Shown one piece after another: positions 1-64,000 of a stretch of 64,000 nt of DNA. The position numbers and the translations under genes are program-made. The notes beneath the pieces were generated by a model. It saw nothing but the letters and a program-made list of their open reading frames with translations, had not been told where the DNA came from and searched no databases. The first letter of the stretch is position 1. The number at the start of each line of letters is the position of its first letter. The stretch comes from Rubripirellula reticaptiva (GTDB lineage Bacteria > Planctomycetota > Planctomycetia > Pirellulales > Pirellulaceae), in assembly GCF_007860175.1 (NCBI RefSeq), contig NZ_SJPX01000002.1, positions 248,001 through 312,000 of the forward strand, written 5' to 3'.

Positions 1-766
1 ACAGATGAGTCGCGAAACTATGTCGCAAGGTGTGGGGACTCGTTCGCGAATCGAGCTGTGCCAAACCGATGTACTTTTCCAACATCCGGCCAATGCTACG
101 GGTGGTCAGAATGTTGCCAAAGCGATTGACGAACACTGGTGCCTCGCGGCCTAACATTTCCGTCTTCGGATCACGAACGCGGCATTGCTCGTACTTGCGA
201 ATCGCTTTCAGAGCGTACGATCCCATCGGTGCGATCCGTTCCTTGCGGCCCTTACCGCGGACGCGGACGATCTGTTCATCAGCATCGACGTCACCATCGC
301 GCAGCCCAACCAGTTCGCTGACCCGCAAACCGGCTGAGTACATCGTTTCGAGAATCGCTCGATCACGAAGTCCCGATGCATCACCGCCCGGAGGCGTCAC
401 CAACAGTCGGCCGACCTCGTCATTGGTCAACACGTGCGGCAGTTTGCGTTGCCGACGCGGATTACGCAGCGGCTTGGCTGGATTGCTAGTGGCAATGCCT
501 TCACGCATCGCAAACTTGTAGAAACTGCGCAGCGACGCCAGCTTGCGAGAGATCGTGGTGCGGGCGTATTCAGCTTGCTGGAGCGCGGCTTGATAGGCGC
601 GCAGATCCTGAGGCGTTAGCGTCCCCGGATTGGGCACTCGGCCGTGCGTCGCTTCTAACCAATCGACCAATCCGAACAAGTCTTCGCGGTAAGCCTTGAT
701 CGTCAAGTCCGAAGCATTCCGCTCGGATGCCAAGTACGTCAAGAAATGTGCGATCGATCGACGCAT
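1..766 (-). CDS. xerC: XerC/XerD-type tyrosine recombinase, 3' end cut by window edge
   Basis: Translating the minus strand from the ATG at 766 gives 255 residues with no stop before the window edge, so the C-terminus is missing. Residues about 1-90 form the SAM-like core-binding domain (FLTYLASERN, TISRKLASLRSFYKF). The catalytic domain follows, with Arg148 in GLRVSEL, Lys172 in GKGRKER and the HTLRHSFATHL box (His245, Arg248). The last His/Trp and the tyrosine nucleophile lie beyond base 1. Xer recombinases resolve chromosome dimers at dif by cutting and rejoining DNA through a 3'-phosphotyrosine. Length, motifs and the absence of phage genes nearby fit a housekeeping Xer protein rather than a phage integrase. 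I cannot separate XerC from XerD without the C-terminus. It is followed upstream by a small gene on the same strand. Confidence 0.9.
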   Translation of the reverse strand, partial: MRRSIAHFLTYLASERNASDLTIKAYREDLFGLVDWLEATHGRVPNPGTLTPQDLRAYQAALQQAEYARTTISRKLASLRSFYKFAMREGIATSNPAKPLRNPRRQRKLPHVLTNDEVGRLLVTPPGGDASGLRDRAILETMYSAGLRVSELVGLRDGDVDADEQIVRVRGKGRKERIAPMGSYALKAIRKYEQCRVRDPKTEMLGREAPVFVNRFGNILTTRSIGRMLEKYIGLAQLDSRTSPHTLRHSFATHL

Positions 767-922
767 CAACGTACCCGCTAGATGAAGTGAATGTCGTTGC
801 GGCTAGGACGCATCGTTAAGACCAACGCCCCAAAACCGTAGCAGACCTTGTGACAGATCCTCTGGGATTCGGGATCCTCAACATGATCCCGCTCTACCCG
901 AAAACGAAGCGGACACAAGCCA

Positions 923-1177
923 CTAGTGGAAGTCTTCGATCGACAAGCTATCGAAGTCTTCGCTGGCCAGCAGATCGTCTTCGGTTGGCACGGCATCGCG
1001 AATCTTGCGACTCAGCATCGCTGCGTCGTACCACGAAAAGTCCAACTCGGGATCCGCCGCAAATCGCGCCAACTGGCGCAGCGTCTCATCACGATTGTGG
1101 TCGTCAAAAAGAAAAATGAAACGTTCTTCACCTTTGACCAGTGCGAGAACGTTGATTTCAGTATCCATTTCTTCCAT
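923..1177 (-). CDS. small acidic protein of unknown function
   Basis: An 84-residue protein from the ATG at 1177. The frame is open to a GTG at 1213, and another ATG lies at 1168; the peptide MDTEINVLALVKGEERF that starts there looks like a natural N-terminus. It contains LVKGEERFIFLFDDHNRDETLRQLARFAADPELDFSWYDA, split here only by description: a hydrophobic strand, an Asp/Asn-rich loop, then a helix, then an aromatic strand. The C-terminus is strongly acidic (EDDLLASEDFDSLSIEDF). There is no signal peptide or membrane segment, so it is probably cytoplasmic. It lies between the recombinase gene and a lipoprotein gene, all on the minus strand. I do not recognise a family with known function, but the codon use and composition look like a real gene. 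Confidence 0.6.
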   Translation of the reverse strand: MEEMDTEINVLALVKGEERFIFLFDDHNRDETLRQLARFAADPELDFSWYDAAMLSRKIRDAVPTEDDLLASEDFDSLSIEDFH

Positions 1178-1241
1178 GTCCGAAAAGCGAGAGGCGACCA
1201 GGCTTACCGGCACGCCGAGATCTTACCCAGCCTGCCGTTGC

Positions 1242-2351
1242 TCAGTATCGGCTCAGTGGCCAGCGTAAGATGAGGTCGCTTTGGTCCGCACCCCCTCGAG
1301 ATTCAAGCATCTCCATGATGTGAAGCTGACAACAGAAAGAGATGAAATCATCGCTACGTTTTAGGTAACCCTGCCAACCGGACGAACGTGCATCGTCGCC
1401 CGTTTCAACGAAGTCTGCTAAGCGTTTTGTGAAATAAGGGTCATCACCGCGGTAGATCTTGGTGTGCATCAGGACCGGTTCCGTGCTAGCAATCACAGTC
1501 GGCCGAACCGGCGATGGCGGGTCGGGAATGAAGTCGGTCGCGTCGGGCCAATCGGCAGGCATCGGCGCGGCGATTTCTTCGTTGACGAACTGGTCACCAT
1601 CAAAGACAAATCCGTCGCCAGCAAATTCGCCCGGATACTGTTCGGTGAACTCGGCTGCATATTCGCCGGTGTACTCATCTGCGGAATCCGCAGGAAACTC
1701 AGTTCCGAATTCGCCAACGTACTCGCCGCTGGCCGATTCCACCGGCAGCGACGGAACGCCAACCGCCGCGGGCGTGGGAGTTTGGGTGGCAAGTTGGCTG
1801 CGGGCGAGTTCGAATTCTGCCTCGCGAGCGATCCGCTTGGGGATCTGCTTTTCCGCATCGGTTCCCCATGGCAATCCGTATCCGGCGGGGATCGTGTGAA
1901 ACCCGTCGTTCGCCGCGTACCACTGGACCGTCATCGCCATTCGCGGCGGATAGAACGCATCAAAGTCGGTGACCGAGCCCACCACGACCGCTTCGACGCC
2001 CATCAACTTCGCAAGCGATTGGAAGTCGGCACCCGTTGTCGGTTCGCCGTACGTCATCGCGTACCGCAGCCACTGGGCTTTGGACACGCCCACCGGCAAG
2101 ACTTCGAAACCAGGCACCGCCTGCAGCGCCGCATAGTACTTTTCCGTGACCAGATTCGTGTCCACGGTCGGTTCGTTGCTCTGGTTATAGAACGGCAGAA
2201 TCGCAACGCGCTTCAGCTGAGGGAATGGGTTATGCACCGATTCCCGCTGCCGCGTTTCTGGAAACATCGAACAGCCGCCACCCAAAATCAGTGCTGCCAG
2301 TGCAAGCACGATCCCGCCGATGGTCGAGTCGAATGTCAGTTTAAGTTTCAC
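1242..2351 (-). CDS. lipoprotein with GNA1162/LpoB-like N-terminal domain and acidic repeat
   Basis: Starts at a GTG (2351) and encodes 369 residues. The N-terminus has a charged start, a hydrophobic stretch and a lipobox-like LGGGC with Cys27, so it is probably a lipid-anchored periplasmic protein. Residues about 45-150 (KRVAILPFYNQS, TNLVTEKYYAALQAVPGFEVLP, LAKLMGVEAVVVGSVTDF) match the pattern of lipoproteins that collect names such as CsgG/LpoB/GNA1162-like: a beta strand starting VAILPF, then a helix, then a GVDAVVVG-type strand. Residues about 205-245 form a low-complexity acidic stretch with repeated EY-x-G-E and EF units. The C-terminal third is unlike anything I recognise. Its role is unknown; structural relatives assist outer-membrane assembly or peptidoglycan synthases, which is family knowledge and not shown here. 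Confidence 0.75.
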   Translation of the reverse strand: MKLKLTFDSTIGGIVLALAALILGGGCSMFPETRQRESVHNPFPQLKRVAILPFYNQSNEPTVDTNLVTEKYYAALQAVPGFEVLPVGVSKAQWLRYAMTYGEPTTGADFQSLAKLMGVEAVVVGSVTDFDAFYPPRMAMTVQWYAANDGFHTIPAGYGLPWGTDAEKQIPKRIAREAEFELARSQLATQTPTPAAVGVPSLPVESASGEYVGEFGTEFPADSADEYTGEYAAEFTEQYPGEFAGDGFVFDGDQFVNEEIAAPMPADWPDATDFIPDPPSPVRPTVIASTEPVLMHTKIYRGDDPYFTKRLADFVETGDDARSSGWQGYLKRSDDFISFCCQLHIMEMLESRGGADQSDLILRWPLSRY

Positions 2352-2519
2352 GATGGTTTGCAGGCGCTAAGAGTCCGCGCAAGTCATCCCCACCCCCGTT
2401 ACTGATGATCGGCGATGGCAACCGTCAAACTTGAAGCAATCAGAAAAACTTTCCCGACCCGCAATTCCGGCAAAGACAAAACCGCCCAAACACTTCGCCG
2501 CTCGGCGTCTGCTTGGGAC

Positions 2520-2713
2520 CATTGGTATCTACCCAAGTCTGACGAATTCAATTCACCCTCCCTTGGGGTCGCGGAAGAGCTTGCGACGACGCGGGGAGGG
2601 GCGTCTGGCAAGATGGGCAGTATTCGTTCGTCGCGAATCCCCTCCCCGAAACCTCGTGCCTCGGCTTCGACCCTCCCCAAGGAGGGTGAAGAACACTTGC
2701 GTAGATACCAATG
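2520..2713 (+). mobile_element. copy of gene-less 214-bp element family (C), left end decayed
   Basis: Begins with CATTGGTATCTAC at 2520 and ends with GTAGATACCAATG at 2713, a 13-bp inverted terminal repeat. Inside are two ACCCTCCC-type stem-loops, one near each end, and a GACGACGCGGGGAGGGG segment. It is followed directly by CCCTTTGGG of a module A hairpin; the matching left copy is no longer clear. It has no coding capacity. Confidence 0.75.
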
Positions 2714-2900
2714 CCCTTTGGGAGAGTCGAGCCGAAGCGAGGAGAGGGTGTCCGCGATTGCAAGCCCCACCCGGCCGCTACTGCGTCCGACCTCCCCGCT
2801 GGGAGGTAAAAACGGGAGGATTCCAAAGCCTGAAAATCTCGCAGTTTCAAGGTCAACGGGCATATCGATTTACGATCATCACCTTCACTCTCCCTTTGGG
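2714..2900 (+). repeat. hairpin repeat unit (modules A and B)
   Basis: Module A carries a CTCTCCC/GGGAGAG-type stem-loop followed by CGAGGAGAGGG. Module B carries CCCCACCCGGCCGCTAC then a CCTCCC-loop-GGGAGG stem. A tail with GGCATATCGATTTACG leads to the next module A at 2885. The same unit recurs at 3683-4400, 37374-37940 and elsewhere in this window. Open frames through it are low-complexity translations of the repeat, not genes. Confidence 0.85.
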
Positions 2901-3096
2901 CATTGGTATCTACCCAAGTCTGACGAATTCAATTCACCCTCCCTTGGGAGGGTCGCGGAGGAGCTTGCGACGACGCGGGGAGGGGCGTCTGGCGAGATGG
3001 CAGTAATCGTTCGTCGCGAATCCCCTCCCCGAAACCTCGTACCTCGGCTCCGACCCTCCCCAAGGAGGGTGAAGAAAACTTACGTAGATACCAATC
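2901..3096 (+). mobile_element. copy of gene-less element family C inserted in a module A hairpin
   Basis: Starts CATTGGTATCTAC right after CCCTTTGGG (2892-2900) and ends GTAGATACCAATC just before CCCTTTGGC (3097-3105). The flanking nonamers are near-identical direct copies, as expected for a 9-bp target duplication with one later change. The element is about 196 bp; it lacks an 18-bp internal duplication seen in the 214-bp copies at 12252 and 40103. Confidence 0.8.
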
Positions 3097-3192
3097 CCCT
3101 TTGGCAGAGTCGAGCCGAAGCGAGGAGAGGGAAAATCCAGATCACTAGCACTTGCAATACTGATTCCGACTCTCCCAAGGGCACTGCTATCA

Positions 3193-3660
3193 TCACCTCC
3201 CTTCGGGGAGGTCGGACGCGGTAGCGGCCGGGTGGGGCAACGGTATTGATGTGTTTGGACTCTTTTCACTCAACATTCCACTGCGCTTGTTGGTCCGGTT
3301 GCGAAACGAAAAGGGAATCCCCGCATTCGATGCAATCGCAATCAAAACGGAATCGACATCTCGTAGTACTTCCTCGTTAGTAAATCGAATCACCGTCCAG
3401 CCTCTACCAACTAGGTATTCCTGCCTCCGTAGATCCTTTTGCTGTACAGAATCGTGGTATTCGCCGTCTAACTCAACGACAAGTCGTTCTGCGACACATG
3501 CGAAGTCGACAAAGAATGGCTCAATCGGATGCTGTCGGCGGAACTTCATTTCACAAAGTTGCTTTCCTCGCAGGACGCTCCAAAGCAAACCCTCCGCCTC
3601 GGTTTGTGTTGCACGCAGCGATTTGGCTCGCTGCGTTTGCTTCGGCGTCTGTCGTTTCAT
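3193..3660 (-). CDS. DUF559-type endonuclease-domain protein embedded in repeats
   Basis: ATG at 3660, 155 residues. Residues about 10-115 fit the DUF559/Vsr-like PD-(D/E)XK fold: TEAEGLLWSVLRGKQL, then KFRRQHPIEPFFVDF (Asp52), then LVVELDGEYH (Glu63, Asp65), then the GWTVIRFTNEEVL strand and helix. This class cleaves or processes DNA in known relatives; the actual substrate of this family is not settled. The last 18 residues (ending PHPAATASDLPEGR) are encoded by a module B repeat, so the stop codon comes from repeat DNA. Hairpin repeat arrays flank the gene on both sides, and no methyltransferase is adjacent. It may be a passenger of the repeats or connected with them; that is inference. 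Confidence 0.8.
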   Translation of the reverse strand: MKRQTPKQTQRAKSLRATQTEAEGLLWSVLRGKQLCEMKFRRQHPIEPFFVDFACVAERLVVELDGEYHDSVQQKDLRRQEYLVGRGWTVIRFTNEEVLRDVDSVLIAIASNAGIPFSFRNRTNKRSGMLSEKSPNTSIPLPHPAATASDLPEGR

Positions 3661-3682
3661 TGGAATTTCTCTCTTTCACTGA

Positions 3683-4400
3683 CTGAGTAAGCCCCACCCG
3701 GCCGCTACCGCGTCCGACCTCCCCGCAGGGAGGTAAAGTTGGGAAGATTCCAAAGCCCGAAAATCTCGCAGTTTCAAGGTCAACGGGCATATCGATTTAC
3801 GATCATCACCTTCACTCTCCCTCCGCGAGAGTCGAGCCTAAGCGAGGAGAGCGTGTCCGCAATTGCAAGCCCCACCCGGCCGCTACTGCGTCCGACCTCC
3901 CCGCAGGGAGGTAAAGTTGAGAAGATACCAAAGCCTGAAAATCTCGTAGTTTCAAGGTCAACGGGCATATCGATTTTCGATCATCTCCTTCACTCTCCCT
4001 TTGGGAGAGTCGAGCCTAAGCGAGGAGAGCGTGTCCGCGAATGGAAGCCCCACCCGGCCGCTACTGCGTCCGACCTCCCCGCAGGGAGGTAAAAAGTTGG
4101 CAAGATTCCAAAGCCCGAAAATCTCGCAGTTTCAAGTTCAACGGGCATATCGATTTACGATCATCACCTTCACTCTCCCTTTGGGAGAGTCGAGCCTAAG
4201 CGAGGAGAGGGTGTCCGCGATTGGAAGCCCCACCCGGCCGCTACTGCGTCCGACCTCCCCGCAGGGAGGTAAAAGTTGGCAAGATTCCAAAGCCTGAAAA
4301 TCTCGCATTTTCAAGTTCAACAGGCATATCGATTTTCGATCATCACCTTCACTCTCCCTTTGGGAGAGTCGAGCCTAAGCGAGGAGAGGGCGTCCCCGAA
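3683..4400 (+). repeat. tandem array of A/B hairpin units, period 178-180 bp
   Basis: The motif CACTCTCC recurs at 3813, 3991, 4171 and 4350, giving periods of 178, 180 and 179 bp. Each unit holds a CTCTCCC-ttt-GGGAGAG stem-loop (A), GCCTAAGCGAGGAGAG, CCCCACCCGGCCGCTAC, an ACCTCCC-cgca-GGGAGGT stem-loop (B), and a tail with CAACGGGCATATCGATTT. Units differ by few substitutions. The array lies between the DUF559 gene and the TPR gene. The following stretch to 4536 is non-coding with no further repeat. Confidence 0.9.
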
Positions 4401-4536
4401 CGCAAACCCGAACGGAGTTTTACAATTCCCTTTAGAAATTAGCGTCCATTCGCACATCCGCGGGCGAAAACATGGCCTTACCTCCGCGAAATCAAACGGT
4501 CCGATTTGCGAAGTCAAAACAGGCTGGCAGCCTGAA

Positions 4537-6060
4537 CTATTCTGCCGGACTCGCAGCAGCCTCGGTTGGCTCTGCCTGATCCGCGTCAGCTGAGTCTCCG
4601 TCCGCTTCGGTCGGCTTAGCTTCATTCTCGGCGGTCTCCGCTTCGGCTTTCCGGCCGCTTTCCTTGCGGTGCTTTTCTGCCATCTTCGGCTGTCCCAGCG
4701 CGTCATAGACCTCGGCCAAATTCTCGTGCAATTGAACCTTCTTCTGGCCCGTCGCTTTGGGCAAGACTTTTTCAAAGTAGGGCAATGCTTCCGCGTACTT
4801 CTTTTGCTTGAACAATACCATCGCCATCGTATCACCGAACGACGCGTTGTCCGGAGCCGTCTCGATCGCCATCTGAATCAAGCTTTCCGAGCGTTCAAAA
4901 TCCGGGTCGTCCGATTGGCACAGAACCCAGGCCAGATTGTTGGCTACGATCGCCATCGACGGATCAGCCTTCAAGGCTGCTTCTAAGTGAAAGATTGCCC
5001 CCTGCGAATCAGATTCTTGCCACAGCAGATTTCCCAGCGAAAAGTGAGCCAGCGGAACCGTATGGCCTTCCGCGATCCAGGTTTCTAGCTGCTCGCGAAA
5101 TTTTGCACGCAGGTCCGCTGAATCACTGCGTGCATAAAACGCGTTTAACACCTTGTACACATTCGGGTTCGACGGATTCAACTTGGCGGCTTCCGACAGC
5201 ATCGCCATGCGTTGTCGATCGGCACTATTTTCAGAACTGGGATCATCACCCGGAATCTGCTCCATCCGCATCAAAACTAGATTGGATGCAATCGCACGAA
5301 GCGCCGGATCGTCGCCGGTCAGTCGCAACCCTTCATTCAAGATCGCGTCGACCTGTTCGAATTTTTTCTGACTCGCCAGGATCGCCAACAATCGCACTCG
5401 CTGCGCACTGTCCATCGGATCCGACCCGATCGCGTTGACCGCATACGCCTCGGCACGCGTGCTGGCACGAGCCGCGTCTTCTTCGCGACCCAGCCGCCGA
5501 TACAGATTGCTGATGTCGAACCACAACTCGGGCTTGCGTCCCGCTGCCGACTCGAACCGTTTGACCGCCTCGTCCACCTGCTCGACGGCCAAGTGATAGT
5601 TCGCCCACAAAATGTCATTCTCGGGCGTGGCATCGCGAGCCCCATGGCGAAGATGGAACTGTAACTTTTCGACCAAATCCTTGTTCGTACCGTTCTTGGC
5701 AATCGCAGCACCATACATGATCGCTTTCTGCCGGTGCGCCGATGCGAACCCCACCGAATCATCGGGTGCCAAACGGTCCAACATTTCTCGCGCCGCCTGA
5801 GTATCCCCGGACGCATCCAGGATCGAGACCCAGTTCATTTGGTCCTGTTCGCTGCCACGGTCACCGGCACCGACCAACCGCGAGTAATAGAACTTGGCCT
5901 TCTCCAAATCCTTGTCCGCAACCGCCTGACGAGCCGCCAACCGATATTCGACCGCGATATCATCGCTAGTCGTCATCGCACGAACGATCAATCCAGCAAC
6001 GACCAGGATCGCCAAGATCGCCGGTGAATAGATCAGAACTCGATACAAATTACGTTTCAT
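4537..6060 (-). CDS. membrane-anchored TPR protein
   Basis: I place the start at the ATG at 6060 (507 residues, MKRNLYRVLIYSP...); the frame extends nine codons upstream. Residues about 10-30 form one transmembrane segment (AILAILVVAGLIV) with a cytoplasmic basic N-terminus. The rest is alpha-helical with tetratricopeptide-type units, clearest at LAHFSLGNLLWQESDSQGAI, VANNLAWVLCQSDDPD and LHENLAEVYDALGQPKMAEK. The last 45 residues are Glu/Ala-rich and probably disordered. TPR arrays bind protein partners. Its place beside a PEP-CTERM gene and an exosortase/EPS locus recalls the TPR proteins that accompany such systems, but the link here is only by position. Confidence 0.8.
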   Translation of the reverse strand: MKRNLYRVLIYSPAILAILVVAGLIVRAMTTSDDIAVEYRLAARQAVADKDLEKAKFYYSRLVGAGDRGSEQDQMNWVSILDASGDTQAAREMLDRLAPDDSVGFASAHRQKAIMYGAAIAKNGTNKDLVEKLQFHLRHGARDATPENDILWANYHLAVEQVDEAVKRFESAAGRKPELWFDISNLYRRLGREEDAARASTRAEAYAVNAIGSDPMDSAQRVRLLAILASQKKFEQVDAILNEGLRLTGDDPALRAIASNLVLMRMEQIPGDDPSSENSADRQRMAMLSEAAKLNPSNPNVYKVLNAFYARSDSADLRAKFREQLETWIAEGHTVPLAHFSLGNLLWQESDSQGAIFHLEAALKADPSMAIVANNLAWVLCQSDDPDFERSESLIQMAIETAPDNASFGDTMAMVLFKQKKYAEALPYFEKVLPKATGQKKVQLHENLAEVYDALGQPKMAEKHRKESGRKAEAETAENEAKPTEADGDSADADQAEPTEAAASPAE

Positions 6061-6377
6061 CGAAACCAGGTCGGGTAAGAAGTCCAAGCGTCAGCGAACC
6101 ATCGCCAATCAAAGCAGCCCGATGATCCCAAATCGCAAGTCTGGATCTCCCATCGTATCCGCCGTCCCCCCCGATTTCAACGACAACCAGCCACACCTAT
6201 GAATTCACAACATCCATAACACGATGCTTCGCCGGAGCCAAATCGCAAACAAGGCACCCTGGGCGAGCCAAAGCTGCGCGGGCGAACTTGGGCCCTCGGA
6301 ATGTCACGCCGTTGGCGCGAATGCCCAAGCTAAGACGTCGCCGGTAAGAACTAGTAAAGTGCTAGCACCGAGCCGAC
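6061..6377 (+). other. non-coding gap
   Basis: Lies between the end of the PEP-CTERM gene and the start of the TPR gene. It is likely to contain the TPR gene promoter, but I see no convincing -35/-10, hairpin terminator or repeat in it. Confidence 0.3.
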
Positions 6378-7001
6378 CTAGCGCAACGACCGACGCCGAC
6401 GGCGCTGAATGAACACGCCAGCATAAGCAACTGATGCAAAGCCAAAAGCCGAAGGCTCCGGCACGGCCGTGACGGTTACGTCCATCCCAACGAATCCAAT
6501 CGAACCGCTCGTCGCTTCAAGTTTAAATGACTGATTAGCGGCGAGTGCGAATGGAGTCGTAAAGATGAACTCAGTTCCCGAAGCGATTGTCTGACCCGCG
6601 AACTCAAAGCCTTCTCCGGAAACAAAGCTCTGGAAGGACAGAGATGAAACCGTCACCGCTCTATTGAAACTCAACGTAACCGACTCGCTTAAGTTCGCGT
6701 CGAATCGGTCCGTGGTATCGCCAGTCGTACCGACTGCTCCAGCCCGATCAACACCAAAGCTGCCAGAATTGGCATTGACCGATGGTGCCGCTAAGGGATT
6801 GTTGTCCGCAATTTCAATGATCGACAGCTCAAGACCGGGAAAGCCAACTACCGACAACCCACTGGCTCCAGCGGTTTTGTCATCAATAGTATCTCCGAAC
6901 GTCGTCGTCCCCGATGCATTTCGAAAATCGATGAAGTCAGCACGGGCCCAACAGCATCCCACGACGCTCAACAATCCGGCTATGGCTAGTCTTCTGAACA
7001 T
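6378..7001 (-). CDS. PEP-CTERM sorting-domain extracellular protein
   Basis: ATG at 7001, 207 residues; the frame continues 14 codons upstream but the signal peptide (FRRLAIAGLLSVVGCCWARA) begins here. The mature part is Gly/Ser/Thr/Ala-rich and beta-prone (LSFNRAVTVSSLSFQSFVSG), typical of secreted low-complexity substrates. The C-terminus has the PEP-CTERM signal: VPEPSAFGFASVAYAGVF followed by six basic residues (QRRRRRS). In this system the signal is recognised and cleaved by an exosortase at the inner membrane; an exosortase gene lies at 9384-11213. The function of the mature protein is unknown. A GGAG sequence sits eight bases before the start. Confidence 0.88.
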   Translation of the reverse strand: MFRRLAIAGLLSVVGCCWARADFIDFRNASGTTTFGDTIDDKTAGASGLSVVGFPGLELSIIEIADNNPLAAPSVNANSGSFGVDRAGAVGTTGDTTDRFDANLSESVTLSFNRAVTVSSLSFQSFVSGEGFEFAGQTIASGTEFIFTTPFALAANQSFKLEATSGSIGFVGMDVTVTAVPEPSAFGFASVAYAGVFIQRRRRRSLR

Positions 7002-7009
7002 GTTCCGGT

Positions 7010-7013
7010 CTCC
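7010..7013 (-). promoter_or_regulatory. Shine-Dalgarno for the PEP-CTERM gene
   Basis: GGAG on the minus strand, eight bases before the ATG at 7001. It supports that start over the longer frame. Confidence 0.5.
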
Positions 7014-7251
7014 GAGTCGCAAAGAGTGAAAGGAAGCCGCCAACTTCCGACGCCAATAAGATAGGCGATTTGACCGGAGGATTCAAATGTTCACAGAGCG
7101 ACAACGACCGATTTCACCGAACCTTCATCGCCCAAGACTTCACGACCACGCAGAAAGACGCTGCAGACCACGCGGCTGGCCCATCCGGCCAAAGCCACCA
7201 TTTGCCTGGATCGGCCCGTAAGAGACTGCTCCAGTACGAGCAATTCACACT

Positions 7252-7640
7252 CCCCGTGGGCATTGGTATCTACCCAAGTCTGACGAATTCAATTCACCCT
7301 CCCTTGGGGAGGGTCGCGGAGGAGCTTGCGACGACGCGGGGAGGGGCGTCTCGCAAGACGGGCAGTATTCGTCCGTCGCGAACTCCCTCCCCGAAACCTC
7401 GTGCCTCGGCTCCGACCCTCCCCAAGGAGGGTGAAGAGTGCTTAGGTAGATACCAATGCCCTCCCAGAGGGCATCGGTATCTACCCAAGTCTGACGAATT
7501 CAATTCACACTCCCTTGGGGAGGGTCGCGGAGGAGCTTGCGACGACGCGGGGAGGGGCGTCTGGCAAGACGGGCAGTATTCGTCCGTCGAGAATCCCCTC
7601 CCCGCTCGTTCCTCGCGGCCCTCCCAGAGGGAGGATGAAA
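7252..7640 (+). repeat. two adjacent copies of element family C, the second truncated
   Basis: First copy 7261-7458 with both CATTGGTATCTAC ends; it follows CCCCGTGGG. The second begins CATCGGTATCTAC at 7472 and loses its right half near 7610-7640, where it runs into a CCCTCCCAGAGGGAGG hairpin. The 13 bases between the copies are CCCTCCCAGAGGG. From 7002 to 7250 and from 7641 to 7865 I see no gene and no repeat. Confidence 0.8.
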
Positions 7641-7865
7641 TCATTTTCAATGCTGTTACTTGAGCAGTCACCGTCGACCGGGCTGACCGTGGTTATCGAA
7701 AAAAGGCACAGAGCCCGTTAACGCCGAATGAAAAAGCGCTTCCGCTGACAAGCTAGAAGTCGATGTCAGCTCAATTTCCGTGTCGTGGATGAGGCCACAA
7801 GTCCTTCGCAGTGGAGAGACTCGTGGCCTTGTCCACGACGGCGAAAGCCGCTATCCGCCCGCTTC

Positions 7866-8086
7866 CTACTCGGCGGTTGCGGCCGCAGCGCCAGCCCAAC
7901 GCGGACCGTCAAGCAACTCTTTGCGAGCGGCAAAAAACAGGGCCTTTAGCGAGGCAATCTGTTCGTCAGTGTAGGGCCCCGAACGATCCGAGTAGAGCTG
8001 GATGGTCGTGCCAGGAAGGTTCGGCAGGGTGGGATCACCAAAACCGAAACGCTTAGCCGTGGCCTTGATAATATTGCTGGCCCGAC
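7866..8086 (-). pseudogene. C-terminal fragment of a second exosortase (EpsI-like tail)
   Basis: Read on the minus strand down to the TAG at 7866, this encodes about 70 residues closely matching the last 60 residues of the intact exosortase: KRFGFGDPTLPNLPG, TIQLYSDRSG, YTDEQIASL and ALFFAARKELLDGPRWAGA are shared almost unchanged. Homology stops just before the stop codon of the dehydratase gene at 8111, and nothing of the catalytic membrane domain remains. It has no start codon. The intact gene ends at 9384, so the dehydratase gene is flanked by two direct copies of an exosortase tail. Confidence 0.85.
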
Positions 8087-8110
8087 TCGCACGACACGAC
8101 GCGACAGCGT

Positions 8111-9124
8111 CTAGCGGGACGAAGCTTTGTCGTTACTCAACAATTGAATATCGTGATCAACCATTGATTTGACGATGCCATCGATGCCGGTCGTTGCTTT
8201 CCACCCCAAATCGGCATGGGCACGACTAGCATCGCCCACCAAATTTGTGACCTCAGCTGGGCGAATGAAGCGAGGATCAGCTTGATAGTGGTCGCGCCAG
8301 TTCAAACCGACTCTTTCAAAAGCACTCGAAAGGATATCTTCGACGCTGTGTGAGGTCCCGGTTGCCAATACATAGTCATTGGGTGAGTCTTGATCGAGCA
8401 TTCGCCACATTGCGTCGACATAGTCCGGTGCATATCCCCAATCGCGACGTGCATCGAGGCTGCCCATCCGTATCGTGTCTTCCAATCCCAACGAAATCGC
8501 GGCGGCAGCACGAGTAATTTTGCGGGTCACGAATGACTCGCCCCGACGTGGCGATTCGTGGTTATAGCAAATCGCATTGACCGCAAACAAACCGAACGAC
8601 TCGCGATACAACCGGGTCATTTGGGTCGCAAAGGCTTTGGCGACACCATACGGCGAAACGGGTCTCATCGCCGTATTCTCATTTTGTGGACCAGTCTCAG
8701 GCCTGCCAAATATTTCGCTACTGCTGATGTGCAACAATCGCGGCGACTTGGGTAAATCTCGCAAAATCTCAAGCAGCTTAAGCGTCCCCATCGCAGTGAA
8801 CTGACACGTCGATTCGGGGATTTCAAAACTAGCACCAACATGGCTTTGACCGGCCAGATGATAGACTTGATCTGGCGCCGTCTTATTCAATATCCGTCGA
8901 ATCGTCGTTACGTCATCCAAATCGGCGTAGTGCAAGAACAATCGCGAATTGTAAATGCTCTTATCATGAAAAATTGGATCCAAACGCAATCGCGAAATCG
9001 AACTACTACGACGAACCAATCCATGAACCGTGTACCCCTTTCGAAGCAGCAATTCCGTCAGATAAGAACCGTCCTGCCCTGTAATTCCAGTAATCAGTGC
9101 GGATGGCGAGTTCGATTCGGTCAT
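8111..9124 (-). CDS. gmd: GDP-mannose 4,6-dehydratase
   Basis: ATG at 9124, 337 residues, close to the usual Gmd length. It is an extended short-chain dehydrogenase/reductase: NADP-binding GITGQDG at residues 13-19, then GLVRRSSS, YADLDD, QVYHLAGQSHVG, the catalytic SSSE (134-137) with IFG, and YGVAK with Tyr159 and Lys163. Gmd converts GDP-D-mannose to GDP-4-keto-6-deoxy-D-mannose, the precursor of GDP-fucose, GDP-rhamnose and GDP-perosamine. No fucose synthase, Rmd or PerS gene is in this window, so the final sugar is open. The gene sits between an exosortase gene and a fragment of an exosortase tail, which suggests it entered as a cassette. The intervals 9125-9383 and 8087-8110 hold no gene. 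Confidence 0.92.
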   Translation of the reverse strand: MTESNSPSALITGITGQDGSYLTELLLRKGYTVHGLVRRSSSISRLRLDPIFHDKSIYNSRLFLHYADLDDVTTIRRILNKTAPDQVYHLAGQSHVGASFEIPESTCQFTAMGTLKLLEILRDLPKSPRLLHISSSEIFGRPETGPQNENTAMRPVSPYGVAKAFATQMTRLYRESFGLFAVNAICYNHESPRRGESFVTRKITRAAAAISLGLEDTIRMGSLDARRDWGYAPDYVDAMWRMLDQDSPNDYVLATGTSHSVEDILSSAFERVGLNWRDHYQADPRFIRPAEVTNLVGDASRAHADLGWKATTGIDGIVKSMVDHDIQLLSNDKASSR

Positions 9125-9383
9125 GATCTACAGGTGATTATTTTTGGGTTATTGCTTGACGCAAATGTGCGAAGTGGCCGTCAACGTTAAAGCGACGATT
9201 CTTGCCCAAACAAAGTTGTCAGGCTCGACAGCGGGCAGCATAGTCTTTGTCTGGCGTGGACACGGAAGTTTGCTTCAGCAAGCTGAGTTCGTCGAAAACA
9301 AACGATCCAACGTTCGTCGCCATAAAATCAGACACAAACAAACTCTGATTTCACCAGATGTTTAGACGCTAGATCCAGTCAGC

Positions 9384-11213
9384 TTACCGAGCAGCACCGG
9401 CCCAGCGGGGCCCATCAAGAAGTTCTTTACGAGCGGCAAAGAACAGGGCTTGCAGCGATGCGATCTGTTCGTCGGTGTAAGATCCCGAACGATCCGAATA
9501 GAGCTGGATCGTTGAGCCGGGAAGATTCGGCAGAATAGGCCCACCGAACCCGAACCGTCTGGAAACGCTATCGACTAGAATTTCGACCGCCTGAACTGGT
9601 TGAAGAAGACTCTCCCGCCAATCCAAGTCACGCATCTCACTGCGATTGCGGTCAACGACGGTAAACATTACGTACCCCGAACTACCATCTCTTTTTGACA
9701 TCGTTAATTCCGAGAAAGACAGGTTATTAAACGGAACATCGGTCGGTGATTCAACAAAGTAATCGGGCGAGGTTACCCAACCAACATTGACGTAGCAAAC
9801 ATTCAAATTGTGCCACTCGGCCCAGGGGCAATCGACGGAAAGAACCGCTCGAACACCGTCTCGCTGGAACCCCCAGGTGTACGAATCCGGAGCCTGCAGA
9901 CCATTCTTCACGCGTTCAACATGCTGAAAACCTGAACGAGACCATCCCGCTAAATCGGCGGGCAAATCGGTTTCAGTTGACGCCGCCAACCGCGGCATTT
10001 GATCCATCGAGACAATCCCTTGATCGGGATCGCGCATCGCTGCGAACCACCCCAGCCCAATGATCGGCAGCAGGAGTGCGCCAATGGCTATCAGAGCCTT
10101 GCGTGAAAGCCCCCCCAGCAATCCACCGGCCTGCTCCAAGCCGTCGTCGCCCATCGAGTCCGTGCCATGAAACCCTCGGGCGCGGGCGAGTCGCTCGGCA
10201 CGTGACTCTTTCATCTCGCCATCGGATCCCATCACTTCAGGACGCCGCAGCGACGGCAATCGCAATCCCGATCGTGCAACCATTTCACCCCCGTCTTCGA
10301 CGTGGATTTCATCATCCCCTTCATCGAACCAGGCTATGCCCAGCTGACGCTGACAGAACACGCCGACGATTTGATCGGTGCTGGCCACCATCCCCAAGAT
10401 GAACGCGAACACGACCATCGATAACATCTCGTGTCCGGCACCGCTGGCGTACCAAGGACTGACATTATCGGCCAGCACCACACAGGCAGCCACGCGGATG
10501 GCATTACCAATCAAGACCCAAAACACGGTCTGAACTAAATTGAAACACGTGCGAACCAGCCGGTGATGGGAAACCACCGCATAGACCGCCACCACCGCCA
10601 GTGACGAAAACAACGATCGCACGCCGCTGCATGCTTCCTCGGTCATGTACTGCGACTTTTCGGTAATCAACACGACGCCTTCGCGAAGGTGACGAATCCC
10701 GGCACCATCCAATAGCAAACTGGCAAGCTGACTCGCGAAGAACTGCATCTTGAAGATCAGCGTGTCGTCGTAGTTCATCGGCAAGGGAATTGCCAGCAAC
10801 CACAGCGCCAACACCGGGGCCATCACCCACAATCCGCCCGAACCGACAAGTCCGTACGTAAGTACGCACGATGCCAGCGCCGTCGCCACGATGCCGACCC
10901 AAGGACTGTTCAGCAAATGGGCCGCTAACACCAGCACCACAATCACCCCGGCCCCGGTCATCAAGACGGATGTCCGAGGCCACGTGGCGGCTTCGACCGC
11001 CGCCGGCCAGCGCATCTTGGCCAGCACGCCAATCATCAAAATCAACAGCGGAAAGTACTGGTAATGCCCATCCCGCCAGGTCCAGGTGAAATACGTCCAC
11101 CACAGCGGCGCAAACGCCAGCAAGGTCAAAGCAACCAATCCCCAAACCGCCGGTCTAATCGTCGTCGCGTCCAGCCGAGGTGAAGCGTCGGCCATTGGTG
11201 AGTTTTCAGTCAT
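9384..11213 (-). CDS. xrtU: exosortase (planctomycete XrtU-like) fused to EpsI-like domain
   Basis: ATG at 11213, 609 residues. Residues about 20-290 form a polytopic membrane domain with about eight hydrophobic segments and the exosortase catalytic residues: Cys195 in EEACSGVRS, Arg240 in NAIRVA and His261 in GAGHEML. A charged linker of about 90 residues follows, then another membrane segment near residue 375 and a periplasmic EpsI/DUF3485-like domain (GWSRSGFQHVERV, WAEWHNLNVCYVNVGW) to the end. Exosortases recognise and cut the PEP-CTERM tail in a sortase-like reaction at the inner membrane. It is adjacent to EPS genes, as is usual for these enzymes. The XrtU label is by recall of the planctomycete type. 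A gene-start fragment and a tail fragment of it occur nearby (11752-11832, 7866-8086). Confidence 0.9.
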   Translation of the reverse strand: MTENSPMADASPRLDATTIRPAVWGLVALTLLAFAPLWWTYFTWTWRDGHYQYFPLLILMIGVLAKMRWPAAVEAATWPRTSVLMTGAGVIVVLVLAAHLLNSPWVGIVATALASCVLTYGLVGSGGLWVMAPVLALWLLAIPLPMNYDDTLIFKMQFFASQLASLLLDGAGIRHLREGVVLITEKSQYMTEEACSGVRSLFSSLAVVAVYAVVSHHRLVRTCFNLVQTVFWVLIGNAIRVAACVVLADNVSPWYASGAGHEMLSMVVFAFILGMVASTDQIVGVFCQRQLGIAWFDEGDDEIHVEDGGEMVARSGLRLPSLRRPEVMGSDGEMKESRAERLARARGFHGTDSMGDDGLEQAGGLLGGLSRKALIAIGALLLPIIGLGWFAAMRDPDQGIVSMDQMPRLAASTETDLPADLAGWSRSGFQHVERVKNGLQAPDSYTWGFQRDGVRAVLSVDCPWAEWHNLNVCYVNVGWVTSPDYFVESPTDVPFNNLSFSELTMSKRDGSSGYVMFTVVDRNRSEMRDLDWRESLLQPVQAVEILVDSVSRRFGFGGPILPNLPGSTIQLYSDRSGSYTDEQIASLQALFFAARKELLDGPRWAGAAR

Positions 11214-11472
11214 GGCGAGGGAGTAGGTGTTAGGCGACAGGTTTTAGGGAACAGGTTCCTGGGAACAGGCGCAGCGGCGGGAAAGTTTTTTTGGGCAGGG
11301 AGGCCGGATGGGGCCAGCTTACGGCAAAGACGTGCTGATTTCCAACCGCCGGGCATCGGTAAATGCGTATTGGACGTCGATCCTGACGTCACTTCAATAT
11401 CGATTCACCCCAGGTGGCCCACTTCACGCCCATAGTCATCAAATGAAGACCATTTGCCCTGGGTCCACTGAA

Positions 11473-11552
11473 ATTAGTGTTTGATTAGCGAAGATGAGTG
11501 TTCCCAAAATGCTACCAACTGGAACACTCATCGTGTCTAATCGCACACTAAT
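11473..11552. repeat. 80-bp hairpin (family D), first copy
   Basis: ATTAGTGT-tt-GATTAG...GTGTTCC pairs with GGAACAC...CTAATC-gc-ACACTAAT around a 16-base loop. The right arm has a few mismatches (TCGTGT in place of TCTTCGC), so this copy has begun to decay. Confidence 0.8.
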
Positions 11553-11614
11553 TCCATCGCGTCCCCTTAACCTGATGCGGATCGCCTATTCACCCCTCCA
11601 TTTCACGTGCGCTA

Positions 11615-11720
11615 ACATCACTCTCCCTCCGGGAGAGTCGAGCGTCAGCGAGGAGAGGGCATCCGCGCATCAAAGCCCCACCCGGCCGCTACAGCGTCCG
11701 ACCTCCCCGCAGGGAGGTGA
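11615..11720 (+). repeat. A/B hairpin repeat with uninterrupted module A
   Basis: Contains CTCTCCCTCCGGGAGAG at 11621-11637, CGTCAGCGAGGAGAGGG, CCCCACCCGGCCGCTAC and the module B stem CCTCCC-CGCA-GGGAGG. Here the nonamer CCCTCCGGG is single (11625-11633). This is the empty counterpart of the filled site at 12243-12474. Confidence 0.9.
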
Positions 11721-11751
11721 ATTAGGTAGTTGCCAAGCAACACCGAAAAAC

Positions 11752-11832
11752 CTACACGCCCTTCTTCCGCAAGCAAGCAAGCGACGCGACCGGCCGAGGT
11801 GAAGCGTCGGCCAATGGTGAATTTTCAGTCAT
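11752..11832 (-). pseudogene. 5' fragment of the exosortase gene
   Basis: On the minus strand an ATG at 11832 starts MTENSPLADASPR, almost the same as the first 13 codons of the intact exosortase, then diverges to a TAG at 11752 after 26 codons. It is a by-product of the 620-bp tandem duplication, whose junction truncated the second copy. It is unlikely to be functional. Confidence 0.8.
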
Positions 11833-12090
11833 GGCGAGGGAGTAGGTGTTAGGCGACAGGTTTTAGGGAACAGGTTCCTGGGAACAGGCGCAGCGGCGGG
11901 AAAGTTTTTCCGGCAGGGAGGCCGGATGGGGCCAGCTTACGGCAAAGACGTGCTGATTTCCGACCGTCGGGCATCGGTGCATCCGTATTGGACGTTGATC
12001 CTGACGTCACTTCAATATCGATTCACCCCAGGTGGCCCAATTCACGCCCATAGGCATCAAATGAAGACCATTTGCCCTCGGTCCACTGAA

Positions 12091-12170
12091 ATTAGTGTTT
12101 GATTAGCGAAGATGAGTGTTCCCAAAATGCTACCAACTGGAACACTCATCTTCGCTAATCGCACACTAAT
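12091..12170. repeat. 80-bp near-perfect hairpin (family D), second copy
   Basis: ATTAGTGT-tt, then a 22-base arm GATTAGCGAAGATGAGTG plus TTCC, a 16-base loop, and the exact complement ending CTTCGCTAATC, then gc-ACACTAAT. The stem is 22 bp plus 8 bp without mismatch in the arms. Related hairpins are at 35505-35586 and 35778-35859. Confidence 0.9.
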
Positions 12171-12251
12171 TCCATCACCTCTCTTCGACTTGATGCGGAT
12201 CGCCTATTCACCCCTCCATTTCACGTGCGCTAACTTCACTCTCCCTCCGGG

Positions 12252-12465
12252 TATTGGTATCTATACAAATCTGACCAATTCAATTCACCCTCCCTTGGGA
12301 GGGTCGCGGAGGAGCTTGCGACGACGCGGGGAGGGGCGTCTGGCAGGATGGGCTGTATTCGTCGGTCGCGAATCCCCTCCCCGAAACTTTCCTCTCCCCG
12401 AAAGCTAATGCCTCGGCTTCGACCCTCCCCAAGGAGGGTGAAGAAAACTTGTGTAGATACCAATG
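12252..12465 (+). mobile_element. 214-bp gene-less insertion element (family C) with 9-bp target duplication
   Basis: Left end TATTGGTATCTATAC, right end GTGTAGATACCAATG, imperfect inverted repeats. It is flanked by exact direct copies of CCCTCCGGG (12243-12251 and 12466-12474), while the paralogous site at 11625-11633 has a single copy. Internal stem-loops ACCCTCCC-tt-GGGAGGGT and ACCCTCCCC-AAGGAGGGT lie near each end. It encodes no protein, so a transposase would have to act in trans; none is in the window. It behaves like a MITE. Confidence 0.85.
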
Positions 12466-12670
12466 CCCTCCGGGAGAGTCGAGCGTCAGCGAGGAGAGGG
12501 CATCCGCGCATCAAAGCCCCACCCGGCCGCTACAGCGTCCGACCTCCCCGCAGGGAGGTGAATTGAGCAGTTGCCAAGCAACACCGAAAAACCTACACGT
12601 CCTTCTTCCGCAAGCGGGCGACGCGAAAACGCCATTTTTAAAAACTAGCGGCGGTCTCCCCGACCGACCG

Positions 12671-15244
12671 CTAGACGTCGTCCGCAGGTGATGTTGGTGG
12701 CGCAACAACAGCAGCCTTGCGAATCTGTTGCGCCTTCTTCCGATCCTTGCCTTTTTTCTTATCGTCTTCTTCGTAATAGGAATTGTTTTCGCGATAGCCG
12801 TACGAATAACCGTACGAGTATCCGTACCCATACTGATAGGACGAACCGTAGTTGTAATTGCCTTCCGCTTCGCTGGACTTCCCGTACCCGCGAGCGGCTC
12901 GGCTGCCGACACCGTTGACGACGATCCCCAGCACGTTGGCGTCGAGCGTTTCCAACATCCGTGTCGCCTGAGCAACCGCTGGCTTGATGTTCTTGCGCAA
13001 TCGAACCACCAAAATCACACCATCCACACGCGACGCTAAGTTGGCCGGATCACTCACCGCCAGCAGCGGCGGCGTATCGACAATGATCATGTCGTATTGC
13101 TTGCGAAGCAAATTCAGCAACCGATCGAAGTTCGGTGACGACAACAATTCCGATGGGTTGTCCGGCCGTTCGCCGGCCGTCATCACCGACAAGTTCGCCA
13201 CCACCGACCGTGTGATCGCCGCCTGAATCCGGTCATCCAAACCCGCCGCATCCGCTTCGCACTGCTCAATCGCCCAAGCGGTTCCCTTGTCATTTTCAAT
13301 GCCCATGACCTTGCCCACGCGAGGCCGTCGCAGGTCACCGTCCATCAACAGCACCCGGCGGCCGGATTGAGCGATCGCAACGGCGACGTTGGCGGCAATG
13401 GTCGACTTGCCGTCCGACGGTGTCGAGCTGGTCATTTGCAACACTTGGTTGTTGCCGGATTGATTGCTGAAGTAGATCGCCGTCCGAATCGCCCGAAACG
13501 CTTCGGCCTTTTGCCCCTTACCACTAAAGAACGTGACCAACCGCGAATCCAGATGTTCGCCCACCTCACCGGGTTCGACCTTGTGTGGTTTCAGAACCGG
13601 CACATGCCCAATGATCGGCAACCGAGTGTGTTCGGCAATGTCACGAGCACTGTGGTAGGACCGATCCGACATTTCCCGCAGCAAGGCCAACCCAAAGGCA
13701 AGCATGCCGCCCAGCAGCCCACCCAAAATCAACGACTTCGGCATCGATGGCGCAAACTGGTAGCCCAGCTTGGCGGTATTGAGCGGGAAGACTTTCAAGC
13801 CATCGCCGCCCGACATCAAATTGACTTCGTCCAAGCGAGCGACAATGCGATCATAGAGTTGTTGTTGCCGATCAATTTCACGAACAAACTGTGCCGATCG
13901 AATTTCACTATCACTTTCGGCGCGAGCCTGAGTCATTTCAGCTTCGTAGGCGTCGGAAACCACCGTCAGTTCCGAATCGAGAGCGTCCATTTCTTGACGA
14001 AGCGCCCCGACGGCAAATCGCACTTGTTCCATCGCCCGATTTCGCGGCTCAAGATCCTCATCTGGGTTTTGAAAACTAGACGCCTCGGCCGCGGCGGCCT
14101 TCATCGCTTCATCCAGTTCGGCGTTGAGCCGTTTCTCGTTTTCCTCAACTTTTTCGATCGTCTTTTCAATCAGCGCAATTCGTTTGTTGATCGTGTCGAT
14201 CGCCGGGTGATCGCGACCGACCGTATCCACCAGCGATTCGCGTTCCAGTTGAAGCGGTAACAGGCTTTCCTGCCGCATCCGTTCGCCAGCGTTCAACAAC
14301 GGCTTGCTGCGGATCTTTTCAAGTTCCCATTTTTGTTCCGGCGACATCGACCGTGTGAAGTCGGCGGCCGCATCGTCCGTCGCCTGAAAGCTACTATTAA
14401 GCGCCATCAAGATCGCTTCGTAGGGCTGTTCCTCTTCCATCGCCTTGCGAGTGGAGGACAGCAAAGACGAAAGCTTGGCCTTTTGAATCAGCAGATCTTG
14501 CCGCTGAGCCATGAAACGATCCGCATTGTCACGGTGGATGCTGGTCGTATCGTTGCCGCGATAAATCAGTCCGGAAGACTTCTTGAAGTCACTGAACTCA
14601 CCTTCAAGCGTATCCAGCTTTGCCAGGACGTCATTTCGAGCCGTCTGAATCAAATCGATGGTTTCTTGCCCCACGTTGCGGAACTGCTCTTTCAAATGAC
14701 TCGCATAGGCATCCGTAACCGCCTGAACGACCCGCTGCGATGTCGATGGCGAAGTACTATTGAACTGAATCTGAAACACACTCGAGCCGATCGAGCTACC
14801 GGCCGATCCAATCGATAGGCTCGCATCGCCAATTGCCGCAGCAATCTGCTCGGGCGCCATGCCAGCAAATTCCGGAGCCGTGGAAAGCTCGCCAAGCTCG
14901 GCGGCACGGCGCAAAATTTGCTCGCTGCGCATGACGATCGCTTCGTCACCTAAATTTCGCCCCTTTAGGCCCGTATCAAGCCCGTCAACCGGCAGGTTTC
15001 GGGCCAAGGATTCAACGATCTGGACCTGAGCCGCCGAGCGGTACATTGCCGGTTGACGCGTGAAGTGAAAATATCCAACCGCGAGTCCGATCAGCGTCCC
15101 AAGCGCAAGCAAGTATCGAGCATTCCAAGCCACTTTGGCATAGTCCAAATGACCGCCACCCACGGGCGACGCAGCCATTTCTCGACCGCGTCTATCCGCC
15201 AAGTCAGGAGAACGCGTCTCGTCTTGCGATTGCATTTGATTCAT
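12671..15244 (-). CDS. wzc: Wzc-like polysaccharide co-polymerase with BY-kinase domain
   Basis: ATG at 15244 (857 residues); a GTG two codons earlier is possible. An N-terminal Wzz domain begins with a membrane segment (YLLALGTLIGLAVGYF, residues about 45-62), followed by a large periplasmic coiled-coil-rich part and a second membrane segment near residue 500 (ILGGLLGGMLAFGLALL). The cytoplasmic kinase has Walker A STPSDGKST (about 607-615), Walker A' LLMDGDLRRP (about 631-640) and Walker B MIIVDTPP (about 718-725). A tyrosine-rich cluster with over a dozen Tyr follows at about 790-825, then a basic tail. BY-kinases autophosphorylate in such clusters and control chain length and export of capsule or EPS. 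It is the last glycan-export gene before the exosortase region. Confidence 0.92.
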   Translation of the reverse strand: MNQMQSQDETRSPDLADRRGREMAASPVGGGHLDYAKVAWNARYLLALGTLIGLAVGYFHFTRQPAMYRSAAQVQIVESLARNLPVDGLDTGLKGRNLGDEAIVMRSEQILRRAAELGELSTAPEFAGMAPEQIAAAIGDASLSIGSAGSSIGSSVFQIQFNSTSPSTSQRVVQAVTDAYASHLKEQFRNVGQETIDLIQTARNDVLAKLDTLEGEFSDFKKSSGLIYRGNDTTSIHRDNADRFMAQRQDLLIQKAKLSSLLSSTRKAMEEEQPYEAILMALNSSFQATDDAAADFTRSMSPEQKWELEKIRSKPLLNAGERMRQESLLPLQLERESLVDTVGRDHPAIDTINKRIALIEKTIEKVEENEKRLNAELDEAMKAAAAEASSFQNPDEDLEPRNRAMEQVRFAVGALRQEMDALDSELTVVSDAYEAEMTQARAESDSEIRSAQFVREIDRQQQLYDRIVARLDEVNLMSGGDGLKVFPLNTAKLGYQFAPSMPKSLILGGLLGGMLAFGLALLREMSDRSYHSARDIAEHTRLPIIGHVPVLKPHKVEPGEVGEHLDSRLVTFFSGKGQKAEAFRAIRTAIYFSNQSGNNQVLQMTSSTPSDGKSTIAANVAVAIAQSGRRVLLMDGDLRRPRVGKVMGIENDKGTAWAIEQCEADAAGLDDRIQAAITRSVVANLSVMTAGERPDNPSELLSSPNFDRLLNLLRKQYDMIIVDTPPLLAVSDPANLASRVDGVILVVRLRKNIKPAVAQATRMLETLDANVLGIVVNGVGSRAARGYGKSSEAEGNYNYGSSYQYGYGYSYGYSYGYRENNSYYEEDDKKKGKDRKKAQQIRKAAVVAPPTSPADDV

Positions 15245-15450
15245 GTGCACGGGAGAAGTGTCTTCATTGAGCGATTTGGTGACAGTGACGCACCTAAGCG
15301 ATTGGACGTCTGTTCAGCCAAAGCGTCTAGATTATCACAAATTTATTGAAATCAGAAAAAGAGTGAGGCAAAGAAACGGAAAAAATCTCTTCTCAACCGG
15401 AAAAACGAACCCAAAGCGAAAAACGCCACCTTTCGCCTAGTTTCTTATCC

Positions 15451-15494
15451 GAGAAGGTGCACCAAGCGTACCGCTACGCTGCGCCGCTCTTCTC
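15451..15494. terminator. strong nested hairpin in the gap downstream of the GT genes
   Basis: GAGAAGGTGC pairs with GCGCC...TTCTC at the ends and AGCGTA-ccgc-TACGCT forms the tip, giving about 16 base pairs in three segments. It lies about 170 bases after the stop of the GT2 gene at 15665, and upstream of the wzc start. No T run follows on the minus strand, so termination is only a guess. The rest of 15245-15664 shows no gene; 15340-15410 is A-rich. Confidence 0.35.
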
Positions 15495-15664
15495 GCGCCA
15501 AACTCGTCTCCCAGATGAAGCGAGACGTCAATTTTCGAGGAAAGCCGATATGAATTTGGAGGAACTACCCGACACGAAGCACAGCTGTCGGTAGACGATC
15601 CCAACTGCACTGAATTTGATCGTGAATTGGCGAAATCGTCGCAATGGCCGAAAAATCAAATCGA

Positions 15665-16510
15665 TCAATGCGAATCATCGACCATTCGCCGGACCTTTTG
15701 GTCCAGCAGGACAAGTGAAAGCAGCAGTTCGGCGTAAAACCGTTGGACCGAGTAGTAGATCCCCCGCCAACCATCCAAGATCAACATGCGATACACCAGG
15801 CAATAGAACAGAACGACAAAAGGCGCGATGACGATTTTTGTTCGCAACCAATCCTTCCAACTCAAGTCTGAGGCGGGTGATGAATTGATCTTTTCGGCCT
15901 CTAGAAACGCATACTTTGCTTGAGCGCCAAACCAGGATGCAATCGGCTTTCGATCGTCATGGTGAATATGACTCGAGATTTTTCCAAGTTCGCCACTAAC
16001 GTGCACTCGATGCGCGTGCCCATCTCGCACATAGTGTGCCAGTTCAGTTCGGTAGAGAACAGTTCGCGGAGGATAGAGGGTCGCCCGCAATGGCTTGCCA
16101 AAAACACAATACTTAAAGGATGCACGGAAACCAGCCATCTGCGAATCAAGATGACTGATTTCATCGGCGAGCTCGGTACTACAATTGTAATCTGCGTCTA
16201 ACGACAATACCCATTTGGTTTTAACTTGCGAAATACCAAAGTTGCACTGGCCTGCGAAGTGATCAAAAATCCGTTGGACAACATGAACGTTTTTGAAACG
16301 CGCCGCGATCTTGAGAGTTTCATCCGTACTGAAACTGTCAACTAACAAGATACTCCTCGCCCAAGACAGTCCTTGAAGTGTTCGCTCGAGGTTAGCCTCT
16401 TCGTTATAAGTAAGAATTACTGGAGTTATGTCAGCTAGCGAAATCTGACTCGAAACGCCAGACTCCGACGCTCCTGGAGACAAGCCGCTACAGGCTGTTG
16501 TAGAAGTCAC
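15665..16510 (-). CDS. GT2 family glycosyltransferase (WaaE/KdtX-like)
   Basis: GTG at 16510, 281 residues; the fold itself begins at about residue 25 (ITPVILTYNEEANLERTL). The GT-A signature is SILLVDSFSTDETL and the metal/nucleotide motif is LSLDADY. The C-terminal part has IAPFVVLFYCLVYRMLILDGW, a membrane-associating segment common in this LPS/EPS core subgroup. It transfers a sugar from a nucleotide donor onto a lipid-linked glycan at the inner face of the membrane; donor and linkage cannot be read from sequence. It overlaps the upstream GT4 gene by 23 bases, so the two are probably co-translated. Confidence 0.87.
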   Translation of the reverse strand: MTSTTACSGLSPGASESGVSSQISLADITPVILTYNEEANLERTLQGLSWARSILLVDSFSTDETLKIAARFKNVHVVQRIFDHFAGQCNFGISQVKTKWVLSLDADYNCSTELADEISHLDSQMAGFRASFKYCVFGKPLRATLYPPRTVLYRTELAHYVRDGHAHRVHVSGELGKISSHIHHDDRKPIASWFGAQAKYAFLEAEKINSSPASDLSWKDWLRTKIVIAPFVVLFYCLVYRMLILDGWRGIYYSVQRFYAELLLSLVLLDQKVRRMVDDSH

Positions 16511-17636
16511 TCATTTGCTCCGCTGCATTGCGCCATGTAAATTCACGCCGGGCATAATCAGAACCCCGCTGGCCCATATTAAATCGGTCTTGGTCGCTCA
16601 ATGTACAAGCTTGCGAAAGTGAGTTAGCTAACGCATCGATCTCCGGTGCCACCCACCAACCCATTTGATGATCCCTCAAGCATTGCCAAGGCGTCGCTGT
16701 GGTCGCTATCACTGGCAATCCACTAACCATCGCCTCGGCAACAACGATCCCAAAATTCTCGCTGAACGAGGGGAGCACAAACAGGTCCGCGGACTGGTAC
16801 ACGGCCCATTTATGACCGTCCTCGATCTCGCCGTCAAACGAGATTTTCTGATTTAAACCAAGTCGATCAATTTCACGCTGGACTTCGAATTGATGCCCAT
16901 TTTCATCAGGGCCAACAATCGATAGTCGCCAGTTCGCAGGCACACTGGCGTGATGCCAAGCATGCACCAGGTTAATCAAGCCTTTCTTGGGGTGAATCCG
17001 CGACAGAAACAAAGCCGTGCGTTGCCGATCTGGCCGATGATCACCTGACCGACGAACAGGAAGATCATTAGGAACAGTGACGGCATTGGGAATCACGCAG
17101 GCTGGCTGTTTAAATCCCAACGCTCGCACTTCGTCCAATTCCAGTTGCGAGGTGACGTGAAAAGCAGTCGCCGACTTCAGATCTTTTTTTTGGAAGGCAA
17201 GCCAAGCGAGCCTCTTTTTCGAACTTCCAAAGTTCATTGCCCAGGTGCCCAACATTCCGCGAGGACTGACCACACGGACCATGCTATGCCGTTGACAAAA
17301 CAGGGCGACCGCATGATTAGATGCGAGCCAAACGCCATGGTCGTGGATCACCGGCCGATGGAACCCTTCACTTAGCCGGGCAAGATGCTGGGCAAACATT
17401 TTGGGGATTCCCCACTGCCGAATCCACGTTGACTCACTTGCACTGTGAACCCTGGATAAGTCCGCCGGGAAATTACTTTGCACGGTTGGATCCGCGGAAA
17501 CCCCAACCACCAAATGGTTATCGACCCCCGCGTGAACGAGAGCATCACAAATCGCAGGTACGCTGCGAGAAGTGCCGCCATGATCCCAGCGCGTGCTAGC
17601 GATCGTCTGGACGACTCTTAAGGTTTTGTCTGGCAT
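16488..17636 (-). CDS. GT4 family glycosyltransferase
   Basis: ATG at 17636 (382 residues); the frame starts at a TTG four codons before, but MPDKTLRVVQTIAS is the more natural start. The N-terminal acceptor domain has a glycine-rich loop (TRWDHGGTSRSVPAIC). The C-terminal domain has ALFLSRIHPKKGLINLVHAW, LSIVGPDENG and the EX7E motif in SFSENFGIVVAEAMVSGLPV, all typical of GT-B family 4 enzymes that use nucleotide sugars with retention. It overlaps the GT2 gene downstream. The substrate is unknown. Confidence 0.9.
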   Translation of the reverse strand: MPDKTLRVVQTIASTRWDHGGTSRSVPAICDALVHAGVDNHLVVGVSADPTVQSNFPADLSRVHSASESTWIRQWGIPKMFAQHLARLSEGFHRPVIHDHGVWLASNHAVALFCQRHSMVRVVSPRGMLGTWAMNFGSSKKRLAWLAFQKKDLKSATAFHVTSQLELDEVRALGFKQPACVIPNAVTVPNDLPVRRSGDHRPDRQRTALFLSRIHPKKGLINLVHAWHHASVPANWRLSIVGPDENGHQFEVQREIDRLGLNQKISFDGEIEDGHKWAVYQSADLFVLPSFSENFGIVVAEAMVSGLPVIATTATPWQCLRDHQMGWWVAPEIDALANSLSQACTLSDQDRFNMGQRGSDYARREFTWRNAAEQMSDFYNSL

Positions 17637-17991
17637 GCGTTTTAACAAGTATCAGCAAACAACCGAGTCTAAACAGTAGATAGCTGAGAAAAAAGAAACT
17701 GACTTAAGTATTGCGAGATCTGACCGCCATTTCTTGCCTATGGAAATCCGAGCAATTATTGCGAAAAGTCCTGCTCAAATTCGCATCGACAATTTACGAA
17801 CCGCGATTCGACATTTCCATTTACACTACTAAACCGGCAATAAAACCCTTCCGCGAAGAGCTTATAATAAGTAGGTCAACACTCAATCGTGATTCTACAT
17901 CGCGTTACATAACGCGCAGAAAAACGCCACGAAGGTTAATTGACACAAGTCCGGTTTTCAATATCTAAGCCGAGGCTTCAGGCAACGTCTC
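17637..17991 (+). other. A+T-rich gap without a gene
   Basis: About 355 bases between two GT4 genes, clearly richer in A and T than the flanks. I see no frame with coding character, no repeat module and no clear terminator. It could hold an internal promoter. Confidence 0.3.
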
Positions 17992-19071
17992 TCAACTAAT
18001 ACGGTAAAACAACTCAGTCCAGCGAGAGGCCCACGCTTCTGCAGAGTACGCTTCTGCAAAACGCTGGCTGCTTCTTCCCATGGATTGCAAGCCACCATAG
18101 TTTCGGTGGACCCAGATAAATGCATCGCAGATAGACCGCCCTTCGGATGCACAAACATACCCATTAAAACAGTGGTGAACGAGGTCGACTGAAGCCCCAC
18201 ATGAGCTAGTGGTAATTATTGGTAATCCTGACGCCGCCGCTTCAGCAATCACGGCCCCCCAGGGTTCGTAGCGGCTTGGCAGAACAAATGCTCCAGCATG
18301 AGCTAGTTTATTCGGTAGATCGTTGGGCTGGACAAAACCATGATCAACAATGCCAGGAACTCGTAAAAGTGACGCAAGAGGACCGGATCCATAACAATCC
18401 AGAGGCCATGGATCAGTTAGCATTTCGCGATACAACTTGTATCCATCAACAAGTTCATTGATTCCCTTTTCGGAAGCGTAGCGACCAATATACGCGAACG
18501 ATTTCGGCCAAGGATTCGGACGATGCTCTCCCCCTGCGCGAAATGATTTGTAGTCAATCCCGTACATCCCAGTCATCGTTTGTGACGCATTAAACCCTAA
18601 GCGTTTTGAATATATTTGCCCGCGATCACTTGCAATCACGACAGCTAAGAACTGATTGCAAAAGCGATTCAGAAGGAGACTCCCTAATCGCTGACTCCAC
18701 GTGTCACGCCATGGCGTATCAATAACCAGAACAAGGCGAGCGTCCGCCAATTCTCTTTCCCTCGCGAGCTTACGATAGGTTCGCTTGCCCCAGCCACAAA
18801 TGACTAAAATATCGGGTTTGCCAGCTAACACAGCACTCCGAAGCGTTTCGAAACTGCTATCAGCCAAAAGCGTGTGATTGTTTACTGCTGCGACAACATT
18901 GTTGTCGTAAGGGCGTTTTGTCGGATAAGAAACGATACTGAGTTCACATGTATTTTGCAATTGGCACCAGCAAGCCGCCATATAAGCGTTCACTTCATTC
19001 CAAACAAACGTAACACGTGGGCGAGCGGGCGATTCTACAACGCAATGTTTTTCAGTATACACGCGTTCCAT
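17992..19071 (-). CDS. GT4 family glycosyltransferase
   Basis: ATG at 19071, 359 residues. The central part ILVICGWGKRTYRKLARE and LVLVIDTPWRDTW belongs to the N-terminal GT-B domain. The nucleotide-binding half has FAYIGRYASEKGINELVDGY, LDCYGSGPL and PSRYEPWGAVIAEAAASGLP with the EX7E motif (Glu-Pro-Trp-Gly-Ala-Val-Ile-Ala-Glu). It probably adds one sugar of the repeat unit. It overlaps the Wzy-like gene by 20 bases, so they share an operon. It is somewhat shorter than average for GT4. Confidence 0.88.
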   Translation of the reverse strand: MERVYTEKHCVVESPARPRVTFVWNEVNAYMAACWCQLQNTCELSIVSYPTKRPYDNNVVAAVNNHTLLADSSFETLRSAVLAGKPDILVICGWGKRTYRKLARERELADARLVLVIDTPWRDTWSQRLGSLLLNRFCNQFLAVVIASDRGQIYSKRLGFNASQTMTGMYGIDYKSFRAGGEHRPNPWPKSFAYIGRYASEKGINELVDGYKLYREMLTDPWPLDCYGSGPLASLLRVPGIVDHGFVQPNDLPNKLAHAGAFVLPSRYEPWGAVIAEAAASGLPIITTSSCGASVDLVHHCFNGYVCASEGRSICDAFIWVHRNYGGLQSMGRSSQRFAEAYSAEAWASRWTELFYRIS

Positions 19072-20497
19072 CCCTCAAATCCGCATGCACCAACCCATTA
19101 CTTTCATGCACGAAAAGTTTCCGATAAATCCCAACCACAATAAACCAGCCAACAATCCCGTAGCTCATTAAGATCAAATCGATACCTGACCGGACGCCAG
19201 CAAACAATGCAAGTGTCCCGATTCCATAGACGATGAACCCACCTGTACTCGAATTTCTTTCCAGCATGTATGCGAGACTCCGCCCGCAACGCCCCAAGAC
19301 AACTCCCCCAAAAAGACACCCAGGAAACCCAAACGCCAAGTAAAGTTCGCCAACTATCGATGATGAATACGAAACACCTTTTGCACCTAAAAATTCTGGC
19401 AAGCTAAATCCTGGATCAATTGGTTTCCCGGGCCACAATACACGTGGCACCGGACGCGACCCGACCCAAATTAACCAACGCCAAGTCACGTGCGGGTGTT
19501 GCGCTGGAATAATTACCGTGAGTTGAGAAAGCCGCAAGAAATTATCGTCGACATGCAAATACTGCCGCTGGGCCATCCTATCTCCAATGTCCCCAGATAA
19601 GATCCGTGAAAGCCCGTCATTTCGATAGAGCAATATCACTTGCATAACTAGTAGAAGGATCGTGAATACGAAACCAACGACCAGTACCGAACGAAAACGA
19701 GGCAGGGGATTTGAGAGAAACCATACGACCATTCCTGATCCGACTAGAACACCGATCACTCGGCGCCCACCACCTATGGAAAGAAGCGACGCTATAACCC
19801 CAGTCAAACAGATCGCAGTAAATGCTCGGCGGTTCAACCAGCCTATTTTCCGCGCCAGCAATGTTGTCAGCACAGGCAATACGTAACCAAAATAGGCGAA
19901 ATGATCGAGAAACGCGTCCCAACCGCCCATTGCCCCACGAGCCCAAGGCGCTTCCCATCTGCTCCCCCCAAACGCACCAACAATAGCCTCGAAATCGAAT
20001 TTCGCCGGGATAGCAAAACGGAGGAGGGCCAGGAAGAATGCAATCCAGATCAACACAAGTAGTTGCTTTGCGGATAACTGAATCTCGAGCCCTGCACGCA
20101 TCCGGACCGGAAATCGCATAGGAGACAACAGCCCGCCAAGCCAAACGCCACTAGAAAACAATCCAATCGCTCCAAGCGAGTGCACTGTAGTTTCAGGATC
20201 AATTCCGGGAAGCGGATATGCGCCTTGGACCATGTCCAGCAGCAACCAATAAACCGGTGCAGCAGCTACAACATTTAACGCATGAAAAGCTGATTTGGGA
20301 GCAGCGAGAACGCTTGTGAACTGAGATATCAACAGGCCGATCGAGAAAACGATAGCTGGCAATCGCATCGCACCTGCAACTTGACAATCGAGCGGGACCA
20401 TTGATATGGCGATGACAAATGACGCGACAATCGCAAAAAGGCCCAGCAATGGATTCGTCCGCCAAACGATGGCCAACGGGATCTCATTTGTTTGCAC
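19052..20497 (-). CDS. wzy: Wzy-like O-antigen/EPS polymerase
   Basis: GTG at 20497, 481 residues with about 11-12 hydrophobic segments and little else. A long periplasmic loop precedes the motif WVGSRPVPRVLWPGKPIDPG, which resembles the conserved segment of oligosaccharide-repeat polymerases; SSSIVGELYLAFGFPGCLF follows. Wzy proteins join lipid-linked repeat units in the periplasm, which in the classical pathway needs a Wzx flippase; none is seen in this window. Assignment rests on topology, this motif and the surrounding glycosyltransferases, since these polymerases share little sequence. The gap to the next gene (20498-20560) is short. Confidence 0.75.
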   Translation of the reverse strand: MQTNEIPLAIVWRTNPLLGLFAIVASFVIAISMVPLDCQVAGAMRLPAIVFSIGLLISQFTSVLAAPKSAFHALNVVAAAPVYWLLLDMVQGAYPLPGIDPETTVHSLGAIGLFSSGVWLGGLLSPMRFPVRMRAGLEIQLSAKQLLVLIWIAFFLALLRFAIPAKFDFEAIVGAFGGSRWEAPWARGAMGGWDAFLDHFAYFGYVLPVLTTLLARKIGWLNRRAFTAICLTGVIASLLSIGGGRRVIGVLVGSGMVVWFLSNPLPRFRSVLVVGFVFTILLLVMQVILLYRNDGLSRILSGDIGDRMAQRQYLHVDDNFLRLSQLTVIIPAQHPHVTWRWLIWVGSRPVPRVLWPGKPIDPGFSLPEFLGAKGVSYSSSIVGELYLAFGFPGCLFGGVVLGRCGRSLAYMLERNSSTGGFIVYGIGTLALFAGVRSGIDLILMSYGIVGWFIVVGIYRKLFVHESNGLVHADLRDGTRVY

Positions 20498-20560
20498 GTG
20501 AAAATCCTGCCGTGGTTGTACTGTTGCGTGGCCAAACGAAACTGAGGTTGTTCGGTTTCA

Positions 20561-21790
20561 TTACCTCATCTCACACATTCTGCTAGCCACTTGGTCAATC
20601 GAAAACACTTCTCGGACATATGAATTAGCTGTCCACTCGGACACTAAAGAAGGATTTGCCAGACAGTCCAGAAGCGTTTCGACTAAGAACTCAGCTGAAT
20701 TGCTTAATAGACGGCGGCCGTTCACGTTTTCGATAACCACGTCACCGCAATTTTTCGACACAACAATTGGTAGATGGTGAAATTGCGCCTCAAGTTGAGT
20801 AATACCAAAACCGTCGCTAAGCGTCGGAAACACCATCAAGTCGGCATTCCTATACCACTTGCCAACCTCGTTCCGTGGCACATTTCCGTGCCAATTAATA
20901 TTGGCAATGTTTCGATGCTCTTCAGGCACATTTGAATGGTCCCCGACGACGTCAAAAACTAAAGGCTTGTGTCGAAGTAAATTCGCAGCGGCAACCACGT
21001 TTTCAATCCCCTTTTCCAAGGTAGCTCGTCCAATTACCAAAACACGTAGTGGCCTTAAAACGCAGAATCCGCCAGTGTTCTTGACTTCGGAATCATCACC
21101 GACAAATGTTTCCAGATCCGGATCCGTACTACTGGATTCGTACGCGACAGGAACGACAACGATTTTCCCTGGCTTGACTCCTTCCCTGATTAATGAGTCA
21201 CGCGACCAATTTGAGTTAACAACAATCGTATCGGCCAACAAGCACTCTGAATGCCAATCAACCCAATACCGTGACGGGACCTGCCGTCTCGGTTTCCAAT
21301 GTGGATTTGCTTTGTATGCATTCGCAACGAGGACGTCATGTGCCAAACCTGGGTCAATTTGACCAAGCACACACCTACAACCTGCACGCTTTGCCACCTC
21401 AAACACCGCTTTTGCCGTGTACGCATAGCTAAAAACAATTGGACGCGCATCTGAAGTGGCAAGATGTTTCTTGAGTTGGCTTGCAGCGAACTTACTGAAC
21501 CATTCGTTTCGTTGCAGAATTTGGTCCCAACCTTTTGAGCCCAAAGGTGAACGCCAGCCTATCTCATGAAGCATCGATCTGATATTTGCGTGCGAGATTC
21601 GTTCCCCGACAAGCTCGGAATGAAAACGCCCCGCAAGCCGATTCGCCAAAACCGATCGCGGAATCCTGATTCCGCGCCTCAACCAAGTGTCCGTTATCAG
21701 CAACTGAAGCTGGGAACGCCTTGCAAAACCTCTCGCGAGGGCATAGTTCTCCCGTGCGCCCAACTGACAGACAATCCACTTACTTGTCAT
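20561..21790 (-). CDS. GT4-like glycosyltransferase with DX7E motif
   Basis: ATG at 21790, 409 residues. N-terminal segments VFSYAYTAKAVFEVAKRAGC and DTIVVNSNWSRDSLIREGV, then RPLRVLVIGRATLEKGIENVV, FDVVGDHS and FPTLSDGFGITQLEAQFHHLP outline a GT-B enzyme. The usual EX7E motif has Asp in the first position (Asp-Gly-Phe-Gly-Ile-Thr-Gln-Leu-Glu). It probably transfers a sugar onto the growing unit; the donor is unknown. Its start overlaps the stop of the acyltransferase gene upstream by four bases, consistent with translational coupling. Confidence 0.88.
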   Translation of the reverse strand: MTSKWIVCQLGARENYALARGFARRSQLQLLITDTWLRRGIRIPRSVLANRLAGRFHSELVGERISHANIRSMLHEIGWRSPLGSKGWDQILQRNEWFSKFAASQLKKHLATSDARPIVFSYAYTAKAVFEVAKRAGCRCVLGQIDPGLAHDVLVANAYKANPHWKPRRQVPSRYWVDWHSECLLADTIVVNSNWSRDSLIREGVKPGKIVVVPVAYESSSTDPDLETFVGDDSEVKNTGGFCVLRPLRVLVIGRATLEKGIENVVAAANLLRHKPLVFDVVGDHSNVPEEHRNIANINWHGNVPRNEVGKWYRNADLMVFPTLSDGFGITQLEAQFHHLPIVVSKNCGDVVIENVNGRRLLSNSAEFLVETLLDCLANPSLVSEWTANSYVREVFSIDQVASRMCEMR

Positions 21791-22971
21791 GGTTTGCCCC
21801 TAAGTTCAGGAGGCGAGATACGACAATTGCGATGCAGGAACCAACGTTCGCAAAACTCATAGCAAGTACATCCGTAAACAACTGCAGCTACACTTCCCCA
21901 AAACGCCATCCAGCCAGACTGCGGACGCCCTCCAAATTCCGCGAACAGGTATGCAGAAATGAGACTCAGCAAAGGAAAGTGAAAAATATAGATACTATAA
22001 GACCGTATACCCATGTATCGAAAAAACGTCGTAATACCGACTGCATTAATACGAGGACTACTGGCGCATGCAAGCGCGATAACGGATGCACACAGGCAAC
22101 TCACAACCAACGCGGACGCAGTGGGCAGACGAGTCACCAAATAAAACGCAGACGATAACGCCGTGCAACCTACTGCTAGGCGAAGAGCCGTCTTAGATCC
22201 GAATCGCATCACCAATTCGGCGAGCCCAGCTCCAGCGAGCCAAACGGGATATTTCAAAAGGACCTGAGACGCGAAACCTAAATAAGAAAACGCTGGCAAT
22301 AACATTTCTGCCACAGGGACCAGCAATAGAATGCCGAGCGGAATTACTCCGAACGCAACAATCCAATTGATCCTTCGAACAATTAGCCAGCATGGATACG
22401 CGATATAGTACACAACCTCATAGGCAATGGACCAAAGTGGCCCGTTGGTTCCAAAGTCTTTTCCCGTTGATGAGGGCAGGAGCAAGAACGCAGAAAAGAC
22501 AGATTCTTTATCGTAGGTTTTGAACGCGAAAAGCCTATTGATGAACGCGTCCTCTGTACTGGCCAGATAGAGTGATTCGAAAAAGTGTCTCCCGAAAACA
22601 TCAAGTAACAAAGTAGCAAATAACGCCATCGCGTATGGGGGAAGGATGCGGAGCGTTCGACGACGAAAATACCTCTTGACATCGAGCGAGTTCGAATTTG
22701 TTTCGAGTTTTAACTTAGATGCGAATCGCAAATGGATAAAAAAACCGCTCAAGGCAAAAAACACCCAAACGGCTTCATGCCCATAGCGGAATGCCGCCGA
22801 CGAGTAGGCGAGCACGTCTTGCCACCAGGAGTGCTTAACGTTGATCCAACTAGAATGCCCCGCCCACAGCAGCCATCTTGAATGCCCCAACAACACGTAT
22901 AGTGCAAGAAATCCCCGTAGCGCATCAAGCATTGCAAGGTTTGGTTTATGACTATCCGACGCTTCTAACAC
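21787..22971 (-). CDS. acyltransferase 3 (OafA-like) membrane protein
   Basis: GTG at 22971, 394 residues with about ten membrane segments. The family motif is at the N-terminus: LDALRGFLALYVLLGHS, with Arg19 and His30. GHEAVWVFFALSGFFIHL and KRYFRRRTLRILPPY are the second and third conserved blocks. These proteins carry acyl groups, mostly acetyl, across the inner membrane to decorate O-antigen or EPS sugars. It has no C-terminal SGNH domain. The four-base overlap with the GT4-like gene places it in the same transcript. The gap 22972-23196 shows no gene. Confidence 0.92.
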   Translation of the reverse strand: MLEASDSHKPNLAMLDALRGFLALYVLLGHSRWLLWAGHSSWINVKHSWWQDVLAYSSAAFRYGHEAVWVFFALSGFFIHLRFASKLKLETNSNSLDVKRYFRRRTLRILPPYAMALFATLLLDVFGRHFFESLYLASTEDAFINRLFAFKTYDKESVFSAFLLLPSSTGKDFGTNGPLWSIAYEVVYYIAYPCWLIVRRINWIVAFGVIPLGILLLVPVAEMLLPAFSYLGFASQVLLKYPVWLAGAGLAELVMRFGSKTALRLAVGCTALSSAFYLVTRLPTASALVVSCLCASVIALACASSPRINAVGITTFFRYMGIRSYSIYIFHFPLLSLISAYLFAEFGGRPQSGWMAFWGSVAAVVYGCTCYEFCERWFLHRNCRISPPELRGKP

Positions 22972-23196
22972 AAAGCATCTTCACAGAGTCGTTCCATTTC
23001 AAAAACCATCGGGTTACAACGTCCTTCTAAAGTTTAGAGACTAAGGCAAAGTATTTCGAAGGCAACGAAACACTACACCCGAACTGTCTCGGAGGCCTTG
23101 CAATAACACCGAACATTGATAGATCACGCAAAACAGCGAACGAACTGACGGAACACAATCAACCTTCAATTACTCTTCCAAAACAACAAAAAACAT

Positions 23197-24078
23197 CTAT
23201 TTTAGATTCTTTAACTCTCTAAGTGATTTCGGCTTCTTACGAAGCTCCCGAAAAAGACAAAAAGTCGTATTTGAAACTGGTTCACGGGATGATCTCAAGA
23301 ATTCAAATAACCCGCCTAAAACCCCCAATGCACGAACGAAAATTCGTCGCGGGCGGCCGGTCCAGGTCATGCAACGTATGGTGGTCCCGAAGAGGAAGGG
23401 AACGAACATCGATGCTGGAACGTTTTGCCAGATAAACAGAATCGCATTTCGCACCCCATAATAATCCATTCTAACACTGTTTCGTTTCGGGGACTCATTG
23501 TGCGTAATTGGGGCCGCTGTGCCCAGACGAACATAATACCCTTGTTCTAGCATTCTGATGCAATAGTCCGATTCCTCTCCCTGGTGTAGCAAACTGTCAC
23601 GAAAGCCGCCAAGCTTTAGGAAGAGCTTTCGATCTACTGCGTAAGCGGTCCCCTTGAAAGTATTTGTTATCATCGCCTCGGTTTGGGTCGGTGAGAATTG
23701 GCGCACTTCATCAGAATACGCAGGCTCTACATAGGGTATCGCGACAGCACCAATACACTCTTCCGTAAAATCGGCAAGTGTTTCCGCGATCGTATCCCTA
23801 GCTGAAAACTCTGCGTCATCATCAATCGAAAATACGTACTCGCCGGACGCTGCGAGAGCTCCCTCATTACGACTAGAAATATACCCAACAGACCGTTCGT
23901 GTCGAATTAAACGAACTTTTGGAAAGAACTGGCGAACGCTTTCACTTGTTCCATCGCTCGAACCGTCATCAACAACGATAATCTCTGGCAGCGTTGTCTG
24001 AGAAACACAGGACTTCAAAGCGCAAAGCAGCTCATCCTTTCGGTTTCTGCTTGCGATGACAACAGTTGCTAAAGCCAT
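23197..24078 (-). CDS. GT2 family glycosyltransferase
   Basis: ATG at 24078 (293 residues), preceded by a TTG two codons earlier. The GT-A fold is clear: LATVVIASRNRKDELLCAL, IIVVDDGSSDGTSESV, and YVFSIDDDAEF as the DXD motif. SRNEGALAASGEY and the later GEESDYCIRMLEQGYYVRLG hold the acceptor-side and catalytic acidic residues. A hydrophobic, amphipathic C-terminus suggests membrane association. It likely transfers rhamnose- or hexose-type sugar in the EPS repeat unit, but donor cannot be assigned. Confidence 0.9.
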   Translation of the reverse strand: MALATVVIASRNRKDELLCALKSCVSQTTLPEIIVVDDGSSDGTSESVRQFFPKVRLIRHERSVGYISSRNEGALAASGEYVFSIDDDAEFSARDTIAETLADFTEECIGAVAIPYVEPAYSDEVRQFSPTQTEAMITNTFKGTAYAVDRKLFLKLGGFRDSLLHQGEESDYCIRMLEQGYYVRLGTAAPITHNESPKRNSVRMDYYGVRNAILFIWQNVPASMFVPFLFGTTIRCMTWTGRPRRIFVRALGVLGGLFEFLRSSREPVSNTTFCLFRELRKKPKSLRELKNLK

Positions 24079-24130
24079 CGGCAAGGTTCACTAGCAGTTC
24101 GGCGAGAATACAGCACAACCATAATATCCT

Positions 24131-24712
24131 TTATTCGCGACCTCGAATTGTCTTGGCCGGAATGCCGGCTACAACGGTCCACGGAGCCACGGACTTCGAA
24201 ACAACCGCCCCAGCCCCAACAACTGCGCCAGTGCCGATCGTCACGCCCTTCAGTATGATTACCCCTGCACCAATCCACGCGTTATCCTCAATTGTAACAG
24301 GCTTTGAGAGCATGAGTTGCGAACCAACACCAGTGCGTTCCGCTGTACTATGGTCCGAGTCGGTTATGTAACAATGAGGACCGATCATGCACCCGCTACA
24401 AATCTCAATTTTCTGGTGAGCGTCGATCATAGTGTAACGATTGATATATGCACTGTGAATCACAATTTGTTCAGCACCCGCATCTCCGTTTGCCAAAAGC
24501 ACGACACCATCATCAAGGCTAGCGCCAGCGTGCAACGTTATCGCAGAAAAATTGCGAGGAATAGATATCGATTTCATCCATACATAACCGGAAATACGAA
24601 CTCCCAGCAAGCGATACCAGATGTTCCGCAGCCTCGACATGGCACCGCTAACAACACGAAGCGACATCTTAAGGACAGATGCTCGCAATAATCGCAGTGG
24701 CGTGGAAGTCAT
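24131..24712 (-). CDS. hexapeptide-repeat acetyltransferase
   Basis: ATG at 24712, 193 residues. An N-terminal helical part is followed by a left-handed beta-helix with repeated hexads: VTIEDNAWIGAGVIILKGV, TIGTGAVVGAGAVVSKSV and the closing AGIPAKTIRG, typical of the WcaF/MaaT/LacA group. HCYITDSDHS contains the catalytic histidine region seen in this group. It probably O-acetylates an EPS sugar or its lipid-linked precursor using acetyl-CoA. Its start overlaps the next GT2 gene's stop (24709-24712). Confidence 0.9.
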   Translation of the reverse strand: MTSTPLRLLRASVLKMSLRVVSGAMSRLRNIWYRLLGVRISGYVWMKSISIPRNFSAITLHAGASLDDGVVLLANGDAGAEQIVIHSAYINRYTMIDAHQKIEICSGCMIGPHCYITDSDHSTAERTGVGSQLMLSKPVTIEDNAWIGAGVIILKGVTIGTGAVVGAGAVVSKSVAPWTVVAGIPAKTIRGRE

Positions 24713-25641
24713 CGCAGGGTTTTGACAATTAACTGCATCGGAAAACCGACTAAAAACCGAAACCGCCGGAGACTAACGTGCCAGCGAAAGGTAGAAGAAT
24801 AGATTCGAAACGCATCACGAAAGTTTCGCTCACACAACAGCATCACTGCTAACGAGCGTGCGTGTTGCGAGATGATAAACATTCGGTTCTTAGCCTTCCC
24901 CCTCCCCCCTGGATAAACACCCTGCTTTTCGTTAACAATCAATCGCATTATGCCCGTGATTGCGTGACCAGTGTTCTCAGTCAGACTGTCAGGTTGCAGT
25001 CTCCTTGTCAGCGTAAAAGGGCGGCTAACTATTGCAAACCCTTCCTTCTCTCCGAGCCGCAACAAAAAATCATGATCCTCTCCGTTCCTTACGGAAATGT
25101 CAAAGCCACCAACATCTATAAAGGCGTCACGCCTAACTGCAATCATTCCGGCTCCCGCAAACCGGCCCTCAATTGCCGCAAGCAGATAGCAATCGTAAAT
25201 TTTCGGCCGCGGTGACAAGAATTCAGGCATTTCAGATTTCACCGATTCGTCGTAACAACTGCCGCAAATGCAAGAAATATTCTTACGCTGTCTAGCTACA
25301 TGAGCAAACACTCCAAGCGTCCACGGAAACCAAAGATCGTCGCTGTCCAGAAAAGCCAAATACTTTCCCTTTGCTGCCATCGCACCCGTATTTCTGGCAG
25401 TGCTCGGACCTGCGTTCAACTGACGAATAACAGTGATGCTGCCACTGATCTGATCAAGGAACGCCGATGTTCCGTCTGTCGATCCATCATCGACAACTAT
25501 GATTTCGTAATCAGAAAACAACTGCGAATTGACTGATTCTATCGCTTCCCGCAGCAAGCAAACGCGATTGTAGGCCGGTATCACGACGCTAAACATAGGT
25601 CCGCCGGACCAGTCGTTTCGGTCAGAGATTTCGTTTTCCAT
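24709..25641 (-). CDS. GT2 family glycosyltransferase
   Basis: ATG at 25641, 310 residues. FSVVIPAYNRVCLLREAI, IIVVDDGSTDGTS and YLAFLDSDDLWFPW (DXD) are classical GT2/GT-A motifs; PSTARNTGAMAAKG and VRNGEDHDFLLRLGEKEGF carry the acceptor and base positions. It probably adds a single sugar to the EPS unit from a nucleotide sugar. It is coupled to the acetyltransferase by a four-base overlap and lies four bases after the next upstream gene, so all three are one transcription unit. Confidence 0.92.
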   Translation of the reverse strand: MENEISDRNDWSGGPMFSVVIPAYNRVCLLREAIESVNSQLFSDYEIIVVDDGSTDGTSAFLDQISGSITVIRQLNAGPSTARNTGAMAAKGKYLAFLDSDDLWFPWTLGVFAHVARQRKNISCICGSCYDESVKSEMPEFLSPRPKIYDCYLLAAIEGRFAGAGMIAVRRDAFIDVGGFDISVRNGEDHDFLLRLGEKEGFAIVSRPFTLTRRLQPDSLTENTGHAITGIMRLIVNEKQGVYPGGRGKAKNRMFIISQHARSLAVMLLCERNFRDAFRIYSSTFRWHVSLRRFRFLVGFPMQLIVKTLR

Positions 25642-25645
25642 GAAA

Positions 25646-26179
25646 TTAACGCTTCAAGCTTTTGATTTCCCTGGCTGGAACGCCAGCTACAACCGTATTA
25701 GGTGGCACGTCCTTTGTTACGACAGCACCAGCGGCTACGATTGAGTTTGAACCAATCGCAACACCTTTAAGTATCACTGAATTCGCTCCAATCCAAACGC
25801 CATCTTCAACCACGATCCGTTTAAAATTTCCAATTCCTGAAGGCGTCTCAGCCGTCCGCGGGACGTGATCAAAATCTCCTAGATAAACATGCGGCCCAAT
25901 CTTCACATCATTGCCAATTACAATCTTAAACTGGCAGTCAATTATCGCGAAATAATTAATATAAAACTTGTCTCCGATTGACAGAGAGCTTGCAGGAGCA
26001 GCGTTGATCTTCACACCAGATGCAATATAAGCCCCGTGTCCGCAAGCAAAGCACGTGCAGTCACCACTAAAAAATTTCTCCTGAGACTGCAAGTCTCTAG
26101 CAATTGAGGCGCCGTTTCGAATAAGAAAACTGCGCCGCCCGTGCCGTCCGAGCTTTCTTGCCCAATTCCGAACATTCAT
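25646..26179 (-). CDS. hexapeptide-repeat acetyltransferase
   Basis: ATG at 26179, 177 residues. The beta-helix is outlined by GHGAYIASGVKINAAP, IVIGNDVKIGPHVYLGDFDH, VEDGVWIGANSVILKGVAIG and IVAAGAVVTKDVPPN, closing with VAGVPAREI. The DFDH segment matches the histidine loop of the WcaF-like group. It most likely acetylates an EPS sugar. Four bases separate its stop from the GT2 gene downstream. Similar enzymes are encoded at 24131 and 29196, so the glycan may be acetylated at several positions. Confidence 0.9.
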   Translation of the reverse strand: MNVRNWARKLGRHGRRSFLIRNGASIARDLQSQEKFFSGDCTCFACGHGAYIASGVKINAAPASSLSIGDKFYINYFAIIDCQFKIVIGNDVKIGPHVYLGDFDHVPRTAETPSGIGNFKRIVVEDGVWIGANSVILKGVAIGSNSIVAAGAVVTKDVPPNTVVAGVPAREIKSLKR

Positions 26180-26251
26180 AGTCGAATTAGCGTCACTTGC
26201 ATTTCTATTTGTCGGTCGAATTCGTTGACAGCTCTTTACTTACACTAGAAT

Positions 26252-27463
26252 TCAGTGCAAATGTTTCTTTTTTTGAGACTCAGATTGGTTATTAAATCGG
26301 TTGAGTTGGTTAAACAACACTTGCGACGTTCCAGTGTGACTGAAAGCTTGCCTTCCGACTTCATAAGTGATGCGTCCCAACTTCACTCGCGTCTCACAGT
26401 CACTCAGCCTTTTCACACATTCAAGCAACTCGACATCGCCTGATGCAGTTAATACACCACAATTTGCATCACGGCACCAACGTATCGCCGACGCGTACAC
26501 CGGCCCAAACACCAATACCGGCAGCCCCGTAGCAGAATAGTCTGTAAGCTTACTTGGAAAATGGATTGCCATATTGCACCGATCTTGATCTGAGAAGGAA
26601 ATCGGCAAATACAAGATATCGGCTTCACGTTGAAGAGTCTCGACAATCTCTGCTGCGGGAACCAATCCACGAAATCGTGCACGAGGAGACTGAAAACCGG
26701 ATTTCTTGGCATCTTCGCTTGTAAACGGGCCGTACATTAGAATCTCCGCGTTAACTGACAACTCGTCCAATACAGCGCAAAGCGAATTAAGAGAATCGAT
26801 GAATCCTTTGGAATTCAACGATCCCGCAAACGCGAAACGGAGCGTGCTCGTGGTCTTTGGCCGTGGCTCCTGGTAGGTAATAGCTGAGACCTGCTTTGAA
26901 CGCCCGGGATACAGGACCACTCCACTAGCAGAATATCGCTCTCGATACTCATCTACCATGTACGGCGAAACACAGAGCCTTGAAGCCGCATCACGATAGA
27001 CCTGGGAAAACCTAACTTGAAAAAATCTCTTTGCCCGTGAACTTAATTCGATCGTACTTGGAACATCATCATGTACTATGAAATGCAGCGGAACTCCCAG
27101 TTGCTCTGCCAACTGCGCTGCAGCAATCCAAGAGAACCCATGACCGACCGTCAAAATGGCATCGGGCTTGCAGTTCTGCATCGTCTTGAGCACCACGGAT
27201 TTGAGTCGATACTGTGCGTACACTGCAAGGACAGATAAGTAATACGTCGTGAATCGCGTGGTCCTCAGTCTCTGCAATGGATAGGGAATGTAGGCATAAC
27301 TGCCATGAACCAATCTGCGACGGTCTTCAGATTGGATTCCACACTCAATTACATGCAATCGATCCGCCGGATAATCCTCCAACAATCGATAGAGAAGCGC
27401 CGATCCGTGATAGGAGCACTCAACAGGCACATCGCCCACGTAAAGTAACTTAGGTAACGTCAT
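26252..27463 (-). CDS. GT-B glycosyltransferase, divergent
   Basis: ATG at 27463, 403 residues; a TTG one codon earlier also opens the frame. PKLLYVGDVPVECSYHGSAL, DAILTVGHGFSWIAAAQLAE and LHFIVHDDVPS belong to a GT-B N-terminal domain. LRFAFAGSLNSKGFIDSL, EILMYGPFTSEDA and FPSKLTDYSATGLPVLVFGP form the donor-binding half, with the PSKL...YSATGLP pattern common in EPS enzymes lacking the full EX7E motif. The donor is unknown. It is preceded by the zinc-ribbon methyltransferase gene with a six-base gap. Confidence 0.82.
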   Translation of the reverse strand: MTLPKLLYVGDVPVECSYHGSALLYRLLEDYPADRLHVIECGIQSEDRRRLVHGSYAYIPYPLQRLRTTRFTTYYLSVLAVYAQYRLKSVVLKTMQNCKPDAILTVGHGFSWIAAAQLAEQLGVPLHFIVHDDVPSTIELSSRAKRFFQVRFSQVYRDAASRLCVSPYMVDEYRERYSASGVVLYPGRSKQVSAITYQEPRPKTTSTLRFAFAGSLNSKGFIDSLNSLCAVLDELSVNAEILMYGPFTSEDAKKSGFQSPRARFRGLVPAAEIVETLQREADILYLPISFSDQDRCNMAIHFPSKLTDYSATGLPVLVFGPVYASAIRWCRDANCGVLTASGDVELLECVKRLSDCETRVKLGRITYEVGRQAFSHTGTSQVLFNQLNRFNNQSESQKKKHLH

Positions 27464-27469
27464 CAATAG

Positions 27470-28438
27470 CTACTGCTTGCGGAACCTAACGATGACATGA
27501 TCCTGGCCGCAGGTGTATGCGGGTAACTCGGTCCAGTTCTTCGCACGCCTAAGATAGGGAATAAAACGCAATACAGTGCGACTTAAAAATGTTTTATTAC
27601 TGAATTGACAATACGCAAATCGCTGCAGCGTTTGTCGCATTCGATCCGGAAACGGAGTGTCGTAATGAGAGCAGGGTTCGTACGAAACTAAGTCGAGCCC
27701 TAATGCATCGGCCAAGTAATCTGCGTACCGACGCGTCATCATGACTAAGTGTTCAACATTCCTGAAATACCACGAGTTCGCAAGATTCCTGACCATTGGC
27801 GTTGAATCAGCATCACCGGTGCAAATTATGAGTTCTCCGTCACGCGAAAGCGAGTTTGCTGCTTCGGAAAGAAGCCCCTTAGGGTTACCGAGGTGCTCAA
27901 AAACGTCCACCAAAACAACGACCGAAAATTTTTCTGTAAAGTTGCTCATTGAAAGGCTTCCAGGTTCGACCATAGTGATTCCCTTCGCCGCAGCCTTTTC
28001 GGCAGATGCTGGATTGATTTCGATACCGTAGCATTCGAGCTTGTCGGTTACACGCGATAAAAGACGCCCCGAACTACACCCTATATCCAGTACCAATGAG
28101 CCACTTTTTGCATTTTTCAAGTGGCCGAGTACAAGACGTTCATTCGGAAACAGACCTTCAATTTCCCACTTGCTGAAATCGACTACTCTGTAATAGCGAT
28201 CAAGCGAGGAAGCGTTCAGCACCTGCGACTTAAAGACGAGCCCGCATTCTTTGCAGCGCATTGCCTCATAGCTCGGCTGGCCGAATGACTCGTTTCCAAC
28301 GCGAACCTTGAACGAAGAGCCAGCAGGCCCGTCTGGCTGGAAGTGCGAGCTGCTGCAGCCAGGGCAAAACTCAACTTTCGCGGTCGTCATGCTTTCATCA
28401 TGGTTTACGTCCAAAGCCTCTTGAATCATTTCTTGCAT
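27470..28438 (-). CDS. SAM-dependent methyltransferase with N-terminal zinc ribbon
   Basis: ATG at 28438, 322 residues. Cys25-x2-Cys28 and Cys62-x2-Cys65 form a zinc ribbon (FCPGC, RCKECG). The class I fold follows with VLDIGCSSGRLL (motif I, about 115-126), YGIEINP and VVLVDVFEHLGNP. This arrangement is known from sugar and small-molecule C- or O-methyltransferases of surface-glycan loci. ATG at 28438 directly follows the TGA of the upstream gene (28439-28441), with no gap, so translation is likely coupled. The substrate is probably a nucleotide-linked or glycan sugar. Confidence 0.88.
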   Translation of the reverse strand: MQEMIQEALDVNHDESMTTAKVEFCPGCSSSHFQPDGPAGSSFKVRVGNESFGQPSYEAMRCKECGLVFKSQVLNASSLDRYYRVVDFSKWEIEGLFPNERLVLGHLKNAKSGSLVLDIGCSSGRLLSRVTDKLECYGIEINPASAEKAAAKGITMVEPGSLSMSNFTEKFSVVVLVDVFEHLGNPKGLLSEAANSLSRDGELIICTGDADSTPMVRNLANSWYFRNVEHLVMMTRRYADYLADALGLDLVSYEPCSHYDTPFPDRMRQTLQRFAYCQFSNKTFLSRTVLRFIPYLRRAKNWTELPAYTCGQDHVIVRFRKQ

Positions 28439-29170
28439 TCATAACCTCGGCCGTATGAAAAGACCATCTGCAAAAAGTAGGGTTTCACTCTTCGGGTCTA
28501 CCGCCTGATTGAAGAATCCCGCAAATTGCAACCCAGACTCTTCGAGTAGCCCAATCACTTCGTAGTACTTAGACTGATCTTTGTACAATGGTGCGAAAAG
28601 CAACTCGACAAGAGCAATATCAACACACGATAGCGTCTTGGTCGCTCCCGCGAGAACACTAGACTCGTATCCCTGAACGTCAATCTTTAGGGAAATGCGA
28701 TTCTTGGGAGCATTAATTTCTCCCATTATTTCATCAAGCGTTCTAATTGGAATCCTGACGCTGCCAATGGGTGCGCTGTTTGGCCAGACTTCGATGTGCT
28801 TTTCAGCAATCGGAAGCAGCGAACTGCTTGGCGAAAAGCCCGAAATTTCCATTTCCATTTCGCCGCTAGTTGCCCCTAGCCCCTCTCGACGACAATCCCA
28901 AGATGAATCGGCAGCGGCAGTAGCGCGCAGTAAATCAAATATGCTTGGCTGTGGCTCGAACGATATGATCCGACCATTGAATCCATTTTCTCGAAATTCA
29001 AGTCCGGTTTGTCCCGAATTAGCTCCAACATCAAGAAGAAGCTCTATCGACATCTGTTGATGTAAATGATGTATAAAACCGGAGCCTGAATCACGATTTT
29101 TTATCCGAATCAGACGGCGCCCCTTCTTTTCTAGATATTTAGTGACGGCAGATTTAAGTAAGCGACTCAT
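28439..29170 (-). CDS. FkbM family methyltransferase
   Basis: I place the start at the ATG at 29170 (MSRLLKSAVTKYLEKKG, 243 residues). The frame is open to 29239, which would overlap the upstream gene by 44 bases. SAM-binding motif IELLLDVGANSGQTGLEF, RIISFEPQPSIFDLL and ISLKIDVQGYESSVLAGA are the FkbM hallmarks. This family O-methylates sugars or sugar-like hydroxyls in polysaccharides and natural products. It probably works with the zinc-ribbon methyltransferase downstream. Confidence 0.9.
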   Translation of the reverse strand: MSRLLKSAVTKYLEKKGRRLIRIKNRDSGSGFIHHLHQQMSIELLLDVGANSGQTGLEFRENGFNGRIISFEPQPSIFDLLRATAAADSSWDCRREGLGATSGEMEMEISGFSPSSSLLPIAEKHIEVWPNSAPIGSVRIPIRTLDEIMGEINAPKNRISLKIDVQGYESSVLAGATKTLSCVDIALVELLFAPLYKDQSKYYEVIGLLEESGLQFAGFFNQAVDPKSETLLFADGLFIRPRL

Positions 29171-29195
29171 GTAGCGTGGTCCTAAAAACTTCGCA

Positions 29196-29747
29196 TTATG
29201 CATTGCGAGAACGAAGCTTGCGTGCCGGAACACCAACAACTATCGTGCGCGCTAGAACATCATGTGTTACAACAGCGCCAGCTCCAATGACAGCACCGTC
29301 GTTGATCGTGACACCTGGCAACACAGTGACATTGGATCCAATCCACACATCGTTTCCTATTCGCACGGGTGACGAGACAATTGTCTCCGTCATTGGTTTT
29401 ACTGAACGATAGTCGTGGGTAATGGACGTGATAGAACTGTGTGTTCCAATCATTACGTTGTTGCCGATTTCAACGCCACCACCTCCCCAGATATGAACGT
29501 AGGAGGCGAGGTAAACGCAATCACCCATCGAAACCTTCTCCGGGCACACGACGGTAACGGGCATCCAAAATCTGACATCGTTTCCACAAGACGCCAAGCT
29601 CCGTCGTGCATTTGATTCTTCAGCAATGCTCATCCACTCACGCAATTTCGCACACAAAAATCGACTACACTGCGTCGTCGCGCTCCATCCCCAAGCGCGT
29701 CCAAGTCTGCTGGAAATACGTCTTAAAAAACTAGCTCGCTTCGCCAT
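29196..29747 (-). CDS. hexapeptide-repeat acetyltransferase
   Basis: ATG at 29747, 183 residues. A positively charged helical N-terminus precedes a left-handed beta-helix: GDCVYLASYVHIWGGGGVEI, IGNNVMIGTHSSITSITHDY, IGNDVWIGSNVTVLPGVTIN and AVIGAGAVVTHDV, ending VVGVPARKLR. The THDY stretch fits the catalytic histidine loop. It likely O-acetylates a sugar of the exported glycan. Its start lies within the end of the ABC transporter ATPase gene (17-base overlap). Confidence 0.9.
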   Translation of the reverse strand: MAKRASFLRRISSRLGRAWGWSATTQCSRFLCAKLREWMSIAEESNARRSLASCGNDVRFWMPVTVVCPEKVSMGDCVYLASYVHIWGGGGVEIGNNVMIGTHSSITSITHDYRSVKPMTETIVSSPVRIGNDVWIGSNVTVLPGVTINDGAVIGAGAVVTHDVLARTIVVGVPARKLRSRNA

Positions 29748-31011
29748 GTTCCCAATTCAACCGAAAACTAAGCAATCCGAAACGATGGTCAAAGGGTCTT
29801 CCGTCGTCGAAGTGGTCAAGAACATCGAACGAAACAATATCTTCACACCAGTCTTCGATGTCGTTTCCTGACGAAAAAAGGCCGGCGGAGATTGAGTATG
29901 TGCCTGGCAGCAATTGAATTCCATCAATCCGTGCGAGAATTTTGCCAGCACGGCCGAATTGAATTGGTGCATTGTTGTCCCGCATGATGCTGCACACCGG
30001 AATCGCGCCTTGATCACTTGCAATTGACAGCCAGGCAGTCGCCTTAATGTCGGCCTTCGCGGAATAGTGCAAATGCAAGTTGATCGGCTCACCGATTGCG
30101 AATTGATTCTGCGGTTCACCACTACAATTACGCAAGGAGACACGGGAAAGCTCTGCGTTTCGGGAACCGCGAAGATGCTGCATCGGCAAGATTTTCTGAT
30201 CCGATGCGGTCTGCTTGTCTGGGTTCATGTAATGGGAAATTACGTCACGAACAGGTCCGGCCAACTCTACCCTGCCGGCACGCAGCATGACGCACCTATC
30301 ACAAAGCGAGGAGACTGCTCCCATATTGTGACTAACGAAAAGCACTGTCCGCCCTCCTTTTGCTACCTCTCCGATCTTGCCGAGGCACTTTTTCTGAAAC
30401 TGTATGTCACCCACCGCCAAGACTTCATCGACGACCAAGATTTCAGGATCAAGGTGAGCTGCGACTGCGAACGCCAAACGCACATACATTCCTGATGAGT
30501 AGCGTTTGACTGGCGTATCAAGAAATCTCTCGACCTCTGAGAACTCGACAATTTCATCGAATTTCGTTCGTATTTCCCTCCGAGCCATTCCCAGAATTGC
30601 ACCGTTGAGAAATATGTTTTCACGCCCCGTCAGCTCAGGGTGAAATCCAGTGCCAACTTCCAGCAAACTTGCAACACGCCCTCGCAGCTTCACTCGCCCG
30701 CGTGTCGGTTCAGTAATTCGACTCAATACTTTTAGAAGGGTGCTTTTGCCCGCCCCGTTACGGCCGATGACACCCACGACTTCTCCTGCGTTGACATCAA
30801 AAGAAACGTCATTCAACGCCCAAAACTCTTCGACTTCATCGCCTTGCACAATTTGCTTGCCGCGCGCCATGTCAAGCGATTTACGGCCGAAACTCTTAAA
30901 GTTGCGGCTGACCACATCACGAAGCGTGGTGTAACGCTCAGAGGATTGCGATTGATGCCCGACAAGGTACGACTTGCCAAGCTGTTCGACGGAGATGATT
31001 GGTGAGGACAA
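29731..31011 (-). CDS. wzt: polysaccharide ABC exporter ATPase (Wzt-like) with C-terminal glycan-binding domain
   Basis: TTG at 31011, 426 residues. ATPase: Walker A GRNGAGKST (83-91), Q-loop region VASLLEVGTGFHPELTGREN, signature YSSGM (171-175), Walker B ILVVDE (191-196) and His228 in FVSHN. Residues about 260-426 form a separate beta-rich domain (INLHLHYSAKADIKATAWLS, GTYSISAGLFSSG) resembling the Wzt C-terminal domain that recognises the terminal modification of the glycan before export. Such domains often bind methylated or phosphorylated ends, and two methyltransferases lie directly downstream in the operon. It pairs with the Wzm permease 69 bases upstream. Confidence 0.93.
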   Translation of the reverse strand: MSSPIISVEQLGKSYLVGHQSQSSERYTTLRDVVSRNFKSFGRKSLDMARGKQIVQGDEVEEFWALNDVSFDVNAGEVVGVIGRNGAGKSTLLKVLSRITEPTRGRVKLRGRVASLLEVGTGFHPELTGRENIFLNGAILGMARREIRTKFDEIVEFSEVERFLDTPVKRYSSGMYVRLAFAVAAHLDPEILVVDEVLAVGDIQFQKKCLGKIGEVAKGGRTVLFVSHNMGAVSSLCDRCVMLRAGRVELAGPVRDVISHYMNPDKQTASDQKILPMQHLRGSRNAELSRVSLRNCSGEPQNQFAIGEPINLHLHYSAKADIKATAWLSIASDQGAIPVCSIMRDNNAPIQFGRAGKILARIDGIQLLPGTYSISAGLFSSGNDIEDWCEDIVSFDVLDHFDDGRPFDHRFGLLSFRLNWEHGEAS

Positions 31012-31080
31012 GCTGTGAAGTTTGTAGTGAAAAGGTTAAAATTTGAAAGCAAAGAACGAACAAACGGATGGATTGTACGG

Positions 31081-31935
31081 TCAGATGAGGTCAGCGAACG
31101 ACTTCTCCATTTTCCGAAATTGGCGGATTCCGAACCACAAGAAGAACGCGGTGACAGTGAGGCTGCCAGCGAAACCGGGCCAGTAGATCGTGCTCTCGCC
31201 TAAGATACACCAACGGAATCCATCGATCACTCCGACGACGGGGTTGAGCGAGTAGAGCAGTCGCCATTTTTCGGGGATTACACTGCTGCTAAATCCGACC
31301 GGCGAAACATACAAACCGAACTGCACGATGAACGGAATGATGTAGCGAAAGTCGCGATACTTAACGTTCAGCGCTGTGATCCAAAGAGCCGGCCCCAAGC
31401 TAGCGAAGAACGCAAGCACGACAAAAACCGGCAGCAACAGAATTTGCCACCCTGGCAACCACTGATACCAGACCATCATCAGCACCAGCAACGAAAAGCT
31501 GATCAAGAAATCAATGAACGCAACGACAACTGTTGATGCCGGAACGATCAGTCGCGGGAAATACACTTTGCTGATCAAGTTTGCGTTTGCTACCAGACTG
31601 CTCGAAGCATCTGACAATGCAGTTGAGAAGAAGGTCCAAGGCAACATTCCCGCAAAAACCAGCAGCGCGTACGGCGCCGTCCCATCGCTAGGTAAACCAG
31701 CGACTTTTCCGAAGACGATTGTAAATACAATCATCGTCAGCATAGGGCGAATGAACGCCCATAGCACGCCGATAACGGTTTGCTTATAGCGAACCGAAAC
31801 GTCGCGCCAAGCAAGCACTTGGAACAGTTCACGATAGCGCCAAAGGTCTGCCCAATAGTGCTTTTCGGCGAGGCCAGCTTCCAGAACGAGTTCGTACTGC
31901 GGCTGTGATTCGGGTGAGGCGGTCTGCTCTAACAT
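31081..31935 (-). CDS. wzm: polysaccharide ABC exporter permease (Wzm-like)
   Basis: ATG at 31935, 284 residues with about six membrane segments. Before the first segment is the conserved ELFQVLAWRDVSVRYKQTVIG, characteristic of ABC-2 type glycan exporters of the Wzm/KpsM/RfbA group. YFPRLIVPASTVV and ALNVKYRDFRYIIPF are further family motifs. It forms the membrane channel for the Wzt ATPase encoded next. The first codons overlap a truncated dehydrogenase frame (ATGTTAG, 31929-31935), so a deletion or insertion event reached the gene start. Confidence 0.93.
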   Translation of the reverse strand: MLEQTASPESQPQYELVLEAGLAEKHYWADLWRYRELFQVLAWRDVSVRYKQTVIGVLWAFIRPMLTMIVFTIVFGKVAGLPSDGTAPYALLVFAGMLPWTFFSTALSDASSSLVANANLISKVYFPRLIVPASTVVVAFIDFLISFSLLVLMMVWYQWLPGWQILLLPVFVVLAFFASLGPALWITALNVKYRDFRYIIPFIVQFGLYVSPVGFSSSVIPEKWRLLYSLNPVVGVIDGFRWCILGESTIYWPGFAGSLTVTAFFLWFGIRQFRKMEKSFADLI

Positions 31936-32138
31936 GTGATGTGCTTGATGTAGCTTTCACTGCGGTTGATCGCGTCGACCTTGGTGTCATCGATATCAAA
32001 ACCAATCGTGCTGTGCTTGGCAGAGGAATAAGCGAGCACCAGCGGAAGACCGACGTAGCCAAGCCCGACGACTCCGACAGTTGCGGTGCCGGCGGTTAGT
32101 TTTTCAGCGAGTGCGATTTGATTGACTTGTTTTGACAC
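31929..32138 (-). pseudogene. N-terminal fragment of a nucleotide-sugar dehydrogenase
   Basis: From a GTG at 32138 (VSKQVNQIALAEKL) about 69 codons run to the TAG within the Wzm start. VGVVGLGYVGLPLVLAYSS is the Rossmann GxGYVGLP motif, then TIGFDIDDTKVDAINR and SYIKHI. These match the first 70 of about 430 residues of the UDP-ManNAc/UDP-glucose dehydrogenase family (WecC/TviB type). The rest is missing, so the enzyme cannot be made from this copy. Upstream in frame is a repetitive ACAGG array whose translation looks like MPVACCLLP repeats and is not protein. Confidence 0.88.
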
Positions 32139-32149
32139 GGGGATTTGGT

Positions 32150-32330
32150 AGGTAACAGGTGGCGTTAATAGGCGACAGGTGGCGTCAGTAGGTAACAGGT
32201 GACAGGTGACAGGCAACAGGCAACAGGCAACAGGCAACAGGCAACAGGCAACAGGCAACAGGTAACAGGTGACAGGTGACAGGTGACAGGTAACAGGTTT
32301 TGCCTGTGACCTGTGACCTGATTGCTATGA
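32150..32330. repeat. heptanucleotide array, CAACAGG / TGACAGG type (family E)
   Basis: About 20 imperfect 7-bp units with core ACAGG (GTAACAG, TGACAGG, and a run of CAACAGG at 32214-32262), followed by CTGTGACCTGTGACCTGATT, which is complementary to the array, so the whole can fold back. Similar arrays lie at 33121, 34195, 34931, 37205, 11226 and 11844. Confidence 0.9.
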
Positions 32331-32343
32331 CCTATTTCTTTTT

Positions 32344-33114
32344 TCAAACGGGGAAGGGTTGGTCGGTTTGGGCTAGGTTGATGAATTCGAGGATCTCTTG
32401 GCCGCCGCCGGGGTAGATCAGTTCGGCGAGTTGGTGGGCGATGTCGTGGTCGATCCGGGTACGATTGCCTTTGGCAATACTGCGAAAATCAACCGCGTCT
32501 TGCAGCTTGCGTTCAAAGAGTCGGTATGGCGAGACGATCGCGGAATACTTGGCGGCTAGGGCGGCTTCGATGATGGGGAGCCGATGGCCGGTGTCGCTGT
32601 CGGTGATGTGATGTTGGCTCAAAATTGCTTCGTACAGTGAATCGGTCGGCCGCATCAGGTCGATCACCACTTTGACTTCACCGTCGACTCCGATTTCACC
32701 GGGATCACGCAAACGGATCACGATCGGGCCGCTGTCGGGCACCAGTCTTGGCCACCGCTTTAGGACGGCTGCCAGTGCGGCATCGATTTGTTCGTTGTCG
32801 ATCAAGACATCGACGTCCTGCGTGGCTCGCGGTTGCGGCAGGTAGCCGACGTATCCGTACAGCCCCATCAACACCCAACGATCCACTCCCGCAGCAACGA
32901 TCGTTTCAATCAATTCGTCGGGAGTGATGAACATCGATTCGGGACGATGAGTGCGGCGATAATGGCGAACGATGTCGGATGCGATTCGATAGCCTGCGGC
33001 ATGTCCCATCGGTGAGCCGGGAATGGGATCATCGTGGCTGAAATCGGTTTGGCCAGGATACCTGGTCTCCATTCGCTCGCGGATGAGCTGCGATCGGATT
33101 TGTGGGGTGAGCAA
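32344..33114 (-). CDS. nucleotidyltransferase-fold protein (AbiEii/MNT-like)
   Basis: TTG at 33114, 256 residues; METRYPGQTDFSHDDP at codon 15 offers an ATG alternative. WVLMGLYGYVGYLPQPRATQDVDVLIDNEQ carries a G-x-RxTxDxDxL pattern of the pol-beta nucleotidyltransferase fold, with Asp-x-Asp for metal. The later LPIIEAALAAKYSAI and RKLQDAVDFRSI helices occur in the AbiEii/UTRA-like group. It could transfer a nucleotide to a protein or RNA, but no toxin or antitoxin partner is adjacent. ACAGG arrays flank it on both sides, and a related gene lies 500 bases upstream. Confidence 0.72.
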   Translation of the reverse strand: MLTPQIRSQLIRERMETRYPGQTDFSHDDPIPGSPMGHAAGYRIASDIVRHYRRTHRPESMFITPDELIETIVAAGVDRWVLMGLYGYVGYLPQPRATQDVDVLIDNEQIDAALAAVLKRWPRLVPDSGPIVIRLRDPGEIGVDGEVKVVIDLMRPTDSLYEAILSQHHITDSDTGHRLPIIEAALAAKYSAIVSPYRLFERKLQDAVDFRSIAKGNRTRIDHDIAHQLAELIYPGGGQEILEFINLAQTDQPFPV

Positions 33115-33120
33115 GGGAGT

Positions 33121-33225
33121 TTAAGAGGTGACAGGCGTCAGGTGACAGGCGTCAGTAAATAAGCGACAGGTTTCAGGTTTCAGGTTTTTCGTGTTGGCTG
33201 TGACCTGTTCCCTGATTGCTCTTCT
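33121..33225. repeat. heptanucleotide array with fold-back tail (family E)
   Basis: GGTGACAGGCGTCAGGTGAC and further GACAGG/TTTCAGG units, then GGCTGTGACCTGTTCCCTGA. The tail CTGTGACCTGTTCCCTGATT also appears at the end of the 32150 array with few changes. Confidence 0.8.
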
Positions 33226-33235
33226 GCGGTCGTGC

Positions 33236-33590
33236 AGTTTTACTTCTCCCCTTTTCAGGAGAACCTGAGCGTCAGTGAGGGGAAGATGACAGCACCGGGC
33301 CCTCTCCTCGCTTAGGCTCGATTCTCCCAGAGGGAGAGTGAAGTTAACGCTTTTGAAACAACTAATCTTCACCCGCCTTGGGGAGGGTCGGAGCCGAGGT
33401 ACGAGGTTTCGGGAAGGGGATTCGCGACGGACCAATACTCCCATCTTGCCAGATAACCCTCCCCGCGTCGTCGCAAGCTCCTCCGCGACCCTCCCAAAAA
33501 AGGGTGAATTGAATTCGTCAGACTTGGGTAGATACCAATGCCCAGAGGGAGAGTGAAGTTAACGCTTGTGAAACAATGACTTAAAAACTG
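33236..33590 (-). repeat. A repeat plus truncated family C element, minus orientation
   Basis: A module A hairpin (TCTCCCAGAGGGAGA) at about 33321-33338 is followed by a family C element in reverse orientation, 33368 to 33540, that keeps the GTAGATACCAATG end but lacks the other. Next to the intact end is CCCAGAGGGAGAG again and GTGAAGTTAACGCTT, present on both sides. No gene in this interval. Confidence 0.85.
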
Positions 33591-33599
33591 CATGACCTC

Positions 33600-34187
33600 C
33601 TAGCCGTCGGGGTCATTGATGAGTTGTTGCAGTCGGTCGGCGTGGAGGGGGGGGAGCTTTTCCAGCCAGGTTTCGTCGATGAGGCCGACGCTGAGCATGT
33701 CTCGCAGGTGCATTCGATCTTTATCCCGGTACGAATTCAGCTTCATCGTCAGGAGCGCTGGGAGGCTGACGATGTCGTAGTCGTCGGCGGGCTCGATTTC
33801 GGTGACGTCGGCGGAGGGGAGGATGTATTCGGGGCGGACTTTTTCAGCGGCATAGAGCAGATGAACCGCGTCACTGGGACTGCCGTTGGGGCCATCGATG
33901 AAACAATCGACGCCCATGACTTGGTGGTAATGGAAGCCGACCGATTCGAGGGCAAGCTGGATGCGGCCAAAGTCGGCTCGGCGGACCAGGATGTCTACAT
34001 CGCGGGTGTTTCGCACGGCGGCTTCATCGATCCGGGCGACCCATGCGGCGACGGCGTTGCCACCGGCAATACCGTGGGGGACTCCTGCTTCTCGAAGTGC
34101 TTTGGTGGCTCGAAGGGCTCTTTCACGAACGGCTTCCACGGCGCTGATCATCCTTTCCCAGGAAAACGGCTTGAGCTCAGTGGGCAT
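33600..34187 (-). CDS. nucleotidyltransferase-fold protein
   Basis: ATG at 34187, 195 residues. HGIAGGNAVAAWVARIDEAA followed by RNTRDVDILVRRADF is the GG...W / T-x-D-x-D motif of the nucleotidyltransferase superfamily. LPALLTMKLNSYRDKDRMHLRDML is a helix common in AbiEii-like and minimal nucleotidyltransferases. It has no obvious partner. It is related in fold, not closely in sequence, to the protein encoded at 32344. Both lie inside the EPS transcription unit between wzm and the NusG-like gene, where a role in glycan synthesis is not evident; they may be insertions carried by the flanking repeats. Confidence 0.75.
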   Translation of the reverse strand: MPTELKPFSWERMISAVEAVRERALRATKALREAGVPHGIAGGNAVAAWVARIDEAAVRNTRDVDILVRRADFGRIQLALESVGFHYHQVMGVDCFIDGPNGSPSDAVHLLYAAEKVRPEYILPSADVTEIEPADDYDIVSLPALLTMKLNSYRDKDRMHLRDMLSVGLIDETWLEKLPPLHADRLQQLINDPDG

Positions 34188-34194
34188 TTATGTA

Positions 34195-34305
34195 GGTGAT
34201 AGGAATTAGGTGACAGGAATTAGGTGACAGGTGACAGGGTTTAGGGTTTAGGGTTTAGGGTTTTCCTGCTTGCTGTGACCTAAAACCTGTTACCTGTTAC
34301 CTATT
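34195..34305. repeat. ACAGG array with telomere-like GGGTTTA run (family E)
   Basis: Units AGGAATTAGGTGACAG then GTTTAGG repeated three to four times (34236-34262), then GCTGTGACCTAAAACCTGTT, complementary to the array. It separates the NusG-like gene from the nucleotidyltransferase gene. Confidence 0.8.
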
Positions 34306-34308
34306 CTT

Positions 34309-34914
34309 CTACCTATTCTTCTCTACTTCGCGGGTGAGGACTTCTAGTTGGCAGTCGTCTAGTTTGACGCTGACTCCTCGTTCCATGAAGCGGACTGCTA
34401 CTAATAGCCTTGTTTCTTGCGTCCTTTGCAGGACGGTGCCTTCGTAGCCGGCGAAGACGCCGCTCTTGACTCTGACTTGTTGGCCGGGCTGGATCCGGTC
34501 TTCGATCGTTAGCGGCACGTCCATCGCGATCAGCGTGTGGATCTGTCGCAGGTCGGACACGAATTGGTGCGTGTCGTCGATCTTGGCGGCTTGCTGGACG
34601 CATCCGGTGCAGACGGCTTTGTAGCGGGCTTCTTCGCCGCCACACATGAAGACGTAGTTGCTGAATAGCGGCTGATACGTGATGCGAATTCGGCCGGCTG
34701 GTGAGCGGCGGCGATTGGCAATTTGAGGGGCGTAGTGCGGAATTTCTAACTTCCGCAAGTGACGCATCAATTGCTTCTCTTGTCGACTGCGGGTGTACAC
34801 CAACCACCACTCGCATGATGCCAGTGCGTCCGTTTCCGCTCGTTCGGAATCAAGCGTGTTGCCGTCGAACAGTTGTTCGGGGTGGCAGTCCGGTTCGGGG
34901 GGCAGAATGGGAAT
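34309..34914 (-). CDS. NusG/RfaH-like transcription antiterminator, probable ATT start
   Basis: The NGN domain begins with CEWWLVYTRSRQEKQLMRHL and continues IPHYAPQI...YQPLFSNYVFM; the KOW domain is QPGQQVRVKSGVFAGYEGTV. No ATG fits: an ATG elsewhere is out of frame and a TTG at 34803 would cut the first beta strand. In frame upstream the sequence reads PILPPEPDCHPEQLF, and planctomycete NusG-like proteins I recall start with MPILP-type sequence, so an ATT codon at 34914 stands where ATG is expected (201 residues). RfaH, UpxY and LoaP relatives let RNA polymerase read through long glycan operons. The gene sits at the head of the EPS genes in their direction of transcription, which fits that role. 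Confidence 0.78.
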   Translation of the reverse strand: MPILPPEPDCHPEQLFDGNTLDSERAETDALASCEWWLVYTRSRQEKQLMRHLRKLEIPHYAPQIANRRRSPAGRIRITYQPLFSNYVFMCGGEEARYKAVCTGCVQQAAKIDDTHQFVSDLRQIHTLIAMDVPLTIEDRIQPGQQVRVKSGVFAGYEGTVLQRTQETRLLVAVRFMERGVSVKLDDCQLEVLTREVEKNR

Positions 34915-35486
34915 GGGAAGTGAGAAGTGAGTAGATAACAGGTTTTAGGCGACAGGTTTTAGGAAATCAGCACGAACCGGCATGGTCAGCGCGGACTTCG
35001 TCCGCTTGGGTGGCAGCCCATTTCGTTTTTTAGATTGGTTGGTTGGCGCACGTCGCGGGTGGCGATGCGTTGGATGCCAAATCTGGATGCATCGCCGCAA
35101 TTGGCGAGGCGGTTTCCAGAAGGATGATCTATCACTACCGGGATGGCAAGGATTGCATTGGCGAATGCCTGAGTAAACGCCACTGGTGGTGATCTATGCC
35201 GATTAGAAGGGTTGGGTGAGGAGCTTGACCTGAACCGCTTGGTTGGCGGAGTGCGTCGTCTGGAACGCGTCGTCCGGAATGGGGGTTAACGGTGGCTCGC
35301 CGCGAATTAGGTCGCGAAGTGGCGTGCGATTGTTCGTACAGATTCGCCGGCGAATTGGCTGTGGCTTTCTGCCCGCTGATTACGCGAATGGACGCTGATG
35401 TTGGGACTTGATGGCGTGGTTCGGTAAGGGACGCTGCTTGAGTGATCCACTCGCTGGCGCTTTCTGCTGGTATTGGGGTGGTCGCC
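34915..35486 (+). other. non-coding region upstream of the NusG-like gene
   Basis: Starts with an ACAGG remnant (34931-34965). No frame looks coding. It should contain the promoter of the EPS operon, but I cannot point to one with confidence. Part of 35200-35460 is G/T-rich and looks like decayed sequence; GATTACGCGAATGGACGCTG near 35379 is a fragment of uncertain origin. Confidence 0.3.
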
Positions 35487-36026
35487 GGGCTGGTTTGCTT
35501 ATTGATGAGTGTGCGATTAGTGAAGATTAGTGTTCCTCAAAACCAGGGTGGCGCCGAACACTGATCTTCGCTGATCGAACATTCATTGGGTGCTTGGTTT
35601 GGCGAGGAGAGGGGGCAATTCGGTCTTCAGTCGTCAGAAACGACTCACAGCGAGTTTCCCTCCCCGGCCGCTACTGCGTCCGACCCTCCCGCAAGCGGGA
35701 GGGTAAAGTTTTGCGTAACATCAAAACTGGCGTTTCGTGCTTGTATTTGGGTAGCCGGCGGGCTGGTTTCGTTTTTGATGAGTGTGCGATTAGTGAAGAT
35801 CAGTGTTCCTCAAAACCAGGGCTGCGCCGAACGCTAATCTTCACTGATCGAACACTGATTGGGTGCTTGGTTTGGCGAGGAGAGGGGGCAATTCGGTCTT
35901 CGGTCTTCAGAAACGACTCGCAGCGAGTTTCCCTCCCCGGCCGCTACTGCGTCCGACCCTCCCGCAAGCGGGAGGGTAAAGATTTGCGTAACATCAAAAC
36001 TGGCGTTTCGTGTTTGAATTTCTGGG
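35487..36026. repeat. tandem duplication, period 273 bp, with D hairpins and module B
   Basis: Matching landmarks are offset by exactly 273 bases: GGGCTGG 35487/35760, ATGAGTGTG 35505/35778, GGGGGCAATT 35611/35884 and GGGTAAAG 35701/35974. Each copy has a family D hairpin (35505-35586 and 35778-35859: GATTAGTGAAGAT... pairing with ...ATCTTC-CTGATC) and a module B stem (CCCTCCCGCAAGCGGGAGGG). No coding frame. Confidence 0.9.
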
Positions 36027-36048
36027 GTCGCGATGCCTGCGTGACCGG

Positions 36049-37188
36049 CTATTGGATTTGGACGTCTCGGTAGCGAACGTAGGCTAGGGGGCCCAGGACG
36101 ATCAGAGGGGTCCAGGCGGCCATGGCGGGTGAGAGCCAGTAGCCGTTTCCGCCTAGGGCGCCGCAGAGTGTTTTTAGCATGAAGAATGCTAGGACGGTTC
36201 CCATGGCGACGGCGATCAGGACGAACAAGTTTCGGCCACGGCGATTGACGACCAGCGGCAACCCTAACAGGATCAGCGTGAAGTCGAGCGCCGGACGGAT
36301 GATCCGCTCGTGCATCAGCACTTGCAGACTCAGACTGCTGTGGACGGCCGGGTTCCGGACTCGGCCGATCAATTCGGCCACTGACGCCATTCGCGTTGCC
36401 GATTGCTTGGTTTGCAACAGGTTCAAGTGCACCGTGGTGGCAAAGAAGCACTGCCGTGGTGCCAGCCACGTTTGATCACGCGAGGTGTAGATGATCGGGC
36501 GATCGCCGACGCCTACGGACGGCAACTCGTCGATGTTTTCGGGATGCTGGACGTCTTCTAACAGGTATCCGCCGCTGTGGTTTTCGTCTGCGTCGACCCA
36601 GCGACACGTCGGTGCTAGCAATAGATCGCCAAAGCCGGGGAAGTCGCCGTCGAGCCGAAAGCTGGGGTCTTTGACCAAGCGGGCCTGGGCAATCAGGACT
36701 CGGCCATCGATCAGGACTCGGTTGACTTTGTCGTATTGGGGCGACACGGGCTGTTCAGATTCGCCGGTGATGTCTTTGGCTTTCATCGTCAGGGCGTCAC
36801 GGTAGCCGGGCAGCAGCAGTTCGCGGCTAAACAGTTGCACGGTCACGATCAAAAGCGATGCCACGATCATCGGCCGCAGCAGGCGTCCGTGGGAAATTCC
36901 GGCGGCCAGTGTGGACGTCAATTCGCCCGTACGGCGGAGCCAGCCGACGGTAAACAGGAACGCCATCAGGGTGATGATCGCGCCGGTCCAGTCGAACAAG
37001 AGCAACAGATAGGGTCCGTAATAGCCGGCCATGACGGGCAACAGGCCGCCTTGCTCTTTCCCCTGTTTGACCAATTCTTCCATGCTGGCAAAGGCATGGA
37101 AAACGACGAAAATCCCCGCGATGGAGCAGAAGCAGACCAGCACCGTGCGGAGGAAGAGCGTCAGGATGTAGCGGTCAATCTTGGTCAC
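36049..37188 (-). CDS. LptF/LptG-family (YjgP/YjgQ) permease
   Basis: I choose the GTG at 37188 (VTKIDRYILTLFLRTVLVCF, 379 residues). The frame extends 48 codons further but that part translates the ACAGG array. About six membrane segments: three near the N-terminus (VCFCSIAGIFVVFHAF, GYYGPYLLLLFDWTGAIITL, SLLIVTVQLFSREL), a periplasmic beta domain of about 150 residues, and three near the end (RPALDFTLILLGLPLVV, VLAFFMLKTLCGALGG, TPLIVLGPLAYV). LptF and LptG with LptB move LPS from the inner membrane to the periplasmic bridge. Only one such gene is here. It lies just upstream of the polysaccharide region but with its own gap. Confidence 0.88.
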   Translation of the reverse strand: MTKIDRYILTLFLRTVLVCFCSIAGIFVVFHAFASMEELVKQGKEQGGLLPVMAGYYGPYLLLLFDWTGAIITLMAFLFTVGWLRRTGELTSTLAAGISHGRLLRPMIVASLLIVTVQLFSRELLLPGYRDALTMKAKDITGESEQPVSPQYDKVNRVLIDGRVLIAQARLVKDPSFRLDGDFPGFGDLLLAPTCRWVDADENHSGGYLLEDVQHPENIDELPSVGVGDRPIIYTSRDQTWLAPRQCFFATTVHLNLLQTKQSATRMASVAELIGRVRNPAVHSSLSLQVLMHERIIRPALDFTLILLGLPLVVNRRGRNLFVLIAVAMGTVLAFFMLKTLCGALGGNGYWLSPAMAAWTPLIVLGPLAYVRYRDVQIQ

Positions 37189-37204
37189 GAAGCGGGGGGC
37201 GGTG

Positions 37205-37255
37205 TAAGAGGGGACAGGCGACAGGGGACAGGCGACAGGGGACAGGGGACAGGAA
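37205..37255. repeat. short ACAGG array (family E)
   Basis: Units GACAGGC, GACAGGG, GACAGGG and similar, directly upstream of the LptF/G start. It generates the spurious CPLSPVACPLSPVP N-terminus of the longer frame. Confidence 0.85.
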
Positions 37256-37373
37256 GTTTGTTTTGTTTGAATTCGATTCTCAAGCCGCAGGAGACTGGTC
37301 AAGCAATAACAATTCCGCTTCCCCCGGGGCAATGCGTAACTGCTTTTCTTTCATCTTCGGTGTGGGGCTTACA

Positions 37374-37940
37374 GTAGCGGACGCCCTCTCCTCGCTGACG
37401 CTCGACTCTCCCGGAGGGAGAGTGAAGTTGGCGTAAGTGAAATAGCGGCTTGAAAACTGCACGATTTTCGGGCTTGGGGACCTGCCCATCTTCACCTCCC
37501 TGCGGGGAGGTCGGACGCGGTAGCGGCCGGGTGGGGATTGCATGCACGGACGCCCTCTCCTCGCTGTCGCTCGACTCTCCCGGAGGGAGAGTGAAGTTGG
37601 CGTAAGTGAAATAGCGGCTTGAAAACTGCACGATTTTCGGGCTTGGGGACCTGCCCATCTTCAACTCCCTGCGGGGAGGTCGGACGCGGGAGCGGCCGGG
37701 TGGGGATTGCATGCGCGGACGCCCTCTCCTCGCTGTCGCTCGACTCTCCCGGAGGGAGAGTGAAGTTGGCGTAAGTGAAATCGCGGCTTGAAAACTGCAC
37801 AATTTTCGGGCTCGGGGACGTGCCCATCTTCACCTCCCTGCGGGGAGGTCGGACGCGGAAGCGGCCGGGTGGGGATTGCATGCGCGGACGCCCTCTCCTC
37901 GCTGTCGCTCGACTCTCCCGGAGGGAGAGTGAAGGTGGTG
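37374..37940 (-). repeat. tandem array of A/B hairpin units, period 169 bp
   Basis: ACGCCCTCTC or its equivalent recurs at 37381, 37550, 37719 and 37888, a constant period of 169. Each unit has CTCTCCCGGAGGGAGAG (module A) and CCTCCC-TGCGGGGAGG (module B) and GGCCGGGTGGGGATTGCATG. Units are nearly identical, so the array is young or homogenised. The orientation is opposite to the array at 3683-4400. The stretch 37941-38142 holds no gene. Confidence 0.92.
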
Positions 37941-38142
37941 CTTGCCGAGCAACAACGCAAATATTGTAAGGCTACATGGTTTTGCAGGAATATTGGGTGC
38001 AGAAGCAAGAACAGAATGGGTTCGCTTGGCGTTTACTCTCTGACTGCTGGCTTGTTGTTGCATTATCATCTGGGTTGTTATCTGTGCGGGCATCGCTGCG
38101 TGATGATCTTGCTTGTTTTTGTTGGGGTTTGGGAAATTTCGG

Positions 38143-39930
38143 ATGATGAATCGACGGATGTGGCGTTTGCAGAGCCTTGGTGGCGTATCGATCACGGCGG
38201 TAGCGATCGCGATGGTGACGATTGGGGGCTGCTCGAAATCGCCCGAGCCTTCGACCACGCCAGCTTATGCGGCGACCGAAGGCGAATCGGACCAGCAGAC
38301 TCCATTGCCACCGGCTCCTGATCTGGCGTCACTGAGCGATCGAAAAATCGACGAAACTGCGTCTCAACCTGCCTCTCAACCTGCCTCTCAACCGGCTCGG
38401 CCGATTGCCGAGACGGAACGAGCGGCGACTATGGATGCGGCGATCGAGATACCGTTGGCTGCCTCTGCCGAGCCGCCGATGTCGGAGCCTGAAGAAATCC
38501 CGGCGGTCGAAGCGGTCGTGCCGCCGGCTGGATTGCCGATCGATGATGGGTCGGTTGCCGCGGACGGCGAGTTGGCTCAGCGGCCTCTGCGAGCCGGGCT
38601 GACGCCGGATCAGTTGGTCGAATTTTTGGCGGGTGCGGACCGCGACATGCAGATCATCGCGTCCGGTCAATCAGGAATCAGCGATCCCGCCAAGGCTCGG
38701 CAGATGTTGCTGCAGATCATCAAGATGAAACTAGAAGCTTCTCAGCGATTAGCCGTCGATCCGGCAGCGACCGCGGCGATGGCATCCGAAGGTGCTCGCG
38801 GCGAACTGCAGGCACTTTCTCACATGGCCGCGCTGGGCGATTTGAAGTCGGCCGAGATGCTAGAAAAATTGGCGACCGAGAAGCTGTCCGCGGCGGACCC
38901 ACGTTTGGCGTCGGACAGTCGATTGGTGTTGATCGGATTCGCAATCGAAAAACTTCAAAACGGCCAAAAAGATGCGGCCGCGATGATTGTCGGTCACATC
39001 GGCGAGATGGCCAAGTCGACTGCGGCGGACGATGTTCCCGCAATGATGGTGATGGGTCAGGCACGCGACATGTTGGCCCGGTACGGGCAAGATGCCGAAG
39101 CAAAAAAGGTACGCGACACGATCATCGATCTGTTCGCCGATTCGCCAGACGCCTCGATTGCCGCCATGGCGGCTCAGGTGGCTGGCAACGTCAAATTCGA
39201 CGGCATCGAACGACTGCGAGAACAGATTGCGGCCAGTTCCGAAACGGCGAGCGGAACGGTCAAAGCCGTCACGCCCGCCGCGTGGGCCGAGTCGGCAGAG
39301 ACGTTGATCGACGAATCGGCTGATTTGCAGACCGTCCAGTACTTGGCCGGTGCGGCGCTCGAATTCGAAGCCGCCAAATTGGACTCGATGGCGGCGGCGA
39401 CTTATGACGTTTTGAAGCGGCGGTTTGCTGATCCAGCGACGGCGACGGGCCGTGAAGTGGATTTGGCGGTGCGTGCGAAACAGGCGAGAGAGAAAGTGGT
39501 CGGCCGCGTGTTTGATCCGGCATTGCCGTCGGTCGACGATTCGCCGCTAAGCATTCTTGATTACCGCGGCAAAGTCGTACTGATGCCTTTCTGGGCGACC
39601 AGTTTTCCGGAATCGCTGCAGGTGGTGCCGATGCTGGAAGAATTAGCAGAAGCGTATCCGGACGACGTGGCGATTGTCGGCATGAATCTGGATGTGGCCG
39701 GCGCCGAACTGGATCAGTTTCTACGTGAGAACCCGCTTGGTTTCCCCAGTTACCGTGCGGACTCTTCGGCAATCGAGAAGGTCGCCAATCCGGTGGCGGC
39801 TCAGTTTGGTTTGGTGTCGATGCCGTTCGTCGCGATCTTGGATGGCGATGGACGAGTGACCGAGCTTGACTTTACGGGACAACAACTGGCGCCCACGGTC
39901 GATCGATTGGTGAAGCAAAAGGGGAAGTAG
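38143..39930 (+). CDS. thioredoxin-fold lipoprotein lacking the CxxC pair
   Basis: I take the ATG at 38143 (MMNRRMWRLQ, 595 residues); a TTG at 38113 also opens the frame. The signal peptide AVAIAMVTIGGC ends in a lipobox Cys, so it is a lipoprotein. A Ser/Gln/Pro/Ala repeat follows (SQPASQPASQPA, three 12-base units), then a helical middle of about 250 residues. Residues about 455-590 form a TlpA/ResA-like thioredoxin fold: LDYRGKVVLMPFWATSF, DVAIVGMNLDVAGAELDQFL and MPFVAILDGDGRV. Where W-C-x-x-C should be, it has FWATSFPES, so disulfide chemistry is impossible. It may bind partners instead. It is the only plus-strand gene of size here and lies between repeat arrays. Confidence 0.82.
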   Translation: MMNRRMWRLQSLGGVSITAVAIAMVTIGGCSKSPEPSTTPAYAATEGESDQQTPLPPAPDLASLSDRKIDETASQPASQPASQPARPIAETERAATMDAAIEIPLAASAEPPMSEPEEIPAVEAVVPPAGLPIDDGSVAADGELAQRPLRAGLTPDQLVEFLAGADRDMQIIASGQSGISDPAKARQMLLQIIKMKLEASQRLAVDPAATAAMASEGARGELQALSHMAALGDLKSAEMLEKLATEKLSAADPRLASDSRLVLIGFAIEKLQNGQKDAAAMIVGHIGEMAKSTAADDVPAMMVMGQARDMLARYGQDAEAKKVRDTIIDLFADSPDASIAAMAAQVAGNVKFDGIERLREQIAASSETASGTVKAVTPAAWAESAETLIDESADLQTVQYLAGAALEFEAAKLDSMAAATYDVLKRRFADPATATGREVDLAVRAKQAREKVVGRVFDPALPSVDDSPLSILDYRGKVVLMPFWATSFPESLQVVPMLEELAEAYPDDVAIVGMNLDVAGAELDQFLRENPLGFPSYRADSSAIEKVANPVAAQFGLVSMPFVAILDGDGRVTELDFTGQQLAPTVDRLVKQKGK

Positions 39931-39984
39931 AGGTAAGAGCGGGTGATCGCGGTTTGATCAAACTTGAAGACTGCACGATGCCCG

Positions 39985-40340
39985 GGCTCTGAAATCTTCC
40001 CATCTTTCACCTCCCTGCGGGGAGGTCGGACGCGGTCGCGGCCGGGTGGGGATTCAACGCGCAGACGCCCTCTCCTCGCTGACGCTCGACTCTCCCGGAG
40101 GGCATTGGTATCGACACAAGTTTTCTTCACCCTCCTTGGGGAGGGTCGAAGCCGAGGCATTAGCTTTCGGGGAGAGGAAAGTTTCGGGGCGGGGATTCGC
40201 GACCGACGAATACTGCCCATCTTGCCAGACGCCCCTCCCCGCGTCGTCGCAAGCTCCTCCGCGACCCTCCCAAGGGAGGGTGAATTGAATTCGAAAGATT
40301 TGGGTAGATACCAATGCCCGGAGGAAGAGTGAAAGTGACA
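39985..40340 (-). repeat. A/B hairpin repeat with inserted family C element, minus orientation
   Basis: Module B (CACCTCCCTGCGGGGAGG) and module A (GACTCTCCCGGAGGG) surround a family C element at 40103-40316. It lies between the ends of two convergent genes, where hairpins could stop transcription from both sides. Confidence 0.9.
40103..40316 (-). mobile_element. 214-bp family C element with near-perfect 9-bp target duplication
   Basis: CATTGGTATCGACAC at the left and GGTAGATACCAATG at the right. Flanks are CCCGGAGGG (40094-40102) and CCCGGAGGA (40317-40325). It is the same length as the copy at 12252-12465 and shares its 18-bp internal duplication (CTTTCGGGGAGAGGAAAG), so these two are close relatives. 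Confidence 0.85.
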
Positions 40341-40353
40341 CCTCACAACTCCC

Positions 40354-41025
40354 CTAACGACTCTCATACCGTCGGGCGAGTTCTTCGGGGCGGGTGCCGG
40401 TGGCGTGGGCGAATTGGAGACGCCAGTTGATGAGGGTTTGGCGGACCGGGCCGTTTTGTTCCCAGCGGCGCGCACTGATTTGCAAGGGGCCGGGCAGCAG
40501 CAGCGGCTTGGACTGCTTTCTTAGCTTTTGCGAGATCCGGACGTCTTCCATCAACGGGATGTCGTCAAAGCCGCCGATTCGTTTGAAGACGTCTCGGCGA
40601 ACAAAGATCGCTTGATCGCCAAACGCCATCGATCGCCAGCGGACTCGAGCCGCATTCCCCCACTCGATCGCACGGTAGATCCGTTTGGGCGAATCGATGT
40701 GCTGTTGGAAGGCGCCCCAGACTGCGGTCTTGGCTTGGATCTTCGGATGATTTGAAATCTGCACCAGACAGTCGGGTGCAAGCCGGTTGTCGGCGTGCAG
40801 GAACAACAGCCAATTGGCCGTCGCCATCATCGCGCCCGAGTTCTGCTGGGTTCCGCGGCCGGGCAACGATCGGACGATCTTGTGGGCGCCGGCCCGGGTC
40901 GCTTGTTCGACCGTGTCATCATGGCTGCCGGCATCGGCCACGATCACTTCGGCCGCGCCAGCCGCGATCGCCGAACGGATGGCAGCGGCGATATTTGCGG
41001 ATTCATTGCGTGTGGGAATGACCAC
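40354..41025 (-). CDS. TIGR04283-type GT2 glycosyltransferase
   Basis: GTG at 41025, 223 residues. The start gives MVIPTRNESANIAAAI directly; an in-frame CTG eight codons before would add a normal N-terminal strand, so the true start may be a little upstream. EVIVADAGSHDDTVEQA, LLFLHADNRLAPDCL (DxD equivalent HAD) and FGDQAIFVRRDVFKRIGGFDD are typical of the small soluble GT2 family TIGR04283, common beside TIGR04282 genes in other bacteria. The partner gene is not seen. It probably transfers a sugar in the cytoplasm; donor and acceptor are unknown. Confidence 0.87.
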   Translation of the reverse strand: MVIPTRNESANIAAAIRSAIAAGAAEVIVADAGSHDDTVEQATRAGAHKIVRSLPGRGTQQNSGAMMATANWLLFLHADNRLAPDCLVQISNHPKIQAKTAVWGAFQQHIDSPKRIYRAIEWGNAARVRWRSMAFGDQAIFVRRDVFKRIGGFDDIPLMEDVRISQKLRKQSKPLLLPGPLQISARRWEQNGPVRQTLINWRLQFAHATGTRPEELARRYESR

Positions 41026-41226
41026 CGCGAAGGATTCAGAATGGATCAGGGGTCAAACGCTCGGTTTCAGGGAGACGGACAATGCAAACTATCCTGCGAC
41101 GGTGTCAGAACCGCTGTTTTCTGTGCTCTGTTTTGTGTGCTCTGTTTTCAGAGCCGGCAACTACAATTGGGTTCAGTGTTTCGCCCCGAGGGGCCAGTGG
41201 TAAACGATCAATTCAGAGACCGTCAA

Positions 41227-41463
41227 ATGAAGCTTCATTTCATTGAACTGACCGGCAAGACTTTGCTTGACTTGGTCAATGAAGGCGAGATCGATTTGGG
41301 GGAACTGCACGAAGCAGGTGTCTGTGGCGACTCGATTCTTCGCATCAACAAACACGGCGAAATCGAATTACGATGCCGCGGGCATTGGATGATGGTGGGC
41401 GGGTTGATCGGTAATTTCGAAGAGCGACTGATGAAATTGACGGGGTTGGACTGGGCGGCGTAA
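41227..41463 (+). CDS. small conserved-looking protein of unknown function
   Basis: ATG at 41227, 78 residues; a GTG ten codons earlier is also possible. MKLHFIELTGKTLLDLVNEG, then LGELHEAGVCGDSILRINKH, then a strand-rich GEIELRCRGHWMMVGGLIG and FEERLMKLTGLDW. No signal peptide or membrane segment. The composition and the even spread of hydrophobic residues look like a small folded cytoplasmic domain, but I do not recognise a function. Upstream at 41119-41147 the 13-mer TGTGCTCTGTTTT occurs twice. Convergent with the TlpA-like gene. Confidence 0.55.
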   Translation: MKLHFIELTGKTLLDLVNEGEIDLGELHEAGVCGDSILRINKHGEIELRCRGHWMMVGGLIGNFEERLMKLTGLDWAA

Positions 41464-41519
41464 ATGGCTTGCCCCAAAGACATTGGAAACCTTTTAGCAA
41501 TTAGCAAGCAGCTCGTGCA

Positions 41520-41645
41520 GTTTTACTTCCCCCCTCCATTTCGAGAAGGTTCGAGCGCCGGCGAGGGAAGGATTCCAGCACCCGGCCCACTCCTCGCTTA
41601 GGCTCGACTCTCCCAGAGGGAGAGTAAAGTAAACACCTATGAAAT
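41520..41645 (-). repeat. degenerate A/B hairpin repeat
   Basis: Contains GCTTAGGCTCGACTCTCCCA and GAGGGAGAGTAAAG, plus a decayed B-type part (CCCCCCTCCATTTCGAGAAG). It lies between the ends of two convergent genes, so a bidirectional terminator role is possible. Confidence 0.75.
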
Positions 41646-41755
41646 AACGACTTAAAAACGGCACGATCACTAAGTCGCAAGGGTTCCTGTGGACAACCGT
41701 CTTCGAGAGACGAACCTAAGTAAGTTCGTTGAGCTGATCCAGGTAAAAACGCCGC

Positions 41756-43132
41756 CTATTCCGTTTCATCTGCATCGGGCTTGGTCGCCGAGGCAATTTG
41801 GCCTCCGATAGCCAGGACTTCTAGTTCGTCGGTCAGACGTTGTTCGAGAACTTCTTTGCCATCGAATCCGACGTGAACCGATTCGACCAAACCGTTCTTG
41901 CCGATCACGATGGTTTGTGGAATCGCGTCGATGGAAAAACCATCTGCGATCTTTCCGTCGGGATCGAGCAACACATTGAGTTTCAGTTTGCGCTGGTCCA
42001 AAAAATCTTGTACGTCTTCGCGAGTTTCGCCTGTGTTGACGGCGACAAAGATCACGCCTTGATCGGCAAAGTTGTCTGCCACCTTTTTGATGACCGGCAT
42101 CGCGGCCAGACACGGCGTGCACCATGACGCCCAGAAATCCAACACCACAACTCGGCCATCAAGAGTTTTGGAATCAAACTTCTTTCCATCGGCCGTTTCG
42201 GTGGTGAACTTGGGGGCAGGCTTTCCCAACAGTGGATGTTCGCCGGTTACGCCAGCGATCGATTGAAAGTAATCGTCAAGCGACTTGTACTCGGTCGCCT
42301 CCTTGGCCGGTTCAAAAGTAAAAAGACTCTCGTCAACTTCGCCCGTCACTCGCCAAGTCAAAAAGTCGTAGCGAACTTGAAACGAGAAACCTTCGGGCAC
42401 ATGAACTTGGTCCGACGCAACCAGCATGGGTGTCATGTCGATCAGCATGCGCAAGGGACGAGGCGAATCTTCGTCGGTCACCCACAGGTCCCACTTCACT
42501 CCATCGGCTTGCTCACCGCGGATATGGACGGCGGGAACTTTTTCGCGAAACGGCAATCGGTCGACCAAGTCGATCGACTTCATACCCGCAATCATCGTGA
42601 TCGTCGGATCCGCGCCGGCCATCGTCAGCGCCAACAGCGGTTCGGGATACGGGCCCATCGGGACGGGCAGGTTGGTAACGGCATCCTGAATTTTGACGAC
42701 TTCGGGCAATCGAAAATAGGCGTCCGGTGCCATCGCAGCGACGAACTGTTTTCCGTCACAGTACAAACGTGTCCGATGCTCGGGCTGCTTCAAATAGATG
42801 GTGAACTTGTTGGGACTTGTCGACGCGATTTGGAACGTTGACGTTTCCGACTCAACCACTTGGCCGCTGAGGACCGAATCCGAAAGCATTTCAACGGTGG
42901 CTCGAGACACGTCGGCTTTACTAATTGAATTGAACAACGGTTCCAAAATCGCTCGCAAATCTTGGTTGATTTCGACTTCCGCCGAATCCAAATCCGTGTC
43001 GGCATCTGGCGTGTCAGTAGCGGCCGCGTCAACTTTTGCCGCAGCAGGCGATTTTTCTTGTCCGGTAGCGCCAGTTACAAAAACGGAAGCAAAAACCAAG
43101 CAAGCAGACAGGTGAAAATGGCGTTTCAACAT
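41756..43132 (-). CDS. TlpA/ResA-like redoxin with N-terminal DUF2092-type domain
   Basis: ATG at 43132, 458 residues. Signal peptide CLVFASVFVTGATGQEK, so exported. Residues about 50-280 form a domain resembling DUF2092 / LolA-like beta folds (FTIYLKQPEHRTRLYCDGKQ, DLWVTDEDSPRPLRMLID). Residues about 300-440 are a thioredoxin fold with VVLDFWASWCTPCLAAMPV and active-site Cys337-x-x-Cys340, then VIFVAVNTGE and IDAIPQTIVIGKNG. It probably reduces or exchanges disulfides, or serves heme-cytochrome maturation, in the periplasm. This combination is common in planctomycetes. It lies downstream of the giant membrane protein genes; the 210-base gap shows no gene. Confidence 0.9.
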   Translation of the reverse strand: MLKRHFHLSACLVFASVFVTGATGQEKSPAAAKVDAAATDTPDADTDLDSAEVEINQDLRAILEPLFNSISKADVSRATVEMLSDSVLSGQVVESETSTFQIASTSPNKFTIYLKQPEHRTRLYCDGKQFVAAMAPDAYFRLPEVVKIQDAVTNLPVPMGPYPEPLLALTMAGADPTITMIAGMKSIDLVDRLPFREKVPAVHIRGEQADGVKWDLWVTDEDSPRPLRMLIDMTPMLVASDQVHVPEGFSFQVRYDFLTWRVTGEVDESLFTFEPAKEATEYKSLDDYFQSIAGVTGEHPLLGKPAPKFTTETADGKKFDSKTLDGRVVVLDFWASWCTPCLAAMPVIKKVADNFADQGVIFVAVNTGETREDVQDFLDQRKLKLNVLLDPDGKIADGFSIDAIPQTIVIGKNGLVESVHVGFDGKEVLEQRLTDELEVLAIGGQIASATKPDADETE

Positions 43133-43342
43133 GACGTCGCAATTTAATGAGCGTAAGAAAGGTGGCGGCCAGAAAGCATGATAAGAATTAGGCAGCGTGA
43201 TGGCTACGGTCCGGCTATTGGAGAAAGAGACGCTGGCAAACGAGGTATCGAATCCAGAATCACCGCAAACGATTTCCTGGAAAATCCAACACGGTGGCGT
43301 GTGAACGAGATTGGCGAGCGGTCGCTGAACCGGTCAGCGGCT

Positions 43343-46300
43343 TCACGCAGATTTTGGAAACGCTGGCACCACGATCGCGACAAACAGCAGTGCGATTGCC
43401 ACCGAAACAGGGGCGACGAACAGCCCAAACACACCCATCAGCGCAAGCCAGAATGCGGGGTGAACGACGACCGGCATGATAAATCGGCGGATCGGACGCA
43501 GACACACCAACAAGCCGGTGACTAAGGCGAGTGTCAGCAAATTCATGATCAAATTTCGCAAACCACGATCGATCGTCGAAACCGATTGCAAACTAGGCGG
43601 TTGGTTCGCGGATGACAACGACATCACGTCGCTGGCGTAGAAACCATCGAGCTCAGAAACATCAAACGTTAATTTCGCAGCAGGCGTATCGTCAGTCATA
43701 TAACGGTTGACGTAGTCTGCCATCCGTTGATCCAACAATTCCCACTGTGTGACTAAGTTTGGCGATGTCACGGACGCTAGACGGGCGACCTGTTGCAACG
43801 GTGTACCGGGCAAGGAACTCGCACCATCGCCGGATGGCTGCGAACGGGATTCCGATCCAATCAAGGTCAAATCGTTTGCCGGGTTTGCACGATCGCCGTT
43901 TTCAAAGCTCGGTTTATGGCCAGCAATCCGCGCCAGGCGAGCGTAACGCGCTGACCACGGCGCCAGCCATGCTGCGATTTCTTCGGTTGGACGTTCGGCA
44001 ATCGTATCGACTCCATACTCGACCGATTCAACGGTCGAATGAGCCAGCGCGACGGCCCGTCGCTGGCGAGCCAAATCGATCGCTGTTGGCCCGTCAACTC
44101 GAGTCGTCGACGAATGCAAATGCCGATCACTGGGTTGATAGACTGACAACCAGTTTTGAGTGACGGGAACGTCGACCAAACGAGGCACGTAGCCACCTTT
44201 TTTGGCAACGTCGCTGGGCACTTGGATCAGCAATTCGACCGATTGCGACATTCGACTGATCGACAGCGGCAAGCGAACTCGATTTTGCGGACCGATGGCA
44301 TCGGTACGTGATGGTTCAGGCGGTTTGTTGTTGGATGCCGATGCGGCCGACGGCACTGCAACGGTTTCTGCAACGGTTTCTGCACTGGTGTCTGCACTGG
44401 TGTCTTCAAGCTTGGCCGGCGAGTCATCGGACTGCACGACCACTGACTGCCCGGCGCTCCAGCCACCCAAACATTTCGCACCGATCGGCAAGTCCACCTG
44501 AATCGATTCAAGGCCGGCTGGGAACAGGTCCCAATGCGCGACCATCAGGACTCCGTCGCTTTGCACAAAGGCTTGGTTGTCCTGGGTCAGTGCGACTGCA
44601 TCGGTATCGATCGTTGGCAGCGGAGCCAAGTCCATCGACCATGCGCGGCTAGCCGCCAAGTAAGTTGATCGCTGGGAAGTTGATTCGATCGCGTCGGCCC
44701 AAACGTCGGGTAACGTCACCGCTTCGACCGCACTGGTTCGCCACTGGATTGCTTCGTTGGTCAAACGGTCTGGGACGCTGATGTGAACTCGTCGTTGGCC
44801 AAAACCCAACACCCGTACGCTGGGGACTCCGACACGTCCAGCGTCTGAGCTTTGCAATTGCCCGGACACTGTCAGCGTCTGTTTTTTCAGTTCGTTGCTA
44901 TCGCACCGAATGCGAATGATTTGTTGGGCTGGATCCGTCGCGGGCTGGCGTGACCAGGACGTCGTTGGCGAGACATCAAACGACTCGCACCAGCGCGTAG
45001 GAACTTCGACGTCGATAAATTCGGGAAAGCGATTGCCGGCAAACTTGATCTGTGTCTGTGTTTTCCAGCGACCTTCGTCACGAGTCAGGGTGATCAATTG
45101 CCGACAATCGAAACGAGTCTTTTGCGATTTGACTTGAAAGACACCGCCAAGTTCACCCAGCGACACAGACGAGGAATCAATTGTCGCGTTGTAGGTAGCA
45201 AACGGAATCCAACCACGGGCAAGCGAATCGGATGACGCAAGCGGCTTGGCCGCAATGGAATCCCAACGCACCGGCTGGATCATCCGCAACTGCGTCGAGT
45301 CATCGCGCGAGATCGTGTACGTGTCCGAAACCTGCATCCGTCCAGACAATTGAAGCCGTGGTGGCGTGAACTTCAAATCGCGAGGCAGCGGCTGTACCGT
45401 CGTCGCGCGAATCACGACAGGTTCATTGCTGGTAAAGTCGCCCAGTACGTAGTCGTAGTTTCCGTTGCTGCGAGTTCTAGCCGGTTCGATTGGAACGTTG
45501 TCGACCGACAACTGAATCAGTTGCATGGACTGCGGAACCGACAACCAACGGCCGGTCGTCGATTCATCATCCGGTACGAAGGTTGCTTCGAATTGCAGTT
45601 CCAATCGGTCGGGCAAAACGTGCAAGCGATGCTGCTGGGTGGCGGTCGTCATCGCATCGCGGTTGTCTTGGAAACGTGGGATCGGCAGCGATCCCAATGC
45701 GACCACCGCGCGATCGATCAAGCCACGGTATCCCGGCCATGCCGCCATGAATTGGTCCACCGACAACGGTTCGGTCAGCCCACGATCAAAGGGGACCAAA
45801 CGCATCGACAGATCACAGTGAAACGCGATCCAAGCGGGTGCGTTTTCGCCAAGCGCCGCCGCAATCACTTCGGGAATGACCACCGAATATTCCGGCTCAC
45901 CATCCGGCAAGATTTCGGACGCGGGACCAGTCCGAATGCCATTGCGATCCGCCGTCGCGACTAGCGAGTCGTCGCGGACACGAGCATCAGGTAATCCACT
46001 GGAACCCGCCGAAATGCGACCGCCGTTTGCATTCGCAGCATTGATCGCGGCGGTTTGCGTGGTCCGCGTACGCGACCACAACAAACGAATCGGACCGGGG
46101 GAGTCTTTGACGGCCGACATCGTCATCAGCCGCCGCGTGGGGCTGTACAGTTCGGTGCCCGCCAACTGCCAATTCGCGGATGTCACCCAAGGAATTTCGG
46201 CGTCACGAATGACGAACTGAAACGTTTCACCAGCGGCGATCGCGGTCGGCGGATCGATTTCACATTCTATCACCGTTTGCGTCTTGCCGGCGTTGATCCA

Positions 46301-49300
46301 GTAACGTCGACGCAGTGGCTGAGTGCCAACACCGCTGGTGGCAACACTGTTTCGGTACTCGATATTCAGTGCGTCGACGGGCCCGAGTTCGGTGGTCCAG
46401 CGACGAAGATCAGTTTCCGGCATCATCCGACCTTGCGGCCCACCAATCCGCACGGCGTCGATACTCTGTTCCGATTCAAACGCCAATGTTGACGCGGCGA
46501 TCGGGGGAACCGGCAAAAACAGTTTGTTCCAAGGACTAGATTGTTTTAGATCCGGCACCATCGTGACTCGCAATCGAAACACTTCACCTTTGGGCAGCAA
46601 AACAATCAGTTGCCCTTTTGCATCGGCAATCGACCGGACAATGCGATCAACGTCGTCGACCCATTCGACGCGGCGGACCGAAGCAAACGGGATCGGCAAT
46701 CGAACGTGGTTACTGCTGCGACGATTGTCGGCCAAGTGAATGACATACTCGGCTTCGACACTGGTCTCGGGGCCGTACAGATTGGGAGAACGCACGTCCA
46801 TCGCCGTGCCAACGTCGCTTCGCCCCGGTTCACTGCGTCCATCGCCGACACGACCAATTGCACCGGAGCCAGTGGCAGCATCGCCCACACTGCTGGGACG
46901 TTCATCACGAGCATCAAAGGAATCCGATTCAATCGCACCGCTAGTGCTCGCAGAGACTGCCCGCGGTATGATGGTACTCGTACCAAGCGGCGCCAGTGAC
47001 GACGGTGCTAGTGACGACGGTGCTAGTGACGACGGTGCTAGTGACGACGGTGCTAGTGACGACGGTGCTAGTGACGATGGCAAGACGCCGGAATTAGAAT
47101 TGCTTGCGTCGACGACTTCGCCGCCCGGACGAGTTGCTCGGACTCTTATCTGGTAGTCAGCGGATTGAAAGTAAGGCTGGACGATCTGGTCGGGGACTTC
47201 TTTCCGAAACAGCCACTCGTTGACAGACCTCGGCAAATAAACAACATCGCCGCCGATCCGGCCAGTGGAGTCCACAGGAACTAGCACAGCAACCGATCGA
47301 GTCTGTCCATCGCTTGATGAATTGCTAGGCGATACGACGGTTTCCGAAGGGAAGGCTGCTGAGTGAACGCCGCGAGGGGCATCTTGAGCGGACGCGACCA
47401 ACTGCATCGCTCCCGACAAAAAGATCGCTAGCAGCAAGATTCGCACGATCGCAGCCCAAGACAATTCGCGAGAACCGTCGGCGGAACGTCGATGGAGAGT
47501 CCCGATTGATCGTGTGTTGTCATCGTCGTGCCGGCTGGTGTGTCCTTTCCACGACCGGACCGTCGCCAACATCGCGGCGGTGACCACTGGCACGATCAAC
47601 CACCCGATGACGGCGAGTTTCCAAGTCCACCACAGCAACGTCATCGCCGTCAAGACAGCCACCATCATCGTCGCGACCAAGGGTGAACGCGACGCGACCG
47701 ACCAACCGATCGCGAACGTTAGCAGGGCGACAAGCCAACCAAGTGCCAGCGCTATGTTGCGGCGAACCAACAAGACAGTTTCGCCCGGAAGCAATTCGAT
47801 GGCATCAACGGAACTGCTTTGCCAATGATCACGAAACAGCGTTGCAGGCGAAAAGGTGTCTGGGGCCGGAACGAGTTCGAATTCCCGTCGCATCACCACA
47901 CCCGAGACGTCGATCTGAGGCATCTTGCATCGGCGAAACCAACCTTTACCAAACTGGCTGCGGTTCCAAACGACTCGAACAACTTCTGATCTCCCACGTG
48001 GTTCCAGCACGATTCTGCGGCGAGGAACCGAAAGCACGTCGACCGGTTCGCCATCGCGGGTGACCGACATCAGCTGCAGCTCGGGCGAGTAGCGGATGAT
48101 GAACGGTGTGGTTGGCGAAACTTGGTAGATCGCTTCGATATCATCCGTACCACGACTCGAAGCCGTCATGCGAACACTTTCACGCCAAACGATCGTGACC
48201 GCGCCATCGTCATCGGCTTTCGCCACAACGATCGACGGCTGTTCCACGGCGTCATAACGTAAACGCTGGTGAATCACAAACCGATCGAGAGTTGGCGAAT
48301 TTTTCGCCGCTTCCTTTGCTGATCCATCAGTCGCACCGTCAATGACAGCCTTTAAACTGGAAGCTCGATCACCACCGGAAACGATGCGATCTTTTGCCGC
48401 GGTCGGTTCAGACCGATCCACCAACGGCACCAACTGAACCGAGGGACTTTTTTCTTTGACCACCAAACCACGTCCAACTCGCACCTCGCTGCGCTGCGAT
48501 GCTGCGCCGGGGACACTCGGCAATTCCAGATTGATGTCACCGGCGGGCGTGTACCGACGGCGGGCGATCAATGAACGACCGCGCAGATTTAGATCCGAAA
48601 CGTCAATTGTGTACGTGCCGCCCTCGCCACCGGCGTCTGATTCGCTCGTATCGATGCTAACATCCGACGCTGGCAGACTAGTTGACTGGACACCATCATC
48701 GCCGCTGAGCGACCACTGATAGGTCGGCCGACTATCCGGCGGACCAGTCTGGACCTGCAGTTCGGTCAGCCGTTGCCCGGCCGATTCAATATCGATAACC
48801 AATTGCTCGGCAAGTTCGTCCCCTTCGCGTGCGATCCGAAGCACCGTTGAAACGTTGAAGGTTACGTTCGGTGTTTCAAGTAAGACTTCGGGTGTTCGTC
48901 CCAATTCGGGTGCAAAGTACAAAGTCGGCCGATCGCCGCCGGAAAGAAACGCAAGTTGGTCGGACGAGAGGTCGGTTTCGCGAATTCGGTCACGCTTGAG
49001 CGCCGCCTCGCCGCTCCAGTTCAATTCAGGTGGCGGAACAATCGACGCAAACAATTGGCTGTGAACGCTATCGACTCGGGCGAACCAACAATGGGGAACC
49101 ACCACGATAGGACCCGTCGCGGGGATCACACGAGTCCCCGTGATGTCGATCACGATCTCTCGGGACCGTGCCATGGAATTGACGACATCGATTCGCGGTG
49201 CACCGGCCCCCGGTTGCGAGGCATTATCGGCATCGGCAAGTCCGGCTTCACCGTTGTCGACCGAACGATCAAGAGGGTTGCTGCCTGAATCCTCAACGGC

Positions 49301-51205
49301 GTCGGCCAAACGACTCGCCTGAGTGTCCTCCCACTCGGGCCAAAGCACGATCGTGTCGGTCGCGCTGCGTGAATTCGGGGACTCGATCACACGATCCGAA
49401 TTTGCAAACACCAAAGAATCGATATTGAAACCGTCTTGGATGCGTAGCCGAATCGGTTCGAGTCGATCGGCATCTACCAAGATGCTGATCCGAGCCTTGG
49501 CCGTGACGGTCCCCTTGCTGACCTCGGTTCGCAACCACGTGTTGGTGCCGCCGACTCGCGGACGCTGAGCGAAACGTACTTTCGACCAAGGCGATACCTG
49601 ATCCGCATCAGGCAGCGGTGATGTAGTGGACTGCGATTTTATCGCTGGTCCATTAGCAGCTTGCGCACCGACCGGTACCAATGAACGCAGCGGAGGACCC
49701 GAAGCATCGCGGATTCGGATGCCATCGATCGACCGCGGTTTGCCTTGAACCCACATCGGTGGCAATTCCCAATCAACAATTTCAAGCGGCGGTGCGACCG
49801 CAATCTGGACCTCGTCCATCGCTGAACCGTAAATGATGGAACTACCGTTTGATTCGCCGGCGGATTCATCCACCCAACTTGCGATCGGCAGGTGGCACCA
49901 AACGTCCCAAGCCGACTGGCCGGTGATCATGACGGTCGTGGACGTCAATTGCGCATTAATCGCATCACTTGGAACGTCAATCCGCACTCGATTCGTCCGG
50001 TCGTCGATCGGCTGGGTGCTGAACGAGACTTCAGATGCGTTCACTTTGATTGACGTCACTGTTGCGTCGGAAACACTGAGCACTGGAAAAGGCCGATCAA
50101 CGGGAATCTGCACCGACATCCGCTGGATCCAACGGAGTCCCCCTTGATCGATGTCATATTGGATCAGCGAGCGGCGGACGATCAGCGCAGAATCTGCAAT
50201 CGGCGACCTTTCTTTCGTCGTTCGAATCGTGACGGAATCCAATCCACCGGCTTCGATTTCATACCACCGAGCGTCGCGATCGGTCGATGCATCGGCAGCA
50301 TCGTTTGGCGGTCCAGGACGCGATCTCAGGACACCATCGAGAACTTCGACATGAATATTGGGGGGCGCTGAAAAAACGATCCGAGTTTGTGGGGTGCGGG
50401 GCATTCGCAACGCGAATTCGTGCCCAGTCGAATACGGTCGCCCAAAGAGTTGCCACTGAAATTCGATCCGAGCTCGGTGGGGGGTGCCGCCTTGGAAGAC
50501 AGCGACCAGACTGCCATCGGAACCGGATTCCAAACGGGGCAGCGAATCCGACGGCGTTGTGCCTCGCACCATTGGTTGGCGCAGTGCAAAATTCACGCGT
50601 CCGAGCGAGCGTCGCACCAAGATATTACGGCTCGATTCGAGATCCAGGAAACTGCGATCACTGACGAGCTTATCGCCTTGCAGTTTGATCCAGTACTCGC
50701 TGCCTCGCAGTCGACAATCCTGAACATCGGACGACTGTTCCGAAACGCGATCAATCGCCGCCCGTAATTTCTCGATTGAAACTGGGCGATACGTTTCCGG
50801 GATCAGTTCGGCCATTTGCGATTGATAGATTCCAATCGGATAGATCGGCCGGCCATCGGGAAGCGAACGAGGAAATGCGAGGCGAGGTAAATCGACTGCA
50901 AGCGAATCATCGACCGTCGCGGGTGCGTCAGGCTCAGTTTCGTCGGTATCGGATTTCTGCATTTCCTGCATTTTAGAATCAGACGCATCCAATCCAGAAT
51001 CGTCTGATTTTGGCGCATTAGTATCCGGCAAATTCAGTGGTTCCTCACCAACGAGTTCGGCAGCCTCAGATACCGAGGTGTCGGCTGGCTTTTGGGTGTC
51101 CGGTTCATCCGCAATCAGCGTCAGGCTTGTGCATGCTATTGCGATCATCACTGCAAAACATCGCAACGCGATTGAATGGGCACACGAAACATCGCAAGAC
51201 TTCAC
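43343..51205 (-). CDS. 2620-residue beta-rich membrane protein with two fused units
   Basis: GTG at 51205. Residues 1-32 form a signal peptide (ALRCFAVMIAIACTSLTLIA). Residues about 60-1140 are an extracytoplasmic, beta-rich, Ser/Arg/Val-rich ectodomain. Residues about 1143-1215 hold two or three membrane segments (NIALALGWLVALLTFAIGW, VATMMVAVLTAMTLLWW, LAVIGWLIVPVVTAAML). At about 1249-1275 a second signal-peptide-like segment follows (ILLLAIFLSGAMQLVASAQ). A second beta-rich domain leads to two C-terminal membrane segments (LRNLIMNLLTLALVTGLLV, FWLALMGVFGLFVAPV). A 30-residue SSLAP repeat lies at about 1375-1404. No enzyme motif is seen. Its start overlaps the stop of the 1156-residue protein gene by four bases. 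I infer a fusion of two paralogues of that protein. Confidence 0.85.
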   Translation of the reverse strand: MKSCDVSCAHSIALRCFAVMIAIACTSLTLIADEPDTQKPADTSVSEAAELVGEEPLNLPDTNAPKSDDSGLDASDSKMQEMQKSDTDETEPDAPATVDDSLAVDLPRLAFPRSLPDGRPIYPIGIYQSQMAELIPETYRPVSIEKLRAAIDRVSEQSSDVQDCRLRGSEYWIKLQGDKLVSDRSFLDLESSRNILVRRSLGRVNFALRQPMVRGTTPSDSLPRLESGSDGSLVAVFQGGTPHRARIEFQWQLFGRPYSTGHEFALRMPRTPQTRIVFSAPPNIHVEVLDGVLRSRPGPPNDAADASTDRDARWYEIEAGGLDSVTIRTTKERSPIADSALIVRRSLIQYDIDQGGLRWIQRMSVQIPVDRPFPVLSVSDATVTSIKVNASEVSFSTQPIDDRTNRVRIDVPSDAINAQLTSTTVMITGQSAWDVWCHLPIASWVDESAGESNGSSIIYGSAMDEVQIAVAPPLEIVDWELPPMWVQGKPRSIDGIRIRDASGPPLRSLVPVGAQAANGPAIKSQSTTSPLPDADQVSPWSKVRFAQRPRVGGTNTWLRTEVSKGTVTAKARISILVDADRLEPIRLRIQDGFNIDSLVFANSDRVIESPNSRSATDTIVLWPEWEDTQASRLADAVEDSGSNPLDRSVDNGEAGLADADNASQPGAGAPRIDVVNSMARSREIVIDITGTRVIPATGPIVVVPHCWFARVDSVHSQLFASIVPPPELNWSGEAALKRDRIRETDLSSDQLAFLSGGDRPTLYFAPELGRTPEVLLETPNVTFNVSTVLRIAREGDELAEQLVIDIESAGQRLTELQVQTGPPDSRPTYQWSLSGDDGVQSTSLPASDVSIDTSESDAGGEGGTYTIDVSDLNLRGRSLIARRRYTPAGDINLELPSVPGAASQRSEVRVGRGLVVKEKSPSVQLVPLVDRSEPTAAKDRIVSGGDRASSLKAVIDGATDGSAKEAAKNSPTLDRFVIHQRLRYDAVEQPSIVVAKADDDGAVTIVWRESVRMTASSRGTDDIEAIYQVSPTTPFIIRYSPELQLMSVTRDGEPVDVLSVPRRRIVLEPRGRSEVVRVVWNRSQFGKGWFRRCKMPQIDVSGVVMRREFELVPAPDTFSPATLFRDHWQSSSVDAIELLPGETVLLVRRNIALALGWLVALLTFAIGWSVASRSPLVATMMVAVLTAMTLLWWTWKLAVIGWLIVPVVTAAMLATVRSWKGHTSRHDDDNTRSIGTLHRRSADGSRELSWAAIVRILLLAIFLSGAMQLVASAQDAPRGVHSAAFPSETVVSPSNSSSDGQTRSVAVLVPVDSTGRIGGDVVYLPRSVNEWLFRKEVPDQIVQPYFQSADYQIRVRATRPGGEVVDASNSNSGVLPSSLAPSSLAPSSLAPSSLAPSSLAPSSLAPLGTSTIIPRAVSASTSGAIESDSFDARDERPSSVGDAATGSGAIGRVGDGRSEPGRSDVGTAMDVRSPNLYGPETSVEAEYVIHLADNRRSSNHVRLPIPFASVRRVEWVDDVDRIVRSIADAKGQLIVLLPKGEVFRLRVTMVPDLKQSSPWNKLFLPVPPIAASTLAFESEQSIDAVRIGGPQGRMMPETDLRRWTTELGPVDALNIEYRNSVATSGVGTQPLRRRYWINAGKTQTVIECEIDPPTAIAAGETFQFVIRDAEIPWVTSANWQLAGTELYSPTRRLMTMSAVKDSPGPIRLLWSRTRTTQTAAINAANANGGRISAGSSGLPDARVRDDSLVATADRNGIRTGPASEILPDGEPEYSVVIPEVIAAALGENAPAWIAFHCDLSMRLVPFDRGLTEPLSVDQFMAAWPGYRGLIDRAVVALGSLPIPRFQDNRDAMTTATQQHRLHVLPDRLELQFEATFVPDDESTTGRWLSVPQSMQLIQLSVDNVPIEPARTRSNGNYDYVLGDFTSNEPVVIRATTVQPLPRDLKFTPPRLQLSGRMQVSDTYTISRDDSTQLRMIQPVRWDSIAAKPLASSDSLARGWIPFATYNATIDSSSVSLGELGGVFQVKSQKTRFDCRQLITLTRDEGRWKTQTQIKFAGNRFPEFIDVEVPTRWCESFDVSPTTSWSRQPATDPAQQIIRIRCDSNELKKQTLTVSGQLQSSDAGRVGVPSVRVLGFGQRRVHISVPDRLTNEAIQWRTSAVEAVTLPDVWADAIESTSQRSTYLAASRAWSMDLAPLPTIDTDAVALTQDNQAFVQSDGVLMVAHWDLFPAGLESIQVDLPIGAKCLGGWSAGQSVVVQSDDSPAKLEDTSADTSAETVAETVAVPSAASASNNKPPEPSRTDAIGPQNRVRLPLSISRMSQSVELLIQVPSDVAKKGGYVPRLVDVPVTQNWLSVYQPSDRHLHSSTTRVDGPTAIDLARQRRAVALAHSTVESVEYGVDTIAERPTEEIAAWLAPWSARYARLARIAGHKPSFENGDRANPANDLTLIGSESRSQPSGDGASSLPGTPLQQVARLASVTSPNLVTQWELLDQRMADYVNRYMTDDTPAAKLTFDVSELDGFYASDVMSLSSANQPPSLQSVSTIDRGLRNLIMNLLTLALVTGLLVCLRPIRRFIMPVVVHPAFWLALMGVFGLFVAPVSVAIALLFVAIVVPAFPKSA
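46995..47084. repeat. six in-frame 15-bp units within the giant gene
   Basis: AGTGACGACGGTGCT repeats at 46995, 47010, 47025, 47040, 47055 and 47070 (the last with one change), encoding five-residue SSLAP units on the minus strand. Changes in copy number would keep the frame. Confidence 0.95.
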
Positions 51206-54200
51206 GGCGAGGCCTCGGTCGGTTTCGGTAACGCTTGGGTTGATGCGATGCTTGGCGTTTCGGGACTGATCGGTTTGACCGTTCGTGTTGACGGGTGCGA
51301 CGGGGGTGCAGGTGATGCGGGTGTCACAAGTGGCGCAGAACTCGGCGACGTGAAAACGCGGTTGCCGCCGCTAGGAGTGATCAACGACCGGATCGTGATC
51401 ATGACGATCACCAATACCAATGAAATCATTCCTAGTTGGCCAGCTAATACAGCGGCATCCGGCGCTACGGCTAATAGTCCGGCGAACAAGACAGCGACGA
51501 CGACCGCCGTCAAAGGATGGCGAGTTTTGGGAATGTGCGTTAACAACACCGCAAGCAACAACACGAACGAGCCAACACAAATCCACAGGATCGTGCGAGA
51601 AGCAATCACGACTTCGAACGACGGCAAATCCGATCCGACGTAAAGATACGAGTTGCCGGGCGGAGTCTCGTCGAACGAATCTGCTGAGGCACCGATGATC
51701 GCCGCCAACGCAGCGTTGCTGTGACTAGGTTCTCGCGACAATCGCCAGCGATCAAATTGCCAAGTCATAGACCGGCCGACCGTGGGCGAGGCCCAAACCA
51801 CGTGCCCGTCGGTTGGCGCGATGATCTGCCAGTAAACACGTCCGACGCCGATCGGCAACTTTATCATCGGACGGATGCTCGCAAACGATGATGACGTCGG
51901 TAACGCAATCCAAACGCGAAGATCGACCACGTGGACCTGCTGATCGCCGGCCTGCTGATGACCGGCGAGGGGAATGATCAACGCGTTGCCCTGCCGCTGG
52001 ACAGGCACTCGCACATCATCGAGCATCGCTTCGACACTGACGTCGGGTGTGCCAGCGGGCAGTTCGACCTGAAAACTGTCACCACCCTGCAACCGCGCGA
52101 TGACTTGTTCTTGACGAGTCGAACGTCCCACGATCGTTCGCAGCAAAGCTTGATGGATCGAAATTTCGTCGGTCGCGGTGACACGAGTCTGCAGACGCAG
52201 TCTCAGTGGATCGCGAGGCAGCGAGTCGAAATCCAAGGTCGACGCCGGTACCGAATCCGTCGACGTCAAATCAAATTGCTGGTTGCCTCGCAGATTCACG
52301 CGAACGTTTCCACGAACCGTGACATCTGCAATGTTGGGGCGAGGCAGCGAGACCGTTTCGATCGAACGCTGGACGCTTGATGATCGACGACTTTGCGAAA
52401 GACGCCATCGAATTGCCATCGTTCCAAGAGACAACCGTTCCGAGATCAATTCGTATCGATCGTCATCAAGTGCGCGAAGCGTGGCAGGCACCCCGTCGAC
52501 CGTCACCACCCAAGGCTCATTTTGCGACGCCAACAATCCATCGAAACGACCAAGTTCGCCGGCGGAAAATCCCGTGCTTGGTGATCCAATTGCGTTGGCG
52601 ACATCCGTCAAGGCAGCCGACGCGATCTCGCCTGGTCGCGTCGTTGGTACGGCCGCCGGTTTAGCGATGCGAATCGGCAAGCGACCTTCCAAATCCAACG
52701 GCGACGTGACCATCCAGTCAACGGTCGATCGCAACTGGTCACCGTCCAACTCGATTGTCGCATCGCTTGAAAGGGTGATGCGTGGCGGTTGGTCCACTAA
52801 ATTGCCGACCAACGTCGCAGCCCCATCGGGACTTAACATTCGAAACGTGCTGATCGTCGATGTGTTCGTCGTTTCGTTGCTACTGGATCCGATCCGAGTG
52901 AGTCCTTCGGATCGTTCCAAATCAACGACCAACATCGTGCGTCCACTGCTGATCAAATTCAGAGTCGCGTTTTGAATCGAGAGACTCTCGTCGTCAGCCA
53001 CCACGCGAGGAATCGCAAACTCGATATTGCCGGTTTCGTCGTCGATCAATCGCTGGGCGCGAATCCGAATCGATGAACTGCCTTCGCCAGCATCTAAGCT
53101 GAAATCAATCGTGCGTAACGCATCCGAGCGGAATGATTCAAGCGGTTCGCCCGTCTCAACATTCTCGATCGAGCTGATGTTCCAACTGGCATCATCGATC
53201 TGCAATCGCCCATCCGTTGCCTGGCCGCTGACCTGCACGTCCATCACGATTGAAGCGACGCCTTCATGAATCGTCAATTCCGACGCTGACGTAACGCGAG
53301 TTTGACGTTCCTTCGCAGAAAGCCATATCGGCAATTCAAACGAAGCCCGATCGAACCGAAATCGATACAGTCGGCTGCTAAGTCCTTCTTCCGCCGATTC
53401 GCTCGACTCACTTCGCACCCACGCACGCGTTCGCCAGCGCAGGCGATAGTCGCCGCTAGTTTGAATTGTCAATTCACCGCGGTGACGCAGCGATCCAACC
53501 ACCTCGACCGCTCGGAATCCGAGCGGCGATGACGGCGACGTCGCGTCAGCCGCCAACTGCAAATCAAAGTTCAATTCGATTCGTTGTTGATGCTCTTCTT
53601 CAGGGATCACAACCGTACGCAGTTCGCCTGCTAGGTCATCATCGCGATTGTTTCGATCGGTTTCACCTTTCCGATTGCCACCCACGGAATTTCGCGACAA
53701 ATCGTCCTGTTCAAGAAACTCGATCGTTTGACCACTGGTCCCTAACCGGGGCGTGTCCAGAACTACCGAATTTTTAGGAAGCCGAAGCTGAAATCCTTCG
53801 ATGGATCCCTTCGCGTTTCGGATCGTCAATCGCACCGACATGATCGGTTGATCTTGAGGCGAATCCCAACGAACGTCGATACGACTATCGACTTCTAACA
53901 GGGGCGCGTCGTCCGCGGATCGGCGAATTTCTCCCCAGCGGACGGCAAAATTCCCACCACCACTCTCGATGGCAAACTCAGTCTTGTTGCCAGTTTTAGG
54001 CGAGGACCGTAGTGTCTCGTCGCCGCGTCCGAGCACATCACCATCGACATTGCCGTCGTCGATCGTCAATTGAACCTGCGAGGGAACATCGGGCAGCCGA
54101 AATTCGACAGACTTCAAAGAATGCATTTGCACGCTCGACGACATCTGGATCCGCACCATTGCGTCCTCGACAGCGGCAGTCTTGACATGCAGCACGTACC

Positions 54201-54672
54201 CCAGCGATTCAGACTCGAACGACATCGAGTACTCATCAATCCCGCTGACATCCGGCGGTGCCAACCGGTGAAAGTTCGCCATCCCCAGCGGAATCTTGAT
54301 CCAGCGGTCTTTCGTTGATTCGATCGACAACTTCATCGTAACTTCAAGCTCGGCGCGGCTGTCTTCGGTCACACCCGTGATTGCAAGCGATTGGTAACTA
54401 AACGGTTGCTGTAGCCCTTCGGAATCTGAATCCAGATTCATCCTCCGCTCGTATTCTTCCCACGTTACACCCGGCATCAACACGTTGTTTTCAGCTTCGG
54501 TCAGAAACATGAAAGCGCGGATGGGCAGCGATTCGTCGGTTCGCTGGAAAATCTGATCCGGCGGCAATGTTCCGGGCGGCTGGGCATGCGATGGAGGAAC
54601 GGCGATGCCAACGATCAGAAACATCGCAATCCCGAACATCCAACTCTGCATCATCATCATCCAACCGTTCAT
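51202..54672 (-). CDS. beta-rich membrane-anchored envelope protein, about 1156 residues
   Basis: I use the ATG at 54672 (MNGWMMMMQSWMFGIAMFLIVG), which gives a normal signal peptide; the frame opens 25 codons upstream at 54747. The signal ends near PSHAQPP. About 1000 residues of extracytoplasmic beta-rich sequence follow, with repeated strands such as VEFRLPDVPSQVQLTIDDGN, FQLRLPKNSVVLDTP and FQVELPAGTPDVSVEAMLDD. Near the C-terminus come four hydrophobic segments (TILWICVGSFVLLLAVLLTH, AVVVAVLFAGLLAVAP, AVLAGQLGMISLVLVIVMI) and a Pro/Ser tail. No catalytic motif is recognised. The layout (signal, ectodomain, membrane cluster) is repeated twice in the downstream 2620-residue protein, with a four-base overlap, so they are probably translated together and act together at the envelope. 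Confidence 0.85.
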   Translation of the reverse strand: MNGWMMMMQSWMFGIAMFLIVGIAVPPSHAQPPGTLPPDQIFQRTDESLPIRAFMFLTEAENNVLMPGVTWEEYERRMNLDSDSEGLQQPFSYQSLAITGVTEDSRAELEVTMKLSIESTKDRWIKIPLGMANFHRLAPPDVSGIDEYSMSFESESLGYVLHVKTAAVEDAMVRIQMSSSVQMHSLKSVEFRLPDVPSQVQLTIDDGNVDGDVLGRGDETLRSSPKTGNKTEFAIESGGGNFAVRWGEIRRSADDAPLLEVDSRIDVRWDSPQDQPIMSVRLTIRNAKGSIEGFQLRLPKNSVVLDTPRLGTSGQTIEFLEQDDLSRNSVGGNRKGETDRNNRDDDLAGELRTVVIPEEEHQQRIELNFDLQLAADATSPSSPLGFRAVEVVGSLRHRGELTIQTSGDYRLRWRTRAWVRSESSESAEEGLSSRLYRFRFDRASFELPIWLSAKERQTRVTSASELTIHEGVASIVMDVQVSGQATDGRLQIDDASWNISSIENVETGEPLESFRSDALRTIDFSLDAGEGSSSIRIRAQRLIDDETGNIEFAIPRVVADDESLSIQNATLNLISSGRTMLVVDLERSEGLTRIGSSSNETTNTSTISTFRMLSPDGAATLVGNLVDQPPRITLSSDATIELDGDQLRSTVDWMVTSPLDLEGRLPIRIAKPAAVPTTRPGEIASAALTDVANAIGSPSTGFSAGELGRFDGLLASQNEPWVVTVDGVPATLRALDDDRYELISERLSLGTMAIRWRLSQSRRSSSVQRSIETVSLPRPNIADVTVRGNVRVNLRGNQQFDLTSTDSVPASTLDFDSLPRDPLRLRLQTRVTATDEISIHQALLRTIVGRSTRQEQVIARLQGGDSFQVELPAGTPDVSVEAMLDDVRVPVQRQGNALIIPLAGHQQAGDQQVHVVDLRVWIALPTSSSFASIRPMIKLPIGVGRVYWQIIAPTDGHVVWASPTVGRSMTWQFDRWRLSREPSHSNAALAAIIGASADSFDETPPGNSYLYVGSDLPSFEVVIASRTILWICVGSFVLLLAVLLTHIPKTRHPLTAVVVAVLFAGLLAVAPDAAVLAGQLGMISLVLVIVMITIRSLITPSGGNRVFTSPSSAPLVTPASPAPPSHPSTRTVKPISPETPSIASTQALPKPTEASP

Positions 54673-54794
54673 CGCGCACGCAGCAACACGGCGCAGACGC
54701 CGGTTCGATCGAAACGCTCGGATATTGGCTGAAGAGAAGATTAGCATGCGTCAACTTCGGTCGCAGATCACACAAAAACAAGCGTTGGGATCGC

Positions 54795-54808
54795 TTGACG
54801 CGCGTCAA
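54795..54808. promoter_or_regulatory. 14-bp perfect palindrome upstream of the giant-protein genes
   Basis: TTGACGCGCGTCAA reads the same on both strands and lies 122 bases before the ATG at 54672. A palindrome of this size is a plausible dimer-protein site. The rest of 54673-55150 shows no gene or repeat; the long plus-strand frames there are antisense shadows. Confidence 0.35.
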
Positions 54809-55150
54809 CGAGAAGATCGAGAGCAAGTGGAGGAGATTGACGGCCGTGAGAATCCCATTTCGACACAGCCGCACCGCCTACAGTTTACGCAAACGACGCA
54901 GCCCGCAAAGTGAAAAGAAGCCCGACGCATCCCCATTTCAGCTGTTCGAGTTCGAAATGGGGGTCCGAAACAGAAATAACCCGCATAATCGGCAAAACGG
55001 CGGGCAGATCGTTCCGAGTTTGAGGCACCAGCGGCTCTGCTCCGCTTCCGACGGCAAAGCCAATCACGAGTTGCCGCTCAATGGGCACTCGACAAAAGCC
55101 TCGACGACTTTCGCCACGGCCTAGCCCAAAGAATGAACTGTTACCGACGA

Positions 55151-57148
55151 CTAGTTCACTTCGGCGGCTAGCAGGTCATGCTTGGTTTGGACTTCGGCCA
55201 ACCGGGTGGCGACCGAGTCGTAGGCGTCGTTGGCTATCTTCGCCGCCGCATTGGCGGCCGCCAGGGCCTCTTGCAGGGGCGGCATGGTAGACGCCAGTTG
55301 GTCCGCTTCGGCTTTTCGATCGGCAGCTAGTTTGGTTTGGACGGCGACCAAGTCGTTAGTCGTGATACGCGATCGACGCTTGGCTGCTAAGGTCAACAAA
55401 TGGTCCGCAAACGCCTGCTCGCGGTCGGCGACAGTTGCCAGGTCGATTGAGCCGCCTTGCAACCCTACTCGCGCGGCAATGACAGCGTCTTGCAGGTCTC
55501 GCGACGCCAGCGTCAGCGCCGGCAGTTCGGCGTCGATCGCAGCAGTTTGCGCCATTGCTGCGGCCGCGGCTGCGGCTGCAGTCTCGGACTCAGTCTTCTT
55601 GGTAGCAATCTGTGCATTCAGCGCGTCAATCGGAGCCTTGGCTGCCGCGACCGCAGCACCGGCCGCATCACGCGCCGCTTTCAATGGTCCCAGATCATTC
55701 TGGACCGAAGTCAATGTTTGCCTGACAGATTCCAAACGAACGGCAACCGGCGGTGGGTTTGACGCCAACGAAGTCTTCGCAGCCGGATCTTCGGTCAACG
55801 TCGAAATCACTTGGCCGTTCCAGTCGCCATAGATGACTCGCTTGCCATCGTACGAGACCGCGACTTCCAACACATCCTCGGACATTGGCTCGAATTCGCG
55901 AATTGCGTTACCCGACGGGTCCCACAACTTGACTCGATTGTCTTTCCCAGCGGTCACTAAACGACCCTCGTGATCGAACGCCACATCCGTCGCACCACCA
56001 CCGTGGGCAGTGATCGACTTGATCAGTTTGCCTTGGACCATATCCCACAGCTTGACGGTGCCGTCTTCGCTGGCACTGGCCATCACGTTCGAATCGTCCC
56101 GCCAAGCAACTGACAACACGGCGCCCTTGTGATCGGTCAGGTCTAAATACAAACGTCCGGTTTCTGCCTCCCAAACACAGAGCCCACCGGAACGATCGCC
56201 AGAGGCAATCAGAATCCCATCGGGGCTGTAGCCCACCGTGAAAATCCAGTCGGTATGTTTCTTTAGATCAAATAATTGACTGCCGTCGGCCACGTCAAAG
56301 ATTCGCAACATTTTCTGTGGACCACCGAGCGCGATCCGAGTCATCGAGTCATTCGCATCGCCGCCAAAAACCGTATCAAGTTCGTCGCCGACCACGGCCA
56401 CACGTTCGCCCGTCTTGACGTCGTAGACGGCAACGATGCCGTTGACACCATGCTCACCACCACCGGCGATCAAGAACGATCCATCACGGCTGAACTTCAA
56501 AGACTGTGCAATGCCTTCTTCAAAAGGCAAGATACCAAGCAATTCACCCGAGTCGCTGTGGTACATCACGATTTGCTTTTGACCGGCCAAAGCCACCAGC
56601 GGCGCCCAAGGGCTGGCGGCGATCGCTGTAATCGCAGCAGGGCGTGCCGTTACAACAGGCGCGGACTGAGGCAGCGAGACTGGCATCGCACCACCGCCTT
56701 CGGGACGCCCACCCGAACTGGCCACAAACGCTAACACGTTCTTCTTTTTGGCCTTCGCTTTCGATGCGTTACTTTCCAGAATGCCGCCTTCGATCCAGGC
56801 GCGGATCAACTTCAATTGATCATCAGGGATCCGATCTTGGTTGGGCGGCATCACAGGGGTGTCGTCATGATTGACCAGTTGCCACAACCGGCTGCCGTCG
56901 GCATCACCATCATCAAACACTACTTCGCCGCTACCGCCACCTTCCATGACTCCCGAATACGTATCGGCAGCGAACCCACCCTTCTTCTCACCCTGGTTGT
57001 GACATTTGGCACAATGCTGGCGGAAGATTGGCTTGATGTGATCTTCGAACGTGACCTTGGGCGCATCGGTCGTCTTGGCGTCGTCGGCCACGGCAAAACC
57101 CGTAGCAAACATCACGAACAATGCGAACGAAGTAACGGTAAGTTTCAT
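55151..57148 (-). CDS. cytochrome c (PSCyt1-type) and WD40 protein with coiled-coil tail
   Basis: ATG at 57148 (665 residues); the 45 codons of open frame upstream are not protein-like. Signal peptide SFALFVMFATGFAVADD. The planctomycete cytochrome c domain has Cys46-Ala-Lys-Cys49-His50 (CAKCH) and VNHDDTPVMPPNQDRIPDDQ. Residues about 145-460 hold about six WD40-type blades (FTVGYSPDGILIASGDRSGG, VLSVAWRDDSNVMASASEDG, KLWDPSGNAIREFE). Residues about 490-665 are an Ala/Lys/Glu-rich coiled coil. Such proteins are thought to serve electron transfer or protein complexes at the cell surface; the exact role is unknown. It is the last gene of the DUF1501 operon. Confidence 0.88.
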   Translation of the reverse strand: MKLTVTSFALFVMFATGFAVADDAKTTDAPKVTFEDHIKPIFRQHCAKCHNQGEKKGGFAADTYSGVMEGGGSGEVVFDDGDADGSRLWQLVNHDDTPVMPPNQDRIPDDQLKLIRAWIEGGILESNASKAKAKKKNVLAFVASSGGRPEGGGAMPVSLPQSAPVVTARPAAITAIAASPWAPLVALAGQKQIVMYHSDSGELLGILPFEEGIAQSLKFSRDGSFLIAGGGEHGVNGIVAVYDVKTGERVAVVGDELDTVFGGDANDSMTRIALGGPQKMLRIFDVADGSQLFDLKKHTDWIFTVGYSPDGILIASGDRSGGLCVWEAETGRLYLDLTDHKGAVLSVAWRDDSNVMASASEDGTVKLWDMVQGKLIKSITAHGGGATDVAFDHEGRLVTAGKDNRVKLWDPSGNAIREFEPMSEDVLEVAVSYDGKRVIYGDWNGQVISTLTEDPAAKTSLASNPPPVAVRLESVRQTLTSVQNDLGPLKAARDAAGAAVAAAKAPIDALNAQIATKKTESETAAAAAAAAMAQTAAIDAELPALTLASRDLQDAVIAARVGLQGGSIDLATVADREQAFADHLLTLAAKRRSRITTNDLVAVQTKLAADRKAEADQLASTMPPLQEALAAANAAAKIANDAYDSVATRLAEVQTKHDLLAAEVN

Positions 57149-57240
57149 AGGGAAATCATTCGAAAATGGTAAGCCAGAGCCAGTCGTAGCGATGACCAGT
57201 CTTAGCGAGTCCCGTGTGCCCGGACGAACCCGGAAACACT

Positions 57241-59754
57241 TTAGTGATTGAACACAAATTCGCGGCTGTTCAATACAGCCCAATAGACGTCTTGCAGAGC
57301 CAACACTTGATTCGGTTCATCCTTGACCGACGCCATCAGGTCCGTCTTCTCTTTTTCAGTTGGAATTCGTGACAAGCATCGTGCATAGATCCGATCAATG
57401 ACTGCATCTGCCGAAAGCTTCTCCTCGTTGATCCACTTTTCGACCAGTTTACTTCGCACGATTTTATTGTGAACTGAATCGCCGTTGATCAAGTGCAGAG
57501 CCTGCGACAACGACGGCTCGGTCGTTGCTTCGCACTCACACACTGTGGCTCGTGGTGATCGGCCAAACGCAGTCAAAAAATAGTTTGACGTTGTACCATC
57601 AGCGATCTGAATGGCTCGGGCACCCAGCGGCAGGCCGCGAAATTTGTCAGGCGACTCGGTGACTTGGCTGATGCAATCCAGCAACGTTTCGGCAGGCACA
57701 CGCCGAACGGTCGCTCGCGAGAAATTCAGATGGTCGTGAGCATTCGTTTCGTTCGTGGCCGTGCTGCGGCTGTAGGCATCGCTGTTGCAAATGTCACGCA
57801 CCAAGCGGCGAAAATCGAACTTGTAATCGACCAATCGTTTGCCAAGTTCATCAAACAACTCTGGATTCGATGCTGGGTTACTGACACGAATGTCATCAAC
57901 CGGCTCGACAACACCAACGCCCATGAAGTGAGCCCAAACGCGGTTCGCAATCGACCGCGAAAAGTACGGGTTGTCAGGACTGGTCAACCAATTTGCCACG
58001 ACTTCGCGGCGATCTTTGCCCTTGGTATCCGGATCTTCGCCACCCAAAAATCTTGGCGGCACCGGCTTCTTGGTGACCAAGTGGTTGACTTCACCGGACG
58101 ATCGGTTGTAGACGATTTTTTCACGATAGTCCTCAGCATTCTTGCGTCCGACTTGCGAGAAGAACGAAGCGAAACCGTAATAATCGTCCATTGTCCAGCG
58201 GTCGAACGGGTGATTGTGGCACTGGGCACACTGGGTCCGAATACCCATGAAGACCTGAGACACATTTTCAGCGGTCTTTAGGGTGTCAGGTTCAATTTCA
58301 TAGAAGTTGGTCGGTGGCGACGCGAACGTACCACCCGTGCTGGTCAATAGTTCTCGCACCAGTTCATCGATTGGTACGTTGCGAGCGAATTTGTCAGTCA
58401 ACCAATTGGAGTACAAGAACGCCGACTTATAGCTGACGACGTTCGTGCTTTTGATCATCAACAACTGAGCAAACTTCATGGCCCAAATTTCGCTGAACCC
58501 TTTTCGTTCGAGCAACCGATCGATCAATTCAGCGCGTTTATCGGGTGCCGGATCGCCAACAAACTGGCGAAACTCCTCTTCGGTGGGAAGTTGTCCCACG
58601 ATGTCGATTGTTACTCGGCGGATGAACTCTTCGTCACTGCATTGCCCACTTGGCAGAATGCGCAACTTTTTAAGTTTTTGACCGACCAATTCGTCGATGT
58701 AGTTGCCTTCGATTTTAGGCGGCGTGTATTGCAAGTTTTCGGGCAGCCCCAGCACTTGGCTGCCAACTGTGTGGGTATCAAAGCGAGCCATCACAAAGGC
58801 TTCGCCGCGTTGGCCGGCGGTGACAACACCGAGGTCATCGATTGCGGCGGTGCCGGGATTGTTGGACGTAAAAGCAGCCAACCGAGTGATGTCGCGAGTC
58901 GAACCGTCACTGTAAGTCGCAACCGCCACAAACCGCTGAGTCTTTCCTTCGCCCTCGATCACCGCCTGAGGTGGATAAACATTGACCTCGGCCACGGTTG
59001 GTGGTTTGGCGTCGTCTGGATCGATTTTCGCGCCGTCCTGCAGCCATTCCAATATCGTGGCGTAGTAATCGCTATCGGTATCGAACAATTTCCCACCGGT
59101 GTGCGGAACACTGCCAACGGCTTTCTTCAGAAACAGGCTTTCCTCCGGGACAGCCAGGTTAATCCGGCGGACACCGATTTCACGGGTAATGCGGTGAAAA
59201 TCGCCGACGGGATCGAACCCGAACAGACTGACGCGAAAACCATCTTTGCCACGCGCCGCACCGTGACACGATCCGGTGTTACAGCCCGACCGGGTCAGAA
59301 CCGGCATGACATCTTTTTCGAAACTGATCGCAGGACGACTCGATGCACCCGAGACTTCGATAGGCACACGGACCACGGCGCCAGCATACTCGCCGACCAA
59401 TTCCGTCTTCCCGTCGGCAAGTGGCAGAACTTGAAACCCATCCAATTTAACTTTCGACGGGTCGGCCACTGACCAATTGACTCGGTCGCTAGCGTCCGAT
59501 GTGATTCCATCGTCACGGCGGATCACCGCGACGAACGACTGAAAATCACGAGAAGATCCAAGCTTGATTTCGCTCGGATAGACCGCCAAATCAGGCGGTG
59601 TCGGCACATTTTTGTTGACCGAAGCGGTTAGTGTTTCCGCGGGCTCGCCAGCAATCCCAGGCAATGCCCCAGCCGCCATCGCGACGCCAAGGGACATCGC
59701 AAGGGCCAGCGACCGACGCGTCGCGAACAATCGAAAGGTAGACGTAGTTGTCAT
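57241..59754 (-). CDS. DUF1549/DUF1553 cytochrome-like protein with Ig-like domain
   Basis: ATG at 59754 (837 residues, MTTTSTFRLFATRRSLAL); 13 codons of frame precede it. A signal peptide ends near LPGIAGEP. An Ig-like/BIG-type beta domain follows (LAVYPSEIKLGSSRDFQSFV). The heme-like motif is RSGCNTGSCHGAARGK, with a four-residue spacing (C-x4-CH) rather than two, then a second beta domain (VNVYPPQAVIEGEGKTQRFV). The DUF1549 part contains CAQCHNHPFDRWTMDDYYGF with a standard CxxCH, and the DUF1553 part includes TSPDNPYFSRSIANRVWAHF and the FSRATVRRVPAETLLDCISQ region. These two domains nearly always co-occur with DUF1501 in planctomycetes. The function is unknown. Confidence 0.9.
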   Translation of the reverse strand: MTTTSTFRLFATRRSLALAMSLGVAMAAGALPGIAGEPAETLTASVNKNVPTPPDLAVYPSEIKLGSSRDFQSFVAVIRRDDGITSDASDRVNWSVADPSKVKLDGFQVLPLADGKTELVGEYAGAVVRVPIEVSGASSRPAISFEKDVMPVLTRSGCNTGSCHGAARGKDGFRVSLFGFDPVGDFHRITREIGVRRINLAVPEESLFLKKAVGSVPHTGGKLFDTDSDYYATILEWLQDGAKIDPDDAKPPTVAEVNVYPPQAVIEGEGKTQRFVAVATYSDGSTRDITRLAAFTSNNPGTAAIDDLGVVTAGQRGEAFVMARFDTHTVGSQVLGLPENLQYTPPKIEGNYIDELVGQKLKKLRILPSGQCSDEEFIRRVTIDIVGQLPTEEEFRQFVGDPAPDKRAELIDRLLERKGFSEIWAMKFAQLLMIKSTNVVSYKSAFLYSNWLTDKFARNVPIDELVRELLTSTGGTFASPPTNFYEIEPDTLKTAENVSQVFMGIRTQCAQCHNHPFDRWTMDDYYGFASFFSQVGRKNAEDYREKIVYNRSSGEVNHLVTKKPVPPRFLGGEDPDTKGKDRREVVANWLTSPDNPYFSRSIANRVWAHFMGVGVVEPVDDIRVSNPASNPELFDELGKRLVDYKFDFRRLVRDICNSDAYSRSTATNETNAHDHLNFSRATVRRVPAETLLDCISQVTESPDKFRGLPLGARAIQIADGTTSNYFLTAFGRSPRATVCECEATTEPSLSQALHLINGDSVHNKIVRSKLVEKWINEEKLSADAVIDRIYARCLSRIPTEKEKTDLMASVKDEPNQVLALQDVYWAVLNSREFVFNH

Positions 59755-59809
59755 GATTAAACTTTCAAACAAGCCAAGCAGAATGGCAATCAAAACTTGG
59801 TGAATCGAG

Positions 59810-62242
59810 TTACTGGTTCTTCATCTGTCGGAGCACTTCTAGACGGCTAAGTGGTTTTGGTTCCGCTGGTTTCTCGGGTTTCTTTGCGACCGGCTTGGGT
59901 TCCGCTTTGGGAGCGTCCTTCTTGGGCGGCAACGGTGCATCGATGCGCAACTCGCCGGTTCCCGTGGTCTGGTCGATGGTTTCATCACCCACCTTCACGC
60001 GAGACACAACGACCAAAGTATTGTGTTTGCCGACTTTGGCATCCGCGGCGACTTGGATGGGGAACGATACGGCGGCGCTGTCCTTGCTGATCTTTTGGAT
60101 CGCAGCGGTACTGGTTACTCCGTTGGGCATTCCCACCAATTCAACTTCGGCGTCACCGGGTAGGTCACGCAGCACTTCCATGGCCAGCGAAACGGTCGCC
60201 TCAGTGCCCTGTTCGGCAGCTGACTTAGGAAACTCGTATTTGAACATCGAATCTTGGACATCCAGCATGATCGCCGGCGTTGTGATCTCCGCTGTTCCTG
60301 TTTTGGAGGTGTAGCTTGCGACCAAGATCATTGGCCATTGTCCGATCGCAGCCGAACCGTTGGCGGTGATTGGAATCGCGACTTCGGTTTTTCCTTTGGC
60401 GATTTTTTGTCCGTTGTTCACACCCACGCCGGGCGGGTTGTAAAGCGTTCGAATTCGAACGTCCTCGTCAAAGCCTTCATCCTTGGTAATACGAACGATC
60501 AAGTTCTTCGAACCGTTACGCAGCAGAGGTGTCGCAGGCTGGACCAGTTCAATTTTAAATGGTGCGGCACCCGTGACTGCCATCGCCGCGCGATCAGTAT
60601 CGTGAGACCACATGTGGCGACGGTTTTGCCCGAGCACCAACTTATGCTGCTGGCGGAACTGACCGACCACGTTGAAATTATTTTCGTCGCCATGACCACG
60701 AACTGAAAACAGAGCCGCATCGTGTCCAGCGTCCGCCGCAGCGGTCAGCAAGACGGGAATTTCTCCGCGGCCGGGCGGCACCGGGAACGTCGTGACCGTG
60801 ACGCCAGGTGGCAAACCGTCGAGCTCGGGTACGATCTCGCCGTTGTAACCTTTGCGAGTCGCCATCAAGACCACAGCGGTTTGACCACCAATAGGGACGT
60901 TAACGACTTGGGCTTCATCACGGCGAAGCTCTTTTAGCGATAGATCAAAGGTCGCATCGGCTGGCGTCAACTCGATTCGGTAGTGATGAATCGGGCTGCC
61001 ACCGCGCAAATGGTCGTAGACACGAAGCGTGTGCACCCCATCAGCCGGACAAGTGAAGTCAACCGAAGGGTCCATATTGCCATTGGCATCGTCGGACGAG
61101 ACGATCGTTTTATTGTCGGGTCCAAAGACGTTCAGCACCGCGTCGAGCGGCGAACGCACGACGTCGCGCGAGAAACACTGAACGCGGAACTTCTGGTTTT
61201 TCTTGCACTCGAACGAAAAACAGTCATAGTCGCCTTCCTTCTCGATCACGCCGCAAAACGCGGCAGGGGCCTGAGTCAAAGGGGCTTTGCGGTAGTCGTC
61301 ATTTGGCTCCGCTTCCATCACCACGGGCAAGTCATTCACGCGGATCCAGTTTGGCGAAGGACTGATACCGTTTTCGTCTTCGGTGACGACGCCCCATCGC
61401 TCAAACGATTCGCTGGGCAGTTGCACCGACGCGTCGGTCACGGAACCATCTAGCGAAATCAACTTCGCATTGAGCACCGAGCCGGGCACTCCGCCGGCCG
61501 GAATGGTTGCAACCGGCCGCGGGAACGAACCAACATGCAAGCGATACCCGTTGACTCGCGATCCACCGAAAGCGCTGTCTCGAACCAAGACCGTGTACTT
61601 GCCGTCTTCGGGTGCCACAAACGTGCAGACCCCGTCTTGCTGCAGCAAGGAAGAATCGTCGCTGGTGGCGACCTCGAATTGTCCGCTGTCGAGAATCGCG
61701 ACATAGGGATCAAGGATGTTCTGATTGTTGGTTGAATAACCTAAACGGATTCCTTCGATCTCGACATTGATTCGTTGGCCCGCCTTCAGCTCGACTTCGT
61801 AGTGATCGACGTCTTCGCGATCGGCAATGCCTTCGATGGTGTGGTTCATCCCAATGACTTGGGGCTGGGCAAAGTCATTGTTTGGTTCAACCTCTTGAAC
61901 GATCGGCATTGCGCCGACGCCAACCAGTCGCAAATTCGCGATTCCCGACTTGGTTACCAATCGCAGCGGGTATAGGCCCGGCGCCATTTTGGCGTCCGCC
62001 TTCAAACGCACCTCGACCGACTTATCGTCGATCGGCTTGACTTCAAGAATCTCGATACCGGGATGGTCAGCCAACACCTTGTGAGCATCAGCGATTCGGA
62101 CGCCGGTGAACTTGATCGTGGATTCTTCGCCGCGGACGACACCCAGCGGACTGAGGCCGCTGACGACGGGAAAGGCCGCCTTCGCCGTGACGCAGAAAAT
62201 CAATCCGCCGATGATCGCTGCAAATGTGAATCGAGCTTTCAT
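59810..62242 (-). CDS. PPC-domain secreted protein
   Basis: ATG at 62242, 810 residues. Signal peptide AAIIGGLIFCVTAKAAF. Two or more bacterial pre-peptidase C-terminal (PPC) domains are visible by their EPNNDFAQPQVIG / DVDHYEVELKAGQRINVEI and EPNDDYRKAPLTQAP / DYDCFSFECKKNQKFRVQCF patterns, each with the closing GKYTVLVRD or GVHTLRVYD strand. The N-terminus has an IPT/TIG-like strand. The C-terminal 60 residues are Lys/Pro/Glu-rich. PPC domains are beta sandwiches found at the ends of secreted proteases and in planctomycete surface proteins. It lies between the DUF1501 and DUF1549 genes and is likely part of the same exported complex. Confidence 0.88.
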   Translation of the reverse strand: MKARFTFAAIIGGLIFCVTAKAAFPVVSGLSPLGVVRGEESTIKFTGVRIADAHKVLADHPGIEILEVKPIDDKSVEVRLKADAKMAPGLYPLRLVTKSGIANLRLVGVGAMPIVQEVEPNNDFAQPQVIGMNHTIEGIADREDVDHYEVELKAGQRINVEIEGIRLGYSTNNQNILDPYVAILDSGQFEVATSDDSSLLQQDGVCTFVAPEDGKYTVLVRDSAFGGSRVNGYRLHVGSFPRPVATIPAGGVPGSVLNAKLISLDGSVTDASVQLPSESFERWGVVTEDENGISPSPNWIRVNDLPVVMEAEPNDDYRKAPLTQAPAAFCGVIEKEGDYDCFSFECKKNQKFRVQCFSRDVVRSPLDAVLNVFGPDNKTIVSSDDANGNMDPSVDFTCPADGVHTLRVYDHLRGGSPIHHYRIELTPADATFDLSLKELRRDEAQVVNVPIGGQTAVVLMATRKGYNGEIVPELDGLPPGVTVTTFPVPPGRGEIPVLLTAAADAGHDAALFSVRGHGDENNFNVVGQFRQQHKLVLGQNRRHMWSHDTDRAAMAVTGAAPFKIELVQPATPLLRNGSKNLIVRITKDEGFDEDVRIRTLYNPPGVGVNNGQKIAKGKTEVAIPITANGSAAIGQWPMILVASYTSKTGTAEITTPAIMLDVQDSMFKYEFPKSAAEQGTEATVSLAMEVLRDLPGDAEVELVGMPNGVTSTAAIQKISKDSAAVSFPIQVAADAKVGKHNTLVVVSRVKVGDETIDQTTGTGELRIDAPLPPKKDAPKAEPKPVAKKPEKPAEPKPLSRLEVLRQMKNQ

Positions 62243-62330
62243 GAGTTCCGCAAAGTGAGAGACAACACAGAGTGCGAGATAACACGTAGCCGGGCGGCTA
62301 CATTCCGATTTCCCTAAAGCATCAAGCTTT

Positions 62331-63632
62331 CTAAGCCATCAAAGGCTCGATCAACTTGCCGCCGTCGACGATTTCGATTGGGCGATCACCGGGTGCCATC
62401 AATTCTTTGTCCGAAACGATGCCCATCAATCGGTACATCGTTGCCGCCAAGTCGGCTGGTGAAACCGGATTATTTTCCGGCTCGGCAGCGGTTGAATCCG
62501 AGGCTCCGTGGATCACGCCGCCCTTGATACCGCCACCCGCCAGCATGACGCTGAACACTTTGGGCCAGTGATCACGACCAGCGTCAGGGTTAATTTTGGG
62601 TGTGCGGCCAAATTCGCTGCTTACCATCACCAGCGTTTCATCCAACATGCCTCGCTCCGACAAGTCATCGATCAGCGCCGCCAAACCGACATCTAAGGTA
62701 GGCATCGTGTTGCGGAAGCCCTGGGTAATATTGGTATGCATGTCCCAGCCACCGTACGTCAGCGTGACCAATCGAACACCCGACTCAACCAACCGGCGGG
62801 CCATCAGTAATCGCTGGCCAGCGTCGTTCCGCCCGTAACGATCACGGGTCTTAGCGTCTTCCTTCTCGATATCGAAAGCTTCCTTAGCCTTGGGTGTATC
62901 GATCAAATCGTAGGCACGTTGATAGAACGTGTTCATCGCGTTGACGTTATCCGCCGATGTTGCCCCAACAAATCGCTGGTTGACGACATCAAGAGCGGCG
63001 CGGCGACGCACGAAACGTTGCTCGTCCACACCGCCTGCCAAATCCAGGTCACGAACCTTAAAATCTGCCCGTGCCGGATCAGAACCAAGTGCAAAGCCAC
63101 CGAAACTGCTAGGCAAATACCCTGTACCTGCGAACTCGTTTGGCACGTTGGGAATGCAAACGTAGGGTGGCAGGTTATTCCGAGGGCCGTATTCGTGACT
63201 GACCACGGCACCGAAACTGGGGTACTGAAGCGCCGGGCTGGGCTTGTACCCGGTGAACATATTATGAGTCCCCCGTTCGTGCGCCGCTTCGCCGTGCGTC
63301 ATCGATCGGATGATACTGAACTTGTCGGCACGCTTGGCTAGCTGAGGAACCGTTTCACAGAACTGTTCGCCCGTGTTAGTTTTGATCGGCCGCAGTTCGC
63401 CACGATATTCAAGCGGACTGTAAGGTTTCGGATCGAACGACTCTTGCTGGGCCATTCCGCCGGGCAAGTAGATGTGGATGACACTCTTGGCTTTGGCCTC
63501 GACAAAGTCATATTGCTTTTGCTCGGCCATCGCTTGCCGCATCAGCAATTCGGGAAGCGACAGGCCAAGCCCGCCAAACGCACCCGCAGCTAGAAAACCG
63601 CGACGACTTAGGGGGTTACCGTAACAGCGCAT
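62331..63632 (-). CDS. DUF1501 protein with Tat signal
   Basis: ATG at 63632 (433 residues); an AGGAG ten bases before supports it, while the frame runs 70 codons further without protein character. N-terminus NPLSRRGFLAAGAFGG is a twin-arginine signal. The body has the DUF1501 features IHIYLPGGMAQQESFDPKPY, IIRSMTHGEAAHERGTHNMF, TYGGWDMHTNITQGFRNTMP and VMVSSEFGRTPKINPDAGRD, which resemble the metal-binding core of the sulfatase/alkaline phosphatase superfamily (Asp, His and the GRDH W motif). The activity is untested. It opens the four-gene operon that runs down to 55151. Confidence 0.93.
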   Translation of the reverse strand: MRCYGNPLSRRGFLAAGAFGGLGLSLPELLMRQAMAEQKQYDFVEAKAKSVIHIYLPGGMAQQESFDPKPYSPLEYRGELRPIKTNTGEQFCETVPQLAKRADKFSIIRSMTHGEAAHERGTHNMFTGYKPSPALQYPSFGAVVSHEYGPRNNLPPYVCIPNVPNEFAGTGYLPSSFGGFALGSDPARADFKVRDLDLAGGVDEQRFVRRRAALDVVNQRFVGATSADNVNAMNTFYQRAYDLIDTPKAKEAFDIEKEDAKTRDRYGRNDAGQRLLMARRLVESGVRLVTLTYGGWDMHTNITQGFRNTMPTLDVGLAALIDDLSERGMLDETLVMVSSEFGRTPKINPDAGRDHWPKVFSVMLAGGGIKGGVIHGASDSTAAEPENNPVSPADLAATMYRLMGIVSDKELMAPGDRPIEIVDGGKLIEPLMA

Positions 63633-63642
63633 GGTAAGAATT

Positions 63643-63647
63643 CTCCT
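63643..63647 (-). promoter_or_regulatory. Shine-Dalgarno for the DUF1501 gene
   Basis: AGGAG on the minus strand, ten bases before the ATG at 63632. Clear ribosome binding sites are rare in this window, and this one decides the start. Confidence 0.6.
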
Positions 63648-64000
63648 ACGAAGAATTTGGGCATGACCGAAGGGGATGAATTCGCCACTTGCCATCAAAA
63701 CGGCAAGGGAGGAATGTAAGGGGGCAGGAAGCAAGTTGGCGGGGCTCGATGTCAACGCGTTCTGCGAGAGAAACGTTTCGAACGAGTGGTCTGCGTCGAT
63801 GTCAGAGACGCATTGTAATTTGACCGGTGGAGAAAATCTCAACCTTTGTCGTGGTTAAACGTATCCGATTGCACTCACTAGGTCAAATTGCCGGGGTCGT
63901 AGCGATGCTAACGCCCCTCTACCGGACCAGTCCGCCGTCGAAGTGATGCGTAAAAACACGCAAAAATGCCGAAAACCGGACAGTTCGGAAATCGCGGTTT
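63648..64000 (+). other. upstream region of the DUF1501 operon
   Basis: About 350 bases to the window edge with no frame I would call a gene on either strand. It should contain the operon promoter. I see no repeat module; a CCGGACAGTTCGG near 63976 is a weak inverted repeat. Confidence 0.3.

Follow-up and report, generated by a model that had tools for sequence, protein, structure and literature searches.

A 214-bp non-coding element of Rubripirellula reticaptiva with the ends and the hairpin-centred target of a Tn5-like insertion sequence group

Symmetric targets of 9 bp are classical for Tn5 and Tn10, and for IS231/MIC231 both non-autonomous derivatives and a GGG-N5-CCC target are known. 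IS1397 is a member of the IS3 family. The IS4 family is defined by a catalytic triad of the form D(60-110)D(100-150)E and by the motif Y(2)R(3)E(6)K (PMC2266710). ISRm22 has most of its copies in clusters of REP sequences, and recombination hybrids were proposed for some of them; Tn5 target sites are likewise described as working best in clusters of similar sequences (PMC1525189). A 2015 study of triplex-forming repeats in E. coli reports, in the sections used here, no transposase or integrase remnants around them (PMC4666352). Here we describe a short element that is very probably a MITE of a Tn5-like group of the IS4 family, and the target of this group is centred on a repeated hairpin.

The window, that is, the whole 64,000-nucleotide stretch of DNA that was analysed, contains a 214-bp segment whose coordinates in the original prediction were borne out (Table 1). 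The inverted ends are longer than the 13 bp or so that had been claimed, since they extend over about 19 bp with 16 of 19 positions matching. Exact direct copies of CCCTCCGGG flank the segment as described, and the tandem paralogue predicted to be empty carries one uninterrupted CCCTCCGGG at 11625-11633 and lacks the element. When the element is left out, the two paralogues align with 364 of 385 positions identical and one gap. Two further copies, at 2901-3096 and 40103-40316, show the same arrangement with one mismatch in each duplication, in agreement with the earlier description. Coding sequence is absent from the 214-bp element; the expectation of a non-coding element therefore holds. Its interior is not featureless and consists of two inverted hairpin repeats. 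The whole element folds as a single long hairpin (-104.7 kcal/mol, z = -7.1, with none of 200 shuffles as good). The search that yielded the matches to the interior modules was positive in 6 of 60 genomes, the own genome included. The element resembles two host-type repeats set between transposon ends. It is short and non-coding, with terminal inverted repeats, a target duplication and nine copies, and its ends are common to 18 full-length end pairs, none of them in the own genome.

Table 1. Features of the element, its copies and related hairpins in the window
Feature	Position	Strand	Details
Copy	2520..2713	+	Left flank unrecognisable; right flank CCCTTTGGG
Copy	2901..3096	+	Duplication CCCTTTGGG (2892-2900) / CCCTTTGGC (3097-3105)
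Tandem array, 178-bp units	3689..4399	.	Three empty hairpins with the TTT loop duplicated at 2901-3096
Copy	7261..7458	+	Two flanks mismatch each other
Copy, right end lost	7472..7604	+	Left flank CCCAGAGGG; CCCAGAGGGAGG beyond lost end
Empty hairpin CTCTCCC-TCC-GGGAGAG, tandem paralogue	11621..11637	+	
Left copy of 9-bp target duplication CCCTCCGGG	12243..12251	+	
Very probable MITE copy with perfect 9-bp duplication, 214 bp, non-coding	12252..12465	+	
Left inverted end TATTGGTATCTATACAAAT	12252..12270	+	16/19 match to right end
Interior hairpin module 1	12282..12335	+	98% identity over 54 bp to a G001 repeat without ends
Interior hairpin module 2 plus end	12390..12465	-	Module-plus-end at four places in relative G012 (81-84%)
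Right inverted end CATTGGTATCTACACAAGT (as read on the minus strand)	12447..12465	-	
Right copy of 9-bp target duplication CCCTCCGGG	12466..12474	+	
Truncated copy, left end lost	33358..33540	-	Next to an intact, empty hairpin from the same repeat unit
Tandem array, 169-bp units	37377..37938	.	Four empty hairpins with the GGA loop duplicated at 40103-40316
Copy	40103..40316	-	Duplication CCCGGAGGG (40094-40102) / CCCGGAGGA (40317-40325)

The ends are found well beyond this genome. An exact match to the 16-bp end CATTGGTRTCTACACA was obtained 209 times, spread over 29 of the 241 family genomes, whereas the reversed pattern does not occur, and in 24 of the 241 genomes a hairpin is directly followed by the end. 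A 17-bp end with up to two mismatches matched 15 of 22 genus genomes; many of these matches are due to chance, because the reversed control also gave single matches in 5 genomes. Hairpin-associated ends were seen in the genus genomes G012, G014 and G021. A longer hairpin-plus-end pattern, searched in one genome per species (84,980 species), gave 55 stretches, of which 51 stand under planctomycete titles, three belong to Acinetobacter guillouiae and one to a MAG labelled Proteobacteria. A phage origin was considered and rejected: the hairpin-plus-end pattern gave 12 viral-contig stretches, which all lacked a partner end as well as the continuation CTACACA and were taken as chance matches. Single-linkage clustering of the small elements from all genomes gives 14 clusters, pointing to several independent MITE families. 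Seven genomes (G231, G232, G233, G234, G236, G215 and G102) have many ends and no transposase at E <= 1e-20.

A full-length insertion sequence with the same ends and 9-bp duplications, which the original prediction had proposed to look for, was found in relatives. Among 74 distinct end pairs, some of them at loci retrieved by a search pattern that included the target, 18 are 1361-1375 bp long. Seven of these have a perfect 9-bp and two a perfect 8-bp duplication (for example CCCTCTGGG in L130 from Rhodopirellula sp. SM50, CCCAGAGGG in L083, CCCAAAGGG in L079 and CCCGTTGGG in L139 from Acinetobacter); the other nine are without a perfect duplication, and two of these differ at one of nine bases. 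Two full-length elements are from Acinetobacter guillouiae. The full-length elements examined, with these ends, this target and this duplication length, carry a DDE/YREK transposase. The four examples have one long frame each (403-440 codons), with an additional 132-codon frame on the other strand of L130. Pfam DDE_Tnp_1 matches all four, above the cut-off in three and 0.1 bit below it in L130, and NCBIfam IS4_3 is the best family for all four, yet below its cut-off in each. The transposase of L130 has the triad D82-D176-E317, with spacers of 93 and 140, and the YREK motif at 310. This catalytic spacing, the YREK motif and the single long frame of the four examples are those of the IS4 family, and the 8-9 bp duplications in 9 of the 18 pairs have the length of about one helix turn that is typical of it.

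In sequence and in fold comparison alike, the best PDB match of the transposase is that of Tn5. A profile of four transposases reached the Tn5 transposase at E = 1.7e-10 and a profile of 27 at 3e-9; a single-sequence PDB search found nothing, so among sequence searches Tn5 was reached by profiles only. An AlphaFold2 model (mean pLDDT 78.8) had the Tn5 transposase, one entry being an inhibitor form, as its six best fold matches in the PDB (best E = 3.3e-14, TM-score about 0.5-0.6). A protein search gave 3965 homologues at E <= 1e-10 among 8000 candidates scored. The best of the 120 homologues listed is an IS4 family transposase from Rhodopirellula sp. SM50, and several of these 120 carry PF14706, the Tn5 DNA-binding domain. 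At E <= 1e-20 the transposase is present in 15 of 241 family genomes and in none of the genus. At E <= 1e-3, G021 is the sole positive among 22 genus genomes, with two weak matches of 22-23% identity. The claim that no transposase lies near the element is correct, and the enzyme was undetected on any contig of the own genome with the group transposase, the four-sequence profile or PF14706.

In the gammaproteobacterium Acinetobacter guillouiae, the sequence NZ_KB849283 (L139, L147 and L127) combines these ends with the hairpin target, and its transposase is 36% identical to its planctomycete counterpart. In G164, contigs C1, C2, C112, C147 and C158 carry an amplified related insertion sequence with a 43% identical transposase, and some copies contain stops. 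In an insertion sequence on an Aeromonas media plasmid (L316) the left end has diverged and a duplication is not visible, and an inverted-repeat scan did not recognise the ends of L314 and L315.

The target was characterised on 113 distinct ends with at least 14 bp of flank among the matches listed, out of 209, fetched by the end alone; duplicates were dropped and most contig-edge ends were left out. The preferred target is the hairpin CCTCCC-N3-GGG, which is hit at the loop: 33 ends lie at an exact CCC-N2-4-GGG and 28 at a one-mismatch version. Against this count 52 ends that lie at neither; 19 of the 113 come from G164. With those 19 set aside, the remaining 94 ends have the consensus ACCCTCCC-N3-GGG directly before the element. 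The pairs -1/-9, -2/-8 and -3/-7 are all complementary in 36 of these 94, as opposed to 2.8% of shuffles. A stem of 3 bp can be closed at a register of 8-11 in 51 of them, compared with 6.7% of shuffles. The G164 element has other target sequences; most are palindromes with the insertion at their centre (GCTTCATGC, GGTGAACC), and one, GGTCCCTCC, is non-palindromic. Judged by eye, L280, a relative at a greater distance, likewise sits at the centre of a palindrome. Three of 15 perfect duplications (L170, L209 and L193) lack a clear palindrome, as does the Acinetobacter plasmid copy L317 with a 9-bp duplication identified by eye, and these cases count against a palindromic target. In 39 CCC..GGG-flanked pairs, an exact 7-nt mirror third strand is present in 11 and one with up to one mismatch in 21, compared with 0.8% and 14.5% of shuffles.

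Across the family, 85 of 241 genomes contain the hairpin CYCTCCC-N3-GGGAGRG, namely 24 of 29 with ends and 61 of 212 without; the reversed pattern gives one or two matches only, in a minority of genomes. The association between hairpin and end has a Fisher p of 3e-8, not corrected for kinship, and kinship does contribute to it, because within the genus the CTCTCCC hairpin is found in only 6 of 22 genomes, mainly the own genome (23), G014 (9) and G001 (5). Five of the 29 genomes with ends are without the hairpin, which counts against the MITE reading with its hairpin target. The hairpin is not made by the element, since genomes such as G160, where 299 hairpins are present and the end was not found, have hairpins without ends.

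What the transposase recognises at these sites can be read in two ways. We lean slightly towards a target that is a symmetrical duplex motif, two half-sites with one per transposase subunit, in place of a hairpin or triplex structure. This would leave the element and its mechanism the same, so it is compatible with the MITE reading, and it accords with the consensus CCC-N3-GGG, its variable loop and 9-bp spacing, with the few perfect duplications that are non-palindromic, and with the likeness to Tn5/Tn10-type hotspots and their 9-bp symmetric targets. The G164 sites weigh against it, as the arm sequence differs (GGC-TTCAT-GCC, GGT-GA-ACC) while the central position is kept, and so do the few duplications of 8 and 10 bp where the loop is not 3 nt. 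The competing reading is that a Tn5-like lineage reads the extruded hairpin (or a transient triplex) itself and gauges where to cut by the ends of the stem, in which case the duplication would vary with the loop. Such an enzyme would be usable on any host hairpin repeat, in Planctomycetota and Acinetobacter alike, and some MITEs would be built from like hairpin repeats and so carry new target-like hairpins. We consider this second reading rather unlikely. It is possible that duplication length strictly follows loop length; the asymmetric L141 site has a 10-bp duplication and a 5-nt loop.

The own genome (G000, 7.85 Mb in 13 contigs) has nine copies by DNA search, more than the three originally described and 86-96% identical in pairs, and three further weak matches are inverted ends of these copies. 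Eight copies lie within 41 kb (C2:247566 to C2:288316), one of them 0.4 kb left of the window, and the ninth is at C6:5974. One duplication is a perfect 9-bp repeat, two match at 8/9, the C6 copy, with a hairpin loop of 2 nt, matches at 7/8 over 8 bp, and one matches at 6/8; the remaining four copies are truncated, chimeric or have lost a flank. In the three best copies (9 or 8/9 bases), the duplicated loops TCC, TTT and GGA are those of empty hairpins in the region, at 11.6 kb, 3.7-4.4 kb and 37.4-37.9 kb, respectively. The two tandem arrays have perfect target hairpins at unit spacing, and element copies were not found inside them. Segmental duplication is visible in the region, and the 42 kb with eight of the nine elements also contain 9 of the 23 perfect CTCTCCC hairpins of the genome. 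At 33320-33600 a complete empty hairpin unit is followed by the truncated element and then by the same flank again, a layout that suggests a deletion between neighbouring units. Arrays of 7-bp and 14-bp units (AGGTAAC, TAGGTGACAGGAAT, AGGGTTT, AGGGGAC) are found at 32190-32298, 34193-34263 and 37209-37253. Amid the elements, positions 8111-15250 encode an exosortase (EpsH domain), a GDP-mannose dehydratase and a large protein with a ParA/AAA_31 domain, probably an exopolysaccharide locus.

The duplications were evaluated against crossed flanks, each made of the left flank of one element and the right flank of another. With a looser definition of the end, 15 of 78 pairs show a perfect duplication 7 bp or longer (ten of 9 bp, four of 8 bp and one of 10 bp), as opposed to 0.95% of crossed flanks; part of the set was retrieved by a pattern that included the target, which is equally true of the control. 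In the 74-pair set, exact 9-mers occur in 10 pairs against 0.78%, and 9-mers with up to one mismatch in 20 against 3.5%. The excess is not due to the common CCC..GGG, because the control uses the same flanks, although a formal p value would be too optimistic since copies are related. The 63 of 78 pairs without a perfect duplication of at least 7 bp count against the MITE reading; they are assumed to be hybrid copies that would have arisen by recombination between repeats, and some copies may have spread by recombination.

Recombination is also the basis of a further alternative, in which the segment is part of a REP/BIME-type repeat spread by recombination or gene conversion among hairpin arrays, and the duplication is simply two neighbouring hairpins. 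The clustering of eight of nine copies in 41 kb, the tandem arrays and segmental duplication, the five of nine copies without a clean duplication, and an interior that is itself a hairpin repeat are all in keeping with this; however, one of the paralogues lacks the element and has just one hairpin, hairpins occur without ends in 61 of 212 family genomes, one with 299 copies, and the full-length insertion sequences, which have these ends and this target, already largely refute it. It is very improbable. That the empty sites are deletions between the two nonamers and not ancestral sites is the least credible explanation: the 9-bp direct repeat would permit slippage, but empty hairpins stand in regional tandem arrays and in 61 of 212 family genomes without a found end.

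The reading of the element as a MITE, with 9-bp duplications in the hairpin loop as originally proposed, is supported by the full-length insertion sequences that share its ends, duplication length and target. The 214-bp element has the ends of this group, no coding sequence and a 9-bp duplication centred on the loop of a repeated hairpin. A transposase dimer would have bound both ends, excised the element and chosen the hairpin repeat. The two 3' ends would attack opposite strands about 9 bp apart, symmetrically about the loop, and gap repair would turn CCC-loop-GGG into a direct duplication. The transposase may have acted in trans and since been lost from the own genome, where it is undetected; this negative result counts against the MITE reading. 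The interior, two inverted host hairpin repeats, could have been captured as the deletion derivative formed. The 41-kb clustering probably reflects partly the clustering of targets in tandem arrays and partly segmental duplication.

These findings give an orphan MITE an identifiable family of autonomous relatives and describe Tn5-like elements whose target is a symmetric hairpin. Tn5 transposase is very well studied, and a relative of it can now serve to test how DDE transposases locate palindromic repeats. Mobile elements also acquire a concrete link to potential triplex-forming repeats. The element, or a Tn5-like insertion sequence in planctomycete hairpins, was not found in the titles and abstract starts that the literature searches covered, and the insertion sequence may already have a name.

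The closest known systems differ from the element in distinct ways. With the IS50/Tn5 subgroup, the group shares a DDE/YREK transposase in one main frame, and its full-length members of 1361-1375 bp with duplications mostly of 8-9 bp are also like that subgroup as outlined in PMC2266710. The right end of the element agrees with all seven fixed positions (C1, W2, Y9, C13, A14, A16 and W19) of the subgroup pattern CW------Y---CA-A--W- in Table 1 of that paper. In contrast, the element ends start with 5'-CA, whereas IS10 and IS50 systematically have 5'-NT according to the same source; the target of the group is a hairpin repeat, and its profile match to Tn5 stops near Tn5 residue 370. IS231 and MIC231 are also IS4-family elements, but IS231 makes duplications of 10-12 bp (PMC2266710, Table 1), and the element deviates from the IS231 end pattern at positions 11 and 15. 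IS1397, which the original prediction named as a precedent, shares with other REP-targeting insertion sequences the insertion into palindromic repeats (PMC1525189). This likeness stands; by lineage the element is tied to IS4/Tn5 and not to IS1397. ISPpu9/10 differ by belonging to the IS110 family, with 2-bp duplications as far as the source describes them. Many targets appear to be laid out like the PIT/BoxC repeats, as a pyrimidine-purine hairpin followed by a mirror purine strand, but where the E. coli consensus has a second loop of 3 nt (PMC4666352), theirs is much longer. ISRm22 of Sinorhizobium meliloti belongs to the same family, has all its copies in REP sequences and has some copies with imperfect, apparently recombined duplications (PMC1525189). 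It differs in its 6-bp duplications (PMC1525189) and its subgroup, IS4Sa (PMC2266710), and the sections of PMC1525189 used here mention no MITE form. Insertion of IS4-family elements into REPs is already known from ISRm22; the Tn5-like group described here adds a form in which insertion centres on a hairpin.
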